Source of the DNA: a virus
DNA: 64,000 bases
Strand: one strand, 5' to 3'
IMG/VR virus record: IMGVR_UViG_3300021961_008712
Coordinates: 1 to 64,000 of that record
In this document: one piece after another, positions 1-64,000 of the stretch
How positions within the stretch are numbered: the stretch's first letter is position 1
Layout of the letters: each line of letters opens with the position of its first letter
Made by a program: the position numbers and the translations under genes
Notes under the pieces: generated by a model
The model's input: only the letters and a program-made list of their open reading frames with translations
Told to the model about the DNA's origin: nothing
The model's database searches: none

Positions 1-207
1 ACAGAAGAAGCTGAAAGACTTAATACTACAACTACTATTGGAACTAATGTTTCTAAGACTGTAATTGGAACATCAGTCAACTTGACTGCAACAACTGTTA
101 ATACATTATTTGGTTCAAGAGTCAGATTACAGACAACCTTAACAGTAGTTGGTAGAGATTCTGGAGCTAGATTAACTATTCCTGTAACCATAACTAAAAC
201 TAACTAA
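1..207 (+). CDS. C-terminal end of a virion-type hypothetical protein (partial)
   Basis: Frame 1 is open from the first base to a TAA at 205-207, giving the last 68 residues of a protein that begins outside the window. The residues are rich in Thr, Val and Asn with alternating beta-strand-like patterns. The next gene starts 2 nt later, so it probably belongs to the same structural operon as the two genes that follow. I do not recognise the family; a tail or baseplate structural role is inferred from position only. Confidence 0.6.
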   Translation, partial: TEEAERLNTTTTIGTNVSKTVIGTSVNLTATTVNTLFGSRVRLQTTLTVVGRDSGARLTIPVTITKTN

Positions 208-209
208 TC

Positions 210-1256
210 ATGTCATTTAAAAGATTCGATGCAGAAGATGTAGTAGTAAGTGCAGAGTCAGTCTCTACACCAGTATGGACAGGTAATAAGACTACTCTAA
301 CAGGCTTCTATACATCATCAACACAAACCGGAGGTTCATCCGGTGACTATTACTACGATGTTTTTCAAACAGGCTCAGCACTTGACGAAGCTAGAGTACA
401 ATTCTCTCTAGCATATGGTCATAAAAAAGGATCTGGTAGCTTGTACTATAACCCTAACGTTCCTGGTAAAACTCCTTCTTCTACAATTTATGGTCAATAT
501 AGATCATTAATTCTAGGAGATGAAGATTCTGATTTCGTATTTGGAGGAGTAGCTTCTGAACAATTTTATGCTATCAGTATTGAGAGAGCTAGATTTAAAG
601 AAAAACTTTTACCTGGTACACTAACCTTGACTCTAGAACATTCTGCAAGTAACGGAAGAATTTACAGCAGAACACTTACTGACAACAGTCAGGTAGCTAG
701 TACTGTAACGTTTACAGATGCTGGTAGAGTTTACGAATTAGTTTCCGGTTCATTAGGAGTAGTCAATACTTCTTTAAATAATAATGGATATACAGTATCG
801 AAAGGTTCTTACGGAAAGATACTACCTGATATCGGAGTAGTATTACTAAACGTAAATGCTTTAAACGAATCACCTGTGAGTGGTGGTCTTAGATTTGAAG
901 CTAACGAATTATCCAACAGAATTATTTACTCAGGAAGTAAGAGTAACCTACAACAAGGATACGATTTATTTAGAAGAGGAGGAGGCTTTAGAATTCAATC
1001 AGAAGAAACTATTTCTTCTAACTTCGTATTTGTTAGAGCAAGAAACGGAGAATTTAACTACTCAACAAACCCATCTCTAATTACAGGATCAGGAGAAATA
1101 AGACACTCTGTTATGATTGATTCACCTCAATCATATGTTACTGCAGTTGGACTGTATAATGATAACAACGACCTACTTGCTGTTGCTAAGCTTTCTAGAC
1201 CTTTATTAAAGGACTTTACAAAAGAGGCATTAGTAAGAGTTAAGCTTGATTATTAA
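210..1256 (+). CDS. Virion structural protein, paralogue of the next gene
   Basis: 348 residues, no membrane segment, beta-rich and Gly/Ser/Tyr-rich. Its last 50 or so residues (from about 300: SPQSYVTAVGLYNDNNDLLA, then a KLSRPLLKDF-like stretch ending VKLDY) match the end of the next protein (PYVTSIGLYNDANELIAIAK ... VVKLDL). The pair therefore share a C-terminal domain and probably arose by duplication. It lies 3 nt from its paralogue and directly upstream of two chaperone-tailed fibre genes, so a baseplate or tail-periphery role is likely. I recall similar C-termini in marine T4-like phage structural proteins, but the exact function is unknown. Confidence 0.7.
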   Translation: MSFKRFDAEDVVVSAESVSTPVWTGNKTTLTGFYTSSTQTGGSSGDYYYDVFQTGSALDEARVQFSLAYGHKKGSGSLYYNPNVPGKTPSSTIYGQYRSLILGDEDSDFVFGGVASEQFYAISIERARFKEKLLPGTLTLTLEHSASNGRIYSRTLTDNSQVASTVTFTDAGRVYELVSGSLGVVNTSLNNNGYTVSKGSYGKILPDIGVVLLNVNALNESPVSGGLRFEANELSNRIIYSGSKSNLQQGYDLFRRGGGFRIQSEETISSNFVFVRARNGEFNYSTNPSLITGSGEIRHSVMIDSPQSYVTAVGLYNDNNDLLAVAKLSRPLLKDFTKEALVRVKLDY

Positions 1257-1259
1257 TGA

Positions 1260-2273
1260 ATGAGCGCCTTCAAAAAACTGAATCGTCAAGACGTATATGT
1301 TTCTGATTACTCTGCACGTAAACAGTGGGTTGCTAGTGGAAGTTTATTAACTACCTATAACATAGAAACACTTAGGGGCTTTTCTGGTTCTACACCAGGC
1401 TTCCCCTATCCCTCTGACTTACGTAATAACAGATACGAGAAACTTGTATACGATAGCATCAACCACGGCTACTACGCCGATGGTATTGGTGCAGGCGTGT
1501 TTAGTGGTTCTAGAGATTTATCTCTTCAAACTACATTAACAGTTAGCGGCGCTAGAGATATTAAATCTGAAGTAGGAGTTATATCAATACCTAGAGACGT
1601 ATTTGGTACTTTTGTAGTACCTAAAACTTTTGAATTTAAACCTCTATTTGAAACTGACTACGATGAATTTGTAATTGACGGATATTGTCAAGATAGATTC
1701 TCAGGAGAGGATCAATTTATAGAACATCCCAACTACTGGTATAGTTCTAATCCTATAGATACAGATGATTATCTAGCAAATGAAGATTCATACGTAGAGG
1801 AAGACTATACTGATATTGATAGAGGCCAACAGCGTATAGAAATAGTTGATGACGGTAACGGAGGATTAATTTTTTCTGGGTCAGAATTTAATTATACAGA
1901 ACCTAAAAAAATTGTTGGCGATATTATTTATAATCAAGGGCTGGCCATAATAACAGACACAGACGTTGCTAGATATTTAAGTACTTATTCTAGACATATA
2001 CTGCGATGGAAATCAAACCAACCTATTTATACATATAACGTTCATTGTAAGGTTAAAGATTCTGAAATGAATTTTACATACAACCCATCAGCACAGACAG
2101 GCTCAAATGGGGTGATAGCGAGCAACGTAACAGGAAGTATGTTCTCGCCTTATGTAACTTCGATAGGACTATATAATGATGCAAATGAATTAATAGCAAT
2201 TGCAAAGACAAATAGACCGATTCAGAAAACCCAAAACAGTGACATGACATTTGTTGTAAAATTAGACCTATAA
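1260..2273 (+). CDS. Virion structural protein, paralogue of the previous gene
   Basis: 337 residues. The N-terminal start MSAFKKLNRQDVYVSDYSA parallels MSFKRFDAEDVVVSAESVS of the upstream protein, and the C-terminal YVTSIGLYNDANELIAIAKT block is shared too. Both ends are thus homologous while the middle has diverged. The middle is acidic (a run of Asp/Glu near residues 180-200). The stop codon overlaps the ATG of the next fibre gene by one base, indicating translational coupling. It is probably a tail or baseplate component; no enzyme motif is visible. Confidence 0.7.
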   Translation: MSAFKKLNRQDVYVSDYSARKQWVASGSLLTTYNIETLRGFSGSTPGFPYPSDLRNNRYEKLVYDSINHGYYADGIGAGVFSGSRDLSLQTTLTVSGARDIKSEVGVISIPRDVFGTFVVPKTFEFKPLFETDYDEFVIDGYCQDRFSGEDQFIEHPNYWYSSNPIDTDDYLANEDSYVEEDYTDIDRGQQRIEIVDDGNGGLIFSGSEFNYTEPKKIVGDIIYNQGLAIITDTDVARYLSTYSRHILRWKSNQPIYTYNVHCKVKDSEMNFTYNPSAQTGSNGVIASNVTGSMFSPYVTSIGLYNDANELIAIAKTNRPIQKTQNSDMTFVVKLDL

Positions 2274-2908
2274 TGATAAAATTTAGAGCAAATAAGGGAC
2301 AAGCATTAACGTACGCCGAAATGGATACGAACTTAGGTTCATTCTATTACTCGAGCTCTATTGCTGGTAGCGACCTATACCTACACTATACGAGTAGTTT
2401 AAACGTCCCTGTAAACCAATCTTCACATAGAATTCCTTTATCAGTAGGTACTGTTGCGGGAACTGTATGGAATGTACAGTACAATAATAACAATAACCTA
2501 GCAGGAGCAGCAGACTTCATTTATAGCGGCTCTAAAGTAGGTATTAATACATCAGTAGAAAATTTAACCTATAACCTAGAAGTTTCCGGTAGTATTAGAG
2601 CATCCGATGGTTTACTATCAAACTCTGACGAAAGGTTAAAAGAAAATATTTATCCTATAGACAATGCATTATCGAGAGTAGGACAGATAGAAGGAGTATA
2701 CTTTAATTGGAAAGATCAACCAGAAAGACAGGTCGGGGTAATAGCCCAAAACGTACAGAAAGTCCTTCCAGAAGTTGTTTCGGAAGATAATAATTCATAC
2801 CTTTCTGTAGACTACTCTAAAATTGTTCCTCTTCTAGTTGAAGCTATTAATGAACAAAATAGCATTATAATGGATTTAGAAGAAAGAATATCTAAATTAG
2901 AAAAGTAA
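2273..2908 (+). CDS. Short tail fibre protein with S74 intramolecular chaperone domain
   Basis: 211 residues. The start (KFRANKGQALTYAEMDTN) is a module shared with the next fibre gene. The C-terminal half carries the peptidase S74 (endosialidase-type) chaperone: SDERLKENI near residue 117, then GVIAQNVQKVLPEVV and a terminal coiled coil ending in LEERISKLEK. In this family the chaperone helps trimerise the fibre and then cuts itself off at the Ser of the SD-x-R-L-K motif. Only about 110 residues precede it, so this is a small fibre or fibre-tip protein. It acts outside the cell in host recognition. Confidence 0.85.
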   Translation: MIKFRANKGQALTYAEMDTNLGSFYYSSSIAGSDLYLHYTSSLNVPVNQSSHRIPLSVGTVAGTVWNVQYNNNNNLAGAADFIYSGSKVGINTSVENLTYNLEVSGSIRASDGLLSNSDERLKENIYPIDNALSRVGQIEGVYFNWKDQPERQVGVIAQNVQKVLPEVVSEDNNSYLSVDYSKIVPLLVEAINEQNSIIMDLEERISKLEK

Positions 2909-2909
2909 G

Positions 2910-4817
2910 ATGGCAATCAAATTAAGAGGAGATAAAGGACAAGCATTAACACACCTAGAGTTAGATAACAACTTTAGATCCTTTTTCTATTCTGCTTCAT
3001 ATAGCGGAACATCAATTTATTTATATACTTCCGCTTCTCTTAATAACGAGATTCAACTACCTATTGCTCCTCCTGCTGGATACGATTACCATATTCAATT
3101 TAAAGAAGGTAACGAACCATCAGGTGCTAATGCCTTAGTTTCTTCTTCTGCTAACTTTTTATATGACTATAGACAATCAGCATTAAAAAATACTGGTTCT
3201 TTTTATAACGTAGGAAATGCAACAATAGATGGAGATTTAGTTGTAACAGGTACAGTTACTGCTCAAGAAATGAGAACTGAGTTCAATAATGCTTCTATAG
3301 TATTTGACTCAGGTTCAACTAAGTTTGGAAACTCATTTGATGATACGCATGCCTTTACTGGTAGTTTAGAAGTAGAAGGAAGTATAACAGGGTCAGATGC
3401 TTACATAGACGGATGGGGAAGTGTTTCTGCTTCTTTTGCCTCTAATTTAAGATTTTCTACCGATGCTTCAGCTTCCCTTGCAGCAGACATAGTAGCCAAC
3501 AGCGCTTCACTTGCAGCAGACATAACCGCTAATAGTGCTTCAGCAGCAGCTACATACCTACTTAATACAACAGATACATTTACAGGAGACTTAACGGTAA
3601 CAGGTAGAATTAATGCAGTTGAAATAAATACTACCTATGTAAGCTCTTCTATTTTATACAACTCAGGTTCAAACATCTTTGGTGATGCAGCATCAGACAA
3701 ACATATCTTTACCGGTAGTATTGTCACACAACAAGCAATAACTGGTTCTGATGTTAGAATTAACCAATGGGGTAGTGTATCAGCTTCGTTAGCAAGTATC
3801 AATACAACTATTGGAGCTCTATCAACAGACTATAATGATTTACAGAACATACCTACTGGTATAGTTTCTTCTTCAATTCAAGTTAAGAGCTTATTACCAG
3901 CATCTGTAGTTTCTGGATCAGTTCAAGTTAAGAAATTATTACCAGCATCTGTAGTTTCTGGATCAGTTTTATCTTCTCCTAACCAAGGTACAGTTAGACT
4001 AACCACTAACGGAGTATCGGGAGGAAATATTGATACCGGACTACAAACAGCAGATAGCCCTACATTTGTTGATTTAACTTTAAACGGATTTACTTCCGTA
4101 TCTTCTTCTTTAGCAGCTTTAACTGCAGGCACTATTACAATTAATAATGATGCTAATAATAGAATATTAACTGCTAATGGTGATAGTACACTCAATGGTG
4201 AAGCTAATTTAACATTTGACGGAACTACTCTTACTATTGGTAGCACAGAGTTAACTAACTATACATCTGCCAATACTGATATCGTAGGATTAGTTAACGG
4301 ATCTAATTTCGGTACAATAATCGAAGGACAAGCCAACGGACACGTAGTAGTTGGTGTTAGAGACAATGATACTAGTGATTCATTCTCAGTAATTTCTGGA
4401 GACGGAGATTATTATGCTTATGGAGCAGCCTACGACAAACTTTTATTCCAGACTAAAGCCGGTCTTACAACAGTAGGAACTAACTTAACCGTTTCTGGAT
4501 CAGTCAACGTTACAGGAGATATCACTGCATACCATACATCTGACTCTAGGTTAAAAGATAATGTTACACCTATAGCTGATGCATTAGTTAAAATAAATCA
4601 AATTGGAGGATATGAATTTGACTGGAATGGTAATTCTGAGCATAGCGGTCACGATGTTGGTGTTATTGCTCAAGAAATTGAAAAAGTGCTGCCAGAAGTA
4701 GTAGCAGAAAGAGATAATGGATATAAAGCAGTACGTTATGAAAAAATAGTCGCGTTATTAATACAAGCTGTTAAAGAGCAGCAACTTCAGATTGATGAGC
4801 TTAAAAGTAAGCTCTAG
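2910..4817 (+). CDS. Tail fibre protein with S74 intramolecular chaperone domain
   Basis: 635 residues. It begins with LRGDKGQALTHLELDNNFRS, homologous to the N-terminus of the previous gene and probably the attachment module. The middle is Ser/Thr/Asn-rich fibre sequence with repeated GDLTVTG and TGSDxxIxxWGSVSAS motifs and a tandem 15-residue repeat (VKxLLPASVVSGSVQ) near residues 325-352. The last 100 or so residues are an S74 chaperone: TSDSRLKDNV, HDVGVIAQEIEKVLPEVV, then a coiled coil. The nearby upstream fibre shares both ends, so the two are duplicates with different shafts. Confidence 0.88.
   Translation: MAIKLRGDKGQALTHLELDNNFRSFFYSASYSGTSIYLYTSASLNNEIQLPIAPPAGYDYHIQFKEGNEPSGANALVSSSANFLYDYRQSALKNTGSFYNVGNATIDGDLVVTGTVTAQEMRTEFNNASIVFDSGSTKFGNSFDDTHAFTGSLEVEGSITGSDAYIDGWGSVSASFASNLRFSTDASASLAADIVANSASLAADITANSASAAATYLLNTTDTFTGDLTVTGRINAVEINTTYVSSSILYNSGSNIFGDAASDKHIFTGSIVTQQAITGSDVRINQWGSVSASLASINTTIGALSTDYNDLQNIPTGIVSSSIQVKSLLPASVVSGSVQVKKLLPASVVSGSVLSSPNQGTVRLTTNGVSGGNIDTGLQTADSPTFVDLTLNGFTSVSSSLAALTAGTITINNDANNRILTANGDSTLNGEANLTFDGTTLTIGSTELTNYTSANTDIVGLVNGSNFGTIIEGQANGHVVVGVRDNDTSDSFSVISGDGDYYAYGAAYDKLLFQTKAGLTTVGTNLTVSGSVNVTGDITAYHTSDSRLKDNVTPIADALVKINQIGGYEFDWNGNSEHSGHDVGVIAQEIEKVLPEVVAERDNGYKAVRYEKIVALLIQAVKEQQLQIDELKSKL
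3879..3968 (+). repeat. Tandem 45-nt direct repeat inside a fibre gene
   Basis: Two adjacent 45-nt copies (3879-3923 and 3924-3968) are identical except for a few bases near position 10 of the unit. They encode two copies of a VKxLLPASVVSGSVQ-like unit in the fibre shaft. The near identity suggests recent slippage or unequal recombination. Confidence 0.85.
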
Positions 4818-4835
4818 CGACACAAACCTAAACAT

Positions 4836-5333
4836 ATGAACATGCCAACACTACCTACCTGGTCTTTTCAGGGTAGGCTTATAACAGATATTTCAGACAT
4901 GCCGCAAGGCACTTATGGTTTTATTTACGAAACATTACATAAGCCAACCGGCTTAAAGTATATAGGAAAAAAAGTACTATTCTTTGAGCGAAACAAAAGA
5001 CTTGGAAAAAGAGCCCTTGAAGCCTTGAGAGAGGAAAGAAAGGCAAATGGGATTGGAGGAAGAACTCCTTTAAAAGAAAAAGTGGTAACAGAATCAGATT
5101 GGAAAGATTATTATGGATCCCATCCACAAATTATAAAGTTAGTAAAAGAATCAAAAGATCTACGTGAAGATTTTGAGCGTAGAATATTAGATTTTGTACC
5201 AAATAAAAAGCTTTTAACGTATTTTGAATGTAAACACCTATTTATAAATGAAGTACTAGAGAATAGAACCAATTACATTAATGATAACGTACTTGGTAAA
5301 TTTTACAGGAAAGATTTTATACCAGAAGATTAA
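4836..5333 (+). CDS. GIY-YIG-like endonuclease (Seg-type)
   Basis: 165 residues. Near residues 27-46 it has YGFIYETLHKPTGLKYIGKK, which fits the GIY-YIG nuclease pattern (a G-[FI]-Y strand, then K-Y-I-G) seen in T4 Seg homing endonucleases and related phage proteins. A basic Arg/Lys-rich stretch follows, and a Glu-rich helix (EDFERRILDFV) may supply the catalytic Glu. It sits alone between a fibre gene and a virion-type gene, as free-standing homing endonucleases do. Two in-frame ATGs (4836, 4842) are possible starts. Homing activity is inferred; a simple phage nuclease is the alternative. Confidence 0.6.
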   Translation: MNMPTLPTWSFQGRLITDISDMPQGTYGFIYETLHKPTGLKYIGKKVLFFERNKRLGKRALEALREERKANGIGGRTPLKEKVVTESDWKDYYGSHPQIIKLVKESKDLREDFERRILDFVPNKKLLTYFECKHLFINEVLENRTNYINDNVLGKFYRKDFIPED

Positions 5334-5335
5334 TT

Positions 5336-6121
5336 ATGATACAGTTAAGAGAAATAGTTGGACTACCATCACTACAGTACCATTTAGACAATGGTCTCAC
5401 CTTATCTGAGAATGTCTACCGTTATAGCTCTGATGCCTTTATACAGTTATTCGCTGAGGCAAGACAAGCGTGGAGAGACGGTTATATCACACTTAATGAG
5501 CAAGATGAAGACCTTTTAGAAACCACTGACATCGGAGAGTACGGAGATTACAACGGTATGAAAGTTCCTTTAGATCTTCCAATGGTCTCTACAAAATATA
5601 ATCCACTATTCGAAATTGGCGCTCTAATTGATGAAATGATTGAGAACGAGGATACAATTGACGAAGCAGCCTCTATTGAGGAAATGATCGATTATGATCT
5701 AGTAAAAGAGTTAGTCGAATCAATTGGTGGCCAAATCGATATGGACAGATTCAGAAAAGCAGTTAAAGTGAATAACGAATCTTTTGATTATTCTGGATTT
5801 GACTTATTAAAAGCCTCAGTAGGGTATATGAACGAATCTGAATACCAAGGTAAAAAGGTTCAGTTAAATAAACCTAAAAGAGGAGGCTCTAAAAAATTCT
5901 ACGTTTACGTAAAGAATAAAAAAGGAAATGTACAGAAAGTATCATTTGGTGATACTGGTCTTTCAGTTAAATTTAAACAAAAAGGAGCAAGAGCTTCATT
6001 TGCTGCAAGACATAAATGTGATACTAAGAAAGATAAAACAAAAGCTGGCTACTGGTCTTGTAACATCGGACGTTACTGGAAATCATTAGGCGGTAGTTCT
6101 AACTTCTCAGGATACTGGTAA
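5336..6121 (+). CDS. Phage protein with conserved Cys/His basic C-terminal module
   Basis: 261 residues. The N-terminus (MIQLREIVGLPSL) weakly resembles the N-terminal tag described for other genes here but has no (I/L)-x-E site. The middle is acidic and Glu/Asp/Ile-rich. The C-terminal 75 or so residues, with VSFGDTGLSVKFKQKGARAS, ARHKCDTKKDKTKAGYWSC and a GRYWKSLGG tail, match a module that recurs in many phage proteins (I recall it as DUF5872; not verified). The two Cys, the His and the many Lys/Arg could bind metal or nucleic acid. Its stop codon overlaps the next ATG by one base. Function unknown; an internal or structural role is plausible. Confidence 0.65.
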   Translation: MIQLREIVGLPSLQYHLDNGLTLSENVYRYSSDAFIQLFAEARQAWRDGYITLNEQDEDLLETTDIGEYGDYNGMKVPLDLPMVSTKYNPLFEIGALIDEMIENEDTIDEAASIEEMIDYDLVKELVESIGGQIDMDRFRKAVKVNNESFDYSGFDLLKASVGYMNESEYQGKKVQLNKPKRGGSKKFYVYVKNKKGNVQKVSFGDTGLSVKFKQKGARASFAARHKCDTKKDKTKAGYWSCNIGRYWKSLGGSSNFSGYW

Positions 6122-6249
6122 TGGCAAGAGGTCAACACTCATCCCCGCAGAGAACTAAGTACGGTAAACGTAAAAAGTCTCAAAATAAATTATTAAAGCT
6201 TTTAAAGCATAATAACTCGGTTTTAATTAAATTAAATGCGACCTTATAA
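6121..6249 (+). CDS. Small very basic protein (42 aa)
   Basis: Starts MARGQHSSPQRTKYGKRKKS, contains many Lys/Arg, and ends IKLNATL. It overlaps the upstream stop by one base and the next gene by 14 nt, so it looks translationally coupled. Two other tiny Lys/Arg-rich proteins occur in this window (6491 and 13660). Such peptides may be DNA-binding or internal head proteins, but no function can be assigned from sequence. Confidence 0.55.
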   Translation: MARGQHSSPQRTKYGKRKKSQNKLLKLLKHNNSVLIKLNATL

Positions 6250-6490
6250 AGAAGAAGAGCAAGACGGTTTTGTTATCAGAGAATTCTCTCAAGATATTTC
6301 CCCTATAGAATTAGTATGGCATAGAGACAGGGAAGACAGAATAGTCGAAGCCCTGCATGAGACTGATTGGAAGTTTCAATTGGATAACGAATTCCCGGTC
6401 TTTATTGATAAGCTATTTATTCCTAAAGAGACGTATCACCGTCTTATAAAAGGAACAGGTAATTTAAAAGTTAAAATCACAAAGTTGTAA
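6236..6490 (+). CDS. Small cupin-like conserved phage protein
   Basis: 84 residues. It has VWHRDREDR near residues 27-35 and a YHRLIKGTGNLKVKI end near 67-81. The His-x-Asp-x-Glu and later His spacing, with short beta strands and a FIPKETYHRL turn, resembles a single cupin barrel with a possible metal site (H29, D31 or E33, H68). I recall this as a conserved hypothetical in marine T4-like phages. Substrate and role are unknown. It abuts the next gene with no gap. Confidence 0.6.
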   Translation: MRPYKEEEQDGFVIREFSQDISPIELVWHRDREDRIVEALHETDWKFQLDNEFPVFIDKLFIPKETYHRLIKGTGNLKVKITKL

Positions 6491-6640
6491 ATGGCAGCAA
6501 AATCAACAAAAGGTATTCAATTCAATACCTACAGAGTAAAATCTAAAGTATCAAGACCAGGCGTACATGCTAAAACAAAACAATCTAGCAACAAAGGGTC
6601 TAAAAATTACGTTAAGCCGTATAGAGGACAAGGAAAATAA
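6491..6640 (+). CDS. Small basic phage protein (49 aa)
   Basis: Starts MAAKSTKGIQFNTYRVKSKV, continues SRPGVHAKTK and ends NYVKPYRGQGK. It is strongly basic. The SRPGVHAK and YRGQGK motifs recur in small proteins of T4-like marine phages, as far as I recall. It begins directly after the previous stop and ends 2 nt before the glycosyltransferase. The role is unknown; RNA, DNA or capsid binding is possible from its charge. Confidence 0.6.
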   Translation: MAAKSTKGIQFNTYRVKSKVSRPGVHAKTKQSSNKGSKNYVKPYRGQGK

Positions 6641-6642
6641 AA

Positions 6643-7533
6643 ATGAAACCGAGCGTACATGAATTTGGCGCCCAAGGTATATACGTTATAAGTGATCCTA
6701 AAAATTTAGAGAGAAGAAAACGTTTCGTAGATAGCTGGGGCATATTTGATGACTTTAGCTACAAGTTTGTTGATGCTATTATGGGTGATGATATCGATGT
6801 AGATGCATTAATAAAAGAAGAACGTTTAAAAGAGTTTTGGTGCGGTGAAGGAGCAATATCGAAAAATATATTAGGTTGCTTCTTATCTCATAGATCTGTA
6901 TGGGAGCATATTTTAAAAACTCAAGAAAGAATTACCGAAACTAGCTACTTCCTAATTATGGAAGATGACGCTATTCCAACTGAACATTTTACTAAAGAAG
7001 CTTTTACTAACGGAGAGTTTAGAAAGGTATTAAAGTTTATTGAAAGAAACTCAGTAGACTGTTTTTGGTGGGGTAGAGCTTCTGAAAAAGTATCAGGTAA
7101 CTACTATAATAAACATATTAAGATACCTGACCCATGGCAAGGGTTTGGTGCACATGCCTATATGGTTAATCATAGTATGCTTTTAGAGCTTTTAAAATGC
7201 TCTTATCAAATCACTCACCCTGCAGACGTTTTTATAGACATAGTATGCTATAACGATAAAAGATATTTTAGTCCAAATTGGTCATATATCAGACAACACT
7301 CTCATATACTTCATACAAGATTTATGCCATTTAATCATCCTAATAGAATCTGGGGCAGTACAACTCAACCTGATTGGGAAGATTATGATACAAGGCACTA
7401 TGATGGGTTATACGAAAATGTAGCACCTGGTTTTAAAGAGTACATATCATCAGCTGAGAAGAAAAGTTTAGAAAATGGACCTACAGGTATATCGTTCAAA
7501 TTTAATCAAGTCAGTGAGAATAGTCTTTTATAA
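6643..7533 (+). CDS. Glycosyltransferase family 25 (LPS-type)
   Basis: 296 residues. The GT25 signature is clear: an N-terminal IYVISDPKNLERRKRF strand-turn, then GCFLSHRSVWEHIL near residue 80, then YFLIMEDDAIPT with the metal-binding Glu-Asp-Asp near residue 105. The family (Pfam Glyco_transf_25) transfers galactose or related sugars onto LPS or proteins. It stands apart from the 50-64 kb glycan cluster, between small basic genes and tagged internal-protein candidates. It may modify host surface glycan or virion protein; the acceptor is not predictable. Confidence 0.82.
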   Translation: MKPSVHEFGAQGIYVISDPKNLERRKRFVDSWGIFDDFSYKFVDAIMGDDIDVDALIKEERLKEFWCGEGAISKNILGCFLSHRSVWEHILKTQERITETSYFLIMEDDAIPTEHFTKEAFTNGEFRKVLKFIERNSVDCFWWGRASEKVSGNYYNKHIKIPDPWQGFGAHAYMVNHSMLLELLKCSYQITHPADVFIDIVCYNDKRYFSPNWSYIRQHSHILHTRFMPFNHPNRIWGSTTQPDWEDYDTRHYDGLYENVAPGFKEYISSAEKKSLENGPTGISFKFNQVSENSLL

Positions 7534-7534
7534 A

Positions 7535-7543
7535 CTATTTATT
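7535..7543 (+). promoter_or_regulatory. CTATTTATT promoter-like motif
   Basis: One base off the recurring CTATTTATA motif, in the gap 34 nt upstream of the 7569 gene. See the finding on this motif; promoter function is inferred from repeated position only. Confidence 0.35.
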
Positions 7544-7568
7544 AATGGATAACATAACCTGATTTATA

Positions 7569-7928
7569 ATGAAGCTTTCAGATATTATTCTTAACGAAGA
7601 ACCAGGACCTAGACAAGCTACAGTGAAGCTAAGCGAGCTAACTATGGATGTACTAGCTTCTACACTTGGTAAACCCCCGTATAATCTTCCTAACACGGAT
7701 GATTCTTCTTCATCAATTTATACCGAAACTCAATTAGGGTATTGGAAATCACTTATGGAGAAAAGATATGGAGATTTTAATTTGAGAATAGATGCTGAAG
7801 CAGGGTACTGGGAGAAAGTTAAAATACTTGACGATAGGTTTATATCAGATAAGAATAGATACACAGCTGGTAAAGCAGCTTGGTTAGATAAAGAAAGACA
7901 AGCCGGAAGAACTTCTGGTTTAGATTAA
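7569..7928 (+). CDS. Predicted internal virion protein with N-terminal targeting tag
   Basis: 119 residues. The start MKLSDIILNEEPGP carries the recurring tag with an L-N-E potential gp21 cleavage site. The remainder is soluble, with an aromatic helix (TQLGYWKSLMEKRYGDFNL) and charged segments. No domain is recognised. It follows a promoter-like motif, and the next gene, which has the same tag, begins 5 nt after its stop. Internal-protein status is inferred from the tag; function after delivery is unknown. Confidence 0.6.
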   Translation: MKLSDIILNEEPGPRQATVKLSELTMDVLASTLGKPPYNLPNTDDSSSSIYTETQLGYWKSLMEKRYGDFNLRIDAEAGYWEKVKILDDRFISDKNRYTAGKAAWLDKERQAGRTSGLD

Positions 7929-7933
7929 AATGT

Positions 7934-8362
7934 ATGAGACTATCACACGTCATATTAGGAGAAATACTTTACTACAATCCTGAGTTTGAAAAAGAAATTG
8001 ACAAAATAAAGGATCAAGGCGGTAAGTACCTAGGTTCAGGTGATTACGGATCAGCTTATTTACTTAACGGACGTGTCTATAAAGTAACCACAGACGAAAT
8101 AGAATTAGAACACGCCCACATCCTTAAGGGTAAAAAAACAAACAACTTTGCTTACATCTACGATGCTGAAACGTTAGGTCCTAAGTTAGGTATTATTCAA
8201 CTTGAAGTCTTAGGAGATTTCAAAGGAGAGATACCAGAAGAGTGGATCGATGCTACAGAAGCAGAAGCAGAAAGACTAGGATTAGATCCTGAAGAATTAG
8301 ATATAAGACCCTCTAATGTAATGATTAATCAAAAAAATCATTTAAAATTAGTTGATATTTAG
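7934..8362 (+). CDS. Mini protein-kinase-like protein with N-terminal targeting tag
   Basis: 142 residues. The tag MRLSHVILGEI contains an L-G-E site. Kinase-fold motifs follow in order: a Gly-rich loop YLGSGDYGSAY (33-42), VYKVT with the ATP-anchoring Lys about 50, an alpha-C-like Glu in EIELEHAHIL, a catalytic-loop-like LDIRPSNVM (D123, N128) and LKLVDI (D141) as the DFG equivalent. The protein ends right after this Asp, so the activation loop and most of the C-lobe are missing and total length is about half that of a normal kinase. All four key catalytic positions are nevertheless present. It is either a minimal kinase or a degenerate ATP-binding relative. Confidence 0.65.
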   Translation: MRLSHVILGEILYYNPEFEKEIDKIKDQGGKYLGSGDYGSAYLLNGRVYKVTTDEIELEHAHILKGKKTNNFAYIYDAETLGPKLGIIQLEVLGDFKGEIPEEWIDATEAEAERLGLDPEELDIRPSNVMINQKNHLKLVDI

Positions 8363-8405
8363 AAATATTTTTCTTATATTACAAGTAATAGTTACGGATT
8401 AACGA

Positions 8406-9329
8406 ATGGATTATACTTTTCTATTAAGCTCTATCGAGAGAGTTCTTGGTAAGAGTCATAAGAGAGCAAGGGACAATTATGCTTTTCACTGTCCTTTTTG
8501 CAATCATAGAAAGCCAAAGCTTGAAATAAACTTGGCTACTAACGAACAAGGACATAATCCTTGGGAGTGTTGGGTATGCCAAACTCGTGGACGTACTATA
8601 CGCTCTCTTCTCAAGCAACTTAAAACTCCTAGAGATATTGCTCAAGATATACTTAAATACCTTCCGAAAGGTTCTGAAGTTGAGTATCAACAGCTATCTA
8701 TAGTAGAACTACCTAAGGAGTATCAACCATTATATAACGCTTCACATACATCGGTAGTAGCTAATATTGTAAGAAAGTATTTAAATGACAGAGGACTTAC
8801 CGAGATCGATTATCTTAAATATAGCATTGGATACTGTACAACTGGAGAATATGGAGGACGAATTATTATCCCAAGTTTTTCTGAATCCGGACAACTCAAT
8901 TTCTTTGTTGCGAGATCTTATGATGGCAATTACTTTAAGTATAAGAACCCAGAAGCTTCCAAAGACATAATCTTTTTTGAAAATTTAATAAACTGGAATG
9001 CACCTATAATTTTATGTGAGGGTGTATTTGATGCTATTGCTATTAGACGTAACGCTGTACCTCTACTAGGTAAAAGCGTGTCTAATGAACTCTATAAGAA
9101 AATATTAACAAGTGGTGTACAAGAAATTTACATTGCGTTAGATATAGATGCTCAAGATAGAGCACAGGAAATCGCAGAAAAGTTCTTAAATCAAGGTAAG
9201 AGAGTTTTCTTAGTAGAACTTCCTGATAAGGATCCTTCTGAGATGGGATTTAGAGCATTTACTAGCCATATTCAATCAGCCGAGGAATTTAATTTAAACT
9301 CCCTCCTCCGGCATAAACTACAATTATGA
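8406..9329 (+). CDS. DNA primase (DnaG-type, gp61-like)
   Basis: 307 residues. The N-terminal zinc ribbon is CPFC (29-32) and CWVC (55-58), followed by a helical linker. The TOPRIM core appears as IILCEGVFDAIAI (metal-binding Glu about 208) and later IYIALDIDAQDRA with the Asp-x-Asp pair. This is the layout of phage DnaG-type primases that make RNA primers at the replication fork. It is shorter than bacterial DnaG and lacks the C-terminal helicase-binding domain. The PD-(D/E)XK nuclease gene overlaps its end by 4 nt, so the two form a replication/recombination pair. The 43-nt gap upstream is AT-rich but lacks the TATTTATA motif, which fits a different (earlier) promoter class. Confidence 0.88.
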   Translation: MDYTFLLSSIERVLGKSHKRARDNYAFHCPFCNHRKPKLEINLATNEQGHNPWECWVCQTRGRTIRSLLKQLKTPRDIAQDILKYLPKGSEVEYQQLSIVELPKEYQPLYNASHTSVVANIVRKYLNDRGLTEIDYLKYSIGYCTTGEYGGRIIIPSFSESGQLNFFVARSYDGNYFKYKNPEASKDIIFFENLINWNAPIILCEGVFDAIAIRRNAVPLLGKSVSNELYKKILTSGVQEIYIALDIDAQDRAQEIAEKFLNQGKRVFLVELPDKDPSEMGFRAFTSHIQSAEEFNLNSLLRHKLQL

Positions 9330-10108
9330 TAAAACAAGGAATGAATATTCTCGAGCAAAACGAGAAAAAACGACTTGACTATAATCCAGACTTACAACAA
9401 ATAAACTTTCTAGATAGGAGAGTTTACAAGAGAGGCGAAGGAGTATACTATCCATCCGTAACTACTATACTCCAATACATGCCCAAGAATTCTTTTTTCG
9501 AAACTTGGTTAAAAGATGTTGGGCATAACGCCGATCTTATTATGAGAAAAGCAGGTAAAGAAGGAACACAGGTTCACGAAGCTGCAGAAAGATTGATCAA
9601 AGGAGAAGAGATTAGGTGGATGGACGATTACGGTAACGCTAAGTATTCTCAACTAGTATGGGAAATGATATTGAAGTTCTGTGAATTTTGGAGAACTCAT
9701 AAACCAGAATTAATTTCTACTGAAGACTTTGTTTGGTCTGACGAACATCAATACGCAGGTACTGCTGACTTAGTAGTTAAAATGGACGGAGAAGTTTGGT
9801 TATTAGACCTTAAAACTTCAAACAGTTTACATAAATCTTATGACTTACAGCTTGCTTCTTACGCAAAAGCTTTAGAAGAATGTAAAGGAATTAAAATAGA
9901 CCGCACAGGTATTCTTTGGTTAAAAGCTCATACAAGAAGTAAATCAACTAAGAAAGGAACTTACCAAGGTAAGGGCTGGCAAATTAAAGTAACAGACGAA
10001 ATAGATAAGAATTTTGAATTATTTAAAATGATCTATGAACTTTACAAATTAGAAAACCCAGTAACCGAACCTATTTATAATAGTTACCCTACAACATTAA
10101 AACTATGA
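9326..10108 (+). CDS. PD-(D/E)XK (RecB/Cas4-like) exonuclease
   Basis: 260 residues. The RecB-type nuclease core is visible: GTQVHEAAERLIKGEE (the His-containing helix), YAGTADLVV with the metal-binding Asp, WLLDLKTS giving the D-x-K pair, and DLQLASYAKAL, the conserved Gln-x-x-x-Tyr motif. Such enzymes process DNA ends in phage recombination and replication. It is coupled to the primase by an ATGA overlap and to the lipoprotein by another. The first residues (MIKQGMNILEQNE) also contain an I-L-E reminiscent of the internal-protein tag, but this could be chance. Confidence 0.82.
   Translation: MIKQGMNILEQNEKKRLDYNPDLQQINFLDRRVYKRGEGVYYPSVTTILQYMPKNSFFETWLKDVGHNADLIMRKAGKEGTQVHEAAERLIKGEEIRWMDDYGNAKYSQLVWEMILKFCEFWRTHKPELISTEDFVWSDEHQYAGTADLVVKMDGEVWLLDLKTSNSLHKSYDLQLASYAKALEECKGIKIDRTGILWLKAHTRSKSTKKGTYQGKGWQIKVTDEIDKNFELFKMIYELYKLENPVTEPIYNSYPTTLKL
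10071..10080 (+). promoter_or_regulatory. CTATTTATAA motif inside the end of the nuclease gene
   Basis: This exact match to the recurring motif lies in coding sequence, 34 nt before the lipoprotein ATG, the same distance as at 7535-7569. It may drive the lipoprotein and kinase genes. Low confidence because the motif also occurs by chance in coding DNA. Confidence 0.25.
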
Positions 10109-10719
10109 AAAATATAATTAAAAGTTTTTTCTTTGCATTAATTTTCTTATCTTTAGGTGGTTGTGGTACATATCTAATCAATACCCAACCTAGAGTAAGA
10201 GTAGAAAAATTGCTTGCTATTAACTCTGCTGGTGATACCGTACAAGTTTCTATTGATAGAGTTCTTAGAGAGTACAGTTATGGCAGCTATCAGAACTGGA
10301 GCTTTAATTGGAATAACCAGTGGTACCCTTATCAAGCTTTTCCTTACTACTTTTACTCTAACCCCTATAGATGGTATGGAAGCACTATTTATAACAGACC
10401 ATATATTGGACCCAGTGTAACAGTGCCTCTGAACAGACCTAGAACTATAATTCGAGGAAGAAGAGGAAGTAATAACTTAGAAAGAAATGATCAATTTAAC
10501 AGACCTAATTTTAGAAGCGAAAGGCCGGCCGAAGGTAATAGTAATGGCAGGAGGAGCAGCAGCAGGGAAGTCATCTCTCCTAGACAAACTCAACCTAGGA
10601 TCACTCCCAATAGTCAACCCCGACAAATACGTAGAGGATCCCAACCACCAAGCGTACAACAACCTATCAAGAGCAGCAGCCCTAGCAGACAAGGAGGCAG
10701 AAGACCTCTCGACAACTAA
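10105..10719 (+). CDS. Lipoprotein with long out-of-frame overlap into the next gene
   Basis: 204 residues. A lipoprotein signal peptide is clear: MKNIIKSFFFALIFLSLGGC, with lipobox LGGC and modified Cys20. Residues 45-127 are Tyr/Trp/Asn-rich (for example WSFNWNNQWYPYQAFPYYFY). From about residue 128 the frame overlaps the 5' end of the P-loop kinase gene by 233 nt. That overlapped part is Arg/Ser/Gln/Pro-rich with no pattern of its own, as expected when another gene's codons are read out of frame. The mature protein would sit in a membrane of the infected cell, perhaps for exclusion or lysis; this is inference. Confidence 0.6.
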   Translation: MKNIIKSFFFALIFLSLGGCGTYLINTQPRVRVEKLLAINSAGDTVQVSIDRVLREYSYGSYQNWSFNWNNQWYPYQAFPYYFYSNPYRWYGSTIYNRPYIGPSVTVPLNRPRTIIRGRRGSNNLERNDQFNRPNFRSERPAEGNSNGRRSSSREVISPRQTQPRITPNSQPRQIRRGSQPPSVQQPIKSSSPSRQGGRRPLDN

Positions 10720-11422
10720 ACAGTCATTTGTTTGGGATACTACAGCTTCTAACCCTACTAAAGTTAAAGAACTTATAACTAAAGGCTATGATGTCTATAT
10801 GGTTATGGTCTATACTCACCCTATGAATGCTTTCGTAGGAAACTTTAAGAGAGAGAGAAGAGTACCAGAAGCAGCTGTATTCTCAACCTGGAGAAATGTC
10901 TATCAGTTAATTAAAGACTACAATAAAATGACTGGTGGTCAATTCTCTTTATACATTAATGACAGAAAAGGTAAGTATGCTGCAGAGGTAGAGGCATTTG
11001 ATACTGCAGCTAAAAACGGTGCTAAAGGAATATCAGACTTTTTAAAAAGATGGGTTACCTCTAAAAACCCTGACGATGACGGTTCTACTTTTAGAAAGCC
11101 ATTAGAAATGTCTCAAGAAGAAGAAAACGAATTCTTCAAAGCCACTCAAGGTATTGATTGGGATAAAGGAAACTATAGTGAAGATAGAGCCATCAAGAAA
11201 GCGTTCTTAGATGCTTTCCAAAAGAATGGTGTAGGGCCTGGTGCAGATAAACTAAAAGATGCAGTAAAGAAATACAGAGACCTTAAAGCTAAAAATGATC
11301 AAAAACAAGAAGAAGTATTAGAGAATATTGCTGAAATGTTATTTAGTCCAGAGTTTCAAGAACAATTAAAGCATTCATCTGCACAAGAAATAGATAAAGC
11401 ATTACAGGACTTTTTAGCATGA
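10487..11422 (+). CDS. Zeta-toxin-like P-loop kinase with N-terminal targeting tag
   Basis: 311 residues. The start MINLTDLILEAKGR is the recurring tag with I-L-E. Next comes a Walker A loop GGAAAGKSS (22-30), then VWDTTASNPTKVKELITKGY and MVYTHPMNAFVGNFKRERRV, the core layout of zeta-toxin/AAA_33 small-molecule kinases (an Asp-containing strand, a Lys helix and an Arg-rich lid). The C-terminal 120 residues are charged and helical. Zeta toxins phosphorylate UDP-N-acetylglucosamine; the substrate here is unknown. Its stop overlaps the start of the nucleotidyltransferase fusion. The start is fixed by the tag and Walker A, even though it lies inside the lipoprotein frame. Confidence 0.75.
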   Translation: MINLTDLILEAKGRPKVIVMAGGAAAGKSSLLDKLNLGSLPIVNPDKYVEDPNHQAYNNLSRAAALADKEAEDLSTTKQSFVWDTTASNPTKVKELITKGYDVYMVMVYTHPMNAFVGNFKRERRVPEAAVFSTWRNVYQLIKDYNKMTGGQFSLYINDRKGKYAAEVEAFDTAAKNGAKGISDFLKRWVTSKNPDDDGSTFRKPLEMSQEEENEFFKATQGIDWDKGNYSEDRAIKKAFLDAFQKNGVGPGADKLKDAVKKYRDLKAKNDQKQEEVLENIAEMLFSPEFQEQLKHSSAQEIDKALQDFLA

Positions 11423-13125
11423 TAGCATTATACCCAGGAGCATTTAAACCACCTCATAGAGGACATTTTAACGTAGTAAAATCTTTACTCGACGGCTCCT
11501 ATAATGGTACAATCTATTCTAAAGACGATTATAAAGAAAAAGGCGCAAGCTTATTTTTAAAAGAAGCAGGAGATAAACCTAATATTGATAAGGTTGTAGT
11601 TTTTGTAGGTGCTGGAGAAAGAAACGGTATAGACAAACAAGAAGCTTTAACTATTTGGAACATATATGCCAAGCATTTAGGAAATGTAGAAATATTAGAC
11701 GGTGGACAGAATCCAATGTTTGGTGCTAAAAATTATGCAAAAGATAATCCAAACGAAGAATTTGTAGCTGTAACTGGAATTAGAGGTGAAAAAGACTTTG
11801 TAGACTTAAGAAGAGTTACTACATTTGCCAATACACCTAACGTACAAGGTTTAGCATTAGCAGCAGCACCAGGTTCTGGAGTTAGAGCAACAGATTTTAG
11901 AGCAAGTATACTAGCAGGCAATTTAGATAAAATTGTAGACTTTTTTCCTAAAGAGTTGGAAAGAGGAGAGATACTACGTATATTAGTTGATTTGAAAGAT
12001 AAGATCGTAGCAGAAATTATTGGATCAAATATTGACGGCTACATAACAGAGTATTTTGCACAGCCAGAAATTCAAGAAGAAAAAGAAGAAGTTCCTGAGT
12101 ATACTAAATATATTGCTTCTATATTAGAGTATATGATTGATCAGAAGATGAAAGTACTTCCTCTACCAGAAGTCAAGACAGTTAGAGATGAAGCAAATGC
12201 TGCAGACTTTTTTGGTAAAACAGCTCATTATGATCCAAATAAACAAGAAGTTGTTCTTTACGTTGAAGGAAGACACCCTAAAGATATCGTAAGATCATTT
12301 GTACATGAAATGATTCACCATATGCAGAACTTAGAAGGCAGGTTAGGTAATATTGGTACAAGTAATACAAACGAAGACGATGATTTACTAGAGATAGAAA
12401 AAGAAGCTTACTTAAAAGGAAATATAACTTTTCGCAATTGGGAAGATTCTATTAAAAATAAACCAAAACAAGAAGTTGTGGCAGAAGGCAAGTACGGCAA
12501 GATATCTAATGTACTTTCTAGATATGCTTTTGATGTTTTAAAAAAAGCACATGAAGAAGGTAGAAAAAATGTAAACACTACCATTAGAGTAGGCAACCCA
12601 GAACATGATGACGTTGATATAGAGTCTACTCAATTTGAAGTAGATTTTAATGTATACGCCGAATTTAAAGATGATATCTATTCTGTTGACGGTGGAGCTA
12701 ATGCTGGATTTGATGACGAGGGAGATGAAATTTATCCTTTAATTAACGTAGTATTCAATATACCTCTAGACCCAGATTGGCAAGAAATCTCTATGGATCT
12801 AAAAGATGTCGTTAGACATGAATTAGAACACCTTACTCAAGACGGTGAAAATGTTAGACAGGGTAAATACATACCAGATGACAAGGATTTAAGAGACTTG
12901 ATTGATCAGGGTATACTAGATAAAGAAAACTATTACTACCTACCTAAGGAAGTAGATGCTATGATACAAGGCTTATATTTTAAAGCCAAAAAGTCTAAAA
13001 AGCCATTCTCAGATGTAGTAGATGACTACCTGAAAAAAACAGGAGAATCGTTGGAAGTCCGCGAAAAAATTCGTATATTATGGAATAAAAGACTACCTTC
13101 ATTAGGTATAAATCAAAGGTTATGA
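11419..13125 (+). CDS. Nucleotidyltransferase fused to two zinc-metalloprotease-like domains
   Basis: 568 residues. Residues 1-200 are an HxGH-type cytidylyl/adenylyltransferase: GAFKPPHRGHF with HRGH at 13-16 and GVRATDFRASI near 154-164, matching the family's second nucleotide-binding motif. Residues 225-345 hold HEMIHH (H296, E297, H300) followed by EIEKEA, a good E-x-x-A third ligand. Residues 355-568 hold a second site, HELEH (H467-H471), followed by PKEVDA. So two separate HExxH plus ExxA zincin-like units follow the transferase. A VVAE|G sequence at 353-357 between them could be a gp21 cleavage site. There is no N-terminal tag. It is coupled to the kinase upstream and the HAD gene downstream. 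Confidence 0.72.
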   Translation: MIALYPGAFKPPHRGHFNVVKSLLDGSYNGTIYSKDDYKEKGASLFLKEAGDKPNIDKVVVFVGAGERNGIDKQEALTIWNIYAKHLGNVEILDGGQNPMFGAKNYAKDNPNEEFVAVTGIRGEKDFVDLRRVTTFANTPNVQGLALAAAPGSGVRATDFRASILAGNLDKIVDFFPKELERGEILRILVDLKDKIVAEIIGSNIDGYITEYFAQPEIQEEKEEVPEYTKYIASILEYMIDQKMKVLPLPEVKTVRDEANAADFFGKTAHYDPNKQEVVLYVEGRHPKDIVRSFVHEMIHHMQNLEGRLGNIGTSNTNEDDDLLEIEKEAYLKGNITFRNWEDSIKNKPKQEVVAEGKYGKISNVLSRYAFDVLKKAHEEGRKNVNTTIRVGNPEHDDVDIESTQFEVDFNVYAEFKDDIYSVDGGANAGFDDEGDEIYPLINVVFNIPLDPDWQEISMDLKDVVRHELEHLTQDGENVRQGKYIPDDKDLRDLIDQGILDKENYYYLPKEVDAMIQGLYFKAKKSKKPFSDVVDDYLKKTGESLEVREKIRILWNKRLPSLGINQRL

Positions 13126-13667
13126 AAAAAAAGTTAGTAGACTTATTAGAAGCTTATCCTCTTCCCGAACAAAAAGAACTTCCAAAGTATAAAATATACT
13201 GCGATATGGATGGAGTGTTAACAGACTTTGAAGCAAGGTTTGACCACTTCACTGGAATGAATCCTCAAGAGTACGAAAGTCAATACGGTACTGAACAGTT
13301 TTGGAATTTAATAGATGTTAAAGTAGGAGTTAAATTCTGGGTAGGAATGGATTGGATGCCTCAAGGTAGACAACTTTGGAATTTTATAAAACCATATAAA
13401 CCGGATCTTTTAACTTCCCCTTCTAGAAATAATGAATCTAGATTAGGAAAAAACTTATGGGTTAGAAATAATCTAAACCCTAAACCAAAAGTAAACTTTG
13501 CATATTCAGCTGATAAGCAACAGTACGCACAGCCTGATGCTATTCTTATTGATGATAAAAAATCAAACATTAATGAATGGGCATCCAAAGGCGGGATAGC
13601 TATCAGATGTAAAAATGGAGACGTAAATCATGTAATTGAAGAATTAAAAAAACTAGGATATGAGTAG
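13122..13667 (+). CDS. HAD-family phosphatase (5'-nucleotidase-like) with N-terminal tag
   Basis: 181 residues. The tag-like start MKKKLVDLLEAYPL contains L-L-E. HAD motif I is YCDMDGVLTDF (Asp28 nucleophile, Asp30 acid/base). Motif II is probably LLTSPSRN, motif III a basic RLGKNLWVR segment, and motif IV AILIDDKKSNI with paired Asp. The small cap and overall length fit the NT5C/PNKP-phosphatase-like group that removes phosphate from nucleotides or nucleic-acid ends. With the upstream kinase and nucleotidyltransferase it forms a three-gene unit with 4-nt overlaps that could act on one phosphorylated substrate. The substrate is unknown. Confidence 0.78.
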   Translation: MKKKLVDLLEAYPLPEQKELPKYKIYCDMDGVLTDFEARFDHFTGMNPQEYESQYGTEQFWNLIDVKVGVKFWVGMDWMPQGRQLWNFIKPYKPDLLTSPSRNNESRLGKNLWVRNNLNPKPKVNFAYSADKQQYAQPDAILIDDKKSNINEWASKGGIAIRCKNGDVNHVIEELKKLGYE

Positions 13668-13794
13668 TAAATTTTTTTCGAGTAGATCATTGAATGATAA
13701 TATCAAAAAAGATCAAAATACAAAAAATGTTACAGGTAATAGACAAAATGTAAAAAGATCCACCGCAGTAAAAAAATCCGGTAGAGGGAAATAA
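13660..13794 (+). CDS. Small basic protein (44 aa)
   Basis: Overlaps the end of the HAD gene by 8 nt. It begins MSSKFFSSRSLNDNIKKDQN and ends VKRSTAVKKSGRGK, with a strongly Lys/Arg-rich tail. It is the third tiny basic ORF in the window. There is no recognisable domain. It is supported by tight spacing to the PspC gene 2 nt downstream. Confidence 0.5.
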   Translation: MSSKFFSSRSLNDNIKKDQNTKNVTGNRQNVKRSTAVKKSGRGK

Positions 13795-13796
13795 TT

Positions 13797-13964
13797 ATGA
13801 ATAAACTATATAGATTTCCTAAAAGAGGATATATTGGAGGAGTTTGTGAAGGACTTGGAAAACATACAGGAATCGATCCGGTACTATGGAGGGTAATTGC
13901 TATTTTTGGCGGTTTTCTTTTTATTTATCTAATTTTATGGATCGTCCTTAAAAAAGGAGAATAG
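13797..13964 (+). CDS. PspC-domain membrane protein
   Basis: 55 residues covering a single PspC domain: FPKRGYIGGVCEGLGKHTGI, then DPVLWRVIAIFGG and a hydrophobic helix FLFIYLILWIVL ending in KKGE. In bacteria PspC proteins sit in the inner membrane and take part in the phage-shock envelope-stress response. A stand-alone minimal copy in a phage suggests protection of membrane integrity during infection or control of the host Psp response. Spacing is tight on both sides (2 and 5 nt). Family assignment is firm from the motif; the role is inferred. Confidence 0.8.
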   Translation: MNKLYRFPKRGYIGGVCEGLGKHTGIDPVLWRVIAIFGGFLFIYLILWIVLKKGE

Positions 13965-13969
13965 ATAAA

Positions 13970-14545
13970 ATGAAAGAGACTTTACTGAAAAAAGAGTTCA
14001 ATCAAGCCGATGTTGAACGCATTAGGAATCTAGTTAAAAAAGACTTTACTGCAGGAACTAAATCTCAATCCGGATATTCTAAAAAAGAGACTAGGTATAA
14101 GGAAGGTGACGTCTGGGAAGAAAACGGTAAGCAATGGACAATTAAGAATGGACTCAAACAGAACATTACTAAATTAGACAATGCTAAAAAACTTACTAGA
14201 CTTCCACTAACATGTCCTAAATGTAATAATAGAATGAAGAAACGTCTTGATAAAAAGATGTACTTTATTCATGGTTTCTGTTTTGATTGCACAGTAGACT
14301 ACGAAGCTAGTTTAAGAAAAGCTGGACTGTACGAAGAGTATGAAAAAAAGATGATGTCCGGCAATATTCAGTCATTCGTCAAAGATATAGAAAACTGGGT
14401 ACAAGAGACTTTAGAAGAACAGATGTCTTTTGTAACTGAACAAGGAGATGTAGAAGAGTGGGGACAGTTATCCACAGGTTATAAGAATAAAATTCTTGAA
14501 GATATGAAACTATATGTTTCACATTTGAAAGAACACGTTGTTTAG
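13970..14545 (+). CDS. Conserved phage protein with zinc ribbon
   Basis: 191 residues. The central zinc ribbon is CPKCNNRMKKRLDKKMYFIH followed by GFCFDCTVDYEASLR, a Cys-x2-Cys ... Cys-x2-Cys pair about 25 residues apart. Before it is GDVWEENGKQWTIKNGLKQN, a small beta unit. The C-terminus is helical and acidic. I recall this architecture as a conserved hypothetical of marine T4-like phages. Nucleic-acid or protein binding is likely; no enzymatic residues are seen. Confidence 0.65.
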   Translation: MKETLLKKEFNQADVERIRNLVKKDFTAGTKSQSGYSKKETRYKEGDVWEENGKQWTIKNGLKQNITKLDNAKKLTRLPLTCPKCNNRMKKRLDKKMYFIHGFCFDCTVDYEASLRKAGLYEEYEKKMMSGNIQSFVKDIENWVQETLEEQMSFVTEQGDVEEWGQLSTGYKNKILEDMKLYVSHLKEHVV

Positions 14546-14547
14546 GT

Positions 14548-14557
14548 ATATTTATAA
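14548..14557 (+). promoter_or_regulatory. TATTTATA promoter-like motif
   Basis: Core TATTTATA at 14549-14556 in the 38-nt gap between the zinc-ribbon gene and the membrane protein gene; the ATG is 36 nt downstream of 14548. Inferred promoter. Confidence 0.4.
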
Positions 14558-14583
14558 CAAATAGTAACTCTATATACTCTACG

Positions 14584-14943
14584 ATGACACAGAAAGAAGT
14601 ACTTGATGCTGTATTAGCGGAAATAAGACACATTAAAACGCATATGCCTAACGGTGAGTTAAAGGCTATGCAAAAAGATATGGAAAACCTTAAGGATGAT
14701 ATGTCAGATCTCAAATACACATTACTCAATCCCGACAATGGAGTTATTGTAAATACCAACAAAAACACAGAATTTAGACAATCTCTTCAGTCTAATCAAA
14801 AAGAATTCGATACTCAGATGGCTAAAATTTCTGAAATCGAAACTTGGAAGAATGGAGTTACTAAGGCCCTTTGGGTTATTTTTGGTATTTTAGCATCTAT
14901 CATCATCAGAATGCTAATGATGCATTCAGACAAACTTCAGTAA
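14584..14943 (+). CDS. Coiled-coil membrane-anchored protein
   Basis: 119 residues. Residues 1-90 are charged and helical, with heptad-like spacing (LKAMQKDMENLKDDMSDLKY). One transmembrane helix lies near residues 93-112 (ALWVIFGILASIIIRMLMM). A single C-terminal anchor behind a coiled coil is compatible with a holin partner, a spanin-like or a lysis-timing factor, but no such family is recognised. It follows a promoter-like motif and is 1 nt from the next gene. Confidence 0.6.
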   Translation: MTQKEVLDAVLAEIRHIKTHMPNGELKAMQKDMENLKDDMSDLKYTLLNPDNGVIVNTNKNTEFRQSLQSNQKEFDTQMAKISEIETWKNGVTKALWVIFGILASIIIRMLMMHSDKLQ

Positions 14944-14944
14944 T

Positions 14945-15856
14945 ATGAAAAACCTAAAACAAGCACTTAAAGAGCTACAAGAAGAAAAACCAGGACTTTG
15001 GGCTAACATTAGAGCTAAAAGAGAAAAAGGAGAAAAACCTTCTCACGGTAATTCTAATGCACATAAAGATGCAGTAGCAGCTGGTAAGAAGATTAATAAA
15101 ATGTCTGAAGAACAAGGTAAATTCTACGTAGGGTATAATCTAGGTAGAGGACAAGGCAAAGGTATATTTAAAACTCCATACGACTCTTACGCAGAAGCGA
15201 AAAAAGAAGTTGAAAAATCTTATCAATTAGATAAAGGCAGTAGAAATATGACTGCTTATTATGTAGCAGATGAGAACGGTAACCTTCATAAAGAAGTAGT
15301 AGACGAGATACTTAAAATATTTAACACCCAGCGGGTAAAAGAAGCCACTAAAGTATCTGAAGCAAACGTTAACCCTGAAGCAGAAAAATTAGTTGGTGAC
15401 TTTATTATGAAGTTAGCTAAGCGATACGGTTACGGAGCTAAAGATGCAATCTACTTAGTTCAATCTGTAATTAGTAATATAGAAGCTTCTGGTAAACTAA
15501 ATGAAGGAGAAGAATGGCCAGAAGAAGTTCCATCAAGACACGGAGATATTATCTTTAAATTAATTAAGGTAATGCCTGATAGAGCTAAATATGCTCTAAT
15601 AGATGCTAAGACAGGAAAAGAATGGGAAGCAGGAGGAAGAGTATTTGGCTCTATTAAATCTCTAATGGCTTCAGCAGAAGATACTATTATGCCTCAAGGC
15701 GGTAGACAATCTACAAATCTTGGAGAAGATAAATCAGATGCTGTTAGATGGTTTGGCAACGTAAAGTACTATTATACTAAGGCATTTGTAGAACTGAAAG
15801 GTGAAGATAAACAACTCTACATACAAATGCTAAAAGATTACTTTTCTAAATTGTAA
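14945..15856 (+). CDS. Putative virion/internal protein with basic N-terminal module
   Basis: 303 residues. The N-terminus MKNLKQALKELQEE has L-K-E and L-Q-E sites and may be a divergent tag. PGLWANIRAKREKGEKP then a Ser/His/Asn/Ala/Lys-rich stretch follows, a module I recall in many phage virion proteins. Internal sequences such as VKEATKVSEAN and KLNEGEEWPEE are possible prohead-protease sites. The C-terminal part is a folded mixed domain. No catalytic motif is seen. The next gene starts 1 nt after its stop and carries the tag, so an internal head protein is plausible. Confidence 0.55.
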   Translation: MKNLKQALKELQEEKPGLWANIRAKREKGEKPSHGNSNAHKDAVAAGKKINKMSEEQGKFYVGYNLGRGQGKGIFKTPYDSYAEAKKEVEKSYQLDKGSRNMTAYYVADENGNLHKEVVDEILKIFNTQRVKEATKVSEANVNPEAEKLVGDFIMKLAKRYGYGAKDAIYLVQSVISNIEASGKLNEGEEWPEEVPSRHGDIIFKLIKVMPDRAKYALIDAKTGKEWEAGGRVFGSIKSLMASAEDTIMPQGGRQSTNLGEDKSDAVRWFGNVKYYYTKAFVELKGEDKQLYIQMLKDYFSKL

Positions 15857-15857
15857 A

Positions 15858-16541
15858 ATGAAATTAACACGCCTTGTAAACGAGATACTTTTTGAGGCCT
15901 TCAAAAAAGGTAAGGTTATCGTATACCATAATTTTCAAGGTGTAGATACAGATGAAAATATTGCCGGTACTAATAAAGTTTTAAATGTAGCTGATTGTAT
16001 AGGTAACGAACCAGGAAAAGATTATAACTACTTTACAACTGAAAAAAAGCAGTATGTAGAGGACATGATAAAAGATGCTTCTGGAGATGGCTGGAAAAAA
16101 TTTCCACCCATAGTAGCTATACCCCACCCAATCATTAACGGTAAATACGCAGTCATAGACGGTAACCATAGATTAGGTGCTTTTACTATTGGTAAACTAC
16201 CACAGATTAATGCAAGAATCTTATCAGACGACAAAATATTATTAGCTGATCAAGGTGTAGAGTGGGATGAAAATAAACTTCCTAAGACTATGCCTTTAGC
16301 AGATGCTAAAAAACAAGGAGTGAATTTAAAAGAATATTTTGCTACACAGCCTTTAAAAGTTCCTTCTAACGAAAACTACGCCGACGGTAAAGTAAAAGGA
16401 AAATCTAGACCCGGTAGAGTTAAAAAATCAGGAGCCTCATGTAAAGGTTCAGTAACCGACTTACGAGCTAAAGCTAAAAAGTACGGAGGAGAAAAAGGTA
16501 AAATGTATCACTGGTGTGCAAACATGAAAGGTGGTAAGTAG
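15858..16541 (+). CDS. ParB/sulfiredoxin-like protein with N-terminal targeting tag
   Basis: 227 residues. The tag-like start is MKLTRLVNEILFEAFKK, with V-N-E and L-F-E sites. Residues 75-120 (PPIVAIPHPIINGKYAVIDG then NHRLGAFTIG) match the ParB/Srx fold, where the DGNHR motif forms the nucleotide-binding or catalytic centre. The C-terminal 45 residues (RPGRVKKSGASCKGS, then KMYHWCANMKGGK) are a basic Cys-containing module that I recall in other phage proteins. Relatives hydrolyse CTP or ATP, cut DNA or modify proteins, so function is open. Its stop lies 3 nt before a holin-like gene. Confidence 0.68.
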   Translation: MKLTRLVNEILFEAFKKGKVIVYHNFQGVDTDENIAGTNKVLNVADCIGNEPGKDYNYFTTEKKQYVEDMIKDASGDGWKKFPPIVAIPHPIINGKYAVIDGNHRLGAFTIGKLPQINARILSDDKILLADQGVEWDENKLPKTMPLADAKKQGVNLKEYFATQPLKVPSNENYADGKVKGKSRPGRVKKSGASCKGSVTDLRAKAKKYGGEKGKMYHWCANMKGGK

Positions 16542-16544
16542 TTT

Positions 16545-16757
16545 ATGAATGAAACTAGACATAGAATAATTTTAAGTATTGTTATTGTATTAAGTTTTTT
16601 AGTTACAATACATGGTATAACAGTAGCCATGAATCAAAACTTTACTTTAAATGCAGATTGGAAAGAATTACTTCTTCTACTTTTAGGTGCCTTGATTGGT
16701 AACTTTGGTAAGGTTGTAGACTATTGGTTTAATAATAAAAATAAAAAAGATGAGTGA
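16545..16757 (+). CDS. Small holin-like membrane protein
   Basis: 70 residues with two predicted transmembrane helices: IILSIVIVLSFLVTIHGI near residues 8-27 and LLLLLLGALIGNFGKVVDYW near 43-62. A charged C-terminal tail follows (FNNKNKKDE). Size, topology and tail fit phage holins or other small pore-forming proteins, and the LLGALIG-NFGKVVDYWF pattern is common in phage holin-type families. Its last bases overlap the Ala/Gly/Val-rich protein gene by 8 nt. No endolysin is recognised next to it, so lysis function is inferred. Confidence 0.6.
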   Translation: MNETRHRIILSIVIVLSFLVTIHGITVAMNQNFTLNADWKELLLLLLGALIGNFGKVVDYWFNNKNKKDE

Positions 16758-17577
16758 AGTAAATAAATCGGTTGGTAACGATAACGCCGGAGCATCAGCA
16801 GGAGCATCTGTTGGAACTGAAGTTACTAATACATCAGTAAGTGCTGGTGTAGAAGCAGGAGCTGAGGTTCATGCAAACGTAGAAAATTCAAACCAAATCG
16901 GTGATGTAACTATTTCACAAGAAGCTCATGCAGAAGCAGAGGTTCATGCGGAAGCAACAACCGAAGCTGGATGGGATGGTAGAAACGCAACAGTAGATGC
17001 ACACGCAGAAGTCGGAGCATCTGTAGAAGCAGGAGCATCCAATTCAGTAGAATATGGCGGTGTAACTAATACAACTGAAGTCCATGCAGGAGCAGAAGCT
17101 AAAGCGTATGTTGGAGCAAGCGGACAAGTTGGAATGGATGGAGCTGAAGGACATGCCGGAGCAATGGCTGGAGCATCGGTAGGAGTTGGGGTATCCAATG
17201 GAACTTACGATGAAAATGGTAATGGTGCTGAAGCCGGTGCTGGAGTATCGGTTGGGGCACAAGTAGGTGCTGAAGTTGGTGGTGGTGCTACAATGGATGA
17301 TGGTGTTGCAACTATCGGAGTTGAAGGTGAAGTTGCTCTATTAGTTGGAGTAGACGTAGACCTTTCGGTTAGCGTAGATACCAAACCAGCACAAGAGGCA
17401 GTAGTAGATACCGCAAACACAGTTGCTAAAGAAACTACCAAAGTGGTAGATAAAGTAGCAGAACCTGTAAACAACGCTGGTAACGCCGTAGTTGGTAGTG
17501 CTAAAGATGTTGGTAACTCAGCATCTAAAGGTGTAAGTAACGCTGGTAAGAGTATAAAGAAAAAATTTAAATTCTAA
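16750..17577 (+). CDS. Ala/Gly/Val/Glu-rich repetitive protein with basic C-terminal tail
   Basis: 275 residues. Residues 10-210 are almost entirely Ala, Gly, Val, Glu, Ser and Thr in degenerate repeats such as AEVHAEA, AGAEVHA, VGASVEAG and AGASVGVGV, with alternating strand-like periodicity that suggests a beta-solenoid or other fibrous fold. Residues 215-275 are different: lysine-rich, LEA-like (TANTVAKETTKVVDKVAEPV) and ending SIKKKFKF. No signal peptide or hydrophobic helix is visible. The gene overlaps the holin-like gene. I do not recognise a family; a structural, DNA-binding or envelope role is possible. Confidence 0.6.
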   Translation: MSEVNKSVGNDNAGASAGASVGTEVTNTSVSAGVEAGAEVHANVENSNQIGDVTISQEAHAEAEVHAEATTEAGWDGRNATVDAHAEVGASVEAGASNSVEYGGVTNTTEVHAGAEAKAYVGASGQVGMDGAEGHAGAMAGASVGVGVSNGTYDENGNGAEAGAGVSVGAQVGAEVGGGATMDDGVATIGVEGEVALLVGVDVDLSVSVDTKPAQEAVVDTANTVAKETTKVVDKVAEPVNNAGNAVVGSAKDVGNSASKGVSNAGKSIKKKFKF

Positions 17578-17589
17578 GCTAAGTTATGT

Positions 17590-18114
17590 ATGTCCAAGCA
17601 GTTTTACATCAAACCAGTTAAAGAGTATCTCGATACTCTAAAGTTAATCGAAAAAATTAATAACGATATCTGGGTGGATTCTTCTACTGTTATTGTATGC
17701 TGTTCTCCGGAATATAGCTCAATACTATCACAAATTATCAACCACAAACTTTCACACCGTAATAATAACGTACCCTTTGATATGGATTTTTTAGAAATGC
17801 CCTATCCTGGTCAACAACTGTATTCTGAAGAAGATTACATAGAGGATTTAGAAACATTTGGTAGAAAGTATGTTAATGCGGATAGAAAATTACTATTTAT
17901 AGACTCTGGGGTTTTACGAGGTAGGAACTTTAATATATTAGATAATGTAATGGAAGAATACCTAAAACCGAAACAAAGAAAGTTCGCCTGCCTATACAAA
18001 CAAGGTAACTCAGTCTTTGAACCAGACTACTACGTCGAAGAGTTTTCTTTTGATAAACAAGGGGGGTTAACATTCTGGTGGGAAAATAACGATAACCCTT
18101 ATTGGGGCTGGTAA
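17590..18114 (+). CDS. Hypothetical protein, possible phosphoribosyltransferase-like fold
   Basis: 174 residues. The strand-loop NADRKLLFIDSGVLRGRNF near residues 97-116 resembles the PRPP-binding segment of phosphoribosyltransferases (a hydrophobic strand followed by an acidic loop), and an earlier strand VIVCCSPEYSSIL may be the first Rossmann-like strand. The usual DD-x-x-x-TG is not intact, so catalytic function is doubtful. The C-terminus is aromatic (FWWENNDNPYWGW). I do not assign a function. Confidence 0.5.
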   Translation: MSKQFYIKPVKEYLDTLKLIEKINNDIWVDSSTVIVCCSPEYSSILSQIINHKLSHRNNNVPFDMDFLEMPYPGQQLYSEEDYIEDLETFGRKYVNADRKLLFIDSGVLRGRNFNILDNVMEEYLKPKQRKFACLYKQGNSVFEPDYYVEEFSFDKQGGLTFWWENNDNPYWGW

Positions 18115-18135
18115 TGCATATTTGGATTTGTTAAT

Positions 18136-18150
18136 CTATTTATTTATATA
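18136..18150 (+). promoter_or_regulatory. CTATTTATTTATATA promoter-like motif
   Basis: It holds TATTTATA at 18141-18148 in the 57-nt gap before the large gene at 18172. It is the only obvious signal in this gap and matches motifs ahead of late genes further right. Confidence 0.42.
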
Positions 18151-18171
18151 CCTGTATAAATTTTGAAAGCA

Positions 18172-20493
18172 ATGACATATAAAGAGATTAAAGAGAAACT
18201 CACACAATGTGAGATGTCGCTAAAGAAGATCAGATTAGCTTCTGACCAGCTACCTAAGTCTACTACTAAAACAGTTCAAGTAGAAAAGGCAGTTAAAACA
18301 CTCAACGAACAGATATCAAAATATAAAAAGATGCTTAAAGAAGCTGAAAAAACATACCTTATTACACCTAAAGGCGGTAAACCAACTGCTGCATCTATGT
18401 CAGATGATGAAGTAGAAGGATTAAAAGATGCTGATGATGTAGATTCAATTAAAGGTGTTGATGGACAACAAATCAAAGAACAACTTAATTTTGATCTAGA
18501 ACAAACAAAACTCATTGCTAAAAAAGTAGGTGAAGCAGTCTATAAAGGACTTAAGTCATTAGGTGACGAAGTCAAGACTATGAAAGCTACTAATATTGAA
18601 GACAGCTCTTTTGAAATACAGGTACAATATAAAGGAGGAGATGTTAATCTAGATGAATTTAGTTTCTACCTTAATGGAGATAAATTAGTATTAATTGATT
18701 TTTCTTTTAAAAAAGAAGTAGGTGAAATAGGACAAAAACCTTCGGGTGAACCAATAGTACAGGTAGACGTTCTTGCTGATGCTTTAGCTAAGCATTGGAG
18801 TTCACTAACAAAAGAAGGAATGTCAGATCAAGAATACGCTGATGCTAAAGAAGCAGATAGATTAGAGAAGCATCCTGAAAAAGATAAAATCAAAGCTGTA
18901 CAAGCTATGATGCAAAAAGAAAAAGGAGTTAATGAAGCTCCTAAGGGAATGTTCTATATTGAAGTATCTATAAGAGATGCTAGAAAAGCATTAGCTATCA
19001 TGGATGATCAATACAGGAAGGACTTTGAAATGAACGGTTCTAACGTATATTATTTTAAAGATGAACAATTAGCCTACGACGCTATGATGGACCTTGGAGC
19101 TCATGGGATAGAAGTAGTAGATACAAACGTAGAGGAAGATAATTTAGAAGAGTATAAATCAGACTACGCAAAACGTAGAGCAGCTGAAAGAGATTACCAG
19201 CCTTCTAAAAGAGACGTTCCTCCAAAAAAATATAAAGAGCCTTCTAATGATTACTTTGCTCGTAGAAAAGCTGAAATGGACGAAGGAGAAGAAAGCTACC
19301 ACTTACACGGAAGACCGGTACAGGTAAATAAAGGAGCAAAAAGCGATGGTACTGATTGGACAGTAACATTCCTTACAGATACCAGTATGGCTAAAAAAGG
19401 TAAAACAGTACCTTTACATGCTGTACTTGCACTCATCGAACCTAAACCAGCAGTTACTAAAGAATCTGATTACAATGAAGTTCAAGCAACTAGTGTAGCA
19501 GACGTCATTGATCCAGCTGATTATATAGTAATAGCTCAAAACTATTTAAACGGAATGAATGCTTCCCAAGCATACCCTATTTCTTTTAATTTAAGTATGG
19601 ACCAACTAGAAGAGTTAGGGCGTAAAATAGTTAAGCAACTATATAAAGGAGATTTCAAAGCTGCAATGGCTAAACACGGAGGTACGAATGTGAGTGAAAC
19701 GGAAGTAGACACAGACGGAGGAGACTTAGATGTAGGACATCAAGATGATGAACCAAACATGCTTAAAAAAGACCTTTATGATGTTATTACTTATGCTGCT
19801 AAACTTTATAAGCAGCTAGATAAATACGACCAGCATGACGGTGAAGTAGATTTTCCTCACTGGTGGCAGAAAAAAGTAACTCTTGCTAGAGAGTATATGT
19901 CTGCAGCACAGCATTATCTAGAAGGAGAAGAAAAACAACCTGCTATCGATCAATTAGCTTTAGAAGAAGGAGTAAACGAAGGTACTGAACTATATGCTAG
20001 AAACGGTATCTATATTAAAAGATTTTCTGGTGGAGAAAAAGGAGTAATGGTTCAAATTACTATCGGTGACAAATATATTGTTGTACCTGCTGAAGAATAT
20101 CCTTTCTTAGTTAGAGCTATGCAATCAGTCCAAGATGACTTAAAAGATATGTCTAGACAATTACCTAGAGGTAAAAACATAGATGAAGCATCACTTGCTA
20201 AAATTCAAAAAGCACACGGATTAGTAGTTGCTAAAATGAAAGACTTAGCTAAAGTATATAAATCAGGAGACCATTCAGTAATTGATCAACTAAGAGATTT
20301 GACTGCACAAAAAAAGAAACTAGAACACAGTTTGGAAAAAGCAGTAGGTAATTTCGGGGCAGGTCAAAACATTGACGGATTTGACGGTAATAGTGATCTA
20401 GACGAAAATCAAGAGCAAGTAAAAGAAGAAAAAGCTACATATTGCGGTGCTTGTGGTAAGACACATAAAAAATCTCAATCTTGCCCAAAATAA
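18172..20493 (+). CDS. Large multidomain virion/internal protein, possible polyprotein
   Basis: 773 residues from the ATG; an upstream in-frame TTG at 18163 is an alternative start. Several folded segments are separated by short acidic linkers with (V/I/L)-x-E-like sites, e.g. KGVNEAPKG, EGVNEGTEL and NIDEASLAK. Recognisable parts include YIEVSIRDARKALAIMDD (a small alpha/beta unit), HWWQKKVTLAREYMSAAQHY (a helical module I recall in other phage structural proteins) and a C-terminal zinc knuckle CGACGKTHKKSQSC. The repeated sites suggest processing by the prohead protease into several internal proteins, but this is inference. It sits just upstream of the packaging and head module. Confidence 0.6.
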   Translation: MTYKEIKEKLTQCEMSLKKIRLASDQLPKSTTKTVQVEKAVKTLNEQISKYKKMLKEAEKTYLITPKGGKPTAASMSDDEVEGLKDADDVDSIKGVDGQQIKEQLNFDLEQTKLIAKKVGEAVYKGLKSLGDEVKTMKATNIEDSSFEIQVQYKGGDVNLDEFSFYLNGDKLVLIDFSFKKEVGEIGQKPSGEPIVQVDVLADALAKHWSSLTKEGMSDQEYADAKEADRLEKHPEKDKIKAVQAMMQKEKGVNEAPKGMFYIEVSIRDARKALAIMDDQYRKDFEMNGSNVYYFKDEQLAYDAMMDLGAHGIEVVDTNVEEDNLEEYKSDYAKRRAAERDYQPSKRDVPPKKYKEPSNDYFARRKAEMDEGEESYHLHGRPVQVNKGAKSDGTDWTVTFLTDTSMAKKGKTVPLHAVLALIEPKPAVTKESDYNEVQATSVADVIDPADYIVIAQNYLNGMNASQAYPISFNLSMDQLEELGRKIVKQLYKGDFKAAMAKHGGTNVSETEVDTDGGDLDVGHQDDEPNMLKKDLYDVITYAAKLYKQLDKYDQHDGEVDFPHWWQKKVTLAREYMSAAQHYLEGEEKQPAIDQLALEEGVNEGTELYARNGIYIKRFSGGEKGVMVQITIGDKYIVVPAEEYPFLVRAMQSVQDDLKDMSRQLPRGKNIDEASLAKIQKAHGLVVAKMKDLAKVYKSGDHSVIDQLRDLTAQKKKLEHSLEKAVGNFGAGQNIDGFDGNSDLDENQEQVKEEKATYCGACGKTHKKSQSCPK

Positions 20494-20499
20494 AACATT

Positions 20500-22053
20500 A
20501 TGCATAAGTTAGAAAAAATCATATTAGAACAATTAGGTGCCTATCTTCGAGAAAAAGAAGAAGACACCGATCATATGGGTTCTAAAAGAGACAATACTAC
20601 CCGTGTAGATAATTTGTCTCCTTCAATGAAGAAGACTATTGAAGATAGATATGGTAGGGGAGTAGAGCCTAAGTTTGACTTTATTAGTTCTGACGGTACT
20701 ACCTATTTTAAAACTTCTAAAGTAAATAGGGAAACCGGATCAGTAGCACACGAAATAGTTAGAATGCCCTCTTTCGATGCGCTATACTTTAATTTTTCTG
20801 ACATTATAGAGGACCTAAAAACTCTAATGAGATCAGATGACGTTAGAAAAGATCTAGCGGCTAGAGAACTATTTGATTTAATAAAAACTAACTTTAGAAA
20901 ATTACAGCGTTACTTACGTACAGAAAGACCTGAACAGTACTTACTGTTAAAAATGAGAAGAAGCTTAAGTGAGAATATTTGGGAATTAAAAGACCTAGAA
21001 GAAGCTATAAAATCAGGTACACCCTCGAAACGTAAAAAAGATTACCCAGATCAAGATGAGGTTTATAACGTACTTAGAAAAATTGGACAAGACTCTCATT
21101 ATTTAAATCAAAAAGATGTAGATAATTGGGATGCATACGATTTAAGTAACTGGCATTCTATAGTAAAACAAGCAAAAAAATCTCTTAGAGAGGATTGGGG
21201 ATCATCAGATCAATATGCTATGAATCAAGCTATTCATAGAGATTTAGGCAATCCTAAAAAAATGCCTTCTCCTTTCTCTCATGAATTTGAAAGTGCTGTT
21301 GAAGATGCAGTAGATTTCTACTGGGACGATTGGGAAGAATATCAAACTCGTCAAGGAAGAGAAAGTTTAGTACAACAAGCTAAAAGATCATACCTTAGAG
21401 CATTCTTTGGAGAAGATTTTTCAAAAATGATGCAAATGTTCTCTGAAGGTAAAATTAGAGAAGCCTTATGGCAAGATATTGAAGAAGCAGAAGCAGATGA
21501 ACCACAACCAGAGCAAGAACCAGATCCAAAAGCTGGTCCAGAAACAGTATTAGAAGATGCTACTGATGAAATACTAGGGAAGTTCCCAACTTTAAAAAAA
21601 GCAATTATTAAGCTTCAAACAGATCAGTTTAAAGAGTTCGTAGACAGTATAGATTGGATTTCTCCTAGACCATCGTCATTCAGGGTGAACATTAAAAACG
21701 GACAATACTATATACTTAAGTGGACTGGAACTGGCTGGGAGGCTCAAATACAAGGTAAACGTTACTATATTGATAAAATAGACGAATACCAACAAGCTTT
21801 AGATAAATTGGCGAGACTTTATCAAGAAGGCCCGATGAGCGGGGCTGGAGAAGGAGACGCCGCTGAACCATCTGATACCGGAAGCGGTGGAGGAGGTGGC
21901 GGTGACTTCCCTGGTGAAGAGGGAGGCGCTGAAGGCGGAGAAGACCTTGGAGGCGAAGAAGGAGCACCAGAAGCTGGTGGTGAAGAAGGCGGAGCTGACT
22001 TAGGCGGAGAACCAATTGATTTTGAAGAACCAGGAGAAGAACCTGAAGCATAA
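20500..22053 (+). CDS. Predicted internal/structural protein with N-terminal tag and acidic Gly-rich tail
   Basis: 517 residues. The tag MHKLEKIILEQLG contains I-L-E. The body is helical and charged, with Trp/Tyr-rich segments (AVEDAVDFYWDDWEEYQTRQ). A compact domain near residues 395-430 (YYILKWTGTGWEAQIQGKRY) looks like a small beta fold. The last 75 residues are low-complexity Gly/Glu/Ala/Pro (GGGGGGDFPGEEGGAEGG), an acidic tail. No enzyme is recognised. Its last base is shared with the next ATG. The acidic tail could mimic DNA or occupy the prohead core; this is speculative. Confidence 0.6.
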   Translation: MHKLEKIILEQLGAYLREKEEDTDHMGSKRDNTTRVDNLSPSMKKTIEDRYGRGVEPKFDFISSDGTTYFKTSKVNRETGSVAHEIVRMPSFDALYFNFSDIIEDLKTLMRSDDVRKDLAARELFDLIKTNFRKLQRYLRTERPEQYLLLKMRRSLSENIWELKDLEEAIKSGTPSKRKKDYPDQDEVYNVLRKIGQDSHYLNQKDVDNWDAYDLSNWHSIVKQAKKSLREDWGSSDQYAMNQAIHRDLGNPKKMPSPFSHEFESAVEDAVDFYWDDWEEYQTRQGRESLVQQAKRSYLRAFFGEDFSKMMQMFSEGKIREALWQDIEEAEADEPQPEQEPDPKAGPETVLEDATDEILGKFPTLKKAIIKLQTDQFKEFVDSIDWISPRPSSFRVNIKNGQYYILKWTGTGWEAQIQGKRYYIDKIDEYQQALDKLARLYQEGPMSGAGEGDAAEPSDTGSGGGGGGDFPGEEGGAEGGEDLGGEEGAPEAGGEEGGADLGGEPIDFEEPGEEPEA

Positions 22054-23222
22054 TGAACCTTATTGATAAAGCTATACTTGAATGGTCATTTAGAACCAAA
22101 AAAGGATACCCTGATCTGAACAATGAAACAGATTTAAGGGTATTTGAGTCTATATTTGGCTTTACTCTTAGTGAGGGACTCAAAGAAAAAAATGCAATCA
22201 AAAAAATTATTGATGCTAACCCAGGTAAGTTTGACACAATGTCAAATGATTTTAGGATAGCTAATACTGCCAAAGTATCTTCAGATGAATTTGTCGATGC
22301 TATAAAATCTACCTATGGGGCTGAAGTTGAAGTAGAAGTAACACCTCCAAAATCCGGTTCTAATAAGAGCAGTAAATTTAACATGTATACTTTCGACGAT
22401 GACGGTAATAATGTTAGTATTTATTTAGCTGGAGGAGCATCTGCTAATCAAGGTGTAAACTACGAATTACAAATTGCACAAGATTTACAAAACTACAATC
22501 AAGGTAGTGATGAATACGTACATAAAGAAGTAGTAGAAGAGATAATTAAAACATTCAACCTAAAACCAGGTAAGTTCGAAATTATAGAAGAAGGATCTAA
22601 AAACCAGAAAAGACCTTTAGAGTTTACAGAGAACGGACCTATAATTGCTCACTCTGGAGAAAGTGTTGCAGCTACACTAACTGATCTTACAATTAAAACA
22701 GAAGGTAAGACATACTTTCTCTCTCTTAAGTACGGCAGTACATTAACATTCTTTAACGCTGGAGTAGCAGTAAGTACCTTTCCAGCAAAAGAAATTGAAC
22801 AAGGTAGAGTAACAAATCCTGCTGGTGTTTCTTTATTAGAAATGCTTGGAATAGATAACGAAATATTCTGTAGAGTATTTAACGAATATGGACAGACAGA
22901 TTTTAAACAATACCACACCTCCTCAGATAACTTTGATAGGGAAAAGCTATTCAACTTAGTTCATTCTGGAATTGGTAGTGGATATTGGATGTTAAAAGGT
23001 TCTGGTAAAGGCTCTACTTTTTATGAAATTACTGAAGAGTATGCTAGAAAAGCAGCGACTCCTATCGGAGGTATTAATATTCAATATGGCGGCGCAGACG
23101 GCAAAGGAAAAAGAGTAGATATTCATTTTGAATCTTCAGAATATAGTTTTAAAATGAACATAAGAAATAAGCAAGGTGGCTTATATCCTTCGCACATAAT
23201 GTGTGATTATAAAAGAAAATAA
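22053..23222 (+). CDS. Nuclease-like protein with N-terminal targeting tag
   Basis: 389 residues. The start MNLIDKAILEWSF carries I-L-E. The central part has AHSGESVAATLTDLTIKTEG followed by KTYFLSLKYGSTLTF, an arrangement resembling the PD-(D/E)XK core (an Asp before a strand, then [E/S]-x-K at the end of the next strand), as in some restriction-type endonucleases. The C-terminal half is a mixed beta domain. The assignment is tentative because the motif is short and degenerate. It is coupled to the previous tagged gene and lies 3 nt before the terminase. Confidence 0.5.
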   Translation: MNLIDKAILEWSFRTKKGYPDLNNETDLRVFESIFGFTLSEGLKEKNAIKKIIDANPGKFDTMSNDFRIANTAKVSSDEFVDAIKSTYGAEVEVEVTPPKSGSNKSSKFNMYTFDDDGNNVSIYLAGGASANQGVNYELQIAQDLQNYNQGSDEYVHKEVVEEIIKTFNLKPGKFEIIEEGSKNQKRPLEFTENGPIIAHSGESVAATLTDLTIKTEGKTYFLSLKYGSTLTFFNAGVAVSTFPAKEIEQGRVTNPAGVSLLEMLGIDNEIFCRVFNEYGQTDFKQYHTSSDNFDREKLFNLVHSGIGSGYWMLKGSGKGSTFYEITEEYARKAATPIGGINIQYGGADGKGKRVDIHFESSEYSFKMNIRNKQGGLYPSHIMCDYKRK

Positions 23223-23225
23223 GTT

Positions 23226-24803
23226 ATGTCACAGACAGAGATTAAAAAAGTAATAGCAGCAGAATACATAAAGTGTGCTAAAGATCCGGCCTACTTTATG
23301 AAAAAGTACTGTCATATACAGCACCCTACTAGAGGACGTATTCTGTTTAATCTATACCCATTTCAAGAAAAGGTATTACATTTATTTAGAGATAATCAAT
23401 ACATCATTACACTTAAGTCTAGACAGCTAGGTATTTCAACTCTAGCTGCTGCTTATAGTTTATGGTTAATGTTATTTCATAAAGATAAAAACGTATTAGC
23501 ATTAGCAACTACCCAAGCTACTGCTCGTAACTTAGTTACTAAAGTAATCTTTATGTACGATGAGCTACCAAAGTGGTTAAAGTTACCGGCGGTAGAAAAG
23601 AACAAATTATCTCTACGTTTAACAAACGGATCAAAAGTACAAGCTAAATCATCATCACCAGATGCTGCACGTTCAGAAGCGGTATCGTTACTACTAATGG
23701 ATGAGGCTGCTTTTATTGAAAACGTAGATGAAACCTTTACTGCTGCTCAACAAACGTTAGCGACGGGTGGACAATGTATGGCACTGTCTACTCCTAATGG
23801 AGTTGGTAACTGGTTTCACCAGACATGGGAAAGAGCAGAAACAGGAGAGAATTCTTTTGTACCTGTAAGGTTACCTTGGACTGTTCACCCTGAAAGAAAC
23901 CAATCTTGGAGAGATCAGCAAGATGCTGATTTAGGTCCTAGAATGGCCGGTCAGGAATGTGATTGTGATTTCTTAGCTTCTGGGGATACCGTATTTGAAC
24001 CAGAAGATATGGCCTTCTTTGAAGAAACATACCAGAGAGATCCTCTTGAAAGAAGAGGTATTGACGGTAACTTATGGGTATGGGAAGGAGTTGATTATAC
24101 TAAATCTTATATGGTTGTAGCTGACGTTGCTCGAGGTGACGGACAAGATTATTCTGCATTTCATATATTTGATGTAGAAACAGCAACACAAGTAGCAGAG
24201 TATAAAGGAAAAATATCTCCTAAAGACTTTGGAAATATGCTTGTCGGGATCGCATCAGAATATAATGAAGCATTACTAGTTTGTGAGAATGCTAATATTG
24301 GTTGGGCTACTATAGAACAGATATTAGAAAGGGAATATAGAAATTTATTCTATAGTGCTACTAATAATATGGAGACAGTAGAGTCTTATATGCATAAGTA
24401 TGAACGAGATAAGTTAGTACCGGGTTTCACCATGTCTGCACGTACCAGACCGTTAGTAATTGCTAAAATGATAGAGTATATAAGAGACCGCTCTGTTACC
24501 ATTCAATCTAAAAGGTTAATGAGTGAAATGAGAGTATTTATATGGAAGAACGGAAAGGCTCAAGCACAAGATAGGTATAATGATGACCTTTTAATATCAT
24601 GTGCTACTGCTTTATACGTTAGAGATACTGCACTTAGACTACGTCAGCAAGGTGTAGATTTAGCTAGAGCACAACTATCTTCTTTCTCTAATTTAAACGC
24701 TAGAAACCAATCTGTTATGAGTTCAGTTGGTTATATGCAAAACAATCCGTATATTATAAGTAATGGGCAAGTCGAAGAAGATATTCGCTGGCTTTTAAAA
24801 TAG
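23226..24803 (+). CDS. 17: Large terminase subunit (gp17-like)
   Basis: 525 residues. The N-terminal packaging ATPase has a Walker A variant KSRQLGIST (64-72), Walker B LLLMDEAAF (156-164) and coupling motif STPNG (188-192). The C-terminal RNase H-like nuclease shows VVADVARGDGQD (first Asp), LLVCENANIGWATI (Glu) and RYNDDLLISC (last Asp). It cuts concatemeric DNA and pumps it into the prohead through the portal. It is shorter than T4 gp17 (610). The portal gene follows directly; T4 genes 18 and 19 (sheath and tube), which lie between 17 and 20 in T4, are absent here. No small terminase gene was recognised. Confidence 0.95.
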   Translation: MSQTEIKKVIAAEYIKCAKDPAYFMKKYCHIQHPTRGRILFNLYPFQEKVLHLFRDNQYIITLKSRQLGISTLAAAYSLWLMLFHKDKNVLALATTQATARNLVTKVIFMYDELPKWLKLPAVEKNKLSLRLTNGSKVQAKSSSPDAARSEAVSLLLMDEAAFIENVDETFTAAQQTLATGGQCMALSTPNGVGNWFHQTWERAETGENSFVPVRLPWTVHPERNQSWRDQQDADLGPRMAGQECDCDFLASGDTVFEPEDMAFFEETYQRDPLERRGIDGNLWVWEGVDYTKSYMVVADVARGDGQDYSAFHIFDVETATQVAEYKGKISPKDFGNMLVGIASEYNEALLVCENANIGWATIEQILEREYRNLFYSATNNMETVESYMHKYERDKLVPGFTMSARTRPLVIAKMIEYIRDRSVTIQSKRLMSEMRVFIWKNGKAQAQDRYNDDLLISCATALYVRDTALRLRQQGVDLARAQLSSFSNLNARNQSVMSSVGYMQNNPYIISNGQVEEDIRWLLK

Positions 24804-24804
24804 A

Positions 24805-24813
24805 CTATTTATA
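24805..24813 (+). promoter_or_regulatory. CTATTTATA promoter-like motif
   Basis: CTATTTATA, beginning 24 nt before the portal ATG. The same spacing is seen before the neck gene at 34277. There is no Shine-Dalgarno between motif and ATG. Confidence 0.45.
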
Positions 24814-24828
24814 TAAAAATATATTCGA

Positions 24829-26724
24829 ATGGCCGATCGATCATTATTTGGGAGACTACAAAGACTCTTTTCTTCAGACGTAGTAATTAGAAACGTAGGA
24901 GGAAATCAGTTAAAAGTTTCCGACGTAAACAATATACAGACCACAGGTAGGTATCAAACCAATTCATTGATGGATAGGTTTACGCGTCTATATACCTACA
25001 ATAAAGCAAACATCTTTAATCCAAACCTTAACTACCAAACGTTAAGAATACAGCTTTATTCTGATTACGAAGCTATGGATAGTGATCCAATTATAGCCTC
25101 TGCATTGGATATTATTGCTGATGAAGCTACGGTAAAGAATGACCAAGGAGAAGTACTAGGAATTAAATCATCAGACGAAAATATTCAACGAGTACTTTAC
25201 AATTTATTTTACGATGTACTGAACATTGAGTTTAACTTATGGTCATGGACTAGACAAATGTGTAAGTACGGAGACTTCTTTTTAAAGTTAGAAATAGCAG
25301 AGAAGTTTGGTGTTTATAATGTTCTACCTTATACTGTTTACCATATAGCTAGACTAGAAGGACATGATCCTGATAATCCTGCTAAAGTAGAATTCGAATT
25401 AGATCCTGACGGTATTGCGGCTTCTACAGATACAAACTATCTACCTAATAGAAAGCAATCTAGAAAAATACAGATAGATAATTATGAAATGGCTCACTTC
25501 AGATTAATTTCTGATGTTCATTATCTACCCTATGGACGTTCTTATTTAGAGCCAGCAAGAAAAATATTTAAGCAAACAACATTAATGGAAGATGCGATGT
25601 TAATTCACCGTATCATGAGAGCTCCTGAAAAGAGAATGTTCTATATTAATGTTGGTTCAATTCCTCCAAACGAAGTTGATCAGTTTATGCAAAAAACTAT
25701 CAACCAAATGAAGAAGACTCCTTATGTTGATCCTCAAACAGGTCAATATAACTTGAAGTTTAATATGCAGAATATGATGGAAGATTTCTACCTTCCTGTT
25801 CGTGGAGGAGATACTTCTACCCGTATTGAAACTACAAAAGGATTAGAGTACGACGGTACTACTGACGTTCAATACTTACAAGCTAAGTTATTTGCTGCTC
25901 TTAAAATTCCTAAAGCATATTTCGGCTATGAAGGAGATCTTTCAGGTAAAGCAACACTAGCAGCAGAGGATATTAGATTTGCTAGAACTGTAGAAAGAAT
26001 ACAAAAAATATTAGAATCAGAGTTAACTAAAATTGCTCTGGTGCATTTATATACACAAGGTTTTCAAGGAGAAAGCTTAACTAATTTTGAGATTAAGTTA
26101 ACTACTCCATCTATTATATTTGAACAAGAGAAAGTAGCTTTATTGAAAGAAAAAATCGATTTAGCTACACAAATGCAAGATTCTAAATTATTCTCATCAG
26201 ATTATATCTACGAAAATATATTTGACCTTTCAGAAGATACTTACATGGAAATGAGAGATCTTATGATTGAAGATGAGAAACGTAGGTTCAGAAGAGCACA
26301 GATTGAAGGAGAAGGAAATGATCCTGCATTATCTGGAGTAACTTACGGTACACCTCACGATTTAGCTTCTATGTATGGTAGAAGAGCTACTTCAACTCCT
26401 AAAGGTGGAGAACCAGGTTCAGTACCTAAAGGATACGAAGAGATACCTGAATGGGGAGAGCCAGGACCAGAAGGTGGAAGACCAAGAGAAAAGGCTTCTG
26501 TATATGGAACTACTGCAAACCCTGTAGGAGGACGTGATCCTCTAGGACAGCATGGTATGAAAGGTGGTTTCCCAAGCGATGCTGATAATGTAAATGAAGC
26601 TAAAGCTCAGCTAGTATACAAACAAAATGAAGATACGTTTAAACGCATTGTCTTCAAGGCAGATGATAAATCTGAAGAGAGTAGCTTACTTAATGAGGAG
26701 AACATCAAAGATTTAGGCAAGTAG
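24829..26724 (+). CDS. 20: Portal protein (gp20-like)
   Basis: 631 residues, somewhat longer than T4 gp20 (524). Family features include YQTLRIQLYSDYEAMDSDPI near residue 65, ALDIIADEATVKND, APEKRMFYINVGSIPPNEVD near residue 265 and AALKIPKAYFGYEGDLSGKA near residue 355. The C-terminal 110 residues are Gly/Pro/Arg-rich and probably disordered. The dodecameric portal is the DNA entry channel and the starting point for prohead assembly. Position after terminase and before the core and protease genes fits. Confidence 0.93.
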   Translation: MADRSLFGRLQRLFSSDVVIRNVGGNQLKVSDVNNIQTTGRYQTNSLMDRFTRLYTYNKANIFNPNLNYQTLRIQLYSDYEAMDSDPIIASALDIIADEATVKNDQGEVLGIKSSDENIQRVLYNLFYDVLNIEFNLWSWTRQMCKYGDFFLKLEIAEKFGVYNVLPYTVYHIARLEGHDPDNPAKVEFELDPDGIAASTDTNYLPNRKQSRKIQIDNYEMAHFRLISDVHYLPYGRSYLEPARKIFKQTTLMEDAMLIHRIMRAPEKRMFYINVGSIPPNEVDQFMQKTINQMKKTPYVDPQTGQYNLKFNMQNMMEDFYLPVRGGDTSTRIETTKGLEYDGTTDVQYLQAKLFAALKIPKAYFGYEGDLSGKATLAAEDIRFARTVERIQKILESELTKIALVHLYTQGFQGESLTNFEIKLTTPSIIFEQEKVALLKEKIDLATQMQDSKLFSSDYIYENIFDLSEDTYMEMRDLMIEDEKRRFRRAQIEGEGNDPALSGVTYGTPHDLASMYGRRATSTPKGGEPGSVPKGYEEIPEWGEPGPEGGRPREKASVYGTTANPVGGRDPLGQHGMKGGFPSDADNVNEAKAQLVYKQNEDTFKRIVFKADDKSEESSLLNEENIKDLGK

Positions 26725-26727
26725 TGC

Positions 26728-26737
26728 ATATTTATAA
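26728..26737 (+). promoter_or_regulatory. TATTTATA promoter-like motif
   Basis: Core TATTTATA at 26729-26736 in the 28-nt gap after the portal gene, with the ATG about 25 nt downstream. This is the same geometry as at 24805 and 34253. Confidence 0.42.
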
Positions 26738-26752
26738 TAGTAAACGTGTATA

Positions 26753-27607
26753 ATGAAAATAAAACATTCAAAGTATAGAAATACTGGACTAATATTTGAA
26801 TTATTAGTCAAGCAGATTGCTGCCGATACTTTAAACGGTAGTGATTCTGCCGCAATTTCTATAATCAAAGAATTTTATAGCACTAAGAATGCTTTATCTA
26901 AGGAGTATAAATTATACAACCTTATATTAAAAGCTGAAGGTGTTAATCAAACAAAAGCAGAAGCAATTCTTTCTACTATTACTGAGATATCTAGAAAGCT
27001 AGATCAAGATGTATTAAAGAATCAAAAATATAAACTAATATCTAGAATTAAAGAGAGTTATAATCTTGATGAATTTTTTAGTATTCAAGTTAAAAGTTAT
27101 AAACCTTTAGCTGCTCTTTACTGTTTATTAGAAGCACAAAATAATACTGAATTAGTAGATCCTCAATACTTAATTGAAAATAAAGTAACTATTTTAGAAT
27201 ACTTAACATCTAAGTCTCAAAACCAAGAAGATGTAAAAGATACTTTAATAGAAGAATATTCTAAGTACGATAAAGATTTAAAACTACTAACGTTTAGAAT
27301 ACTACTTGAAAAATTCAATAACAAGTATAAAGACCTACTCCCAGAGCAAAAGAATATATTAAAGGAGTTTATTACCTCTGTCAACTCCAGGACACGTTTA
27401 CGCAATGTAATCAACGAAGAACTTTCTAAGATTGCAAATGAGGTGCAAAAGTTATCGTCAAAGGTCAAAGACCAAGTTGTAAAGATTAAGTTAGATGAAG
27501 TAGCTAAAGCGATAGTACCTTTGAAGAAAACGGAAACTATCACTGATATACATCTGATTAATTTAATGCAGTATTACGACTTAGTGAACGAGTTAAAGAC
27601 TCTGTAA
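26753..27607 (+). CDS. Conserved helical protein of the portal-protease interval
   Basis: 284 residues, almost entirely helical and rich in Lys, Leu, Glu and Ile. The start KYRNTGLIFELLVKQIAADT is a conserved signature that I recall from hypothetical proteins next to gp20 in T4-like marine phages. There is no membrane segment or enzyme motif. Its place between portal and gp21 corresponds to the prohead core genes (67, 68) of T4, so a head-assembly role is likely. The stop overlaps the next ATG by one base. Confidence 0.65.
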   Translation: MKIKHSKYRNTGLIFELLVKQIAADTLNGSDSAAISIIKEFYSTKNALSKEYKLYNLILKAEGVNQTKAEAILSTITEISRKLDQDVLKNQKYKLISRIKESYNLDEFFSIQVKSYKPLAALYCLLEAQNNTELVDPQYLIENKVTILEYLTSKSQNQEDVKDTLIEEYSKYDKDLKLLTFRILLEKFNNKYKDLLPEQKNILKEFITSVNSRTRLRNVINEELSKIANEVQKLSSKVKDQVVKIKLDEVAKAIVPLKKTETITDIHLINLMQYYDLVNELKTL

Positions 27608-27783
27608 TGAAAAGATCAGAGATTATTTCGTTAATAAGAGAAGTAATGCGAGAATTAGAAGAAGCTAATACTTCTGGAGGCGTAGGTGCATACCTTACGC
27701 CAAATGCATTTAGTAAAAGACCTTCTAAAAGAGCTACTAAAGTACTGACTAAACAAGGATACAAAAAGACAAAAGATATTTAG
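27607..27783 (+). CDS. Small prohead-core-like protein (58 aa)
   Basis: Starts MKRSEIISLIREVMRELEEA, then TSGGVGAYLTPNAFSKRP and a Lys-rich end GYKKTKDI. The short amphipathic N-terminus with L-x-E sites and the GAYLTPNAF motif recur in small proteins next to portal genes of T4-like phages, as far as I recall. Size, basic tail and position resemble T4 gp67/gp68 core proteins, but homology to them is not shown. Confidence 0.62.
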   Translation: MKRSEIISLIREVMRELEEANTSGGVGAYLTPNAFSKRPSKRATKVLTKQGYKKTKDI

Positions 27784-27790
27784 TTAAAAT

Positions 27791-29533
27791 ATGAGAACTG
27801 CAACCGAAAAATATAACGCCGTAAAAGAAGGCAAATTCGCTAAGACTGAGTTTGTCCGTCAAATGCGTCAAGAATTTCCTCAATTCGTGACTCAATGGAA
27901 CGGCTTTGATGATACCGTACAAATTTTAAAAAATAAAGGTATGATCTTTGAAGCACATGCAAAACAAGAAAGCGGTATTACTGCACTTGCAGATCAATTT
28001 CCTTTGGACACTATCGATAGAGGAGTCGATTGTGAACTAGAAGTAATGGGAATTGATCCAACCGGTACAGTTACTAAAGATCAATATCTTCAAGCTAAAA
28101 GAAAAGTAATTTCTAACCTGCAGAAAAATCCTACTCACTACTACGACTTGCTTGCAAAAGAGTCTCCAAGCGTTGATAAGAACGATAAAATGAAAGAGAC
28201 TAAAAGAGGTGCAAAAGATGTTGATGCTAAAAACCAACTCAAAAAAGCCAGCCTAAAAGAAGGTATGCACATCGATGATGAAGAGTGGGAAAGAGAAATG
28301 GGCAGAACACCAGAGGATACTGAAAAGGCAATCGAAGCAGAAAAAGGCAAACTAACTAAAGAAAACTTAGCACCAGTAGTTGATTACTTAAAAAAGGAAA
28401 AAGCTGCCGATAATGAAGTAATAAAAGACTTTATTAAGACTCATGCAAAGGACATACAAGGAATGTCTTTAGATCAAATAGGAGACGAGTTTGAAGAATT
28501 CTATTCAGTTAATTACGAATACCCTTCTGACTTTATGCAACAAGAAGTAGGTGGTGTTGACAGATTAGGTAATAAAAAAGAAGATGACGATGAAGTATCA
28601 GCTTTATCTAATGCAAAAGAAAAAATCTGGGCTAATGAGGAGCGTTTTTATAACACCGGTGATATGTGGTCAGATGATTTCGACTATGATGGAATGATGA
28701 TGGCTGGTTTAAAAATCAATATTAATACTCCTATCAAAGTAATGAAGGCTATTTCTGATTCCTTTGAAGACGTAAACTACCACAGAGAAAATCGTCATCT
28801 AGGTATTGCTATTGAAGAACTTGAAGCAGGTAATATCCCAGCAGCTAAAAAACATTTAAAAGAGTTTAGAGCTGAAATTAAAAAAACAATGAGTACTTGG
28901 AGATCAGGAGTAGCAGAAGGAGAATTTGCTAGAGAGAGAAGATCTGTACAAGAACTTGAAAACGCTTCAGCGGTAGTAATGCAAGAAAAGAAAGGTAAAG
29001 ACCACGACGGAGATGGAGATGTAGACGGAGACGACTACAAGTCTGCTAAAGACAAAGCTATCAAAAAAGCGATGGGCAAAAAAGTCAATGAGGCAGTAAA
29101 AAGTATCATTGCTAAAGTATTGGAAGAGCAGGTAATAAATGAAGCTGCAACAGCAGAGTTAGCTAGAATGGCTGAAGACTATGCTGGATTTGATGGAATG
29201 AAAGGTGCAATTGTTGACCTACAAAATATAGTTACTGAGATCGAATCTTTCTATGATAAGACTAGAGCTAAGATTCAAAACGTATATGATAAGCTAGGTG
29301 ATATCAGAAATGAAGAAGGCTTAAAAGTAGGAGGATTTTTAGCTCCTGCAATCGAAGCTGCTTTCAATAAAGACCTAAGACCTGCTGTTAAAGACGGATT
29401 TACTAGAGGATTATCACAACCTAAAGTAAGAGTATTGTCTCAAGCAGATATTGATTCGCATAACTCAGGACAAAGTCCACTAGGAGAAACTGAAGCACAG
29501 TCAAAACAAACTATCTTTACACCTAATATTTAA
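27791..29533 (+). CDS. Prohead core/internal protein with EF-hand-like loop
   Basis: 580 residues. Residues 1-55 form a module with VRQMRQEFPQFVTQWNGFDD and TVQILKNKGMIFEA, known to me from phage core proteins; I-F-E|A is a good protease site. Near 404-416 is a calcium-binding-like loop DHDGDGDVDGDDY, followed by a Lys-rich helix. Sites KKVNEAV, QVINEAA and VAEGE are further cleavage candidates. The C-terminus is helical and coiled. Highly charged, it lies between portal and gp21, so it is probably a scaffold/core component that is cut during maturation. Confidence 0.68.
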   Translation: MRTATEKYNAVKEGKFAKTEFVRQMRQEFPQFVTQWNGFDDTVQILKNKGMIFEAHAKQESGITALADQFPLDTIDRGVDCELEVMGIDPTGTVTKDQYLQAKRKVISNLQKNPTHYYDLLAKESPSVDKNDKMKETKRGAKDVDAKNQLKKASLKEGMHIDDEEWEREMGRTPEDTEKAIEAEKGKLTKENLAPVVDYLKKEKAADNEVIKDFIKTHAKDIQGMSLDQIGDEFEEFYSVNYEYPSDFMQQEVGGVDRLGNKKEDDDEVSALSNAKEKIWANEERFYNTGDMWSDDFDYDGMMMAGLKININTPIKVMKAISDSFEDVNYHRENRHLGIAIEELEAGNIPAAKKHLKEFRAEIKKTMSTWRSGVAEGEFARERRSVQELENASAVVMQEKKGKDHDGDGDVDGDDYKSAKDKAIKKAMGKKVNEAVKSIIAKVLEEQVINEAATAELARMAEDYAGFDGMKGAIVDLQNIVTEIESFYDKTRAKIQNVYDKLGDIRNEEGLKVGGFLAPAIEAAFNKDLRPAVKDGFTRGLSQPKVRVLSQADIDSHNSGQSPLGETEAQSKQTIFTPNI

Positions 29534-29535
29534 TT

Positions 29536-30114
29536 ATGGCACAATTATTAGTAGACGTTACGCCATTTAGACCTACCATTAAAGAGTCCAAAAGTAAACC
29601 TGGAGTCTTTGAAGTTGAGGGTGTTATGCAGAGAGCATCAGCACAAAACCAAAACGGTAGAGTTTATAAAAAAGAGATTCTAGAAAGAGAATGTAGTAAG
29701 TACATTAAAGAGTTCGTAAAAAATGGTAATGCATTCGGAGAACTTGACCACCCTGAGTCTCCTGTTGTCTCTCTTAAGAACGCCTCTCACATAGTAAAAG
29801 AGTTATGGTGGAAGGGAGACGACCTTATGGGACGTGTAGAACTACTAAATACCCCTGCAGGTAATATCGTAAAAGAGATTATTAGAGCAGGCCATACAAT
29901 CGGTATTTCATCTAGAGGTACCGGATCAGTTCAACAAACCAATGAGGGAACTTTAGAAGTACAACCAGACTTTGAATTAGTATGCTGGGATTTCGTTTCT
30001 AATCCATCAACTCATGGTGCGTTTATGAACCCAGTATCGTTAAATGAAGGCAAAACTAAAGTATCAAAATACGCAAGTTTAGATTTTATTATCAACGATA
30101 TTCTCAGAGCATGA
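29536..30114 (+). CDS. 21: Prohead maturation protease (gp21-like)
   Basis: 192 residues, close to T4 gp21 (212), a serine protease of MEROPS family S80. Key elements are GELDHPESPVVSLKNASHIV with the catalytic His72, and GHTIGISSRGTGSV with the nucleophile Ser (S125 or S126). FELVCWDFVSNPSTHGAFM is the conserved closing motif. It cleaves scaffold, capsid and internal proteins after (L/I)-x-E during head maturation. It is coupled by an ATGA overlap to the tagged membrane protein, which makes that protein a likely substrate. Confidence 0.93.
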   Translation: MAQLLVDVTPFRPTIKESKSKPGVFEVEGVMQRASAQNQNGRVYKKEILERECSKYIKEFVKNGNAFGELDHPESPVVSLKNASHIVKELWWKGDDLMGRVELLNTPAGNIVKEIIRAGHTIGISSRGTGSVQQTNEGTLEVQPDFELVCWDFVSNPSTHGAFMNPVSLNEGKTKVSKYASLDFIINDILRA

Positions 30115-30650
30115 TTAAGCTAGCAAACATTATATTAGAACAAGAAGAAAATTTAGATTTTCCGGAAATGGATAATTTCGGTGCTCAAATGGCTAAAGCT
30201 GTAGAGGCTGAGTTAGAGAAAGAAAAAGAAAATATCGATGAAGCAGCAGGTGTTGTTGGTGTCATAGGTTTGATTCTTCTTTCTAATACAGTTGCTAATA
30301 TGATTGCTAAAATGGCTAAGTTTTTAGCTAAAAAAATAGGTTCCCAAAAAATGCAAAAATCAGCTGAGTGGTGGGAACATTTTACTCATGATAATGAAGT
30401 AGCGTTTATGTCTCCTATCAACCGCGTAATTAGTTTATTTATTAAAGATCCGAAAAAGAAAGAAGGTATTACTAAAATACTTTACGCAATAGTAATATTT
30501 GCTATGGCAGGATCAGCTGGTGGAGAAGCTCTTGCCTTACTCAAAAAGACTAGATGGGCTCAAGCAGCAATGTATACCGCAAAAGCTTTAATTAAAGGTA
30601 TAGAAGTTAATAACTTAATTACCCACGCAGTAACTGACCTAACTAGTTAA
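30111..30650 (+). CDS. Tagged membrane protein, predicted internal/ejected pore component
   Basis: 179 residues. The tag MIKLANIILEQEE contains I-L-E. An acidic helix follows, with a second likely cut site NIDE|A at 41-45. Directly after it is a hydrophobic helix AGVVGVIGLILLSNTVANMI (46-65), and another lies at 122-141 (KILYAIVIFAMAGSAGGEAL). A basic segment FLAKKIGSQK and a Trp-rich loop lie between them. Protease cutting at E44 would free a membrane-active fragment. It is coupled to the gp21 gene by a 4-nt overlap. It could form a channel for DNA or proteins on ejection; this is inference. Confidence 0.62.
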   Translation: MIKLANIILEQEENLDFPEMDNFGAQMAKAVEAELEKEKENIDEAAGVVGVIGLILLSNTVANMIAKMAKFLAKKIGSQKMQKSAEWWEHFTHDNEVAFMSPINRVISLFIKDPKKKEGITKILYAIVIFAMAGSAGGEALALLKKTRWAQAAMYTAKALIKGIEVNNLITHAVTDLTS

Positions 30651-30778
30651 ATTATTTAATGGTTTTGTAAAAGGTATATATTTATATACAAATATACAGT
30701 GACCTATACTGTATCTATATCTTATTATTTCCTATTGCAGTTCTTTAATAACTGTAGAAATCACAAAAAAAAATAAAA
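30651..30778 (+). promoter_or_regulatory. Long leader of the scaffold gene with promoter-like motif and two hairpins
   Basis: A 128-nt non-coding stretch, the longest in the window. It contains TATTTATA at 30679-30686. An exact 7-bp inverted repeat ATACAGT/ACTGTAT with a 7-nt loop lies at 30694-30714. A second, smaller inverted repeat CAGTT/AACTG lies at 30738-30754, carrying the same ACTGTA element. It ends in an A-rich run before the ATG with no Shine-Dalgarno. A transcription start below the motif would give a structured 80-90 nt leader, which may tune scaffold synthesis or mRNA stability. Confidence 0.4.
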
Positions 30779-31837
30779 ATGGCAAACAAAGATTTATTCA
30801 AGCAAGCTATTGCTGAAGCTAAGTCTGTAAGAGAAGCCGCTATTGCTAACGCTAAGGAAGCTTTGGAAGAGTCTTTAACTCCTCATCTAAGAGATATGTT
30901 AGCTGCTAAACTTCAAGAGATGGAAGATTCTCAAAACGAAGAAGCAGTAAACGAAATGGATGATGAAGAAGTAGAAGAATCTGCTAAAAACGACAAAGAA
31001 GAAACAGTAGAGGAAGATCTTTCAGCATTTCAAGAAGTAGCTGAAGAAGACGAAGAAGCTCCTGTAGAGGATGACTCAGAAGAAGCTGAGGACGAAGCTG
31101 GAGAAGAATTAGAATCTGAAGATGAGCCTGCTGAAGACGAAGAGTTAGGTAACTTAACAGTAGCAGATTTCAAAGACATGATCAGAGACCTTATCGCTCA
31201 AGAAATGGGTGGTGGTGCTGAAGACATGGGAGCTGAAATGGGCGCTGAAGTACCTGCTGACGATATGGACGCTGGCGCTGACTTAGAAGTACCGGGTGAA
31301 GGTGATCCTTTAGCTGGTGGAGAAGACGAAGAAGAAATCGACCTTGATGAATTGATTAGAGAACTTGAAGGTACAAAAGAAGAAGAAGACACTATGGAAG
31401 AAGTAACAGAAGGACCTGGTGCTAACGAAGTAGCTTCTACTCCTGAAACCAAAGAGAAGAACATCAATAGAGTAGTTAAGGAAGACTTAAACGAAGCTCT
31501 TGAAACTATTAAGACATTAAGAAAAGAACTTAGCGAAGTAAATCTTCTAAATTCTAAGTTGCTCTACGTCAACAAAATTTTCAAAGCTAACAATTTAAGC
31601 GAGTCACAAAAAGTTAACATCATCGCTGCTTTTGATAAAGCCGAGACTGTTAAAGAAGTTAAACTTGTTTTTGAAACTGTTAGCGATAACGTAGTTGCCA
31701 AAAAAGAAACTACAATTAAAGAGAACAAAGGAATGGCTTCTAAAGCAACTGGTACTACTGCAAGTAAACCAGGAGTAATTACTGAAGCTAACGCTGCTGT
31801 TCTTAGAATGCAAAAATTAGCTGGAATTATAAAATAA
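30779..31837 (+). CDS. 22: Prohead scaffold protein (gp22-like)
   Basis: 352 residues, longer than T4 gp22 (269). The N-terminus DLFKQAIAEAKSVREAAIAN resembles T4 scaffold and internal-protein starts, with an I-A-E|A site. The middle (45-215) is extremely acidic, with Asp/Glu runs (EEDEEAPVEDDSEEAEDEAG). The C-terminal 130 residues are a coiled coil (LNEALETIKTLRKELSEVNL) ending in MQKLAGIIK, typical of scaffolds that bind capsid protein. It forms the assembly core and is degraded by gp21. Position between gp21 and gp23 confirms the call. Confidence 0.88.
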   Translation: MANKDLFKQAIAEAKSVREAAIANAKEALEESLTPHLRDMLAAKLQEMEDSQNEEAVNEMDDEEVEESAKNDKEETVEEDLSAFQEVAEEDEEAPVEDDSEEAEDEAGEELESEDEPAEDEELGNLTVADFKDMIRDLIAQEMGGGAEDMGAEMGAEVPADDMDAGADLEVPGEGDPLAGGEDEEEIDLDELIRELEGTKEEEDTMEEVTEGPGANEVASTPETKEKNINRVVKEDLNEALETIKTLRKELSEVNLLNSKLLYVNKIFKANNLSESQKVNIIAAFDKAETVKEVKLVFETVSDNVVAKKETTIKENKGMASKATGTTASKPGVITEANAAVLRMQKLAGIIK

Positions 31838-31860
31838 TTAATTTAAAGAACTGAAATAAC

Positions 31861-33456
31861 ATGGAAATTAACCAACTTTTAGAAAGCTCAAATACTTACA
31901 AAAGTATGCAAGCTGACGCTGCTAGATTAGCAGATAAGTGGTCTCAATCTGGTTTGTTAGAAGGCATCTCTGATGAGAAAGCTAAAACTAACATGGCTAT
32001 GGTACTAGAAAACCAAGCTAAACAAATCGTAGCTGAGGCTAACAACACAAACGTAGGTGGTGCCTCTTTCGCAGCTGGTCAAGGTGAGCAGTGGGCAGGA
32101 GTAGCTTTACCACTTGTAAGAAAAGTCTTCGCTCAAATCGTAGCTCAAGACTTCGTATCTGTACAACCAATGAACTTGCCTTCAGGGCTAGTATTCTACT
32201 TAGACTTTAAGTACGGTACTGCTACTAACGGTAGAAGTGACGGAGAAAACATGTACGGTAACGTAACTGCAGGTTCTAGCAAGATGGCCGCTGACTTAGA
32301 TGTCGCTGGTGGTCTTTACGGAGCTGGACAGTTTGGATATTCAATCAACCAAGCAACAGGTACTGAAGTAGCTGCAACTGTAGGAGCTGCTGCTCTTAAA
32401 GATGTTGGATACGATGCTGGTCTTACTTTAGGAAACTATGAGATCGTATCTATTCCTTTATCTTCTATCTCTAACTACGACGTAGAAGGATGTAGAGCAT
32501 TCGTAGTATTAGATTCTGGTTCTGCTGCTGGTGTAACTCTTCACAAAGAATTTACTAAAATTTCTGGATCTAACTTGGTATTAGTACAGTCTGCTGCAGG
32601 CGGTATCAATAACGGTGACAACGTAAAAGTTGTTTACCACAAACAACCAGTTGATAACGACAGAGGTGACTTCGAAGCTGATTCAAATGCTGCTGTAGAT
32701 ACTTCTATCTCTATCCCAGAGATCGACGTTAAATTACAAAGTGAGGCTATCGTTGCTAAGACTAGAAAGTTAAAAGCACAATGGACTCCTGAATTTGCAC
32801 AAGATCTTAACGCATATCACTCAATCGATGCTGAGGCTGAACTTACTTCTTTATTAAGCGAGTACATCTCTATGGAAATCGATCTTGAGATCTTAGATAT
32901 GTTGATCAACGGTGCAAGAACAACTGAGAAATGGTCTGCAGAAAACAACAAAGTATGGAACGGATCTGCATGGTCTACTTCTACTTCTGATTTCTACAAC
33001 ACTCAAGGTCAGTGGTTCCAAACTTTAGGTACTAAAGTACAAAAAGTATCTAACAAGATTCACCAAAAAACTCTTAGAGGTGGAGCTAATTTCTTAGTAT
33101 GTTCTCCAACAGTTGCTACTATCCTTGAATCAATTCCTGGATATGCTGCTCAAACTGACGGTAACCAAGAGAAATTTGCAATGGGCGTACAGAAAATCGG
33201 TAGCTTAGCTAACAGATTCCAAGTATACAAAAACCCTTACATGACTGAAAACGTTATCCTATTAGGATTTAGAGGTTCTCAGTTCTTGGAAGCAGGTGCT
33301 GTATATGCTCCATATGTACCATTATTAATGACTCCTCTTGTATACGATCCAGAAACCTTCACTCCAAGAAAAGGTTTAATGACTCGTTACGCTAAGAAGA
33401 TGATCAGACCTGAATTCTACGGTAAAATCTTCGTTTCTGACTTAGCTCAGATCTAA
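31861..33456 (+). CDS. 23: Major capsid protein (gp23-like)
   Basis: 531 residues (T4 gp23 is 521). It has the HK97 fold of T4-type capsid proteins. The N-terminal delta-like region ends at QIVAE|ANN (E59), a gp21 cleavage site. Conserved stretches are GGASFAAGQGEQW, ALPLVRKVFAQIVAQDFVSV, KLKAQWTPEFAQDLNAYHSI and the C-terminal YAPYVPLLMTPLVYDPETFT. Codons look more uniform than in neighbours, as expected for a highly expressed gene. It is followed by a strong terminator at 33483. No separate vertex protein gp24 was seen. Confidence 0.95.
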   Translation: MEINQLLESSNTYKSMQADAARLADKWSQSGLLEGISDEKAKTNMAMVLENQAKQIVAEANNTNVGGASFAAGQGEQWAGVALPLVRKVFAQIVAQDFVSVQPMNLPSGLVFYLDFKYGTATNGRSDGENMYGNVTAGSSKMAADLDVAGGLYGAGQFGYSINQATGTEVAATVGAAALKDVGYDAGLTLGNYEIVSIPLSSISNYDVEGCRAFVVLDSGSAAGVTLHKEFTKISGSNLVLVQSAAGGINNGDNVKVVYHKQPVDNDRGDFEADSNAAVDTSISIPEIDVKLQSEAIVAKTRKLKAQWTPEFAQDLNAYHSIDAEAELTSLLSEYISMEIDLEILDMLINGARTTEKWSAENNKVWNGSAWSTSTSDFYNTQGQWFQTLGTKVQKVSNKIHQKTLRGGANFLVCSPTVATILESIPGYAAQTDGNQEKFAMGVQKIGSLANRFQVYKNPYMTENVILLGFRGSQFLEAGAVYAPYVPLLMTPLVYDPETFTPRKGLMTRYAKKMIRPEFYGKIFVSDLAQI

Positions 33457-33482
33457 GATAACCTTAGGACAGATTAATAAAG

Positions 33483-33511
33483 AGGGCTTGCTTTGCAGGC
33501 CCTTTTTTTTT
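33483..33511 (+). terminator. Rho-independent terminator after the capsid gene
   Basis: A stem AGGGCTTGC / GCAGGCCCT with loop TTT (one G-T wobble) is followed by nine T residues. It lies 27 nt after the capsid stop and just before the CTATTTATA motif of the phoH gene, so it separates two transcription units. Confidence 0.88.
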
Positions 33512-33516
33512 ATCTT

Positions 33517-33525
33517 CTATTTATA
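33517..33525 (+). promoter_or_regulatory. CTATTTATA promoter-like motif
   Basis: Lies right after the capsid terminator and 46 nt before the phoH ATG at 33563, or 22 nt before an in-frame TTG at 33539. The terminator-then-motif order supports a promoter role. Confidence 0.5.
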
Positions 33526-33562
33526 AGAAGACAAATAATTGTTCTACATAATACATAACTAT

Positions 33563-34249
33563 ATGAGCAGCAACTCTTATTACGATGAGGTGTTCAAAGA
33601 GAAACGAAGACCTAAAAACCCAGTTAAGTTTAAAGTCCAACTAAACGAAGAACAAAAAAAAGCAAAAGAAAAAATACTATTAAATCCCATAACAGTCCTT
33701 AATGGAATGGCTGGAAGCGGTAAAACGTTATTAGCAGCACAAGTAGCTCTGGATATGTTATTTACAAGACAAGTAAATAAGGTTATTATAACACGTCCTA
33801 CTGTATCTAAAGAAGAAATAGGCTTTCTACCAGGAGATATTAGGGAGAAGATGGACCCTTGGTTAGCACCAATTCATCACAATCTATTCATGTTATATGA
33901 CGAAGCTAAAGTACGAAAGGAAATGGAGCTTGGGAATATAGAAATTGTACCTTTTGCATTTATGAGAGGTAGAACATTCGTAGATTCGTTTGTGATTGTA
34001 GATGAAGCTCAGAATGTTACCCATGATCATATGGAAACTGTTATTGGACGTCTTGGGAAAGGATCTAAAATGGTGATTTGTGGTGATTTAGCGCAAATAG
34101 ACTTAAAAGATAAAAGAGAAACTGGCTTTTCCTTTCTTTCTAGATTAGAAGAACATGTAGAAGGCTTTGTAACTTGCTCATTAGCACATAACCACAGGCA
34201 TGATATAGTTGCTCCTATCCTAGAAGTATACAAAACCTTCAGAAATTAA
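33563..34249 (+). CDS. phoH: PhoH-family ATPase
   Basis: 228 residues from the ATG; an in-frame TTG at 33539 would add 8 residues and is closer to the promoter-like motif. Walker A is GMAGSGKTLLAA, Walker B is FVIVDEAQN, and downstream are VICGDLAQIDL (sensor-like) and LAHNHRHDIV. This is the compact PhoH helicase-like ATPase common in marine phages. It is often discussed as a phosphate-stress or RNA-metabolism protein, but its phage role is unsettled. It lies between capsid and neck genes behind its own promoter-like motif, so it is probably expressed late. Confidence 0.9.
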   Translation: MSSNSYYDEVFKEKRRPKNPVKFKVQLNEEQKKAKEKILLNPITVLNGMAGSGKTLLAAQVALDMLFTRQVNKVIITRPTVSKEEIGFLPGDIREKMDPWLAPIHHNLFMLYDEAKVRKEMELGNIEIVPFAFMRGRTFVDSFVIVDEAQNVTHDHMETVIGRLGKGSKMVICGDLAQIDLKDKRETGFSFLSRLEEHVEGFVTCSLAHNHRHDIVAPILEVYKTFRN

Positions 34250-34252
34250 TAG

Positions 34253-34261
34253 CTATTTATA
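34253..34261 (+). promoter_or_regulatory. CTATTTATA promoter-like motif
   Basis: CTATTTATA begins 24 nt before the neck-gene ATG at 34277, the same distance as before the portal gene. It begins 3 nt after the phoH stop. Confidence 0.48.
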
Positions 34262-34276
34262 AGAAAACTATATAAA

Positions 34277-35419
34277 ATGGCCAACGTAAGCATATGGAAC
34301 GGTACTGCTACCTTTAATGTAGGCGATACTCCTTTCGGATTCTACGATTCTGATACTACTTTTCAAGCAGATGCAGTTAAAGTAGCTAGATTTGTAGGAA
34401 CTAGACTTGGTTATCCGCTTATGGATGTAGAGCTTCAACAAGAGCAGATGTATGCTTGTTTTGAAGAAGCTATCACTACATATGGTAACGAAGTATTTCA
34501 ATATAAAATTAGAGAAAATTACTTAAATTTAGAAGGATCGAGAACTGGAAGTTCAATGAATAACCAACTTACCGACCCTACCTTAAATCGTATCATTCAG
34601 ATATCTAAACATTACGGGACCGAAGCAGGAGTAGGTGGAAATGTAACTAGACATACCGGTTCAATAGCTATAAACAGTAATCAGCAGAACTATAATTTAG
34701 ATACTTGGGCATCAGAACAAGGAATAACTGGTGGAATAGAAGTAAGAAAAGTATTTTACGAAGCACCACCAGCTATATTACGCTATTTTGATCCTTATGC
34801 AGGTACTGGTACCGGCGTACAATCGTTAATGACAGCTTTTGATTTCGGAGCTTATTCTCCTGGAGTCAATTTCATGTTAATGCCTACTTCGTACGATATT
34901 TTAAAGACTCAAGCCATAGAATTTAACGATCAAATTCGTAAATCAACTTATTCTTTTGAGATAGTAAACAACGAACTACGATTATTCCCTATACCTAGTG
35001 CTACAGGCAGTTTATTCTTTGAGTATTATAAAGAATCTGATAAAGGACAGATAAATTATGATAATAATCCTGGATATATTACTAACGTAGGTGAAGTTCC
35101 GTACTCTAATCCTAGATATAGCCATATTAATAGCGTTGGACGTCAATGGATATTTAATTATACCTTAGCTTTAGCAAAAGAAGTACTAGGATACATAAGA
35201 GGTAAGTATCAGGTTGTTCCTGTACCCGGTTCTGAAGCTACCCTAAACCAGGAAGCCTTATTAACCGATTCTAGAGCTGAAAAAACAGCACTTTTAACTG
35301 CACTTAGAGAGATGTTAGATCAAACATCACGTGGAAAACAGCTAGAAGCACAAGCAAAAGAAGCAGAAGATGTACAAAATACACTTAAATCAATACCAAT
35401 GACGATTTATATAGGGTAA
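34277..35419 (+). CDS. 13: Neck protein gp13-like
   Basis: 380 residues. The N-terminus has TPFGFYDSDTTFQADAVKVA and ARFVGTRLGYPLMDVELQQE, then MYACFEEAITTYGNEVFQYK, the recognisable start of gp13 neck proteins in T4-like marine phages (T4 gp13 is 309 residues). The C-terminus includes VGRQWIFNYTLALAKEVLGY. gp13 with gp14 closes the filled head and forms the tail-docking collar. It is followed, with a one-base overlap, by a tagged small protein and then gp14. Confidence 0.82.
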   Translation: MANVSIWNGTATFNVGDTPFGFYDSDTTFQADAVKVARFVGTRLGYPLMDVELQQEQMYACFEEAITTYGNEVFQYKIRENYLNLEGSRTGSSMNNQLTDPTLNRIIQISKHYGTEAGVGGNVTRHTGSIAINSNQQNYNLDTWASEQGITGGIEVRKVFYEAPPAILRYFDPYAGTGTGVQSLMTAFDFGAYSPGVNFMLMPTSYDILKTQAIEFNDQIRKSTYSFEIVNNELRLFPIPSATGSLFFEYYKESDKGQINYDNNPGYITNVGEVPYSNPRYSHINSVGRQWIFNYTLALAKEVLGYIRGKYQVVPVPGSEATLNQEALLTDSRAEKTALLTALREMLDQTSRGKQLEAQAKEAEDVQNTLKSIPMTIYIG

Positions 35420-35718
35420 TGAAGCTAACAGACATCATATTAGAAATAGAATACAAGTCTTACGAGGCCATGGTACAGGTTACCTATGGAGAAGAGGGTG
35501 CTGAAGGATATGATGATGCTTTACGTGCATTACCCGGTATAACAACTGTAACTAAAGCTAATTCTGATGCAGAAGCTGGTAAAACAACCTATAAGGTTAA
35601 ACTAATAACACAGAAAACCCCAGAAGAGGCGTTTACAGCCTTTAAAACTAATGCTGAAACCAAGTATACTAACGTTATAGCAGTAGAAGTAGGGGCTAAC
35701 ACCATAGAAGAAAAATAA
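35419..35718 (+). CDS. Small tagged protein between neck genes, ferredoxin-like fold suspected
   Basis: 99 residues. The tag MKLTDIILEIEYK contains I-L-E. The rest (ALPGITTVTKANSDAEAGKT, YKVKLITQKTPEEAFTAF) has the beta-alpha-beta pattern of a small ferredoxin-like or ACT-like domain. One-base overlaps at both ends place it in tight translational coupling with gp13 and gp14. It may be an internal protein whose dose is tied to head completion, or a connector component. I recall similar small proteins with TTVT motifs in other T4-like phages. Confidence 0.62.
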   Translation: MKLTDIILEIEYKSYEAMVQVTYGEEGAEGYDDALRALPGITTVTKANSDAEAGKTTYKVKLITQKTPEEAFTAFKTNAETKYTNVIAVEVGANTIEEK

Positions 35719-36209
35719 TGCTGTTTGGATCTAATAGAGACTTTGATTTACTGGTTAATATTAACCGTGAACTACTAAAAGATATAGTAGAACAGGAAAT
35801 ATTGTACCATAAACTAAGTTTAGCTGATTTAGAAATTAATTTATATGGTGAATCACTAGAAAAGTCTTATTGGAACGCTATTAAATTATATTGTTTAATA
35901 ACTAGAGGAGATCAAGTAATAGACATAGCAGAATTTGGACCAGATTTAGGTAGACAAGCATCATTTGCTTTTATTAGACAGGATTTAGTTGATAGTAACG
36001 TAGTTCCTGAAGTTGGAGATATAGTAGAATGGCATAATGACTTCTATGAAGTAGATACAGTAAGAGAAAATACTTTATTTTTAGGTAGAGATAACCAGTA
36101 CAACTTATCTAGCTATGCTAGCGGGTATGGTTCATCATTAGCCATTATAGTTGATTGTCATTTGACAAGAGCAGATAGAGTAGGATTAGCAGAAGCAGTA
36201 AATAGATAA
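35718..36209 (+). CDS. 14: Neck protein gp14-like
   Basis: 163 residues. Diagnostic segments are INLYGESLEKSYWNAIKLYC, IAEFGPDLGRQASFAFIRQD, DLVDSNVVPEVGDIVEWHND and GSSLAIIVDCHLTRADRVGL, which match gp14 neck proteins of marine T4-like phages as I know them. It caps the portal together with gp13 and connects head to tail. It is shorter than T4 gp14 (256). The gp15-like gene follows 4 nt later. Confidence 0.8.
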   Translation: MLFGSNRDFDLLVNINRELLKDIVEQEILYHKLSLADLEINLYGESLEKSYWNAIKLYCLITRGDQVIDIAEFGPDLGRQASFAFIRQDLVDSNVVPEVGDIVEWHNDFYEVDTVRENTLFLGRDNQYNLSSYASGYGSSLAIIVDCHLTRADRVGLAEAVNR

Positions 36210-36213
36210 GAAT

Positions 36214-37071
36214 ATGGCAGAAAATACACCTTTACCGAAAAGCCAAGAGCAAATCAGCCAGGATTCTATATCTACATATAAGAATCCCGATACTAATGTT
36301 GAAGTAAATGCAAAAGGAGGTTTAACAGACCTTCAAAATAGAGCTAAGCAAGTATCTAGAGCTGATGATAATGTAAGAAACATAACTATTGGTATAAAAG
36401 ATATAGATGAAGCCATCTACTACTATTTTAACAATGTATTGAAACCTTACGTATTACAAAATGGTAAACAGATTAACGTTCCTTTAGTGTATGGTTCACC
36501 TGAACGTTGGGCTGCCATGCAGAAAGATGGATATTACCGTGATAAAAACGGTAAGATGCAAGCACCTTTAATCGTATTTAGAAGAGATAGTTTAGAAAAG
36601 AATAGAAACCTAGGAAATAAGTTAGATGGTAATAACCCAAACAATTTTGGTATATTTAAAAAGAAATTTTCAAAGAAGAATATATATGACAGATTTGCTG
36701 TACTCAACAACAGACAGTCTATAGATGAATATTATGCTGTAGCAATACCTGATTACGTCAATATTGTTTATACTTGCATAATTTTTACAGATTATGTCGA
36801 GCAGAATAATAAAATAGTAGAAGGAATCAACTTTGCCTCAGATTCATATTGGGGGGACCCAGATAAGTTTAGATTTAGAGCTATGATTAATACCTATACT
36901 ACATCTACCGAAATAGTTCAAGGTAATGACCGTATAGTAAAAACAGAGTTTCAAATAAATTTATTAGGGCATATTATTACAGACGCTATAAATGCACACC
37001 CTCATAACAACAAAAAGTTTTATACCAAGTCAGAATTAAGATTTGGTGCTGAAACAGAGGGCAATCTTTAA
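36214..37071 (+). CDS. 15: Tail sheath stabiliser gp15-like
   Basis: 285 residues (T4 gp15 is 272). It shows INVPLVYGSPERWAAMQKDG, a hallmark of the family, then KMQAPLIVFRRDSLEKNRN and a C-terminal YVNIVYTCIIFTDYVEQNNK followed by KTEFQINLLGHI, matching the gp15 core of strands and helices. gp15 forms the hexameric ring at the tail's head-proximal end and attaches it to the neck. Its place right after gp13 and gp14 follows T4 order. Confidence 0.75.
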   Translation: MAENTPLPKSQEQISQDSISTYKNPDTNVEVNAKGGLTDLQNRAKQVSRADDNVRNITIGIKDIDEAIYYYFNNVLKPYVLQNGKQINVPLVYGSPERWAAMQKDGYYRDKNGKMQAPLIVFRRDSLEKNRNLGNKLDGNNPNNFGIFKKKFSKKNIYDRFAVLNNRQSIDEYYAVAIPDYVNIVYTCIIFTDYVEQNNKIVEGINFASDSYWGDPDKFRFRAMINTYTTSTEIVQGNDRIVKTEFQINLLGHIITDAINAHPHNNKKFYTKSELRFGAETEGNL

Positions 37072-37080
37072 CAGACTGCT

Positions 37081-37089
37081 CTATTTATA
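37081..37089 (+). promoter_or_regulatory. CTATTTATA promoter-like motif
   Basis: In the 73-nt gap between the gp15-like gene and the giant adhesin, 64 nt before the ATG. The rest of the gap holds a possible short inverted repeat (GGTGAAACTTCACC, 37096-37109), which could be a weak terminator or leader hairpin. Confidence 0.42.
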
Positions 37090-37144
37090 TTAAACGGTGA
37101 AACTTCACCTGGTTCTCCTACTTATAATATTATAACTGAAGTAA

Positions 37145-40100
37145 ATGGCAAAGTTCACCGGTGAAATATCAGGTTCGTTAGCGTTTAAACAGGGCGGGGT
37201 TGTACAAACCCAGATGGTCCCTGGTTTAAACTCGTTAGCGCTTACTGGTTCCTTAAATATCACAGGATCTCAGCTTACTCTGAATGGAAGAAATATCTTA
37301 TTAGAGATAGACGCTCTTTCAGCAGGTTCTGATCCTGATATTGGTACGTTAAGGCTACATTCCGGGTCTATGTTAATTTATACCGGTTCAAATGATGCTA
37401 GAGTACAGAGAATAGAGAACTTAACTGGAAGTATACACCAATTAAATGCTTCAACTAGCTCATATTTCTTAAAAAGTGATTCAGCCAACGTAGTATCCTC
37501 TTCTAATCAGATTATAGAACTAGGATTCAATAGAGATGTAATATCTGGATCACAACAAATTATAGACTTAGGATTTAATAAAAATGTAATATCTGGATCT
37601 CGACAAATTCAAGATTTAGGATTCGTTACTTCTTCTAATATTGCAGATTACGACGATCTTTATAATGTTCCTTCTGGAATTCTTAGTTCTTCTATTCAGC
37701 TAACTACTTTAGGCTTTATAACAGGGTCTAGCTTTTTTGAATTAGACAATATCCCCGTAGATCTAGTATCTAGCTCAGCTCAAATACAATCTTTCCTATT
37801 TGGTACAACTACTAACTTCGGAACAGGAGTAGTTTCTGCTTCTAAATTCTCTGGAGATGGTTCTGGGCTTACAAATATAAGTGTAGGACAAGTAACTTCT
37901 ATAAAAGAAGATTTTGATAATGCATCATCAGTAACTGTTAACCATAATTTTAATAGCCCAAATGTAAATGTAGCAGTATACGACAGTAACGGATTCCAAT
38001 TACTTCCCAGCTCAGTTCAATTAACTGATAATAATACTGCTGTTGTTACATTCGATAGTAATACTTCTGGATATGCTGTAGCATCTCTAGGAGGACATAT
38101 ATTTTCTGGTTCTTCTGCATGGGAAAACTTAACTAACGTACCTTCAGGTATTATTTCTTCTTCTGCTCAAATTTCTGCACTTGGATTTGGAGCTGGAGGA
38201 AGCGGAACACCATCAGGAACTGTATCGTCTTCTGCTCAAATTATAGAATTAGGATTTATAACAGGTAGTACTTATCAAGATTTAGTAAACATACCTGCTA
38301 ATATCATTTCTTCTTCTGCCCAAATTGCTAATTTAGGATTTGGAGGAGGAAATATAGCGCCTTCTGGTACAATATCGTCATCTGCTCAAATTTTAGACTT
38401 AGGATTTGTAACTGGAAGTGATTTTAATACGACATTAAACATACCTGACGGATTAATATCTTCTTCACTGCAAATAGCAGCGTTAGGATACTTAACCTCA
38501 TCACATTCAGATGTAAACGGGCTCAATGCTAAGACAGGTTCTTATGCAACGACTGGTTCAAACAGTTTTGTAGGTACCCAGACAATAACTGGTAATGTAA
38601 TTCCTGGAGTTTCTACTAATGATTTAGGAAGTCAAGCAGCTCCTTGGCAACACTTGTACATTTCTTCTGGGTCTATCAAATTCGTAAACCCAGACGGTAC
38701 AGTACTGTCTTCTTTTAATAATCAATTTGATGGAAATAGGATAATTTCGAATACCGAGCATCCTTTATTTAATTCCTTTAATCCAGGCTCTAGCACTACT
38801 ATAGAAGACTTCTTAAATGCAGTTTTTTATCCAAATACTGCCCCAACTATCTCTACTGGTAATCAAACTATAGCCGAATATACAGCTAATGGAACTTCTA
38901 TAGTAACTTTAGCAGGGTCTGATGCAGAGTCTCAAGCAATAACATTTAGTATTGACGATTCTTATACAGATGGATACGTAATAGTTGATAACGGAGTACT
39001 TAAATTAAATGTACTACCTACCGCAACAGCTTTTAATACAGATAACAGAGGAGATGGAACCTTAGCTCACCCTGTTATAGTAAAAGCAACAGATACAGTA
39101 GGAGCTTCTTCTACTAAAACAATATACATTAGAGTAACACCTAATGAAGCACCAGTATTCAGACATCCTAACGTAGGAAGTAACGCAATATCTTCTTATT
39201 CTGTTTCTAGAAATGAAAATGCTAGTGCAGGAGAAGTAACTAAGATATATTTTACAGATGCAGAAGGCGATAACATCACCATTAACTCGGGATCTGATTT
39301 AAACGGACACTTTAGTATTTCAAAATCATCTAACTATGTAACTATTACTCAAGTAACAGCATCTTTAGATTATGAAAATATTACTCAATATAATATGAGT
39401 ATAACAGCATCTGATTCTCATTACGAGGATGGTGATGATGCAGATTCTTTTATTGCTATACCAATTACTATTAATGTTACCGACAACACTCAACCAACAG
39501 TTAATGATCAAACATTAACCGGAGTAAACGAAAATAGTTCTGATGGAGCATCTGCTGGTACAATAACAGCAACAGACCCAGAAGGAGATACGGTAACATT
39601 TAAAAGTGCAAGATTCCATAGCCAACAATTGGATGGAGTAAATGTACCTACTGGTTCATACGGCGGTACATCTCAAAGTGATCCAACTGAAGATGCATTT
39701 AGTATATCATCAACAGGTACTGTTACTAGAAAAGTAGGAGTATATTTAAACTCTGATCTAGTTAATAAAGCTATATATGAAGTAACAGTTACTGACCCAT
39801 ATAATAACGGTTCAGATAAAGGCTACATATCTATCCCTATAGTAGATGATACCGCTCCTACGATAAGCGGAGATACAACCTTATACGTAATTGAATCCGC
39901 AACAAGTGGTCATGCAATATACGATAACTCGAACGGATTCTCAGGAACTACTTCTAGATTTACAGCTAATCAAACTGTAACTTGGGCAGTGAGCTCTTCA
40001 AATGATTTTGCTATAAGTTCAACTGGATATTTAACTCTTGCTAGAGATATTTCTGGTTCAGCAGATGTTGGAGGAGATCAATTGAGCGGTATAGTTACTG

Positions 40101-41659
40101 CTACTAATACTTTCGGTACATCTGCTACTCAAGCATTTACAGTTAATATAACAGACAACGTTGCACCGACAATTACGTTTACAAATACAAGTGCTAACTT
40201 AAATACTAACAAAGCAATTCCTGGTAATAATTTAGTTACTATGACCTTTGCAGATTTAGTTAACTCTGATGCTGTAGATTTGAATTCATTTTCTGCTTCA
40301 TTTGGCGGTCATGATTTAACTATAGTAGAAAGTGGAGCCTCAAGAATAGTAAGAGCTAATAGTAACTTAGCAGCAGGTACTTATAATGTTACTGCATCAA
40401 TTGCTGACGTGGAAGGATTTGAAACTAGAACTTCTTCTCACGCATTTACAATTGCTCAAGCAGTAGTTGGAACATTGACCACTAACGGTACTTTCTACAT
40501 AATAGAATCAGCTGAGAATGGTGCATTAATTAGAACTAACAGTAACGGTAGAACAGGTACTCAAGCAGATTTAGAAGTTAGCTACTCACCTAATTACGGC
40601 GGTCAAGCAGTTCAAGCTTATACTTCTTCTAATGCTGCAATAGTAGTAGCAAGCGATGGAAACTTAAGTCTAGGACTTGACATCAGTGGCTCTGCAACAG
40701 GTTCAGGAGATACAATTACCTCAAATATAACGTTCCAAGATCAGTATGGCAATGTAGGGTCAGGTAGCATAACAGTCAACGTTGTAACCAATCAAGCACC
40801 CTCAGTAACAGTTAGTGAACAATCAGGACTAGAAACAGATACGATTTCTGGTTCATTAGTAGCTACAATAAGCGTATCAGATGCAGAATCAGATTATCCA
40901 ATTACTTTAGCATTATCTGGAACAGACGCTTCAAGTTTTACTGCAACTTCTAATAACGGAGACGGTACTAGCTGGAATATAGTAGCAAATACAGCTCTAT
41001 CAGCAGGTACATACAACTTTACAGCTACTGCTACAGATGCATTTGGTAAGACGGGAACAGATACAGCAACTATAACTGTAGAACAGTCAGCAGACTATGG
41101 ACTTGTCTATGTATATACATCTACTTATGGTTCAGATGCCGGCTTTGCAGCTAACTACTTAGGAGTAATGGGAGGAGCTACAGTTAATAGCGACACACCA
41201 CCTGAAGTTACTTCCTATACAGCAAATACTTTATCACCATATTATAAATTTAAAGCAGGAGACGTAGGAAGTTCTACTATAAGTTTAGCAGGTGGAGCAA
41301 CAGCAACACTTAGAGCAAGCGGATCTGGCGCAGGATTAGATCAAGTACTAAGTAGTATAGGTTCAATTAGCGCTGCAGAAACAGGACAGGTAATAATCGT
41401 CTATCCATCAGGATCAGATATGACAGTACCTACCTCAGTACAAGAATCATTTAATAGCACAGCAGGTGGTGCTGTACCAGCTATGAATGTAGATGGAAAT
41501 GGATACGGAATCGAATCAGGAGTCATTCACTCTTTAGTATTAGATTCTGCTCATTTAGGATATAGTGAGTGGTTTGTATTTGGACGTAAGTCACAGAATG
41601 CAATAGCAAGCTCATTTAATATAAGATTAGTAAACGCAAGCGGTAGCTTACCGTCATAA
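37145..41659 (+). CDS. Giant tail adhesin with fibre repeats and cadherin-like domains
   Basis: 1504 residues, the largest gene here. Residues 1-470 are fibre-like with at least eight copies of a unit such as IISSSAQIxxLGF often followed by xTGSxxxDLxNIP. A HNF...VAVYDSNGFQLLPSS module near 263-315 is shared with later fibre genes. Residues 560-1270 contain cadherin-like or Big-type beta-sandwich repeats (NEAPVFRHPN, DYENITQYNMSITASDSHYE, DNVAPTITF), seven or so in tandem. The C-terminal 230 residues are a distinct domain. There is no S74 chaperone. It is a likely long tail fibre or host-binding adhesin; similar multi-Ig/cadherin proteins bind surface glycans. Confidence 0.75.
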   Translation: MAKFTGEISGSLAFKQGGVVQTQMVPGLNSLALTGSLNITGSQLTLNGRNILLEIDALSAGSDPDIGTLRLHSGSMLIYTGSNDARVQRIENLTGSIHQLNASTSSYFLKSDSANVVSSSNQIIELGFNRDVISGSQQIIDLGFNKNVISGSRQIQDLGFVTSSNIADYDDLYNVPSGILSSSIQLTTLGFITGSSFFELDNIPVDLVSSSAQIQSFLFGTTTNFGTGVVSASKFSGDGSGLTNISVGQVTSIKEDFDNASSVTVNHNFNSPNVNVAVYDSNGFQLLPSSVQLTDNNTAVVTFDSNTSGYAVASLGGHIFSGSSAWENLTNVPSGIISSSAQISALGFGAGGSGTPSGTVSSSAQIIELGFITGSTYQDLVNIPANIISSSAQIANLGFGGGNIAPSGTISSSAQILDLGFVTGSDFNTTLNIPDGLISSSLQIAALGYLTSSHSDVNGLNAKTGSYATTGSNSFVGTQTITGNVIPGVSTNDLGSQAAPWQHLYISSGSIKFVNPDGTVLSSFNNQFDGNRIISNTEHPLFNSFNPGSSTTIEDFLNAVFYPNTAPTISTGNQTIAEYTANGTSIVTLAGSDAESQAITFSIDDSYTDGYVIVDNGVLKLNVLPTATAFNTDNRGDGTLAHPVIVKATDTVGASSTKTIYIRVTPNEAPVFRHPNVGSNAISSYSVSRNENASAGEVTKIYFTDAEGDNITINSGSDLNGHFSISKSSNYVTITQVTASLDYENITQYNMSITASDSHYEDGDDADSFIAIPITINVTDNTQPTVNDQTLTGVNENSSDGASAGTITATDPEGDTVTFKSARFHSQQLDGVNVPTGSYGGTSQSDPTEDAFSISSTGTVTRKVGVYLNSDLVNKAIYEVTVTDPYNNGSDKGYISIPIVDDTAPTISGDTTLYVIESATSGHAIYDNSNGFSGTTSRFTANQTVTWAVSSSNDFAISSTGYLTLARDISGSADVGGDQLSGIVTATNTFGTSATQAFTVNITDNVAPTITFTNTSANLNTNKAIPGNNLVTMTFADLVNSDAVDLNSFSASFGGHDLTIVESGASRIVRANSNLAAGTYNVTASIADVEGFETRTSSHAFTIAQAVVGTLTTNGTFYIIESAENGALIRTNSNGRTGTQADLEVSYSPNYGGQAVQAYTSSNAAIVVASDGNLSLGLDISGSATGSGDTITSNITFQDQYGNVGSGSITVNVVTNQAPSVTVSEQSGLETDTISGSLVATISVSDAESDYPITLALSGTDASSFTATSNNGDGTSWNIVANTALSAGTYNFTATATDAFGKTGTDTATITVEQSADYGLVYVYTSTYGSDAGFAANYLGVMGGATVNSDTPPEVTSYTANTLSPYYKFKAGDVGSSTISLAGGATATLRASGSGAGLDQVLSSIGSISAAETGQVIIVYPSGSDMTVPTSVQESFNSTAGGAVPAMNVDGNGYGIESGVIHSLVLDSAHLGYSEWFVFGRKSQNAIASSFNIRLVNASGSLPS

Positions 41660-41669
41660 TAGAGAACAG

Positions 41670-42479
41670 ATGCCATTATTTAGTTCAAAATTAGAATTAA
41701 CATCAGCAGCCTCAGGCTCAGGAGTTGCATTAGCGGACGTAAGGTTTATCCGCGGTGCCTTCAGGACTGTAGCTAATACTGGTGAGCTAAATAACATTCC
41801 CGTCACCCAAGTCGAGGATAAGCAAATCGTATGGGTTGAAGGTTCATCTCAACTTTATCAAGCTTCTGTAACTTTAGCAGACTATGTTAGTAGCTTTGTA
41901 GATACAGTATCATGGTCTACATTTAATGGATTTGGTGGAGGCGGTGGTGCTTCTTCTTTAGGAGAGTTGACAGATGTACAGACTGGTTCACTAGCAAACG
42001 GTCAAGTACTTCAATACAATTCCTCTTTAGGTAAATGGGTTGCTAGTAACGTTTCCGGAACAGGAGATATATCTGCAGTATTTGCAGGTGATGGACTTAT
42101 CGGCGGCGGAACAGCAGGATCTGTTTCTCTTGATGTAAATCCCGGGCAAGGTATAAACCTTAACGGAGGTACAGTTAACTTAGATACAGGATCTGCACAC
42201 TTTATAAACGCAATTAATAATATTGCAACCTCTGGTATTTTTACCCAGACAGGTTCATATTACTCAACAACAAATAACTTACAAATAACAGGTTCTTTAC
42301 AAATAAATTTTACCGGATTAGGAGATGCTCTTAACATAACTTCTGGTTCTACAGAGCTATTTAAATTCGGGAATGATGGAGTTTTACAATTTATAACACA
42401 ATCAATAGCACCTACACCAAAAGCTGGGGGAATTTATTTTGACAATAATGGGCAACTCTGGACCGGAGTAGTAAATTAG
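41670..42479 (+). CDS. Tail fibre-associated structural protein
   Basis: 269 residues. The N-terminal 100 residues are folded (VRFIRGAFRTVANTGELNNI, then VEDKQIVWVEGSSQLYQASV), which may be an attachment domain. A glycine bridge GFGGGGGASS follows, then fibre repeats (GDGLIGGGTAGSVSLDVNPG). It ends GGIYFDNNGQLWTGVVN, a small tip motif seen in other fibre proteins. It begins 10 nt after the adhesin and shares its GSG/GSLQI repeat style, so it probably belongs to the same fibre. Confidence 0.65.
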   Translation: MPLFSSKLELTSAASGSGVALADVRFIRGAFRTVANTGELNNIPVTQVEDKQIVWVEGSSQLYQASVTLADYVSSFVDTVSWSTFNGFGGGGGASSLGELTDVQTGSLANGQVLQYNSSLGKWVASNVSGTGDISAVFAGDGLIGGGTAGSVSLDVNPGQGINLNGGTVNLDTGSAHFINAINNIATSGIFTQTGSYYSTTNNLQITGSLQINFTGLGDALNITSGSTELFKFGNDGVLQFITQSIAPTPKAGGIYFDNNGQLWTGVVN

Positions 42480-42481
42480 TG

Positions 42482-42490
42482 CTATTTATA
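42482..42490 (+). promoter_or_regulatory. CTATTTATA promoter-like motif
   Basis: Begins 2 nt after the previous stop and 59 nt before the ATG at 42541. The downstream leader is very A-rich (runs of A and AACAA) and has no Shine-Dalgarno. Confidence 0.48.
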
Positions 42491-42540
42491 ACAAAGAAAA
42501 AAAAACTTAACTAACAACAAAAACAAAAATTTAGACAATT

Positions 42541-43881
42541 ATGGCAACATGGAAAAAAGTCATCGTCTCGGGAAGTGGTGTTTCCCAACTGTCAAATGAT
42601 GCAAATTATTTGACCACGACTGGAGACGGTTCAGGTTTAACAAACCTTACATTCAGCAATATTAGTAACGCTACAGAAAGCGTAGAAGATATTGTTGGCA
42701 GTCTTATCGTTGGTGGGAACAATATTACTGCAACTTATGATGATGATAACGGGACACTTACAATCGATGCAGATTTATCAGGTGACATTACTAGCATTGT
42801 TGCTGGAAACGGTTTAACTACTCCTGATGGTTCAACTGGAGATGTAACTATCAACGTAGTTGGTGGAGACGGTATCACAGTAAATGCTGATGAAGTAGAA
42901 GTAACTGTAGACGGTTCTACTATCGAATTATCGGCTACTGACGGAACTGGTGCAGTACGAGTTAAAGATGGCGGTATTAGTACTGCTAAATTAGCTGCTG
43001 ACGCAGTAAATGGAGACAAAATTGCTGACGATGCAGTAGATAGCGAGCACATCGCAGACGGTGCAATCGATACAGCTCACTTAGGTGATTTACAAGTAAC
43101 AACAGCTAAAATTGCTGACGATGCAGTAACTGGTGACAAATTAAATAACACTGGAGTAACTGCTAACACTTACGGTAGTACTACTGCAATACCTGTAATC
43201 ACAGTTGACGCACAAGGTCGTTTAACTGCTGCTAGTACAGCTGTAATCGCTACTTCATTTAGTGTAGCTGCTGATGCAGGAACTACTGATACAGTTGCTG
43301 GTGGTGAGACATTAACTTTCGAAGGAGGTTTAGGTGTTACTACAACAGTATCAAATAACAATATTAAAATTGACATCGCCGGCGGAATCGTTTCTGGTTC
43401 TAGCTTCTCTTCTCCTTCTCAAGGTACAGTAAGAGCTACAGTCAACGGCGTACAAACTGATGTTGATTTAGGATTACAGTCTGTTGATTCGCCAAGCTTT
43501 GCAGGTCTTACCGTTAGTGGTGATGCTGTAATTACTGGAGACTTAACAGTACAGGGTACAATGACTACCCTTTCTACTACTAACACTGCAATCAAAGATA
43601 AATTCATCTTATTGAACTCAGGTTCAGCTAACCCAGATGAAGGTGGTCTTGTAATTGATAACGGTAGTGGAACAGGTCCTGCATTCATCTATGATGCTGG
43701 AGATGCTCGTTGGGGAGTTAACATGTCAGTTGATTCTACTTCTGGTACTGCTAACTCTGAAGCATATGCTGCTTTAGTAGTAGATCAGGATAACGTTGCA
43801 CACGATGTAACAGATACAAATTACCATAAAAGAGGTAATATTAAGATTGATTCAAGTGATGACATTTTCATCTACGTCTAA
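42541..43881 (+). CDS. Fibre protein of the MATWKK...VSGS family (first copy)
   Basis: 446 residues. The N-terminus MATWKKVIVSGSGVSQLSN is shared with the genes at 43976 and 45505. The middle carries AADAVNGDKIADDAVDSEHI and related ADDAV/GDK repeats, as in marine phage fibres. Near residues 330-375 is a module TGDLTVQGTMTTLSTTN followed by KDKFILLNSGSANPDEGG, also present at 43976 and, altered, at 46105. The C-terminus ends YHKRGNIKIDSSDDIFIYV. Own promoter-like motif and a terminator downstream suggest high, independent expression. Confidence 0.72.
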   Translation: MATWKKVIVSGSGVSQLSNDANYLTTTGDGSGLTNLTFSNISNATESVEDIVGSLIVGGNNITATYDDDNGTLTIDADLSGDITSIVAGNGLTTPDGSTGDVTINVVGGDGITVNADEVEVTVDGSTIELSATDGTGAVRVKDGGISTAKLAADAVNGDKIADDAVDSEHIADGAIDTAHLGDLQVTTAKIADDAVTGDKLNNTGVTANTYGSTTAIPVITVDAQGRLTAASTAVIATSFSVAADAGTTDTVAGGETLTFEGGLGVTTTVSNNNIKIDIAGGIVSGSSFSSPSQGTVRATVNGVQTDVDLGLQSVDSPSFAGLTVSGDAVITGDLTVQGTMTTLSTTNTAIKDKFILLNSGSANPDEGGLVIDNGSGTGPAFIYDAGDARWGVNMSVDSTSGTANSEAYAALVVDQDNVAHDVTDTNYHKRGNIKIDSSDDIFIYV

Positions 43882-43898
43882 ATTACTATAGGAAGAAC

Positions 43899-43932
43899 AG
43901 GGGAGGGTTCACCTCCTCCCCCGCTTTTCTTT
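43899..43932 (+). terminator. Rho-independent terminator after the first MATWKK fibre gene
   Basis: A 7-bp GC stem GGGGAGG / CCTCCCC with an 8-nt loop is followed by CGCTTTTCTTT. It lies 18 nt after the stop codon. The T tract is interrupted by one C, so termination may be partial. The following 43 nt up to the next ATG are AT-rich without an exact TATTTATA. Confidence 0.75.
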
Positions 43933-43975
43933 AAAGTAACCTAAAACAATATTTTAATATACAAATTAGTACTCA

Positions 43976-45175
43976 ATGGCAACTTGGAAAAAGATAATAG
44001 TTAGTGGTTCGGTAGCAGAATTAAACACACTAACAGTAACAAACAACGTAATTGCAACTGGATTTAGTGGAGATGGTAGTAACATTACAGGTGTAGTTCA
44101 TAACTCGGGAGAAATCGCTTCTGATATCTCCGGCTCATTTACCGCACTTTCAGCCTCTATCGCAACTCGTTTTGACGGGCTAACTTCTGACTACACCGAA
44201 TTAACTAATATCCCAAGTGGAATTGTTTCATCATCTGCACAGATTGATGAATTATTTAACATTGATGGAGTACATTCTGGGTCTGCTCAAGTCGTAGCCA
44301 GCTTAGTAGGAGAAGACATAGTTGCCAATTCGTTCTCTGGCGACGGTTCAAATTTAACCAATCTCACAGTAGACCAAGCAACCACAGTAGCCTCTGCTTT
44401 TACGAATCAAACCTCAGTAGCACTTACTCACGGTTTTGATAGTAAAAATATAACAGTACAGGTATACAATTCTAATGACGAATTAATCTTACCTGCTACC
44501 GTAACATTAACAAGTAATAACGTTGCTACAGTCACCTTTGATAATTCTACATCAGGTAGAATTGTTGTAATGAAAGGTGGACATATCGTTTCTGGTTCAG
44601 TAAACCGCCTAAATGGTGAAGAAGGTTCTTACTACCTAGACTACGATAACTTTACAAACATACCTTCAGGTATTGTTTCTTCATCAGCTCAAATTGACGC
44701 TTTATTTAACATTGACGGACTACTATCTGGTTCTACAGAGGGTGATGCTCAAGGTCAAATTAAATTTAACGGTCAAAACGTTGATGTCAACGGAATGGGT
44801 ACTAACGACTCTCCGACGTTTACTAACTTAGTATTAACTGGAGATTTAACAGTACAAGGAACTACTACATCTATTGAAACTGCAAACCTTCTAGTAGAGG
44901 ATAAATTTATCTTATTAAACTCTGGTTCAGCTAATCCTGACGTAGGAGGTATTATTATAGATGAAGGATCAGGAAATGGTCACGCATTAATATTCAATGC
45001 TAGTTCTGCAAGATTTGGATTTAATGAAGCTCTTGCTCATGATGCAACAACTGCTACACCGAGTGCTTTCGCTGCTGCTGTAGTTGATATCGATGCAGGA
45101 CATTCAGACATCTCTGAATATCAAAAAAATGGAAATATTAAAGTAGATAGTGGGACAATATACATTTACTCTTAA
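43976..45175 (+). CDS. Fibre protein of the MATWKK...VSGS family (second copy)
   Basis: 399 residues. It starts MATWKKIIVSGSVAELNTLT. Order of modules: FSGDGSNITGV; IPSGIVSSSAQIDELFNIDG (two copies); a HGF...VQVYNSNDELILPATVTL sandwich followed by GRIVVMKGGHIVSGS; then TGDLTVQGTTTSIETANLLV and EDKFILLNSGSANPDVGG; and a tip ending YQKNGNIKVDSGTIYIYS. All are shared with neighbours, so this gene is a mosaic of fibre modules. It probably forms a trimeric fibre or tip. Confidence 0.72.
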   Translation: MATWKKIIVSGSVAELNTLTVTNNVIATGFSGDGSNITGVVHNSGEIASDISGSFTALSASIATRFDGLTSDYTELTNIPSGIVSSSAQIDELFNIDGVHSGSAQVVASLVGEDIVANSFSGDGSNLTNLTVDQATTVASAFTNQTSVALTHGFDSKNITVQVYNSNDELILPATVTLTSNNVATVTFDNSTSGRIVVMKGGHIVSGSVNRLNGEEGSYYLDYDNFTNIPSGIVSSSAQIDALFNIDGLLSGSTEGDAQGQIKFNGQNVDVNGMGTNDSPTFTNLVLTGDLTVQGTTTSIETANLLVEDKFILLNSGSANPDVGGIIIDEGSGNGHALIFNASSARFGFNEALAHDATTATPSAFAAAVVDIDAGHSDISEYQKNGNIKVDSGTIYIYS

Positions 45176-45191
45176 GAAGTTTTTAAAAAAA

Positions 45192-45404
45192 ATGGGTTTA
45201 AATATCAATAAGTTATTAACAGGTAAAGAAGCAGAAGATAAATTACAGAATGACGCACTCCGTCAATCTGCTAATCAAGGATTGACCGAAAGGGAAATAC
45301 AATTCATTCTAGCTAAACTTAGAGAAGCCAATTACAAAGGCGCTGAGTTTGAAACATTCTATGTAATCTTTACGAAACTTTCTAACTTACTTCCTGCAAA
45401 ATAG
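45192..45404 (+). CDS. Small conserved helical protein (70 aa)
   Basis: Begins MGLNINKLLTGKEAEDKLQN and contains GLTEREIQFILAKLREANYK, a helical hairpin with conserved charge pattern, ending LSNLLPAK. An in-frame extension to about 45150 would overlap the preceding fibre gene and is not needed, so the ATG at 45192 is preferred. I recall similar small proteins in marine phages near fibre genes. No function assigned. Confidence 0.6.
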   Translation: MGLNINKLLTGKEAEDKLQNDALRQSANQGLTEREIQFILAKLREANYKGAEFETFYVIFTKLSNLLPAK

Positions 45405-45504
45405 TAGGAGGTAATAGTTATTTTTGCTATATTTATATAAAAGCTATTATCGGCCCGAAAGGGAAGTGGGCTCACTGAGTAACCAACCGTAATATAAGTT
45501 AAAA
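45405..45504 (+). promoter_or_regulatory. Leader with TATTTATA motif and alternative GC hairpins
   Basis: A 100-nt gap. TATTTATA lies at 45430-45437. Downstream at 45453-45471 is GCCCGAAAGGGAAGTGGGC. Its CCC can pair either with the nearby GGG (a CCC-GAAA-GGG hairpin with a GNRA loop) or with the distal GGGC (a 4-bp outer stem). A-rich sequence leads to the ATG at 45505. This GC patch stands out in AT-rich DNA. Confidence 0.38.
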
Positions 45505-46065
45505 ATGCCGAATTGGAAAAAACTGATAGTTAGCGGATCAGACGCTAGCTTGAACAATCTTATCGTTAATAATACTGTAACCGCCACAGCGTTTTCTGGC
45601 GACGGTTCAGGATTAACTAATATTACCTCTGAAGTAACAGAAGTAGCAACTATTGCCGATACTTTTACTTCCGTAACAACCAAAACGGTAACACATAACT
45701 TTGGTACGAAAAACGTAATAGCTACAGTCTATAACGACAACGATCAATTAATTATCCCCTCTTCTATAACGACTTCTGACACTAACAATGTCATTATAAC
45801 CTTTGATTCATCAACCTCTGGTAGAGTTGTTGTTGCTAAGGGAGGACACCTTGTATCAGGTTCAGTACAATTATACAAAGAAGCAGTTTCAGGCGATGTC
45901 TCATACACTATTAACCATAATCTAAACGAAGATTTCCCTATAGTACAAGTATACGACACAGATAAAAATCAAGTCATTCCATCCGCAATCACAAGTTCAA
46001 ACGCAGATAATGTAATTATTTCGTTTGATACGTCATTTAATGGAACGGTAGTTGTAAAAAAGTGA
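45505..46065 (+). CDS. Short fibre protein of the M-x-x-WKK...VSGS family
   Basis: 186 residues. It starts MPNWKKLIVSGSDASLNNLI, then AFSGDGSGLTNI. After this come two copies of a beta module: VTHNFGTKNVIATVYNDNDQ followed by GRVVVAKGGHLVSGS, and TINHNLNEDFPIVQVYDTDK followed by FNGTVVVKK at the C-terminus. The same module occurs in the giant adhesin and the 43976 gene. It may be a minor fibre or an adaptor. Confidence 0.68.
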   Translation: MPNWKKLIVSGSDASLNNLIVNNTVTATAFSGDGSGLTNITSEVTEVATIADTFTSVTTKTVTHNFGTKNVIATVYNDNDQLIIPSSITTSDTNNVIITFDSSTSGRVVVAKGGHLVSGSVQLYKEAVSGDVSYTINHNLNEDFPIVQVYDTDKNQVIPSAITSSNADNVIISFDTSFNGTVVVKK

Positions 46066-46073
46066 TATTTATT
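46066..46073 (+). promoter_or_regulatory. TATTTATT promoter-like motif
   Basis: One mismatch to TATTTATA, starting 1 nt after the previous stop and 39 nt before the ATG at 46105. The intervening leader is A-rich and lacks a Shine-Dalgarno. Confidence 0.32.
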
Positions 46074-46104
46074 TTAGAAGAAACATAACAAAAAAATTTA
46101 AAAA

Positions 46105-48891
46105 ATGAGAATTGATAGCCCAATAATGACCAACGCCGTTGCCACCGGCTCATTTAAAGGATCTTTTAGCGGATCATTTGAAGGAGATATTCAAGCCGAT
46201 TCGGTAGCATATGCAAACGTAACAGGTAAACCAACCTTAGTATCTGGTTCAAGTCAAATTGTATTTACTGAGATTGCCCCTAACGGAATTATTTCCGGTT
46301 CAGCATCTGATGCTAGAACTCAACTAGGTGTTGCAATTGGAACAGATGTACAGGCTTACCACCAAAACCTTAACGATATTTCAGGACTAAATGTTTCTGA
46401 TAGTAATTTTATTGTAGGTAATGGATCTGCTTTTGTAGCTGAATCTGGAGCAACTGCAAGAGCGTCATTAGGTTTAGGAGACTTTGCAACTATCAGCTCA
46501 TTAGCATATGCTGATCTAACTAGCATTCCTAGCGGAATCGTTTCTTCTTCCGCTCAAATAGACGAATTATTTAATGTAGATGGATTAATCTCAGGTTCAT
46601 CTCTATCTTCTGCGGCACAAGGTGAAGTAACTCTTACAACAAACGGAGTTGCTGCAACAGCTACAGATTTAGGTCTTCAAACTTCTGACTCTCCTACCTT
46701 CGCTGGTTTAACAGTTAATGGCGCTATCACAGTAACTGGAAACGTAGACGGCAGAGATGTAGCAGCAGATGGTACTAAATTAGATGGTATTGAAGCAAAT
46801 GCTGATGTAACCGATTCTACCAATGTACAAGCAGCTGGCGCGTTAATGGATTCAGAAGTAACTAATCTAGCTCAAGTTAAAGCATTCAACTCAGCTGATT
46901 ACGCAACCGCAGCTCAAGGTACTACAGCAGATGCAGCACTTCCTAAAGCAGGAGGTACGATGACAGGTAACATTACCTTCTCTGGTGCACAGACAGTAGA
47001 TGGTAGAGATTTATCAGCAGACGGTACAAAGTTAGACGGAATTGAAGCAGGTGCAGATGTAACAGATAATGCAAATGTAACTGCTGCAGGTGCATTAATG
47101 GATTCTGAATTAACTTCTTTATCTGGAGTTAAAACACTTACAGTTCCAGACAACACTACAATCTCTACCTTCGGTAAGAGTTTAGTAGACGATGCCGATG
47201 CAGGTGCTGCTAGAACAACTCTAGGAGTAGATGCAGCAGGAACTGATAACTCAACTGATGTTACTTTAGCTGGTACAAGAGACTATATAACAATAGCAGG
47301 TCAAGTTATCACTAGAAATGTAATTGATATTTCTGACGATACTAACCTTGCAGTTTCAGATACAACTGGACAAACAGGTATTAACTTAACATTATCAGGA
47401 GATACTATCTCAGGTGTAGTAAGCGGTTTAACGACTACATCTAACGTAACATTTGGAAGTTTAACTCTTTCCGGTGACTTAACAGTTAACGGTGATACAG
47501 TATCGTTAAATGCTACTAACCTAAGAGTTGAAGATAAATTAATCTCTTTAAATAGAGGTGGATCAACTGCCGCTTCTTCTGATGGTGGTGGATTTTTCTT
47601 GAGTGGATCTAATCAATCATTCACTTGGGATAATGGAAATACAAGATGGGCGTTATCTAATTCTTTATACGTACCTGGTAGTATTACTGTTACAGGAACA
47701 GTAGACGGCAGAGATGTAGCAGCAGATGGGACTAAATTAGACGGTATCGAAGCAGGTGCAACTGGTGATCAGACAGCAGCTGAAATTAGAACTTTAGTTG
47801 AATCAGCTACTGATTCTAATGTATTTACAGATGCTGACCATTCTAAACTTGACGGTATTGCAGCAAGTGCTAACAACTACACTCACCCATCGTATACTGC
47901 AAGAAGTGTTGACACTACAGGTGCTGAAGTATTAGATACATTTACCTCGGACACTAGCGGTCACGTTACTGCTATTACCAAGCGTACAATGACATTAGCA
48001 GACCTTGGATACTCAGGAGCTACGAACGCAGATAACTACTCATCTTGGACTATTAGAGACGGAGATACTACTACCTATACTATTACATCAGGAGACACAT
48101 TACAAATTGCTGCCGGTACAGGTATTACCTCTAACTTTACAGCAGATGATGTACTTACTATTACTAACACTGCCCCTGATCAAACAGTATCGTTAACAGC
48201 AGGATCTAACGTAACTATTACTGGTACTTATCCTAACTTTACAATCGCATCAACTGATACTAATACAGTTTATACTCACCCATCGTATACTGCAAGAAGT
48301 ATTGACACTGCAGGAGCTGAAGTATTAGATGTATTTACATCAGATACTAGCGGACACGTTACAAGCGTCACTAAACGTACAATGACATTAGCAGACCTTG
48401 GATACTCAGGAGCTACTAATGCGAACTATATTACAAATAACAACCAGTTAACTAACGGTGCTGGTTATACCACATATTCTGCTAACCAGACTCTAGACAA
48501 TACATCAAACGTTCACTTTGAAGGTTTAATGGTGGGTCAAACAACAGGAGCAACTGCTAACACTATTCGATGTGTTGGAGATATCGTAGCATACTATTCT
48601 TCTGATGCACAATTTAAAGACAATGTAACTCAATTAGAAGGAGCTCTTGATAAGGTTAAGCAAATTAGAGGTGTAAGCTTCGATTGGAATGATAAGCAAG
48701 ATGTATACGAAGGACATGATATCGGAGTTATCGCCCAAGAAGTAGAAGCAGTATACCCAGAATTAGTACATTACAGAGAGCATAATGACTCTAAAGCAGT
48801 AGATTACGTTAAACTAACTGCTGTATTAATCGAAGCTGTAAAAGAATTATCGGCTAAGGTTGATGCTTTAGAGAGCAAATGCAACTGTTAA
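46105..48891 (+). CDS. Large tail fibre protein with S74 chaperone-type C-terminus
   Basis: 928 residues. The shaft contains three copies of VDGRDVAADGTKLDGIEA-like units, IPSGIVSSSAQIDELFNVDG, and a duplicated 51-residue block beginning YTHPSYTARSVDTTGAEVLD. The C-terminus is an S74-type chaperone: SSDAQFKDNV, EGHDIGVIAQEVEAVYPELV and a coiled coil ending VDALESKCNC. The conserved Arg of the SD-x-R-L-K motif is Gln here, while Ser and Lys are kept, so self-cleavage may still occur. It is a host-recognition fibre and the last gene of the fibre mosaic. Confidence 0.88.
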   Translation: MRIDSPIMTNAVATGSFKGSFSGSFEGDIQADSVAYANVTGKPTLVSGSSQIVFTEIAPNGIISGSASDARTQLGVAIGTDVQAYHQNLNDISGLNVSDSNFIVGNGSAFVAESGATARASLGLGDFATISSLAYADLTSIPSGIVSSSAQIDELFNVDGLISGSSLSSAAQGEVTLTTNGVAATATDLGLQTSDSPTFAGLTVNGAITVTGNVDGRDVAADGTKLDGIEANADVTDSTNVQAAGALMDSEVTNLAQVKAFNSADYATAAQGTTADAALPKAGGTMTGNITFSGAQTVDGRDLSADGTKLDGIEAGADVTDNANVTAAGALMDSELTSLSGVKTLTVPDNTTISTFGKSLVDDADAGAARTTLGVDAAGTDNSTDVTLAGTRDYITIAGQVITRNVIDISDDTNLAVSDTTGQTGINLTLSGDTISGVVSGLTTTSNVTFGSLTLSGDLTVNGDTVSLNATNLRVEDKLISLNRGGSTAASSDGGGFFLSGSNQSFTWDNGNTRWALSNSLYVPGSITVTGTVDGRDVAADGTKLDGIEAGATGDQTAAEIRTLVESATDSNVFTDADHSKLDGIAASANNYTHPSYTARSVDTTGAEVLDTFTSDTSGHVTAITKRTMTLADLGYSGATNADNYSSWTIRDGDTTTYTITSGDTLQIAAGTGITSNFTADDVLTITNTAPDQTVSLTAGSNVTITGTYPNFTIASTDTNTVYTHPSYTARSIDTAGAEVLDVFTSDTSGHVTSVTKRTMTLADLGYSGATNANYITNNNQLTNGAGYTTYSANQTLDNTSNVHFEGLMVGQTTGATANTIRCVGDIVAYYSSDAQFKDNVTQLEGALDKVKQIRGVSFDWNDKQDVYEGHDIGVIAQEVEAVYPELVHYREHNDSKAVDYVKLTAVLIEAVKELSAKVDALESKCNC
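47878..48030 (+). repeat. Internal 153-nt repeat, copy 1
   Basis: Encodes the 51-residue block starting YTHPSYTARSVDTTGAEVLD in the 46105 fibre. It is nearly identical to 48271-48423, with scattered, mostly synonymous changes. Confidence 0.85.
48271..48423 (+). repeat. Internal 153-nt repeat, copy 2
   Basis: Second copy of the block at 47878-48030, starting YTHPSYTARSIDTAGAEVLD. The copies are 240 nt apart, so recombination between them would delete or duplicate shaft sequence in frame. Confidence 0.85.
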
Positions 48892-48905
48892 AATAAAATA
48901 AAATA

Positions 48906-49454
48906 ATGGGTTTTAAATTAAACGTAGATTTAGAAACAAGTTCTGGACCAACACAAGAAGCGTATATTAGAATTGATAATTACCGCTTCAATAAAGTGAC
49001 AAGTGAGATTGTCTTAACTACTACATCGTGGTTAGATATAGATAAGGCTCATAACTTTAACAGGCAGTATTTAGAAGAGCCGTTAAAGAACGCTGTTGGT
49101 CTAATAGGTGCAGAAGTGTTGTACTATCCTGATGCGGAAAGCGAAGGAGAGGAAATAACAATTCCAAATGTTTTTAAAGCAAACGTTGTAGTAGAACAAG
49201 AAGTAGAGTTTAATACTTACAAAGAGGTAGAAAAACTAGTTCAAGTTCCATATGTTAGTTTCGACTTCAATGGAGACGAGATTACAAAGTATAAAGATGA
49301 GATAGTAGTAGAAAAAGAAATCGCATCTAGTTATAAAGAAGTAAGGAAGGTTATTGATCCAAGCGTTATTAGTAATTTGTATGAATATTCATACGGTGTT
49401 GTAAAACAGAATTTAAAAAAACTGTTTCCAGAAGAAACAATAGAAAAAATTTAA
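48906..49454 (+). CDS. Fibre-linked hypothetical structural protein
   Basis: 182 residues. It begins MGFKLNVDLETSSGPTQEAY then IRIDNYRFNKVTSEIVLTTT, a beta-rich domain. A Glu/Val-rich middle (VVVEQEVEFNTYKEVEKLVQ) and a helical C-terminus follow. I recall this kind of protein beside fibre genes in marine phages, but do not know its role. It has an A-rich leader and a 3-nt gap to the next gene. A fibre assembly or hinge part is plausible. Confidence 0.58.
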   Translation: MGFKLNVDLETSSGPTQEAYIRIDNYRFNKVTSEIVLTTTSWLDIDKAHNFNRQYLEEPLKNAVGLIGAEVLYYPDAESEGEEITIPNVFKANVVVEQEVEFNTYKEVEKLVQVPYVSFDFNGDEITKYKDEIVVEKEIASSYKEVRKVIDPSVISNLYEYSYGVVKQNLKKLFPEETIEKI

Positions 49455-49457
49455 AAC

Positions 49458-49940
49458 ATGGCAGTAGCAGCATACTCAACAACTAATATAAGCTGGAGCT
49501 CATTTGATACTTGGTCTACCCAGTACGCTAGTGATAGCAATATCTCATTAGCTACAGTAATGTCAAACCTACAACCTGCAGATTCAGCACCTTACGCAGC
49601 ATCGGAATTACGTTCTAATGCATTTCTTTACGGAACTGTTATTGCAGGAACCGGAGGTACAGTCGCTGTTACTTCAGGATATACAGAAGCTGCTACGTCT
49701 TCTTTTACTCTTAAAAACGTTAACTTTGCTTCAGTTGCATCTGTAACAATTACAGCAACCGCATCATATCCTTATACTTTTCATTCCTTTAGAACTGCTG
49801 CATCTGGCGGTGGTACAGAATTAAGTACTACAGGACAAGGAACTACATCAGGAACTATTACATTAACATCCGGCACTCATACAGGTGTTGGTACATTCTA
49901 CGCTTACTTTACTACAACTCACGTCGACCCAGCTAGTTAA
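49458..49940 (+). CDS. Hypothetical structural protein, beta-rich
   Basis: 160 residues, rich in Thr, Ala and Ser with few charges. The start (AVAAYSTTNISWSSFDTW) is followed by an Ig-like pattern (SVTITATASYPYTFHSFRTA, then TSGTITLTSGTHTGVGTFYA). No signal peptide and no enzyme motif. It may be a decoration protein or fibre tip. It closes the fibre block before the glycan cluster. Confidence 0.55.
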   Translation: MAVAAYSTTNISWSSFDTWSTQYASDSNISLATVMSNLQPADSAPYAASELRSNAFLYGTVIAGTGGTVAVTSGYTEAATSSFTLKNVNFASVASVTITATASYPYTFHSFRTAASGGGTELSTTGQGTTSGTITLTSGTHTGVGTFYAYFTTTHVDPAS

Positions 49941-49959
49941 TAACTAAAAGAAAACGGTT

Positions 49960-50817
49960 TTGAAAGTAATATGGGTTTATGAGAATATTAAGAGAGAACT
50001 ATCTGCATTCAGTAAGTTCAATATCTTAGTTATGCTTGCATCTGCAAGCTTATGGAAAAAGAACCATCCCGAAGACCGTACTGTTCTCTACTGTGATCCC
50101 TTCACATATGACTTCTATAAATCTATAGGAGTTCTTTCTATATATGATGAAGTAGAAATATTAGCTTTTGATAATCAGATTGATAAAAAAACTTTTTGGG
50201 CTAGTTCTAAGCTAGAAGTACTATCAAGACAGACTGAACCCATTATTATAATGGATGGAGATACTTTAGTTTTCAAAAGAGTAAAAGAGTTAATAAACCC
50301 TAATGAGGTGATGGTAAGTAATTTTGAAATAGGAAGAGGCTACTATCCTACTTCAATAGATCCATATATAAGAAAATTATCTTACAGACCAAGATGGAAA
50401 ACTGATTCGGTTAATGTATCATTTCTTCACCTACCAGACCCGGAGTTCACTCAGTATTATGCCAAACTCAGCCTACAGTTAATGGATGAGTTTACAAAAA
50501 TGGAAGCTCCAAATTCCAAATATTTAATTTTTGCAGAACAACTGCTACTTAAACATTTATTAGATAAGCATGATATACCTCATCGAGGTATGTTATCTAC
50601 TGCTTGGGACTGCGATGCATGGGAATGGAGTAAAACAGAACTTAGCGGACTATGGACTATAAAAGATTCTTGGAAGTACTATAACCACTACGGTCCTTTA
50701 AAGCAATGGTACAAAGCAGATGACCCTGGATTTCCTTACAAAAAAGAGATAGATATGTTGCTTAATTGCATTAATTTTCATAAATTAATAGACTTAAGTA
50801 TGATAGAGAAACCATGA
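49960..50817 (+). CDS. Putative glycosyltransferase (TTG start)
   Basis: 285 residues. The start is TTG: the family-like N-terminus KVIWVYENIKRELSAFSKFN begins there and no in-frame ATG occurs for about 40 codons. A nucleotide-sugar-type MDGDTLVF motif near residue 94 gives the D-x-D metal site, in a strand PIIIMDGDTL. The C-terminus has YNHYGPLKQWYK. The fold suggests GT-A, but I cannot name the family with certainty. It opens the glycan cluster and is coupled to the methyltransferase by an ATGA overlap. Confidence 0.65.
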   Translation: MKVIWVYENIKRELSAFSKFNILVMLASASLWKKNHPEDRTVLYCDPFTYDFYKSIGVLSIYDEVEILAFDNQIDKKTFWASSKLEVLSRQTEPIIIMDGDTLVFKRVKELINPNEVMVSNFEIGRGYYPTSIDPYIRKLSYRPRWKTDSVNVSFLHLPDPEFTQYYAKLSLQLMDEFTKMEAPNSKYLIFAEQLLLKHLLDKHDIPHRGMLSTAWDCDAWEWSKTELSGLWTIKDSWKYYNHYGPLKQWYKADDPGFPYKKEIDMLLNCINFHKLIDLSMIEKP

Positions 50818-51608
50818 GCATAGTTGATAAGAATTTTGTTTACGATAAGATTACGAATAATCAAGTTTATAAAAAAGCACCAAGTGGTGAGATTATTATT
50901 GACTATGAAAGAGTTAAGTATGCATGGGCACATGGAGCAACACGTTACCACTTAGGAGATGGTCTATTAGTATACTCTATCATTCAATTTATGAGAGCAA
51001 AGAACTGTGTATGTTTAGGCTCTGGAGGAGGCTTTATTCCTCGTATTATGACACAGGCAAGACTAGATCTATATGATCAAGAAATATTTGAAGGTAATTC
51101 AGATTTTAATTGGGGAGATATCGGTGCAACTTTTATCGTAGATGCAGCAAACGGAGTAGGAGGAAACGTAGACTGGCTAGAAGAAGATTCATTTTTCAGA
51201 AACATATTTCATCCTAGAGTTATAAACGATACAACTGAAAATGCATTTTATAATTTTTTCGTAAAAGAGGATATTAAAATTGATTATCTTCATATTGACG
51301 CAGGACATTCGTTTGAGGATGTTAAAAGAGATTTTGAGCTATATAAAAACATATTATCTGATTACGGAGTAATATCAATACACGATACAGATAGGTCTTA
51401 TGAAAAATCCTATATAGTTTCTAAAGATATTAAAGATCAAAATCACCATGATGAATTTGCTTCTGGTCCTGCTGACTTAGTTGACTTACTTAAGAATGAT
51501 CCGAACTTTGAAGTTTTTAACTTTTTCAATAACGGAGCATTAAAAACTAAACCTTCTTCAACAGGATTCACACTAGTTAAGAAATCATTTCCTAACGTAT
51601 CGTTATAA
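50814..51608 (+). CDS. SAM-dependent methyltransferase
   Basis: 264 residues. The Rossmann-type start CVCLGSGGGFIPRIMTQARL supplies the SAM-binding glycine loop near residue 64. Further on are IDYLHIDAGHSFEDVKRDFE and YGVISIHDTDRSYE, the D-x-G-H and H-D motifs of the Methyltransf_24 group that often methylates sugars. It is coupled at both ends to glycosyltransferases, so the likely substrate is a nucleotide-sugar or a glycan chain. Specificity is unknown. Confidence 0.75.
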   Translation: MSIVDKNFVYDKITNNQVYKKAPSGEIIIDYERVKYAWAHGATRYHLGDGLLVYSIIQFMRAKNCVCLGSGGGFIPRIMTQARLDLYDQEIFEGNSDFNWGDIGATFIVDAANGVGGNVDWLEEDSFFRNIFHPRVINDTTENAFYNFFVKEDIKIDYLHIDAGHSFEDVKRDFELYKNILSDYGVISIHDTDRSYEKSYIVSKDIKDQNHHDEFASGPADLVDLLKNDPNFEVFNFFNNGALKTKPSSTGFTLVKKSFPNVSL

Positions 51609-52453
51609 TGTTAAATTTAGTTACAGTAGTAGGGAAAAATACTCATATGCTACCGCATATGCTTAACCACTATAAAAATATAGTAGCACCTGAAAACATA
51701 CACGTAGCAGTATATAGACACTCAGACGATGACGGCATCCTAGAGGAAATAGAAGAACTAGGTATTATTCCATTTAGAGTTTATACACACGAAAAATACA
51801 ACTGGGAGAAAGTAACAGACATCTACAATGAAATCAAATCTACCAAGCCAAATGAATGGTGGATAGTATCTGATGATGATGAACTACAAGTATATCCTTA
51901 CGCAGTAGAAGACATAATAGAAGCATGTGAGAGAAACGGTTATGACTTTGTCACAGGTGGGTTCATAGATAGAATAGGTATAGATGGTACTTTTCCTTTT
52001 GTGGACAGAGACACAAATATACACAAAACTTTTCCTTTGGCTTCTTTCTTTAGATATCATATGTCTGGAGCATGTCCTAACAAATGTACCTTAATGAAAG
52101 GTTATCAAAAAGTAACACCAGGACAACACTATGCCCTATTCTCCGATGGTTCAAATAGCTGGGGTAAAAGCCATCCTAGAAGGATGCCGGTGGATGAAGT
52201 ATTTACCCAAGTTCATCATTTTAAATGGGATAAGAGCTGTGTAGATAGAATACAGGAGGTAGCAGAGATTAAAAAAGATTATGCATTTTCAAAAGAGTAT
52301 AACAAAATGTATAGAGCTATTGCTAGAAATGACTGGAAAATAGATATCAATAATTCTTTATACTTAGTTGCTGAACTGAAAGAAAGTTCGTATATTGAGT
52401 ATATGGACTATCCATACTGGGATGAGCTTAGAAATTTAATTATAACTATATGA
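51608..52453 (+). CDS. Glycosyltransferase (GT2/GT92-like)
   Basis: 281 residues. The start MLNLVTVVGKNTHMLPHMLN is a nucleotide-binding strand and helix. WWIVSDDDELQVYP holds the acidic D-D-D-E metal site near residues 88-93. FTQVHHFKWDKSC near residue 200 is the typical later His motif of GT2-4/GT92 proteins. It transfers a sugar from a nucleotide donor; the acceptor is unknown. It overlaps its neighbours by 1 and 4 nt. Confidence 0.75.
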   Translation: MLNLVTVVGKNTHMLPHMLNHYKNIVAPENIHVAVYRHSDDDGILEEIEELGIIPFRVYTHEKYNWEKVTDIYNEIKSTKPNEWWIVSDDDELQVYPYAVEDIIEACERNGYDFVTGGFIDRIGIDGTFPFVDRDTNIHKTFPLASFFRYHMSGACPNKCTLMKGYQKVTPGQHYALFSDGSNSWGKSHPRRMPVDEVFTQVHHFKWDKSCVDRIQEVAEIKKDYAFSKEYNKMYRAIARNDWKIDINNSLYLVAELKESSYIEYMDYPYWDELRNLIITI

Positions 52454-52650
52454 GTGCACAAACAGAAATTAATTTAGATCAAGAAAAACTTCTCATTGAA
52501 GAGAGAAAAGTTAAAGCATTAGAAAAAATTGCTATGTCTTTAGACGCATTAACTGTATGGTTTGAAGAAATAGATAAAGAAGATTGGGATAGTAGAATCC
52601 AATTCTATTTAGCGGAATGGCATAAAAATCTTGTAGAAGGACAAAAATAG
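52450..52650 (+). CDS. Small helical hypothetical protein
   Basis: 66 residues: a coiled-coil-like N-terminus (LDQEKLLIEERKVKALEKIA) and then ALTVWFEEIDKEDWDSRIQF. I recall similar short proteins in marine cyanophage-like genomes. It lies between two glycosyltransferase genes with a 4-nt overlap and a 1-nt gap, and may be an accessory subunit. No motif points to an activity. Confidence 0.55.
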   Translation: MSAQTEINLDQEKLLIEERKVKALEKIAMSLDALTVWFEEIDKEDWDSRIQFYLAEWHKNLVEGQK

Positions 52651-52651
52651 T

Positions 52652-54049
52652 ATGCTAAAGAAACTTGGAGTTATTGTACCGTATAGAAATAGGTATGAGC
52701 ATCTCTTAAAGTTTAAAATGGCTATTCAAGCTAAACTCTATGAAGCTAAAATTCCTTACGAATTAATTGTTGTAGAGCAAGATGATAGCGCTAACTTTAA
52801 TAGAGGTAAGCTACTTAATGTCGGTTTTATTGAAGCAGAAAAGCTAGGGTGTGATTACGTTTGTTTTCATGACGTAGATATGATACCTCAAAAAGTAGAC
52901 TATTCATACTGCGATCATCCTATACACTTAGCTACACAAGATATTCCATTTGATGAATACTTTGGAGGTATTACTATGTTTCCCCTAGATGATTTCAAAA
53001 AAATAAATGGTTTTTCAAATAAATACTGGGGATGGGGTTTTGAAGACGATGACTTGCTTTGGAGATGTAAGATAAAAGGCGTTATGTTAAACTCAATCAA
53101 AGTAACTGATGCTGGTACTAGTGGTGCTGCTTTAAAGTTTAACGGAAACTCTTCTTATGTTAAGCTTCCTAATACCATTCGGACTAGAGGAGATTTTAGT
53201 ATACTTGTGTCGATGGAACCAACAGACATTACTCTTGATCCAAATGCGAGAGAAGATAAGTATGTAGCTTTTGGTATTCCCGGGTTTGACTTTAACATTA
53301 TGTACACCAGCTTTCGTAGATTTGCTGTAGAATTTTTTGATGCAAGAAAACAACACCAGTTTGCATTCTCTAATATTATACCATTAGTTAAAGCTAATTT
53401 ATTTATTACCTATAGTAAAGATAGAAACGAACTTAACTTTTTCCATAATACCAATCTGATAAAAAAAGTAGAGTTAGAAAAACCTCTTTATTTATATATG
53501 AAAGAGGAACATATGTACTTAGGATGCTCAGACCCAAAAAGAAAAGAAGAAAATAACTGGTTTAGAGGAGTTATTAATCAGTTTGCTGCTTGGGATAAAG
53601 AATTAACTTTTGATGAAATTCAAGATATCACAGATAATAATTACTTTGGATTAGCAGATAACTTTAAAAACTATCAATCTGCAGGCAATTTGACTTCTTA
53701 TTATGATGCTAAATTTATTAAGAAATACAAACTAATAGACATGTCCGATACTGCTATAGACGGAGAAATTGTAGACTGTGAATTAGTAGCGTACGACTTA
53801 CCAAAAATGAAAAGAATGTCTATTCCTTATAGAAGAGATAGTAAATATAGAACTCTAAACCACGAACACGAAGGATTCTTAAATACAGGATGGAAAGATA
53901 TTACAACAAGATACAACCAATTAAAGTTTATGAACGAAGTTATGAGAGGGTATGGTATGCCAGAGGAAGATGGTCTTACTACCTGTAAGTACAGGCTATT
54001 ATCTCATTCTAAAGTCGGAAACTTAACACAATTAATAGCACACTTATGA
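52652..54049 (+). CDS. GT7 beta-1,4-galactosyltransferase-like enzyme with inserted LamG domain
   Basis: 465 residues. Residues 1-145 have the GT7 core: VPYRNRYEHL, FNRGKLLNVGF (49-59), FHDVDMIP with the D-x-D (72-79), YFGGITMF, INGFSNKYWGWGFEDDDLLW (118-137). These match animal B4GALT motifs almost word for word. Residues about 155-335 are a LamG/concanavalin-like sandwich (ALKFNGNSSYVKLPNTIRTR, ending GVINQFAAWDKELTFDEI). The last 75 residues (KYRTLNHEHEGFLNTGWKDI, then a TTCKYRLLSH tail) resemble the GT7 C-terminal segment. So the lectin-like domain interrupts the enzyme. The next gene has the same layout. Confidence 0.8.
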   Translation: MLKKLGVIVPYRNRYEHLLKFKMAIQAKLYEAKIPYELIVVEQDDSANFNRGKLLNVGFIEAEKLGCDYVCFHDVDMIPQKVDYSYCDHPIHLATQDIPFDEYFGGITMFPLDDFKKINGFSNKYWGWGFEDDDLLWRCKIKGVMLNSIKVTDAGTSGAALKFNGNSSYVKLPNTIRTRGDFSILVSMEPTDITLDPNAREDKYVAFGIPGFDFNIMYTSFRRFAVEFFDARKQHQFAFSNIIPLVKANLFITYSKDRNELNFFHNTNLIKKVELEKPLYLYMKEEHMYLGCSDPKRKEENNWFRGVINQFAAWDKELTFDEIQDITDNNYFGLADNFKNYQSAGNLTSYYDAKFIKKYKLIDMSDTAIDGEIVDCELVAYDLPKMKRMSIPYRRDSKYRTLNHEHEGFLNTGWKDITTRYNQLKFMNEVMRGYGMPEEDGLTTCKYRLLSHSKVGNLTQLIAHL

Positions 54050-55461
54050 AATTAGGAGTATGTGTTCCGTACAGAAATAGAGAAGCTCACTTAAATGAGT
54101 TTGTACCGAAAGTAGGGAAGTACTTAAAAAGTCAAGGTATAGACTTTTGTATGTATTTTGCTCATCAGGTAGATGATAAACTTTTTAATAGAGGAGCTAC
54201 CAAAAATATTGCTGCTAAACATGCATTTCAAGACGGATGTGATTATATAGTATGGCATGATATAGATATGATACCTGAAGAAAATGGAGGAGCAGATTAT
54301 AGTTTTCCCACAGAAGGCCCTAGACATATTGCTACTCAGATTTCTCAAATGGATTACCAGCTTAAGTATCATGAATACTTTGGAGGAGCAGTTTTATTCA
54401 GCAAAGAACAAGTACTAGCTACTAATGGGTATTCAAATGACTACTGGGATTGGGGAATGGAAGATGATGATTTATTTTGGAGATGTCAGTTAGAAGGGCT
54501 TACAAATCAGACTTATATAGACAAAAAAATTGAAGGTCAGTATTTTAAAAGATTTGATGGAGATAAATCATTTATAAAAGTTCCATTTCAGAGAGAGATG
54601 AGATCCTTAAATTCTAGATCTCATACACTTTCTGTACTACTCCGTGCTAGGCAACAACCAGAAAAAAATCCTATATTTCTTATTGGAAGTAATAAAAGAA
54701 AGTATGTAGAATATCCTGTTGTTAGAGTGAAAGGGTACGACTACGGAATTGGATTTAACAACTCAAGAACAGTTTCTCTAACCTATTGGAATACATTCCA
54801 TCAACATAACTACATGTGGGTTAAAAGGTACGATGAGCAATGGACTTGGGTAACAGCTGTATTCGATAGTTTTGAAAGAAAATCTCACTTCTACCTGAAC
54901 GGCTCAGAGGTTGATTCTAGAGGAGGTTATGGTACGCATTCACCATTATCGTTTACTGGAAGACTTAAAAATTACGGTACAGAAGATTGGTACATAGGAA
55001 CCTCACCTTCAGAACCAGATGATAGTACAGTTAAGTACTTTAAAGGAGATATTGCAAAAGTATATGCCTGGAAGCGTCCTCTTTCTACAAAAGAAGTGGC
55101 AAATTTACATAATGAACTACCTACTGATGATTTAGTTATTGATCTAGATTTTAACAATCCTAAATCAGAATTTTTTGAATACGGTACAGAAGATAGAAAA
55201 GAAGATATATTAGTACCTAATTCTATTTTACCACATAGAATAGAAGGAAAGTTTAGATGTTTACCTCATCCTGATGAAGGTATAGTAAATGGAAAATTTG
55301 TCAAAGGTGAAACAACTGCTAGAAACGAACAAAGATATGTTCTTCAAATGCAGCAAGAAAAAATAAATTATAAAGAAGACGGTATAAAGCAAGTTCAATA
55401 TGAATTAGTTAGCGAAGAGCTGCTTACTCCTTGGGCTAAAATGATTAATATTAAATTATGA
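54046..55461 (+). CDS. Second GT7 galactosyltransferase-like enzyme with inserted LamG domain
   Basis: 471 residues, paralogue of the previous gene. GT7 core: VPYRNREAHL (8-17), FNRGATKNIAAKHAF, WHDIDMIPEENGG (70-82), EYFGGAVLFSKEQVLATNGY and WDWGMEDDDLFWRCQ (134-148). The insert, about residues 160-350, is LamG-like (KRFDGDKSFIKVPFQRE, HFYLNGSEVDSRGG, YFKGDIAKVYAWKRPLSTKE). The tail KFRCLPHPDEGIVNGKFVKG ends the enzyme. The two genes have diverged strongly, so they probably add sugars to different acceptors. Overlap ATGA with both neighbours. Confidence 0.8.
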   Translation: MKLGVCVPYRNREAHLNEFVPKVGKYLKSQGIDFCMYFAHQVDDKLFNRGATKNIAAKHAFQDGCDYIVWHDIDMIPEENGGADYSFPTEGPRHIATQISQMDYQLKYHEYFGGAVLFSKEQVLATNGYSNDYWDWGMEDDDLFWRCQLEGLTNQTYIDKKIEGQYFKRFDGDKSFIKVPFQREMRSLNSRSHTLSVLLRARQQPEKNPIFLIGSNKRKYVEYPVVRVKGYDYGIGFNNSRTVSLTYWNTFHQHNYMWVKRYDEQWTWVTAVFDSFERKSHFYLNGSEVDSRGGYGTHSPLSFTGRLKNYGTEDWYIGTSPSEPDDSTVKYFKGDIAKVYAWKRPLSTKEVANLHNELPTDDLVIDLDFNNPKSEFFEYGTEDRKEDILVPNSILPHRIEGKFRCLPHPDEGIVNGKFVKGETTARNEQRYVLQMQQEKINYKEDGIKQVQYELVSEELLTPWAKMINIKL

Positions 55462-56837
55462 CATCTCAAGAAGTAAAAGATAAATTAGATAAGGTAGGTT
55501 GTGGATTCTGTTTAGCAAAATGGACTCAAGTAACTATGCACCTTTCTATGGGAATGACTCATTCTTGTCACCACCCTTCTCCTCACAAAATAGGGTTAAA
55601 CGAGATTAAAAGAAATCCTACTGCGCTTCATAATACAAAGTTTAAAAAACTTAAAAGAAAAGAAATGCTTGAGGGAAAAAAACCTCAAGAGTGTAACTAT
55701 TGCTGGAATGTTGAAGATAATTCTAATTCATTTTCTGATAGAGTATTTAAATCATCAGAACCTTGGTCAATTAAGAGTTACGATGATATAGTAAATTCAC
55801 ATTGGAGAGATGATTTTAATCCTAGGTACGTAGAGGTTGCTTTCTCTAATACTTGTAATTTCAAATGCGCTTACTGTGGTCCTCAATTCTCATCTAAGTG
55901 GGTAGATGAAATAGAAAAACACGGTCCGTATCCCACTTCCACTAATTTTAACGGCATCGAACACCTCAAGGCAAAAAATGAAATGCCTTATAAGCACTCA
56001 GAAGATAATCCTTATCTAGATGCATTTTGGGAATGGTGGCCAAGTTTGTATCGTGATTTGCATACTTTTAGAATTACAGGTGGAGAGCCTCTACTTGCCA
56101 AGGACACTTTTAAAGTTCTAGATTATATTATAGAACAAGAAGAACCTAACACAGAATTAGCATTATCTATAAACTCTAATTTAGGAATACCAGATAACTT
56201 ACTTGATAAATTTATTGCTAAAGCTAAGATATTGTGTGAACAAGATAAGGTGAAAGAGTTAGTAGTCTTTACATCTGTAGAAGCTAAAGGTAAGCAGGCT
56301 GAATATACAAGATTCGGTTTGGAGTATGATAAATTTTGGCAAAACGTAGATAAGATATTAACGGAGCTACCTAAAGTAACGGTTAATATTATGGCTACCT
56401 TTAATGCACTGTCTGTCTTCACATATAGCGATTTAGTCGATAAGGTATTTGAAATGAAGAAAAAACACCACAATGGTAAACGTTATTCCATTTCTGCTGT
56501 ACAATTAGATACTTCGTACTTACGTTGGCCTAATCACCTTTCTGTTCGTATATTAGATGAAGAGCATAAAGAGTATATACTCCAAGCTGCTAAAAAAGCA
56601 CTATACTATGGACAGAGAGAATTTTCTCATAACACATACGGATTTACAAACGTAGAGATACAGAAAATTAAAAGAATATACGACTATGCTAAAGGTCATA
56701 GCGTTACATACGATAAACAAAAAAATATAGATGACTTTATTATATTTGTAGACGAATTAGATAAACGAAGAGGTACAAATTTCTTAGAGACATTCCCTGA
56801 ACTAAAAGAGTTTTATGCTAGAAATAAAAGAGGGTAA
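55458..56837 (+). CDS. Radical SAM enzyme with N-terminal Cys cluster (first copy)
   Basis: 459 residues. The radical SAM motif is SNTCNFKCAYCGP, with C133, C137 and C140 as CxxxCxxC. Upstream lie further cysteines, C18 (FCLAKW), C37 (SCHHP), C79 and C82 (ECNYCW), all conserved in the paralogue at 58137 and thus candidate ligands for an auxiliary iron-sulfur cluster. TGGEPLLAKDT is the GGE SAM-binding motif. I know such proteins as twitch-type radical SAM enzymes in marine phages. The substrate is unknown, possibly a sugar or peptide made by the neighbouring enzymes. Confidence 0.85.
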   Translation: MTSQEVKDKLDKVGCGFCLAKWTQVTMHLSMGMTHSCHHPSPHKIGLNEIKRNPTALHNTKFKKLKRKEMLEGKKPQECNYCWNVEDNSNSFSDRVFKSSEPWSIKSYDDIVNSHWRDDFNPRYVEVAFSNTCNFKCAYCGPQFSSKWVDEIEKHGPYPTSTNFNGIEHLKAKNEMPYKHSEDNPYLDAFWEWWPSLYRDLHTFRITGGEPLLAKDTFKVLDYIIEQEEPNTELALSINSNLGIPDNLLDKFIAKAKILCEQDKVKELVVFTSVEAKGKQAEYTRFGLEYDKFWQNVDKILTELPKVTVNIMATFNALSVFTYSDLVDKVFEMKKKHHNGKRYSISAVQLDTSYLRWPNHLSVRILDEEHKEYILQAAKKALYYGQREFSHNTYGFTNVEIQKIKRIYDYAKGHSVTYDKQKNIDDFIIFVDELDKRRGTNFLETFPELKEFYARNKRG

Positions 56838-57402
56838 GCCATGGGTCTTTTGGCCAAGCCATATATGCGATACCTTTCCAGAAAAACCTGCAAATAAGGT
56901 TATGACTGGAGATCAGGAATTTGAAGTATATGTAGATTTAAAGTTAAATAAGACTGAGAAAGTAATTGGAACCTTATTTACTCTGCTTCCACATTATACA
57001 GCTATGGATATATATGAAGGCCGTTTACTCTTTACTATGATGAATCAAGATAGAGAAACAACCTATTGGGATTTACCCCAACCTATATATGATGATTTAA
57101 GATTAAGAATATTGTGGAAACATGTCCCAAATAAAACTTTCACAGTATTTATTAATAGTAGACAAGTTCATGAAGTAGACTTAACTGAGAAAGCATTTGC
57201 CACAGAAGACGATCCTCACATAATCTTCGGCGCAGGAAACTTTCCTAAAAATGGCTACAACTTGAACTACACTGATATAGAGTTATACGAATTTAAGGTT
57301 ATGCAAAATAATCAATTACTTTGCCACCATACTTTTGAAGACTTTATATTTGACAAATCAGTAGATATTACTGATAATTGTAATTTTATGAATAAACTGT
57401 AA
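56815..57402 (+). CDS. LamG/concanavalin-like lectin-type protein
   Basis: 195 residues, beta-rich without a catalytic motif. The pattern TFTVFINSRQVHEVDLTEKA, then PHIIFGAGNFPKNGY and DIELYEFKVM, matches the terminal strands of the LamG inserts in the GT7 genes. It looks like a free-standing version of the insert. It starts inside the previous gene (23-nt overlap) and abuts the SGNH gene. It may bind the glycan that the cluster builds. Confidence 0.65.
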   Translation: MLEIKEGKPWVFWPSHICDTFPEKPANKVMTGDQEFEVYVDLKLNKTEKVIGTLFTLLPHYTAMDIYEGRLLFTMMNQDRETTYWDLPQPIYDDLRLRILWKHVPNKTFTVFINSRQVHEVDLTEKAFATEDDPHIIFGAGNFPKNGYNLNYTDIELYEFKVMQNNQLLCHHTFEDFIFDKSVDITDNCNFMNKL

Positions 57403-58155
57403 ATGAAAAAGTTAATAGTCTGTGGTGATTCGTATATGGCTGCTACGCAGGATCTTCCTGATAGAGCAGATTGCCTAGGTGAAGGACATTTTACTCAAAT
57501 ACTTGCTAAAGAATTAAACTTAGAGTACGACACTTTTGCTAGAGGCGGGTCATCTAACTTTCTTATTTACCTTCAAGTAAAAGAAGCAATTAAACTAAAA
57601 CCAGACCTCATTATGGTAGGGTTTACAGACAGTAATAGAGTAGAGATTTTAAACGCAGAATACTACAATAAGGATTTAGATGGTAATAGTATTGATGTTT
57701 ATCAATTTAACTATCATGAGTACCCTGATTTATCTACTGCATTAAGAAAAGAAAAGTGGAATAATAAACCAAGGTATATTTCTACATCTGTAATTAACGT
57801 AATAGATTTCCCAGAAAATTTTGAAGACAAAGGCAGGCTTTTTAGTGATAATAATTTGAAAATATATAAGGATTATTTTACTTCATTCTGGAGCCCTTCT
57901 ATTCAATCTTTATATAGTAATATATTGATGAATCATACTATAGATTTATTAAATAAGTCTAAGATAGAGTATTATATACTAGGACTAGGAGACCCTACGG
58001 ATGATCGTAGAGATAAAAGGGGAAGTAAAAATCTTAACCCACAAAATCAACCTGGCGGAGGACCCTACAGATGGCATACCACTGCAGAAACTCAAAACAT
58101 ATTAGCAAAAAATTGGATTAACTATTTTAAAGACTTATGGCAGATAAACAACTAG
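57403..58155 (+). CDS. SGNH/GDSL-type hydrolase
   Basis: 250 residues. Block I is VCGDSYMA with the nucleophile Ser10, block II is ARGGSSNFLIYLQV with the oxyanion Gly/Asn, and near the end GGGPYRWHTTAETQN provides a candidate catalytic His. These enzymes remove or move acyl groups on sugars. In a glycan cluster it may act as an O-acetyl esterase or transferase. It is coupled to the lectin-like gene and overlaps the second radical SAM gene by 19 nt. Confidence 0.75.
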   Translation: MKKLIVCGDSYMAATQDLPDRADCLGEGHFTQILAKELNLEYDTFARGGSSNFLIYLQVKEAIKLKPDLIMVGFTDSNRVEILNAEYYNKDLDGNSIDVYQFNYHEYPDLSTALRKEKWNNKPRYISTSVINVIDFPENFEDKGRLFSDNNLKIYKDYFTSFWSPSIQSLYSNILMNHTIDLLNKSKIEYYILGLGDPTDDRRDKRGSKNLNPQNQPGGGPYRWHTTAETQNILAKNWINYFKDLWQINN

Positions 58156-59657
58156 TAGAGTGGAGAGATAAACACCTCAATTCGGTAAGTAAAAGCTTTT
58201 GTGCTGCTAAGTGGTATAATGCTTCTTTACACCTAGGCCATGGATTTACTAATTCATGTCATTTACCTCTACCCCACCCTATTGATCTAGAGGAGATTAA
58301 AACTAATCCTTCAGCATTACATAATACTATGTTTAAGAAGAAGATTAGAAAAATGATGCTTGAAGGTACAAGACCTGCTGAATGCTCGTATTGCTGGAAA
58401 GTAGAAGATATAGGTGCAAATTCGATAGGTGATAGGGTATTTAAAAGCCGTATATACTCTGATGAAGATATAGCTAAGTTAGCTGAACTTCCTTGGGATG
58501 CAGATGTAAATCTTAAAACAGTAGAAGTTTCTTTTGATAGAACATGTAACTTTGCTTGCTCATACTGTAATACTGGATACTCTACTACATGGGCTAAAGA
58601 CATAGAAGAGAACGGACCTTATCAAAAATTTAAGACTACATCTGCAGGAGCTTATCATAGTGATGGTTCTTGGGCAGACGTATTTGGTAAAAATAATAAA
58701 GATAATCCATATGTAGATGCATTTATAGAATGGTGGCCAGAACTTGCACCTGAACTACAAGAGTTAAGAGTTACTGGAGGAGAGCCATCTGCATCATTTA
58801 ATTTTTGGAAGTTCTTAGAGAAAATGCAAGAAGTACCTGCACCTAATCTAAGATTAGCTGTTAACTCTAATTTAGGAGTAAATGATAAATTAATTAATAA
58901 GTTAATTGATATGTCTAATACTCTCCCTATTAAAGAGTTTGATCTATATACTTCCTGTGAGGCATTTGGTATTCAAGCAGAATATATTAGACATGGATTA
59001 GTTTGGGACGTATGGAGAAATAACTTAGTACGAATGATTGAAGAAGGAAACTTTAGACAAATTATTTGTATGATGACTATTAATTCTCTATGTCTTTACT
59101 CTATTACTGAATTCATGGATGATATGTTTACCCTTAAAGAGAAGTACGGCATGAATAAACCAGGTATAGATTTAAATATTCTTAGATGGCCTGCTTTTAT
59201 GTCACCACTAAACCTACCAGACTCAGAGAAGAAAAAACTTCATAAGAAATTAGCTGATTGGTATGAGATTAAAAAAGAGCACCCTCTTATGATGGATCAT
59301 GAAAAAGCTCAAATAGAAAGATTAATAGACTATATTGAAGTAGTAGATCAAGGACACGTAACAACAGAAGATGATAAAGAAAAACACTTCCATGATTTTA
59401 AGTCTTTTTACGAACAGCATGATGCAAGAAGAGGTTCTGATTTTAGAAAAGCATTCCCGGACCCAGATTTACTAGAGTGGTATGACTCCATTGAAGTAGA
59501 CCAGTCTATACCAGATGTACCGGTTAATGATGGACGAATTACCCATTTTGAATCAGGTGAATACGAACCAGATAAAAATAAACCAAAAGAGCTACCTCCT
59601 GCTATAAAAGAAAGAAACGAAAAACAAAGTAAAGTAAAATGGCAAAAGCTCCTGTAA
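58137..59657 (+). CDS. Radical SAM enzyme with N-terminal Cys cluster (second copy)
   Basis: 506 residues, paralogue of the 55458 protein. Radical SAM motif FDRTCNFACSYCN (C137, C141, C144); preceding conserved cysteines C22 (SFCAAKW), C41 (NSCHLP), C83 and C86 (AECSYCW). RVTGGEPSASFNFW is the GGE motif. The C-terminus is 50 residues longer than in the first copy and ends in a Pro/Lys-rich tail (PDKNKPKELPPAIKERNEK). Two divergent copies in one operon suggest two related modification steps. Confidence 0.85.
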   Translation: MADKQLVEWRDKHLNSVSKSFCAAKWYNASLHLGHGFTNSCHLPLPHPIDLEEIKTNPSALHNTMFKKKIRKMMLEGTRPAECSYCWKVEDIGANSIGDRVFKSRIYSDEDIAKLAELPWDADVNLKTVEVSFDRTCNFACSYCNTGYSTTWAKDIEENGPYQKFKTTSAGAYHSDGSWADVFGKNNKDNPYVDAFIEWWPELAPELQELRVTGGEPSASFNFWKFLEKMQEVPAPNLRLAVNSNLGVNDKLINKLIDMSNTLPIKEFDLYTSCEAFGIQAEYIRHGLVWDVWRNNLVRMIEEGNFRQIICMMTINSLCLYSITEFMDDMFTLKEKYGMNKPGIDLNILRWPAFMSPLNLPDSEKKKLHKKLADWYEIKKEHPLMMDHEKAQIERLIDYIEVVDQGHVTTEDDKEKHFHDFKSFYEQHDARRGSDFRKAFPDPDLLEWYDSIEVDQSIPDVPVNDGRITHFESGEYEPDKNKPKELPPAIKERNEKQSKVKWQKLL

Positions 59658-60676
59658 ATTATAACTATATAAGAATACCAGAGCCCTGGGGTGGAGGACA
59701 TACCCCATGGGATACGGGGTTGGGTAATAGATTGTTACACTGGGATGTTGTATATGCTATTAATAAAAGTAATAACTATAAATTTTTTCTAGAGGTAGAA
59801 GCAAGATATTGGCGTGAATTAGAGTTTATAGAACTACCTGGTACTCGTCCGTTGAACATTAATACAGGTACAAATGAGGAGCTTCAAAAACTACTTCACA
59901 AATATGACTTTAATATAAAAAGTCAAAAAATAACCCCACTAAGTCCTCTAGGTGATGATATTTTAGATCAATTTAGTGTTGATGAAGAATATAAACTGGA
60001 ACCAAAAAACTACTATACTTGTTTTGATTGGAAATTTCTTCAACTAACTGAAAAAATAGCAATAGATAACACAGGTTTAAGTAGAATTGCTATTAAAAAT
60101 AAAATACTTTTTAATACAATTAGAAGTATGGGAGTAAATTGTGTAGGAATACATTTACGTAGAGGCGCAGGAGTATTTAAAACACCAGCGCAACTACTAG
60201 AGCTTCCTAAAACAGTACAGAATAATCCATTTTTACAAACACTTCATCCTACTACTATATATAAGTACTGGAATAATAACGTATATGAATCGTTAATAAG
60301 GGAAATCAGGCAAATAGAACCTAATCAAAAATTTTATATAAGCTGTGATTTACAAGTTGGAGAGTATGAATTTTTAAAAGAAAAATTTGGGGATAATATT
60401 AAAACCCGACAAGATGTAATTAGAGATTTACCCGATTCAATTATACAGGGAATAGACTTTACAGATGTAAAAGATGAAAGAAGAATTGCATTAGAGAGTG
60501 TAGTAGATATGATGGTACTTTCATACTGTGATTTTATTGTTGGAGCACAGCACTCAACCTGGCTAGATTCTATTCAAAGAATAAGACAAGTGCCCCACGG
60601 TTTTATCAATCAGTCGAGAGATATACTTTTGAGACATTATAATAAGGCAAAAATAAATTCAAGAGGAGTATTATGA
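59639..60676 (+). CDS. Fucosyltransferase-like GT-B enzyme
   Basis: 345 residues. VNCVGIHLRRGAG near residues 164-176 is the HxRRG-type donor-binding motif of GT11/GT23/O-fucosyltransferase families. VVDMMVLSYCDFIVGAQHST near the end resembles the motif that precedes the conserved Ser in these enzymes. The N-terminus GGGHTPWDTGLGNRLLHWDV is the Gly-Asn-rich first loop. Probably transfers fucose or a similar deoxy-sugar. It overlaps the radical SAM gene by 19 nt and the aminotransferase gene by 4 nt. Confidence 0.68.
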   Translation: MAKAPVNYNYIRIPEPWGGGHTPWDTGLGNRLLHWDVVYAINKSNNYKFFLEVEARYWRELEFIELPGTRPLNINTGTNEELQKLLHKYDFNIKSQKITPLSPLGDDILDQFSVDEEYKLEPKNYYTCFDWKFLQLTEKIAIDNTGLSRIAIKNKILFNTIRSMGVNCVGIHLRRGAGVFKTPAQLLELPKTVQNNPFLQTLHPTTIYKYWNNNVYESLIREIRQIEPNQKFYISCDLQVGEYEFLKEKFGDNIKTRQDVIRDLPDSIIQGIDFTDVKDERRIALESVVDMMVLSYCDFIVGAQHSTWLDSIQRIRQVPHGFINQSRDILLRHYNKAKINSRGVL

Positions 60677-61275
60677 GTTTTGGAATAGTAGAAAGTTTCG
60701 AAAATAAAGTCGCTGAATTCTTTGGTGCTACTTATGGAGTTGCCGTAGACTGCTGTACTCATGGATTAGAACTTTGTTTAAGGCATACAAAAGCAGATAG
60801 AATACTAGTACCAACACATACATATCTTTCGGTACCTATGTTATCTAATAAGTTAGGTATAGGTAGAATGTGGAAAGAAGAACGGTGGAAAAACTACTAT
60901 AATATAACACATAGAATAATCGATGCAGCAGTCTTATGGGAAGAAGGTTCTTACGTAAAGGGTTCTCTTATGGTTCTAAGCTTTCAATTTAAAAAACATC
61001 TCAGCTTAGGTAGAGGAGGAATGATTTTAACAGACAGTGTAGAAGACTGGTTAGCTTTAAAAGCGATGTCCTACGATGGTCGCTCACCAGAAGACATACC
61101 GTGGGCAGACCAAGAGATAGAGACAATAGGGTACCACTATTACATGACCCCTGAAACTGCATACTCAGGTTTGCAAAAAATGAATAACCCAGAATTTATA
61201 CAAAGAAAGCCCAAAGAATGGAGCTGGGAGGATTATCCAAACATAATGAAGCTAAAAGTATTTAAAGATGGTTAA
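60673..61275 (+). CDS. Compact DegT/DnrJ/StrS-family sugar aminotransferase
   Basis: 200 residues, only about half the usual 360-400. Family motifs remain: FENKVAEFFGATYGVAVDCC, ILVPTHTYLSVPML, THRIIDAAVLWEEGS with the pyridine-ring Asp, and LSFQFKKHLSLGRGGMILTD with the PLP-binding Lys. The C-terminal small domain is cut to about 60 residues. No frameshift is visible and the next gene follows in coupled order, so it seems a true short form. It would make an amino sugar or act as a PLP-binding relative. It overlaps the amidinotransferase gene by 8 nt. Confidence 0.75.
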   Translation: MSFGIVESFENKVAEFFGATYGVAVDCCTHGLELCLRHTKADRILVPTHTYLSVPMLSNKLGIGRMWKEERWKNYYNITHRIIDAAVLWEEGSYVKGSLMVLSFQFKKHLSLGRGGMILTDSVEDWLALKAMSYDGRSPEDIPWADQEIETIGYHYYMTPETAYSGLQKMNNPEFIQRKPKEWSWEDYPNIMKLKVFKDG

Positions 61276-62278
61276 TGTACATAATGAATATAGCAAATTA
61301 AAAGAGGTAATAGTTGGTACTATAGATAATGCTAACATGCCTAAACATGGATTTGATCTTCATGCTATTAATTACGCAGACAAAGATACAATTCCTAGTA
61401 ATGAACTTGGCTTTTTTGATCAAAAAGTGTATGAAGAAACAGCTGAAGACTTAGAAAATCTCGTTAGTATATTGAAAGACTGTGGAGTAGTTGTACATAG
61501 ACCTTCAACTTTAGACACAACAAAAACCGTTTCTAACGGACACTGGACCACAGACCAGTACTATACGTTCTGCCCAAGAGATACTATGACAGTTATAGGA
61601 AATACCATTGTGGAAGCACCTATGACGTTAAGGTCTAGACAATTTGAAACAGATGCTTATAGAGAAATTTTTCACCACTACATGGTAGGTGGGGCAAAGT
61701 GGGTATGTGCACCTAAACCTAGACTCTTAGATAACTGTTACCAAAGAGATGATCTATCTAAACTAACATTAACTAACACAGAACCCGTATTTGATGCTGC
61801 AAATATTTTAAGACATAATAGAGATATTTTGTACCTAGAATCTAATACAGGTAATTTTGCAGGATATTTATGGTTAAAGAATCTACTTGGTGATGAGTAT
61901 AATGTACACTTTTTACAAAACATGTATTCTTACTCTCACATAGATTCAACTATTGCTATTCTTAGAGATGGGTTAGTTTTAGTAAATCCATCTAGAGTAA
62001 ATGAAAAAAACCTCCCTGCATTATTTAAAAACTGGGATGTGATATACTCACCAGAAATGGTAGATATAGGATACCACAAAGTAGAAAGAGCTTCTGTATG
62101 GGTCGGTATTAATTTACTCTCAGTAGATGAAAATACTGTTATAGTAGATAATAGACAAACAGAACTAATAAAGGTGTTAAAAAAATATAAAATAGAAGCA
62201 TTAGATGCAAAAATAAGACACTCTAGAACATTAGGGGGTTCTTTTCACTGCGTTACTTGCGATACAATAAGAGAATGA
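61268..62278 (+). CDS. Glycine amidinotransferase (AGAT/StrB-like)
   Basis: 336 residues. Motifs follow the AGAT family closely: CPRD (102-105), EPVFDAANILRHNRDILYLE with D176, SHIDSTIAILRDGLVLVNPS with H224 and GGSFHCVTCDTIRE with the catalytic Cys (C328). This is the Asp-His-Cys triad that moves an amidino group from arginine onto an amine. In streptomycin-type pathways the homologue StrB acts on amino sugars made by StrS/StsC-like aminotransferases. The upstream DegT gene overlaps it by 8 nt, so a guanidino-sugar product is the natural prediction. It is shorter than vertebrate AGAT, which has an added N-terminal region. Confidence 0.88.
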   Translation: MVNVHNEYSKLKEVIVGTIDNANMPKHGFDLHAINYADKDTIPSNELGFFDQKVYEETAEDLENLVSILKDCGVVVHRPSTLDTTKTVSNGHWTTDQYYTFCPRDTMTVIGNTIVEAPMTLRSRQFETDAYREIFHHYMVGGAKWVCAPKPRLLDNCYQRDDLSKLTLTNTEPVFDAANILRHNRDILYLESNTGNFAGYLWLKNLLGDEYNVHFLQNMYSYSHIDSTIAILRDGLVLVNPSRVNEKNLPALFKNWDVIYSPEMVDIGYHKVERASVWVGINLLSVDENTVIVDNRQTELIKVLKKYKIEALDAKIRHSRTLGGSFHCVTCDTIRE

Positions 62279-62279
62279 T

Positions 62280-63149
62280 ATGAAGTTTGTTTTAATAGGA
62301 GGAGCAGGTTATATTGGAAGCCAATTAACTGTTGCATTAGATACAAGAGGGCACGAAGTTACAGTTATAGATAATTTTACCTATAATCAGTCTCCTTTCA
62401 TGCCACCAAAGGTAAAAGTAATAAACGATACAGTTGAGAATATAAGAACACATCAAGCAGATATTGCCTCTGCTGATTATGTATTCTTTATGGCATCACC
62501 TAGGTTAAATGAAATTAATGATTTACCTCAACCTTTACCTTTTGTAGATGCTTTAAACGATACAGTAGATTGCTTAGGAGAAAAAACAGAATTAATATTC
62601 TTTAGTAGCTGTTCTGTGTACGGATACAATGCACAGATAGTTGATGAGACATCTCCTACTAAAATTACCTCTCTATATTCCAAACTGAAAGTTGACTCAG
62701 AAAACAATTTAATATATAAAGGAGATAATAGACTTAAAATAATTAGACTATCTACTCTGTACGGACTTTCTAGTGTTTCTAGAAATGACCTACTCATTAA
62801 TAACTTTATCAGAGATATAACATTTAGTAAATTTTTAGAAGTATACGATCCATTAGCTTGGAGACCTAATATATTTTTAGAGGACTTAATAAATATTTTA
62901 ATAGATCTGTCGGAACATAAACGATTTAGGCCTATATTGAATATTGGCTTTAATGAGTTAAATACTACTAAGCAAGATTTAATACTAACATTAGTCTCTA
63001 AAAATAAATTTGATTTTAGTGTAAAATATTACGCCCCACAAGATAGTAGAAGCTATAAAGTTAAATTTGATTTATTAAAAACTCTATTAACTTTTAGTAC
63101 ATATACCTCTTATGAAGATGGTATAAATAAAATACGTGAACAATTATGA
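62280..63149 (+). CDS. NAD-dependent nucleotide-sugar epimerase/dehydratase (SDR)
   Basis: 289 residues. The N-terminal NAD-binding loop is GGAGYIGSQ (7-15), with IDNFTYN as the acidic end of strand 2. FFSSCSVYGYNAQIVDETSP holds the catalytic Ser, and SLYSKLKVDSEN the Tyr-x-x-x-Lys. This is the extended SDR (GalE/RmlB) layout at a slightly short length. It makes or modifies nucleotide-sugars. The next SDR gene starts inside its stop codon. Two epimerases suggest an activated sugar with several inverted or dehydrated centres. Confidence 0.82.
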   Translation: MKFVLIGGAGYIGSQLTVALDTRGHEVTVIDNFTYNQSPFMPPKVKVINDTVENIRTHQADIASADYVFFMASPRLNEINDLPQPLPFVDALNDTVDCLGEKTELIFFSSCSVYGYNAQIVDETSPTKITSLYSKLKVDSENNLIYKGDNRLKIIRLSTLYGLSSVSRNDLLINNFIRDITFSKFLEVYDPLAWRPNIFLEDLINILIDLSEHKRFRPILNIGFNELNTTKQDLILTLVSKNKFDFSVKYYAPQDSRSYKVKFDLLKTLLTFSTYTSYEDGINKIREQL

Positions 63150-64000
63150 AAGGAACAGTTTTAATAACAGGGGTAGCAGGACTTCTAGGAAGTAGATTAG
63201 CTGACCACCTAATAGAAAAATACCCAGACCTTAAAGTCGTAGGTATTGATAATCTATCAGGTGGTTTTATGGAGAATGTAAACAGTAAAGTAAACTTTCA
63301 TAATATAGATTTAGCGGAAGATAATATTAACGGTGTTTTCTCTTGGCATAAACCAGAATATGTTTTTCATTTTGCAGCATACGCAGCAGAAGGACTTTCT
63401 CCTTTTATTAGAACATACAATTACAAGAATAATACAATAGCTACTGCTAAAGTAATAAATGCATGTATTAGAACAGGAGTAAAACGTTTAGTATTTACTT
63501 CTTCTATGGCTGTTTATGGACACGGATGGGAAGGTAAAAGACCTTTTGAGGAAGGTGATATACCTAAACCTATTGATCCTTACGGTATTGCAAAATATGC
63601 TTGTGAAATGGATATACAAGTAGCAGGTGAACAGCACGGATTAGACTGGTGTATAATTAGACCTCATAACGTATATGGAGTTAAACAGAACATTTGGGAT
63701 AAATATAGAAATGTATTAGGTATATGGATGTACCAGTACTTAAATGACCAGCCAATGACGATTTTTGGTGATGGTCAACAAACTAGAGCATTTAGCTATA
63801 TTGACGATTGTTTAGAACCACTAGAAAGAGCTGCAATCAAACCAGAGGCGTCTAAACAGATTATCAATCTTGGAGGTACTAAATTTACTTCAATTAATGA
63901 AGCTAATGCTATTTTAAGAGATGTAATTAAAAACGGTACCGTAGAGTATAGAGAAGGTAGACATGAAGTTAAAGATGCATATCCTACATGGGCTAAGTCT
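63146..64000 (+). CDS. NAD-dependent epimerase (GalE/WbpP-like), partial
   Basis: 285 residues to the window edge; the frame is open at 64000, so the C-terminus is missing. The loop GVAGLLGSRLADHL binds NAD, then VVGIDNLSGG. FTSSMAVYGHGWEGKRP and PYGIAKYACE supply the Ser and the Tyr-x-x-x-Lys. IIRPHNVYGVKQNIWDKY and DGQQTRAFSYIDDCLEP are the usual substrate-domain motifs. It resembles UDP-hexose or UDP-N-acetylhexosamine 4-epimerases. It overlaps the upstream SDR gene by 4 nt (ATGA). Confidence 0.85.
   Translation, partial: MKGTVLITGVAGLLGSRLADHLIEKYPDLKVVGIDNLSGGFMENVNSKVNFHNIDLAEDNINGVFSWHKPEYVFHFAAYAAEGLSPFIRTYNYKNNTIATAKVINACIRTGVKRLVFTSSMAVYGHGWEGKRPFEEGDIPKPIDPYGIAKYACEMDIQVAGEQHGLDWCIIRPHNVYGVKQNIWDKYRNVLGIWMYQYLNDQPMTIFGDGQQTRAFSYIDDCLEPLERAAIKPEASKQIINLGGTKFTSINEANAILRDVIKNGTVEYREGRHEVKDAYPTWAKS

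Follow-up and report, generated by a model that had tools for sequence, protein, structure and literature searches.

The conversion of a ketone into a guanidino group through an amine is known from streptomycin biosynthesis, in which a DegT-type aminotransferase is paired with StrB1, an inosamine-phosphate amidinotransferase. The substrate of StrB is a ring amine, and to our knowledge no guanidino-sugar has been described in any glycan outside the streptomycin-type antibiotics. The GDP-perosamine pathway of bacterial O-antigens employs GDP-mannose 4,6-dehydratase (GMD), perosamine synthase and an N-formyl- or N-acetyltransferase. Among viruses, Mimivirus encodes a DegT aminotransferase and an acetyltransferase for its virion fibrils (PMC10117803). 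The Campylobacter phages CP220 and CPt10 carry a radical SAM/amidinotransferase module that was reported in 2010 as interchangeable and without known function (PMC2853527). No relevant publication on perosamine or guanidino glycans of phages came up in literature searches.

Here we describe two overlapping phage genes that we read, with a probability of about 0.6, as the core of a cassette making a guanidino-sugar for a glycan of the virion or the host; the GDP-sugar would carry first a 4-amino and then a 4-guanidino group. They lie in a window of 64,000 nucleotides, the whole stretch of DNA analysed, which is the first 64 kb of the 169,750-bp IMG/VR record of a marine virus of bacteria. With a major head protein that shares 67% identity with the counterpart in Flavobacterium phage immuto, this virus is likely a T4-like phage of Flavobacteriales-type hosts; the probable host phylum is Bacteroidota.

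The pair is part of an island of sugar and glycosyltransferase genes of about 26 kb, bordered upstream by a tail-fibre gene (46105-48891) and downstream by the tail sheath and tube genes (L002:16811 and 18591; 76810 and 78590 on the scale of the window). On the + strand, this island encodes a GT2-like glycosyltransferase (51608..52453; weak Pfam match) and two GT7 galactosyltransferase-like proteins recognised by Pfam, one with a possible LamG domain (52652..54049; GT7N/7C, Laminin_G_3 below cut-off) and one with a LamG domain (54046..55461). LamG domains are lectin-like, and the two enzymes carrying them at 52652-55461 are perhaps glycan-anchored; a possible free-standing LamG-like gene follows at 56815-57402. 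Two twitch-domain radical SAM proteins (55458..56837 and 58137..59657, both +) score 344.5 and 312.9 bits against NF033640 (cut-off 170). Further downstream, beyond the window, a B12-binding radical SAM protein resembling KedN5-family C-methyltransferases (L002:9042-10934, or 69041-70933 on the window scale; 207 bits, below cut-off) is unusual for a phage glycan island.

The preliminary description had placed a DegT/StrS-type aminotransferase ORF in overlap with an amidinotransferase ORF, preceded by a fucosyltransferase-like gene and followed by two epimerases, and this gene arrangement holds. The first ORF of the pair (60673..61275, +) encodes a 200-residue DegT/StrS-family PLP protein, a proposed sugar aminotransferase that matches DegT_DnrJ_EryC1 (PF01041; 57.7 bits, cut-off 19.8); the second (61268..62278, +) encodes a 336-residue StrB-like L-arginine amidinotransferase (E 2.6e-92 to StrB1, 1bwd). 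After the pair come a short-chain dehydrogenase/reductase (SDR) of the sugar epimerase/reductase kind (62280..63149, +; PF01370, 2e-16; active-site motif SSCSVYG) and a GalE-like SDR (63146..64000, +; PF01370, 3e-46; 165 bits to GalE 4zrm; motif SSMAVYG) that extends beyond the window and has 338 residues in L002; both motifs are of epimerase rather than dehydratase type. The gene before the pair (59639..60676, +) encodes a predicted glycosyltransferase with an HLRRG motif; it belongs to no Pfam family and has a weak POFUT2 profile match (E 0.017). In a Foldseek search with its AlphaFold (AF2) model (pLDDT 79.8), all 50 best PDB matches were GDP-fucose transferases (FUT8, NodZ, POFUT1, FUT1), at a low TM-score of about 0.4. 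A GDP-sugar as donor would agree with this predicted fold.

The two ORFs of the pair share eight nucleotides, ATGGTTAA (61268..61275, +), as read directly from the sequence. The identical overlap occurs in 9 of the 11 closest loci compared, the window included, and the remaining two have one gene inserted. Among viral loci whose amidinotransferase is at least 68% identical, a compact DegT gene lies within 3.4 kb in all 30, and 17 of the other 50 loci have one in the flank examined. Pairing also reaches distant viruses: the two genes are adjacent in L166, and in the cultured Synechococcus phage S-SCSM2R (host WH7803) a single cluster holds the pair along with a radical SAM gene and several glycosyltransferases. 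A small protein of 164-172 residues (cluster 24) is found repeatedly close to the amidinotransferase in clades far apart, often as its immediate neighbour (L004, L017, L021, L022, L059, L075, L083, L007, L005 and L006); it is annotated as a 2OG-Fe(II) oxygenase in S-SCSM2R and might provide a further modification step.

In 33 of the 80 viral amidinotransferase loci no compact DegT was found within the flank examined, and the amidinotransferase therefore also works elsewhere, possibly on other amines. Could the enzyme of the window likewise act on an amine that is not part of a sugar (a peptide amine, a polyamine or the side chain of lysine or ornithine), with the radical SAM genes perhaps involved as well, while the compact DegT serves a separate, adjoining sugar pathway? 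Besides the 33 loci, this reading draws on the finding that radical SAM is the commonest Pfam family near more distant homologues (10 of 100 proteins), and on the Campylobacter phage amidinotransferase, whose surroundings hold five radical SAM genes but no DegT (PMC2853527). We nevertheless consider it unlikely, given the conserved overlap and the constant presence of DegT in the clade of the window, the signature residues, which follow StrB, a ring-amine enzyme, and the slot that the amidinotransferase occupies, which in other loci is taken by sugar formyl- and acyltransferases.

This slot became apparent when 71 non-redundant loci with a compact DegT were compared. In 58 of them an SDR follows the compact DegT within two genes, and among the 60 non-redundant loci having a downstream SDR, the first one is of GMD type, with the motif SSSEMFG, in 45. 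Three of these GMD-type SDRs were examined and score about 375-382 bits against the GDP-mannose 4,6-dehydratase model, whose cut-off is 415; one was compared with solved GMDs and gave 315 bits. Beside the compact DegT we recognised five classes of candidate amine modifier, namely hexapeptide acyltransferase, GNAT, formyltransferase, SAM methyltransferase and amidinotransferase. Exactly one class is present in 60 loci, two in 1 and none in 10; random assignment gave a mean of 14.8 loci with two or more classes and a minimum of 7 in 10,000 runs, against the single locus observed. Formyl- and amidinotransferases require an amine, whereas methyl- and hexapeptide transferases could target oxygen instead of nitrogen. 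The presence of formyltransferases and of GMD suggests a 4-amino-6-deoxy sugar on an NDP carrier, probably GDP.

On a quick tree of DegT the modifier label changes 26 times overall, with only two changes for the amidinotransferase label, so that few independent events underlie the exclusivity of this class, which may partly reflect shared descent. The compact DegT of hundreds of related viruses usually stands beside an enzyme other than the amidinotransferase that could cap an amine. A broader proposal, which we hold tentatively and at somewhat less than even odds, is that a minimal PLP sugar aminotransferase (about 197 residues, among the smallest of its fold) is the fixed core of a modular phage cassette. 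In this cassette the adjacent cap gene would be swapped (acyl, formyl, methyl or amidino), related phages would show one amino sugar in forms of different charge, and the amidino branch would lead to a guanidino-sugar glycan. One compact-DegT phage locus (L041:7348-9173) also has split phosphonopyruvate decarboxylase genes and a 2-aminoethylphosphonate transaminase, which suggest phosphonate decoration of a phage-encoded glycan.

The DegT protein itself is about half the usual aminotransferase length, a point that the preliminary description had overlooked. In the profile alignment its 167 aligned residues cover positions 36-264 of the 384 of full-length DegT, where about 50 internal residues are skipped, and nothing corresponds to the C-terminal domain. 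As the full two-domain fold (~370-400 residues) of DegT/StrS aminotransferases is lacking, we regard the protein as a compact derivative and not as an ordinary DegT member; because every solved relative has the C-terminal domain, its aminotransferase activity is only putative. The catalytic core is conserved. Lys108 (Schiff base), Asp84 (PLP ring nitrogen), Tyr51 and Gly113/115/116 are invariant in 51 of 51 family members, and the PLP lysine and aspartate are also kept, wherever aligned, in more distant compact DegTs paired with amidinotransferases. The AF2 model has a pLDDT of 91.9, and its top fold matches are GDP-perosamine synthase (the best), ArnB and AHBA synthase.

The missing internal segment and C-terminal domain, along with the full-length DegT genes found in some of the same islands, could also mean that the compact protein acts as a PLP-dependent dehydratase, serves as a regulatory subunit or partners a full-length DegT, and that the amine is supplied by another enzyme. 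This seems quite improbable to us. A ColD-type dehydratase has histidine where an aminotransferase has the Schiff-base lysine, which counts against a dehydratase, and both PLP-binding residues are invariant in the family. Moreover, most loci, the window included, are without a full-length DegT nearby, and the neighbouring formyl- and acyltransferases need an amine.

Members of the compact family are about 197 residues long, nearly all of those in 80 IMG/VR loci falling between 195 and 240, and relatives occur in at least 599 IMG/VR loci. The compact form was found in none of 493 bacterial genomes sampled, all of them from Pseudomonadota (299) or Cyanobacteriota (194). DegT matches in these genomes were ordinary full-length proteins at about 40 bits or less, compared with about 300-350 bits for close viral members. 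PHROGs detects the compact DegT at 28.8 bits, and a BFVD structure search did not return the compact form. The compact DegT is thus a previously unrecognised phage-borne family that existing libraries barely detect.

For the amidinotransferase, the best solved relative is StrB1, with 313 bits over 334 residues, compared with 203 for HsvA and 191-199 for SxtG and human AGAT. The catalytic and arginine-binding residues of the pentein fold (D105, R124, D176, H224, D226 and C328) are all found in it and do not vary among its viral and bacterial homologues. Signature residues are of StrB type, with FDAAN instead of FDAAD, a VDIG loop and HSRTLGG, and the loop before FDAA is short as in StrB. By score, indels and signature residues, StrB-like rather than glycine-type is the best-supported assignment for this predicted enzyme.

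Viral genes of this kind are frequently annotated as glycine-type amidinotransferases, which would make guanidinoacetate as in creatine-type metabolism; the Campylobacter phage homologues are annotated as glycine amidinotransferase, and an ocean survey has proposed viral creatine metabolism on the basis of the methyltransferase GAMT (PMC11360552). For the enzyme of the window this is very improbable, and we rejected it as a first choice by score, residues and tree. AGAT scores more than 100 bits below StrB1, the AGAT residues (FDAAD, FGG) and the long AGAT insertion are missing, and in a quick tree the bacterial AGAT-like sequences form a separate clade with the enzyme of the window outside it. 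Furthermore, general annotation of the neighbourhood brought up no gene recognised as GAMT-like.

In the same tree, viral amidinotransferases fall into large groups apart from the Streptomyces StrB-type, marine Halieaceae and AGAT-like sequences, which argues against recent host capture of the amidinotransferase; the Campylobacter phage CP220 homologue is a very long branch of unsure placement. Bacterial relatives reach at most about 47% identity (Streptomyces homologues about 45%). With these separate viral groups and the lack of the compact DegT in the Pseudomonadota and Cyanobacteriota genomes sampled, recent host capture of the pair was rejected. Some phages carry amidino bases. DNA hypermodification, with amidino groups as in archaeosine, was dropped, as the neighbours of the pair are glycosyltransferases and PMC6884629 names an amidinotransferase in its reference list only.

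The guanidino-sugar pathway put forward in the preliminary description is therefore retained as the best-supported reading, on the StrB-like residues and on the place of DegT in amino-sugar cassettes with interchangeable modifiers. Gene families, catalytic residues, linkage and the near-exclusive slot were computed; to these we add an inferred chemistry, namely which substrate is used, in what order the steps run, that GDP is the carrier and which glycan receives the sugar. An NDP-4-keto-6-deoxy sugar, host- or phage-made and most likely GDP-linked, would be the starting compound. The compact DegT, with PLP and an amino-acid donor, would aminate it to a perosamine-like GDP-4-amino sugar, onto whose amine the StrB-like enzyme would move the amidino group of arginine. 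The neighbouring SDRs would then adjust the sugar, and the enzyme with the fucosyltransferase fold would transfer it to a glycan on the virion or host surface. The guanidino group would give this glycan a positive charge, which according to the preliminary description may alter receptor access or immunity. A virion glycan may be the target, as argued by gene position between the tail-fibre gene and the sheath and tube genes.

Neither a 4,6-dehydratase (GMD included) nor a sugar-1-phosphate nucleotidyltransferase was found in the contig of the window, and the keto sugar would therefore come from the host, a missing part of the genome or another route. A dehydratase is encoded on related contigs of the L110/L111 and L115 type, and the one set against solved structures resembles GDP-heptose 4,6-dehydratase (7us5, 362 bits). 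The related amidinotransferase contigs L255 and L256 have dehydratase-type SDRs that the contig of the window lacks, that of L255 resembling GDP-heptose 4,6-dehydratase. Radical SAM dehydrogenases oxidise sugars in aminocyclitol pathways, and by analogy we suggest that the twitch-domain radical SAM proteins adjoining the pair could oxidise a sugar.

If the guanidino-sugar reading is right, phages would tune the charge of surface glycans through the exchange of a single gene, and a viral enzyme family that is abundant yet hardly visible to present libraries would be identified. Viral amidinotransferases would not need to imply creatine metabolism, and the Campylobacter phage radical SAM/amidinotransferase modules, unexplained since 2010, would gain a testable meaning. 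A half-size PLP sugar aminotransferase would also interest enzymologists.

How does this cassette compare with the known systems? StrB1 and the phage enzyme have catalytic residues, loop lengths and HSRTLGG in common, and the streptomycin pathway uses the same enzyme pair; there, however, it belongs to an antibiotic cluster, while the phage aminotransferase is half-length and stands in an NDP-sugar and glycosyltransferase context. Of the streptomycin analogy drawn in the preliminary description, only the logic of transamination followed by amidination carries over, since the sugar context resembles GDP-perosamine and not a cyclitol. HsvA and SxtG share the fold and catalytic residues, but are more than 100 bits weaker than StrB1 and have different loops. 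As in the GDP-perosamine pathway, relatives of the compact DegT adjoin GMD and an acyl- or formyltransferase, and perosamine synthase is the best fold match; the differences are the length (~197 against ~370 residues), amidino instead of formyl or acetyl, and a contig without GMD. The Mimivirus viosamine pathway (PMC10117803) resembles the proposed cassette as a virus-encoded 4-amino-sugar route with N-capping, there for a virion glycan, but it is a full pathway in a eukaryotic giant virus, with a UDP-sugar and an acetyl cap. In CP220 (L089, 70690-78497), an amidinotransferase is again clustered with several radical SAM and glycosyltransferase-like genes; identity is only 25-30% and the stretch examined has no DegT. 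This module may be a distant functional cousin of the cassette described here. Of the known systems, streptidine-type chemistry, the N-capping of perosamine in O-antigens and the Mimivirus viosamine pathway come nearest to the proposed cassette.
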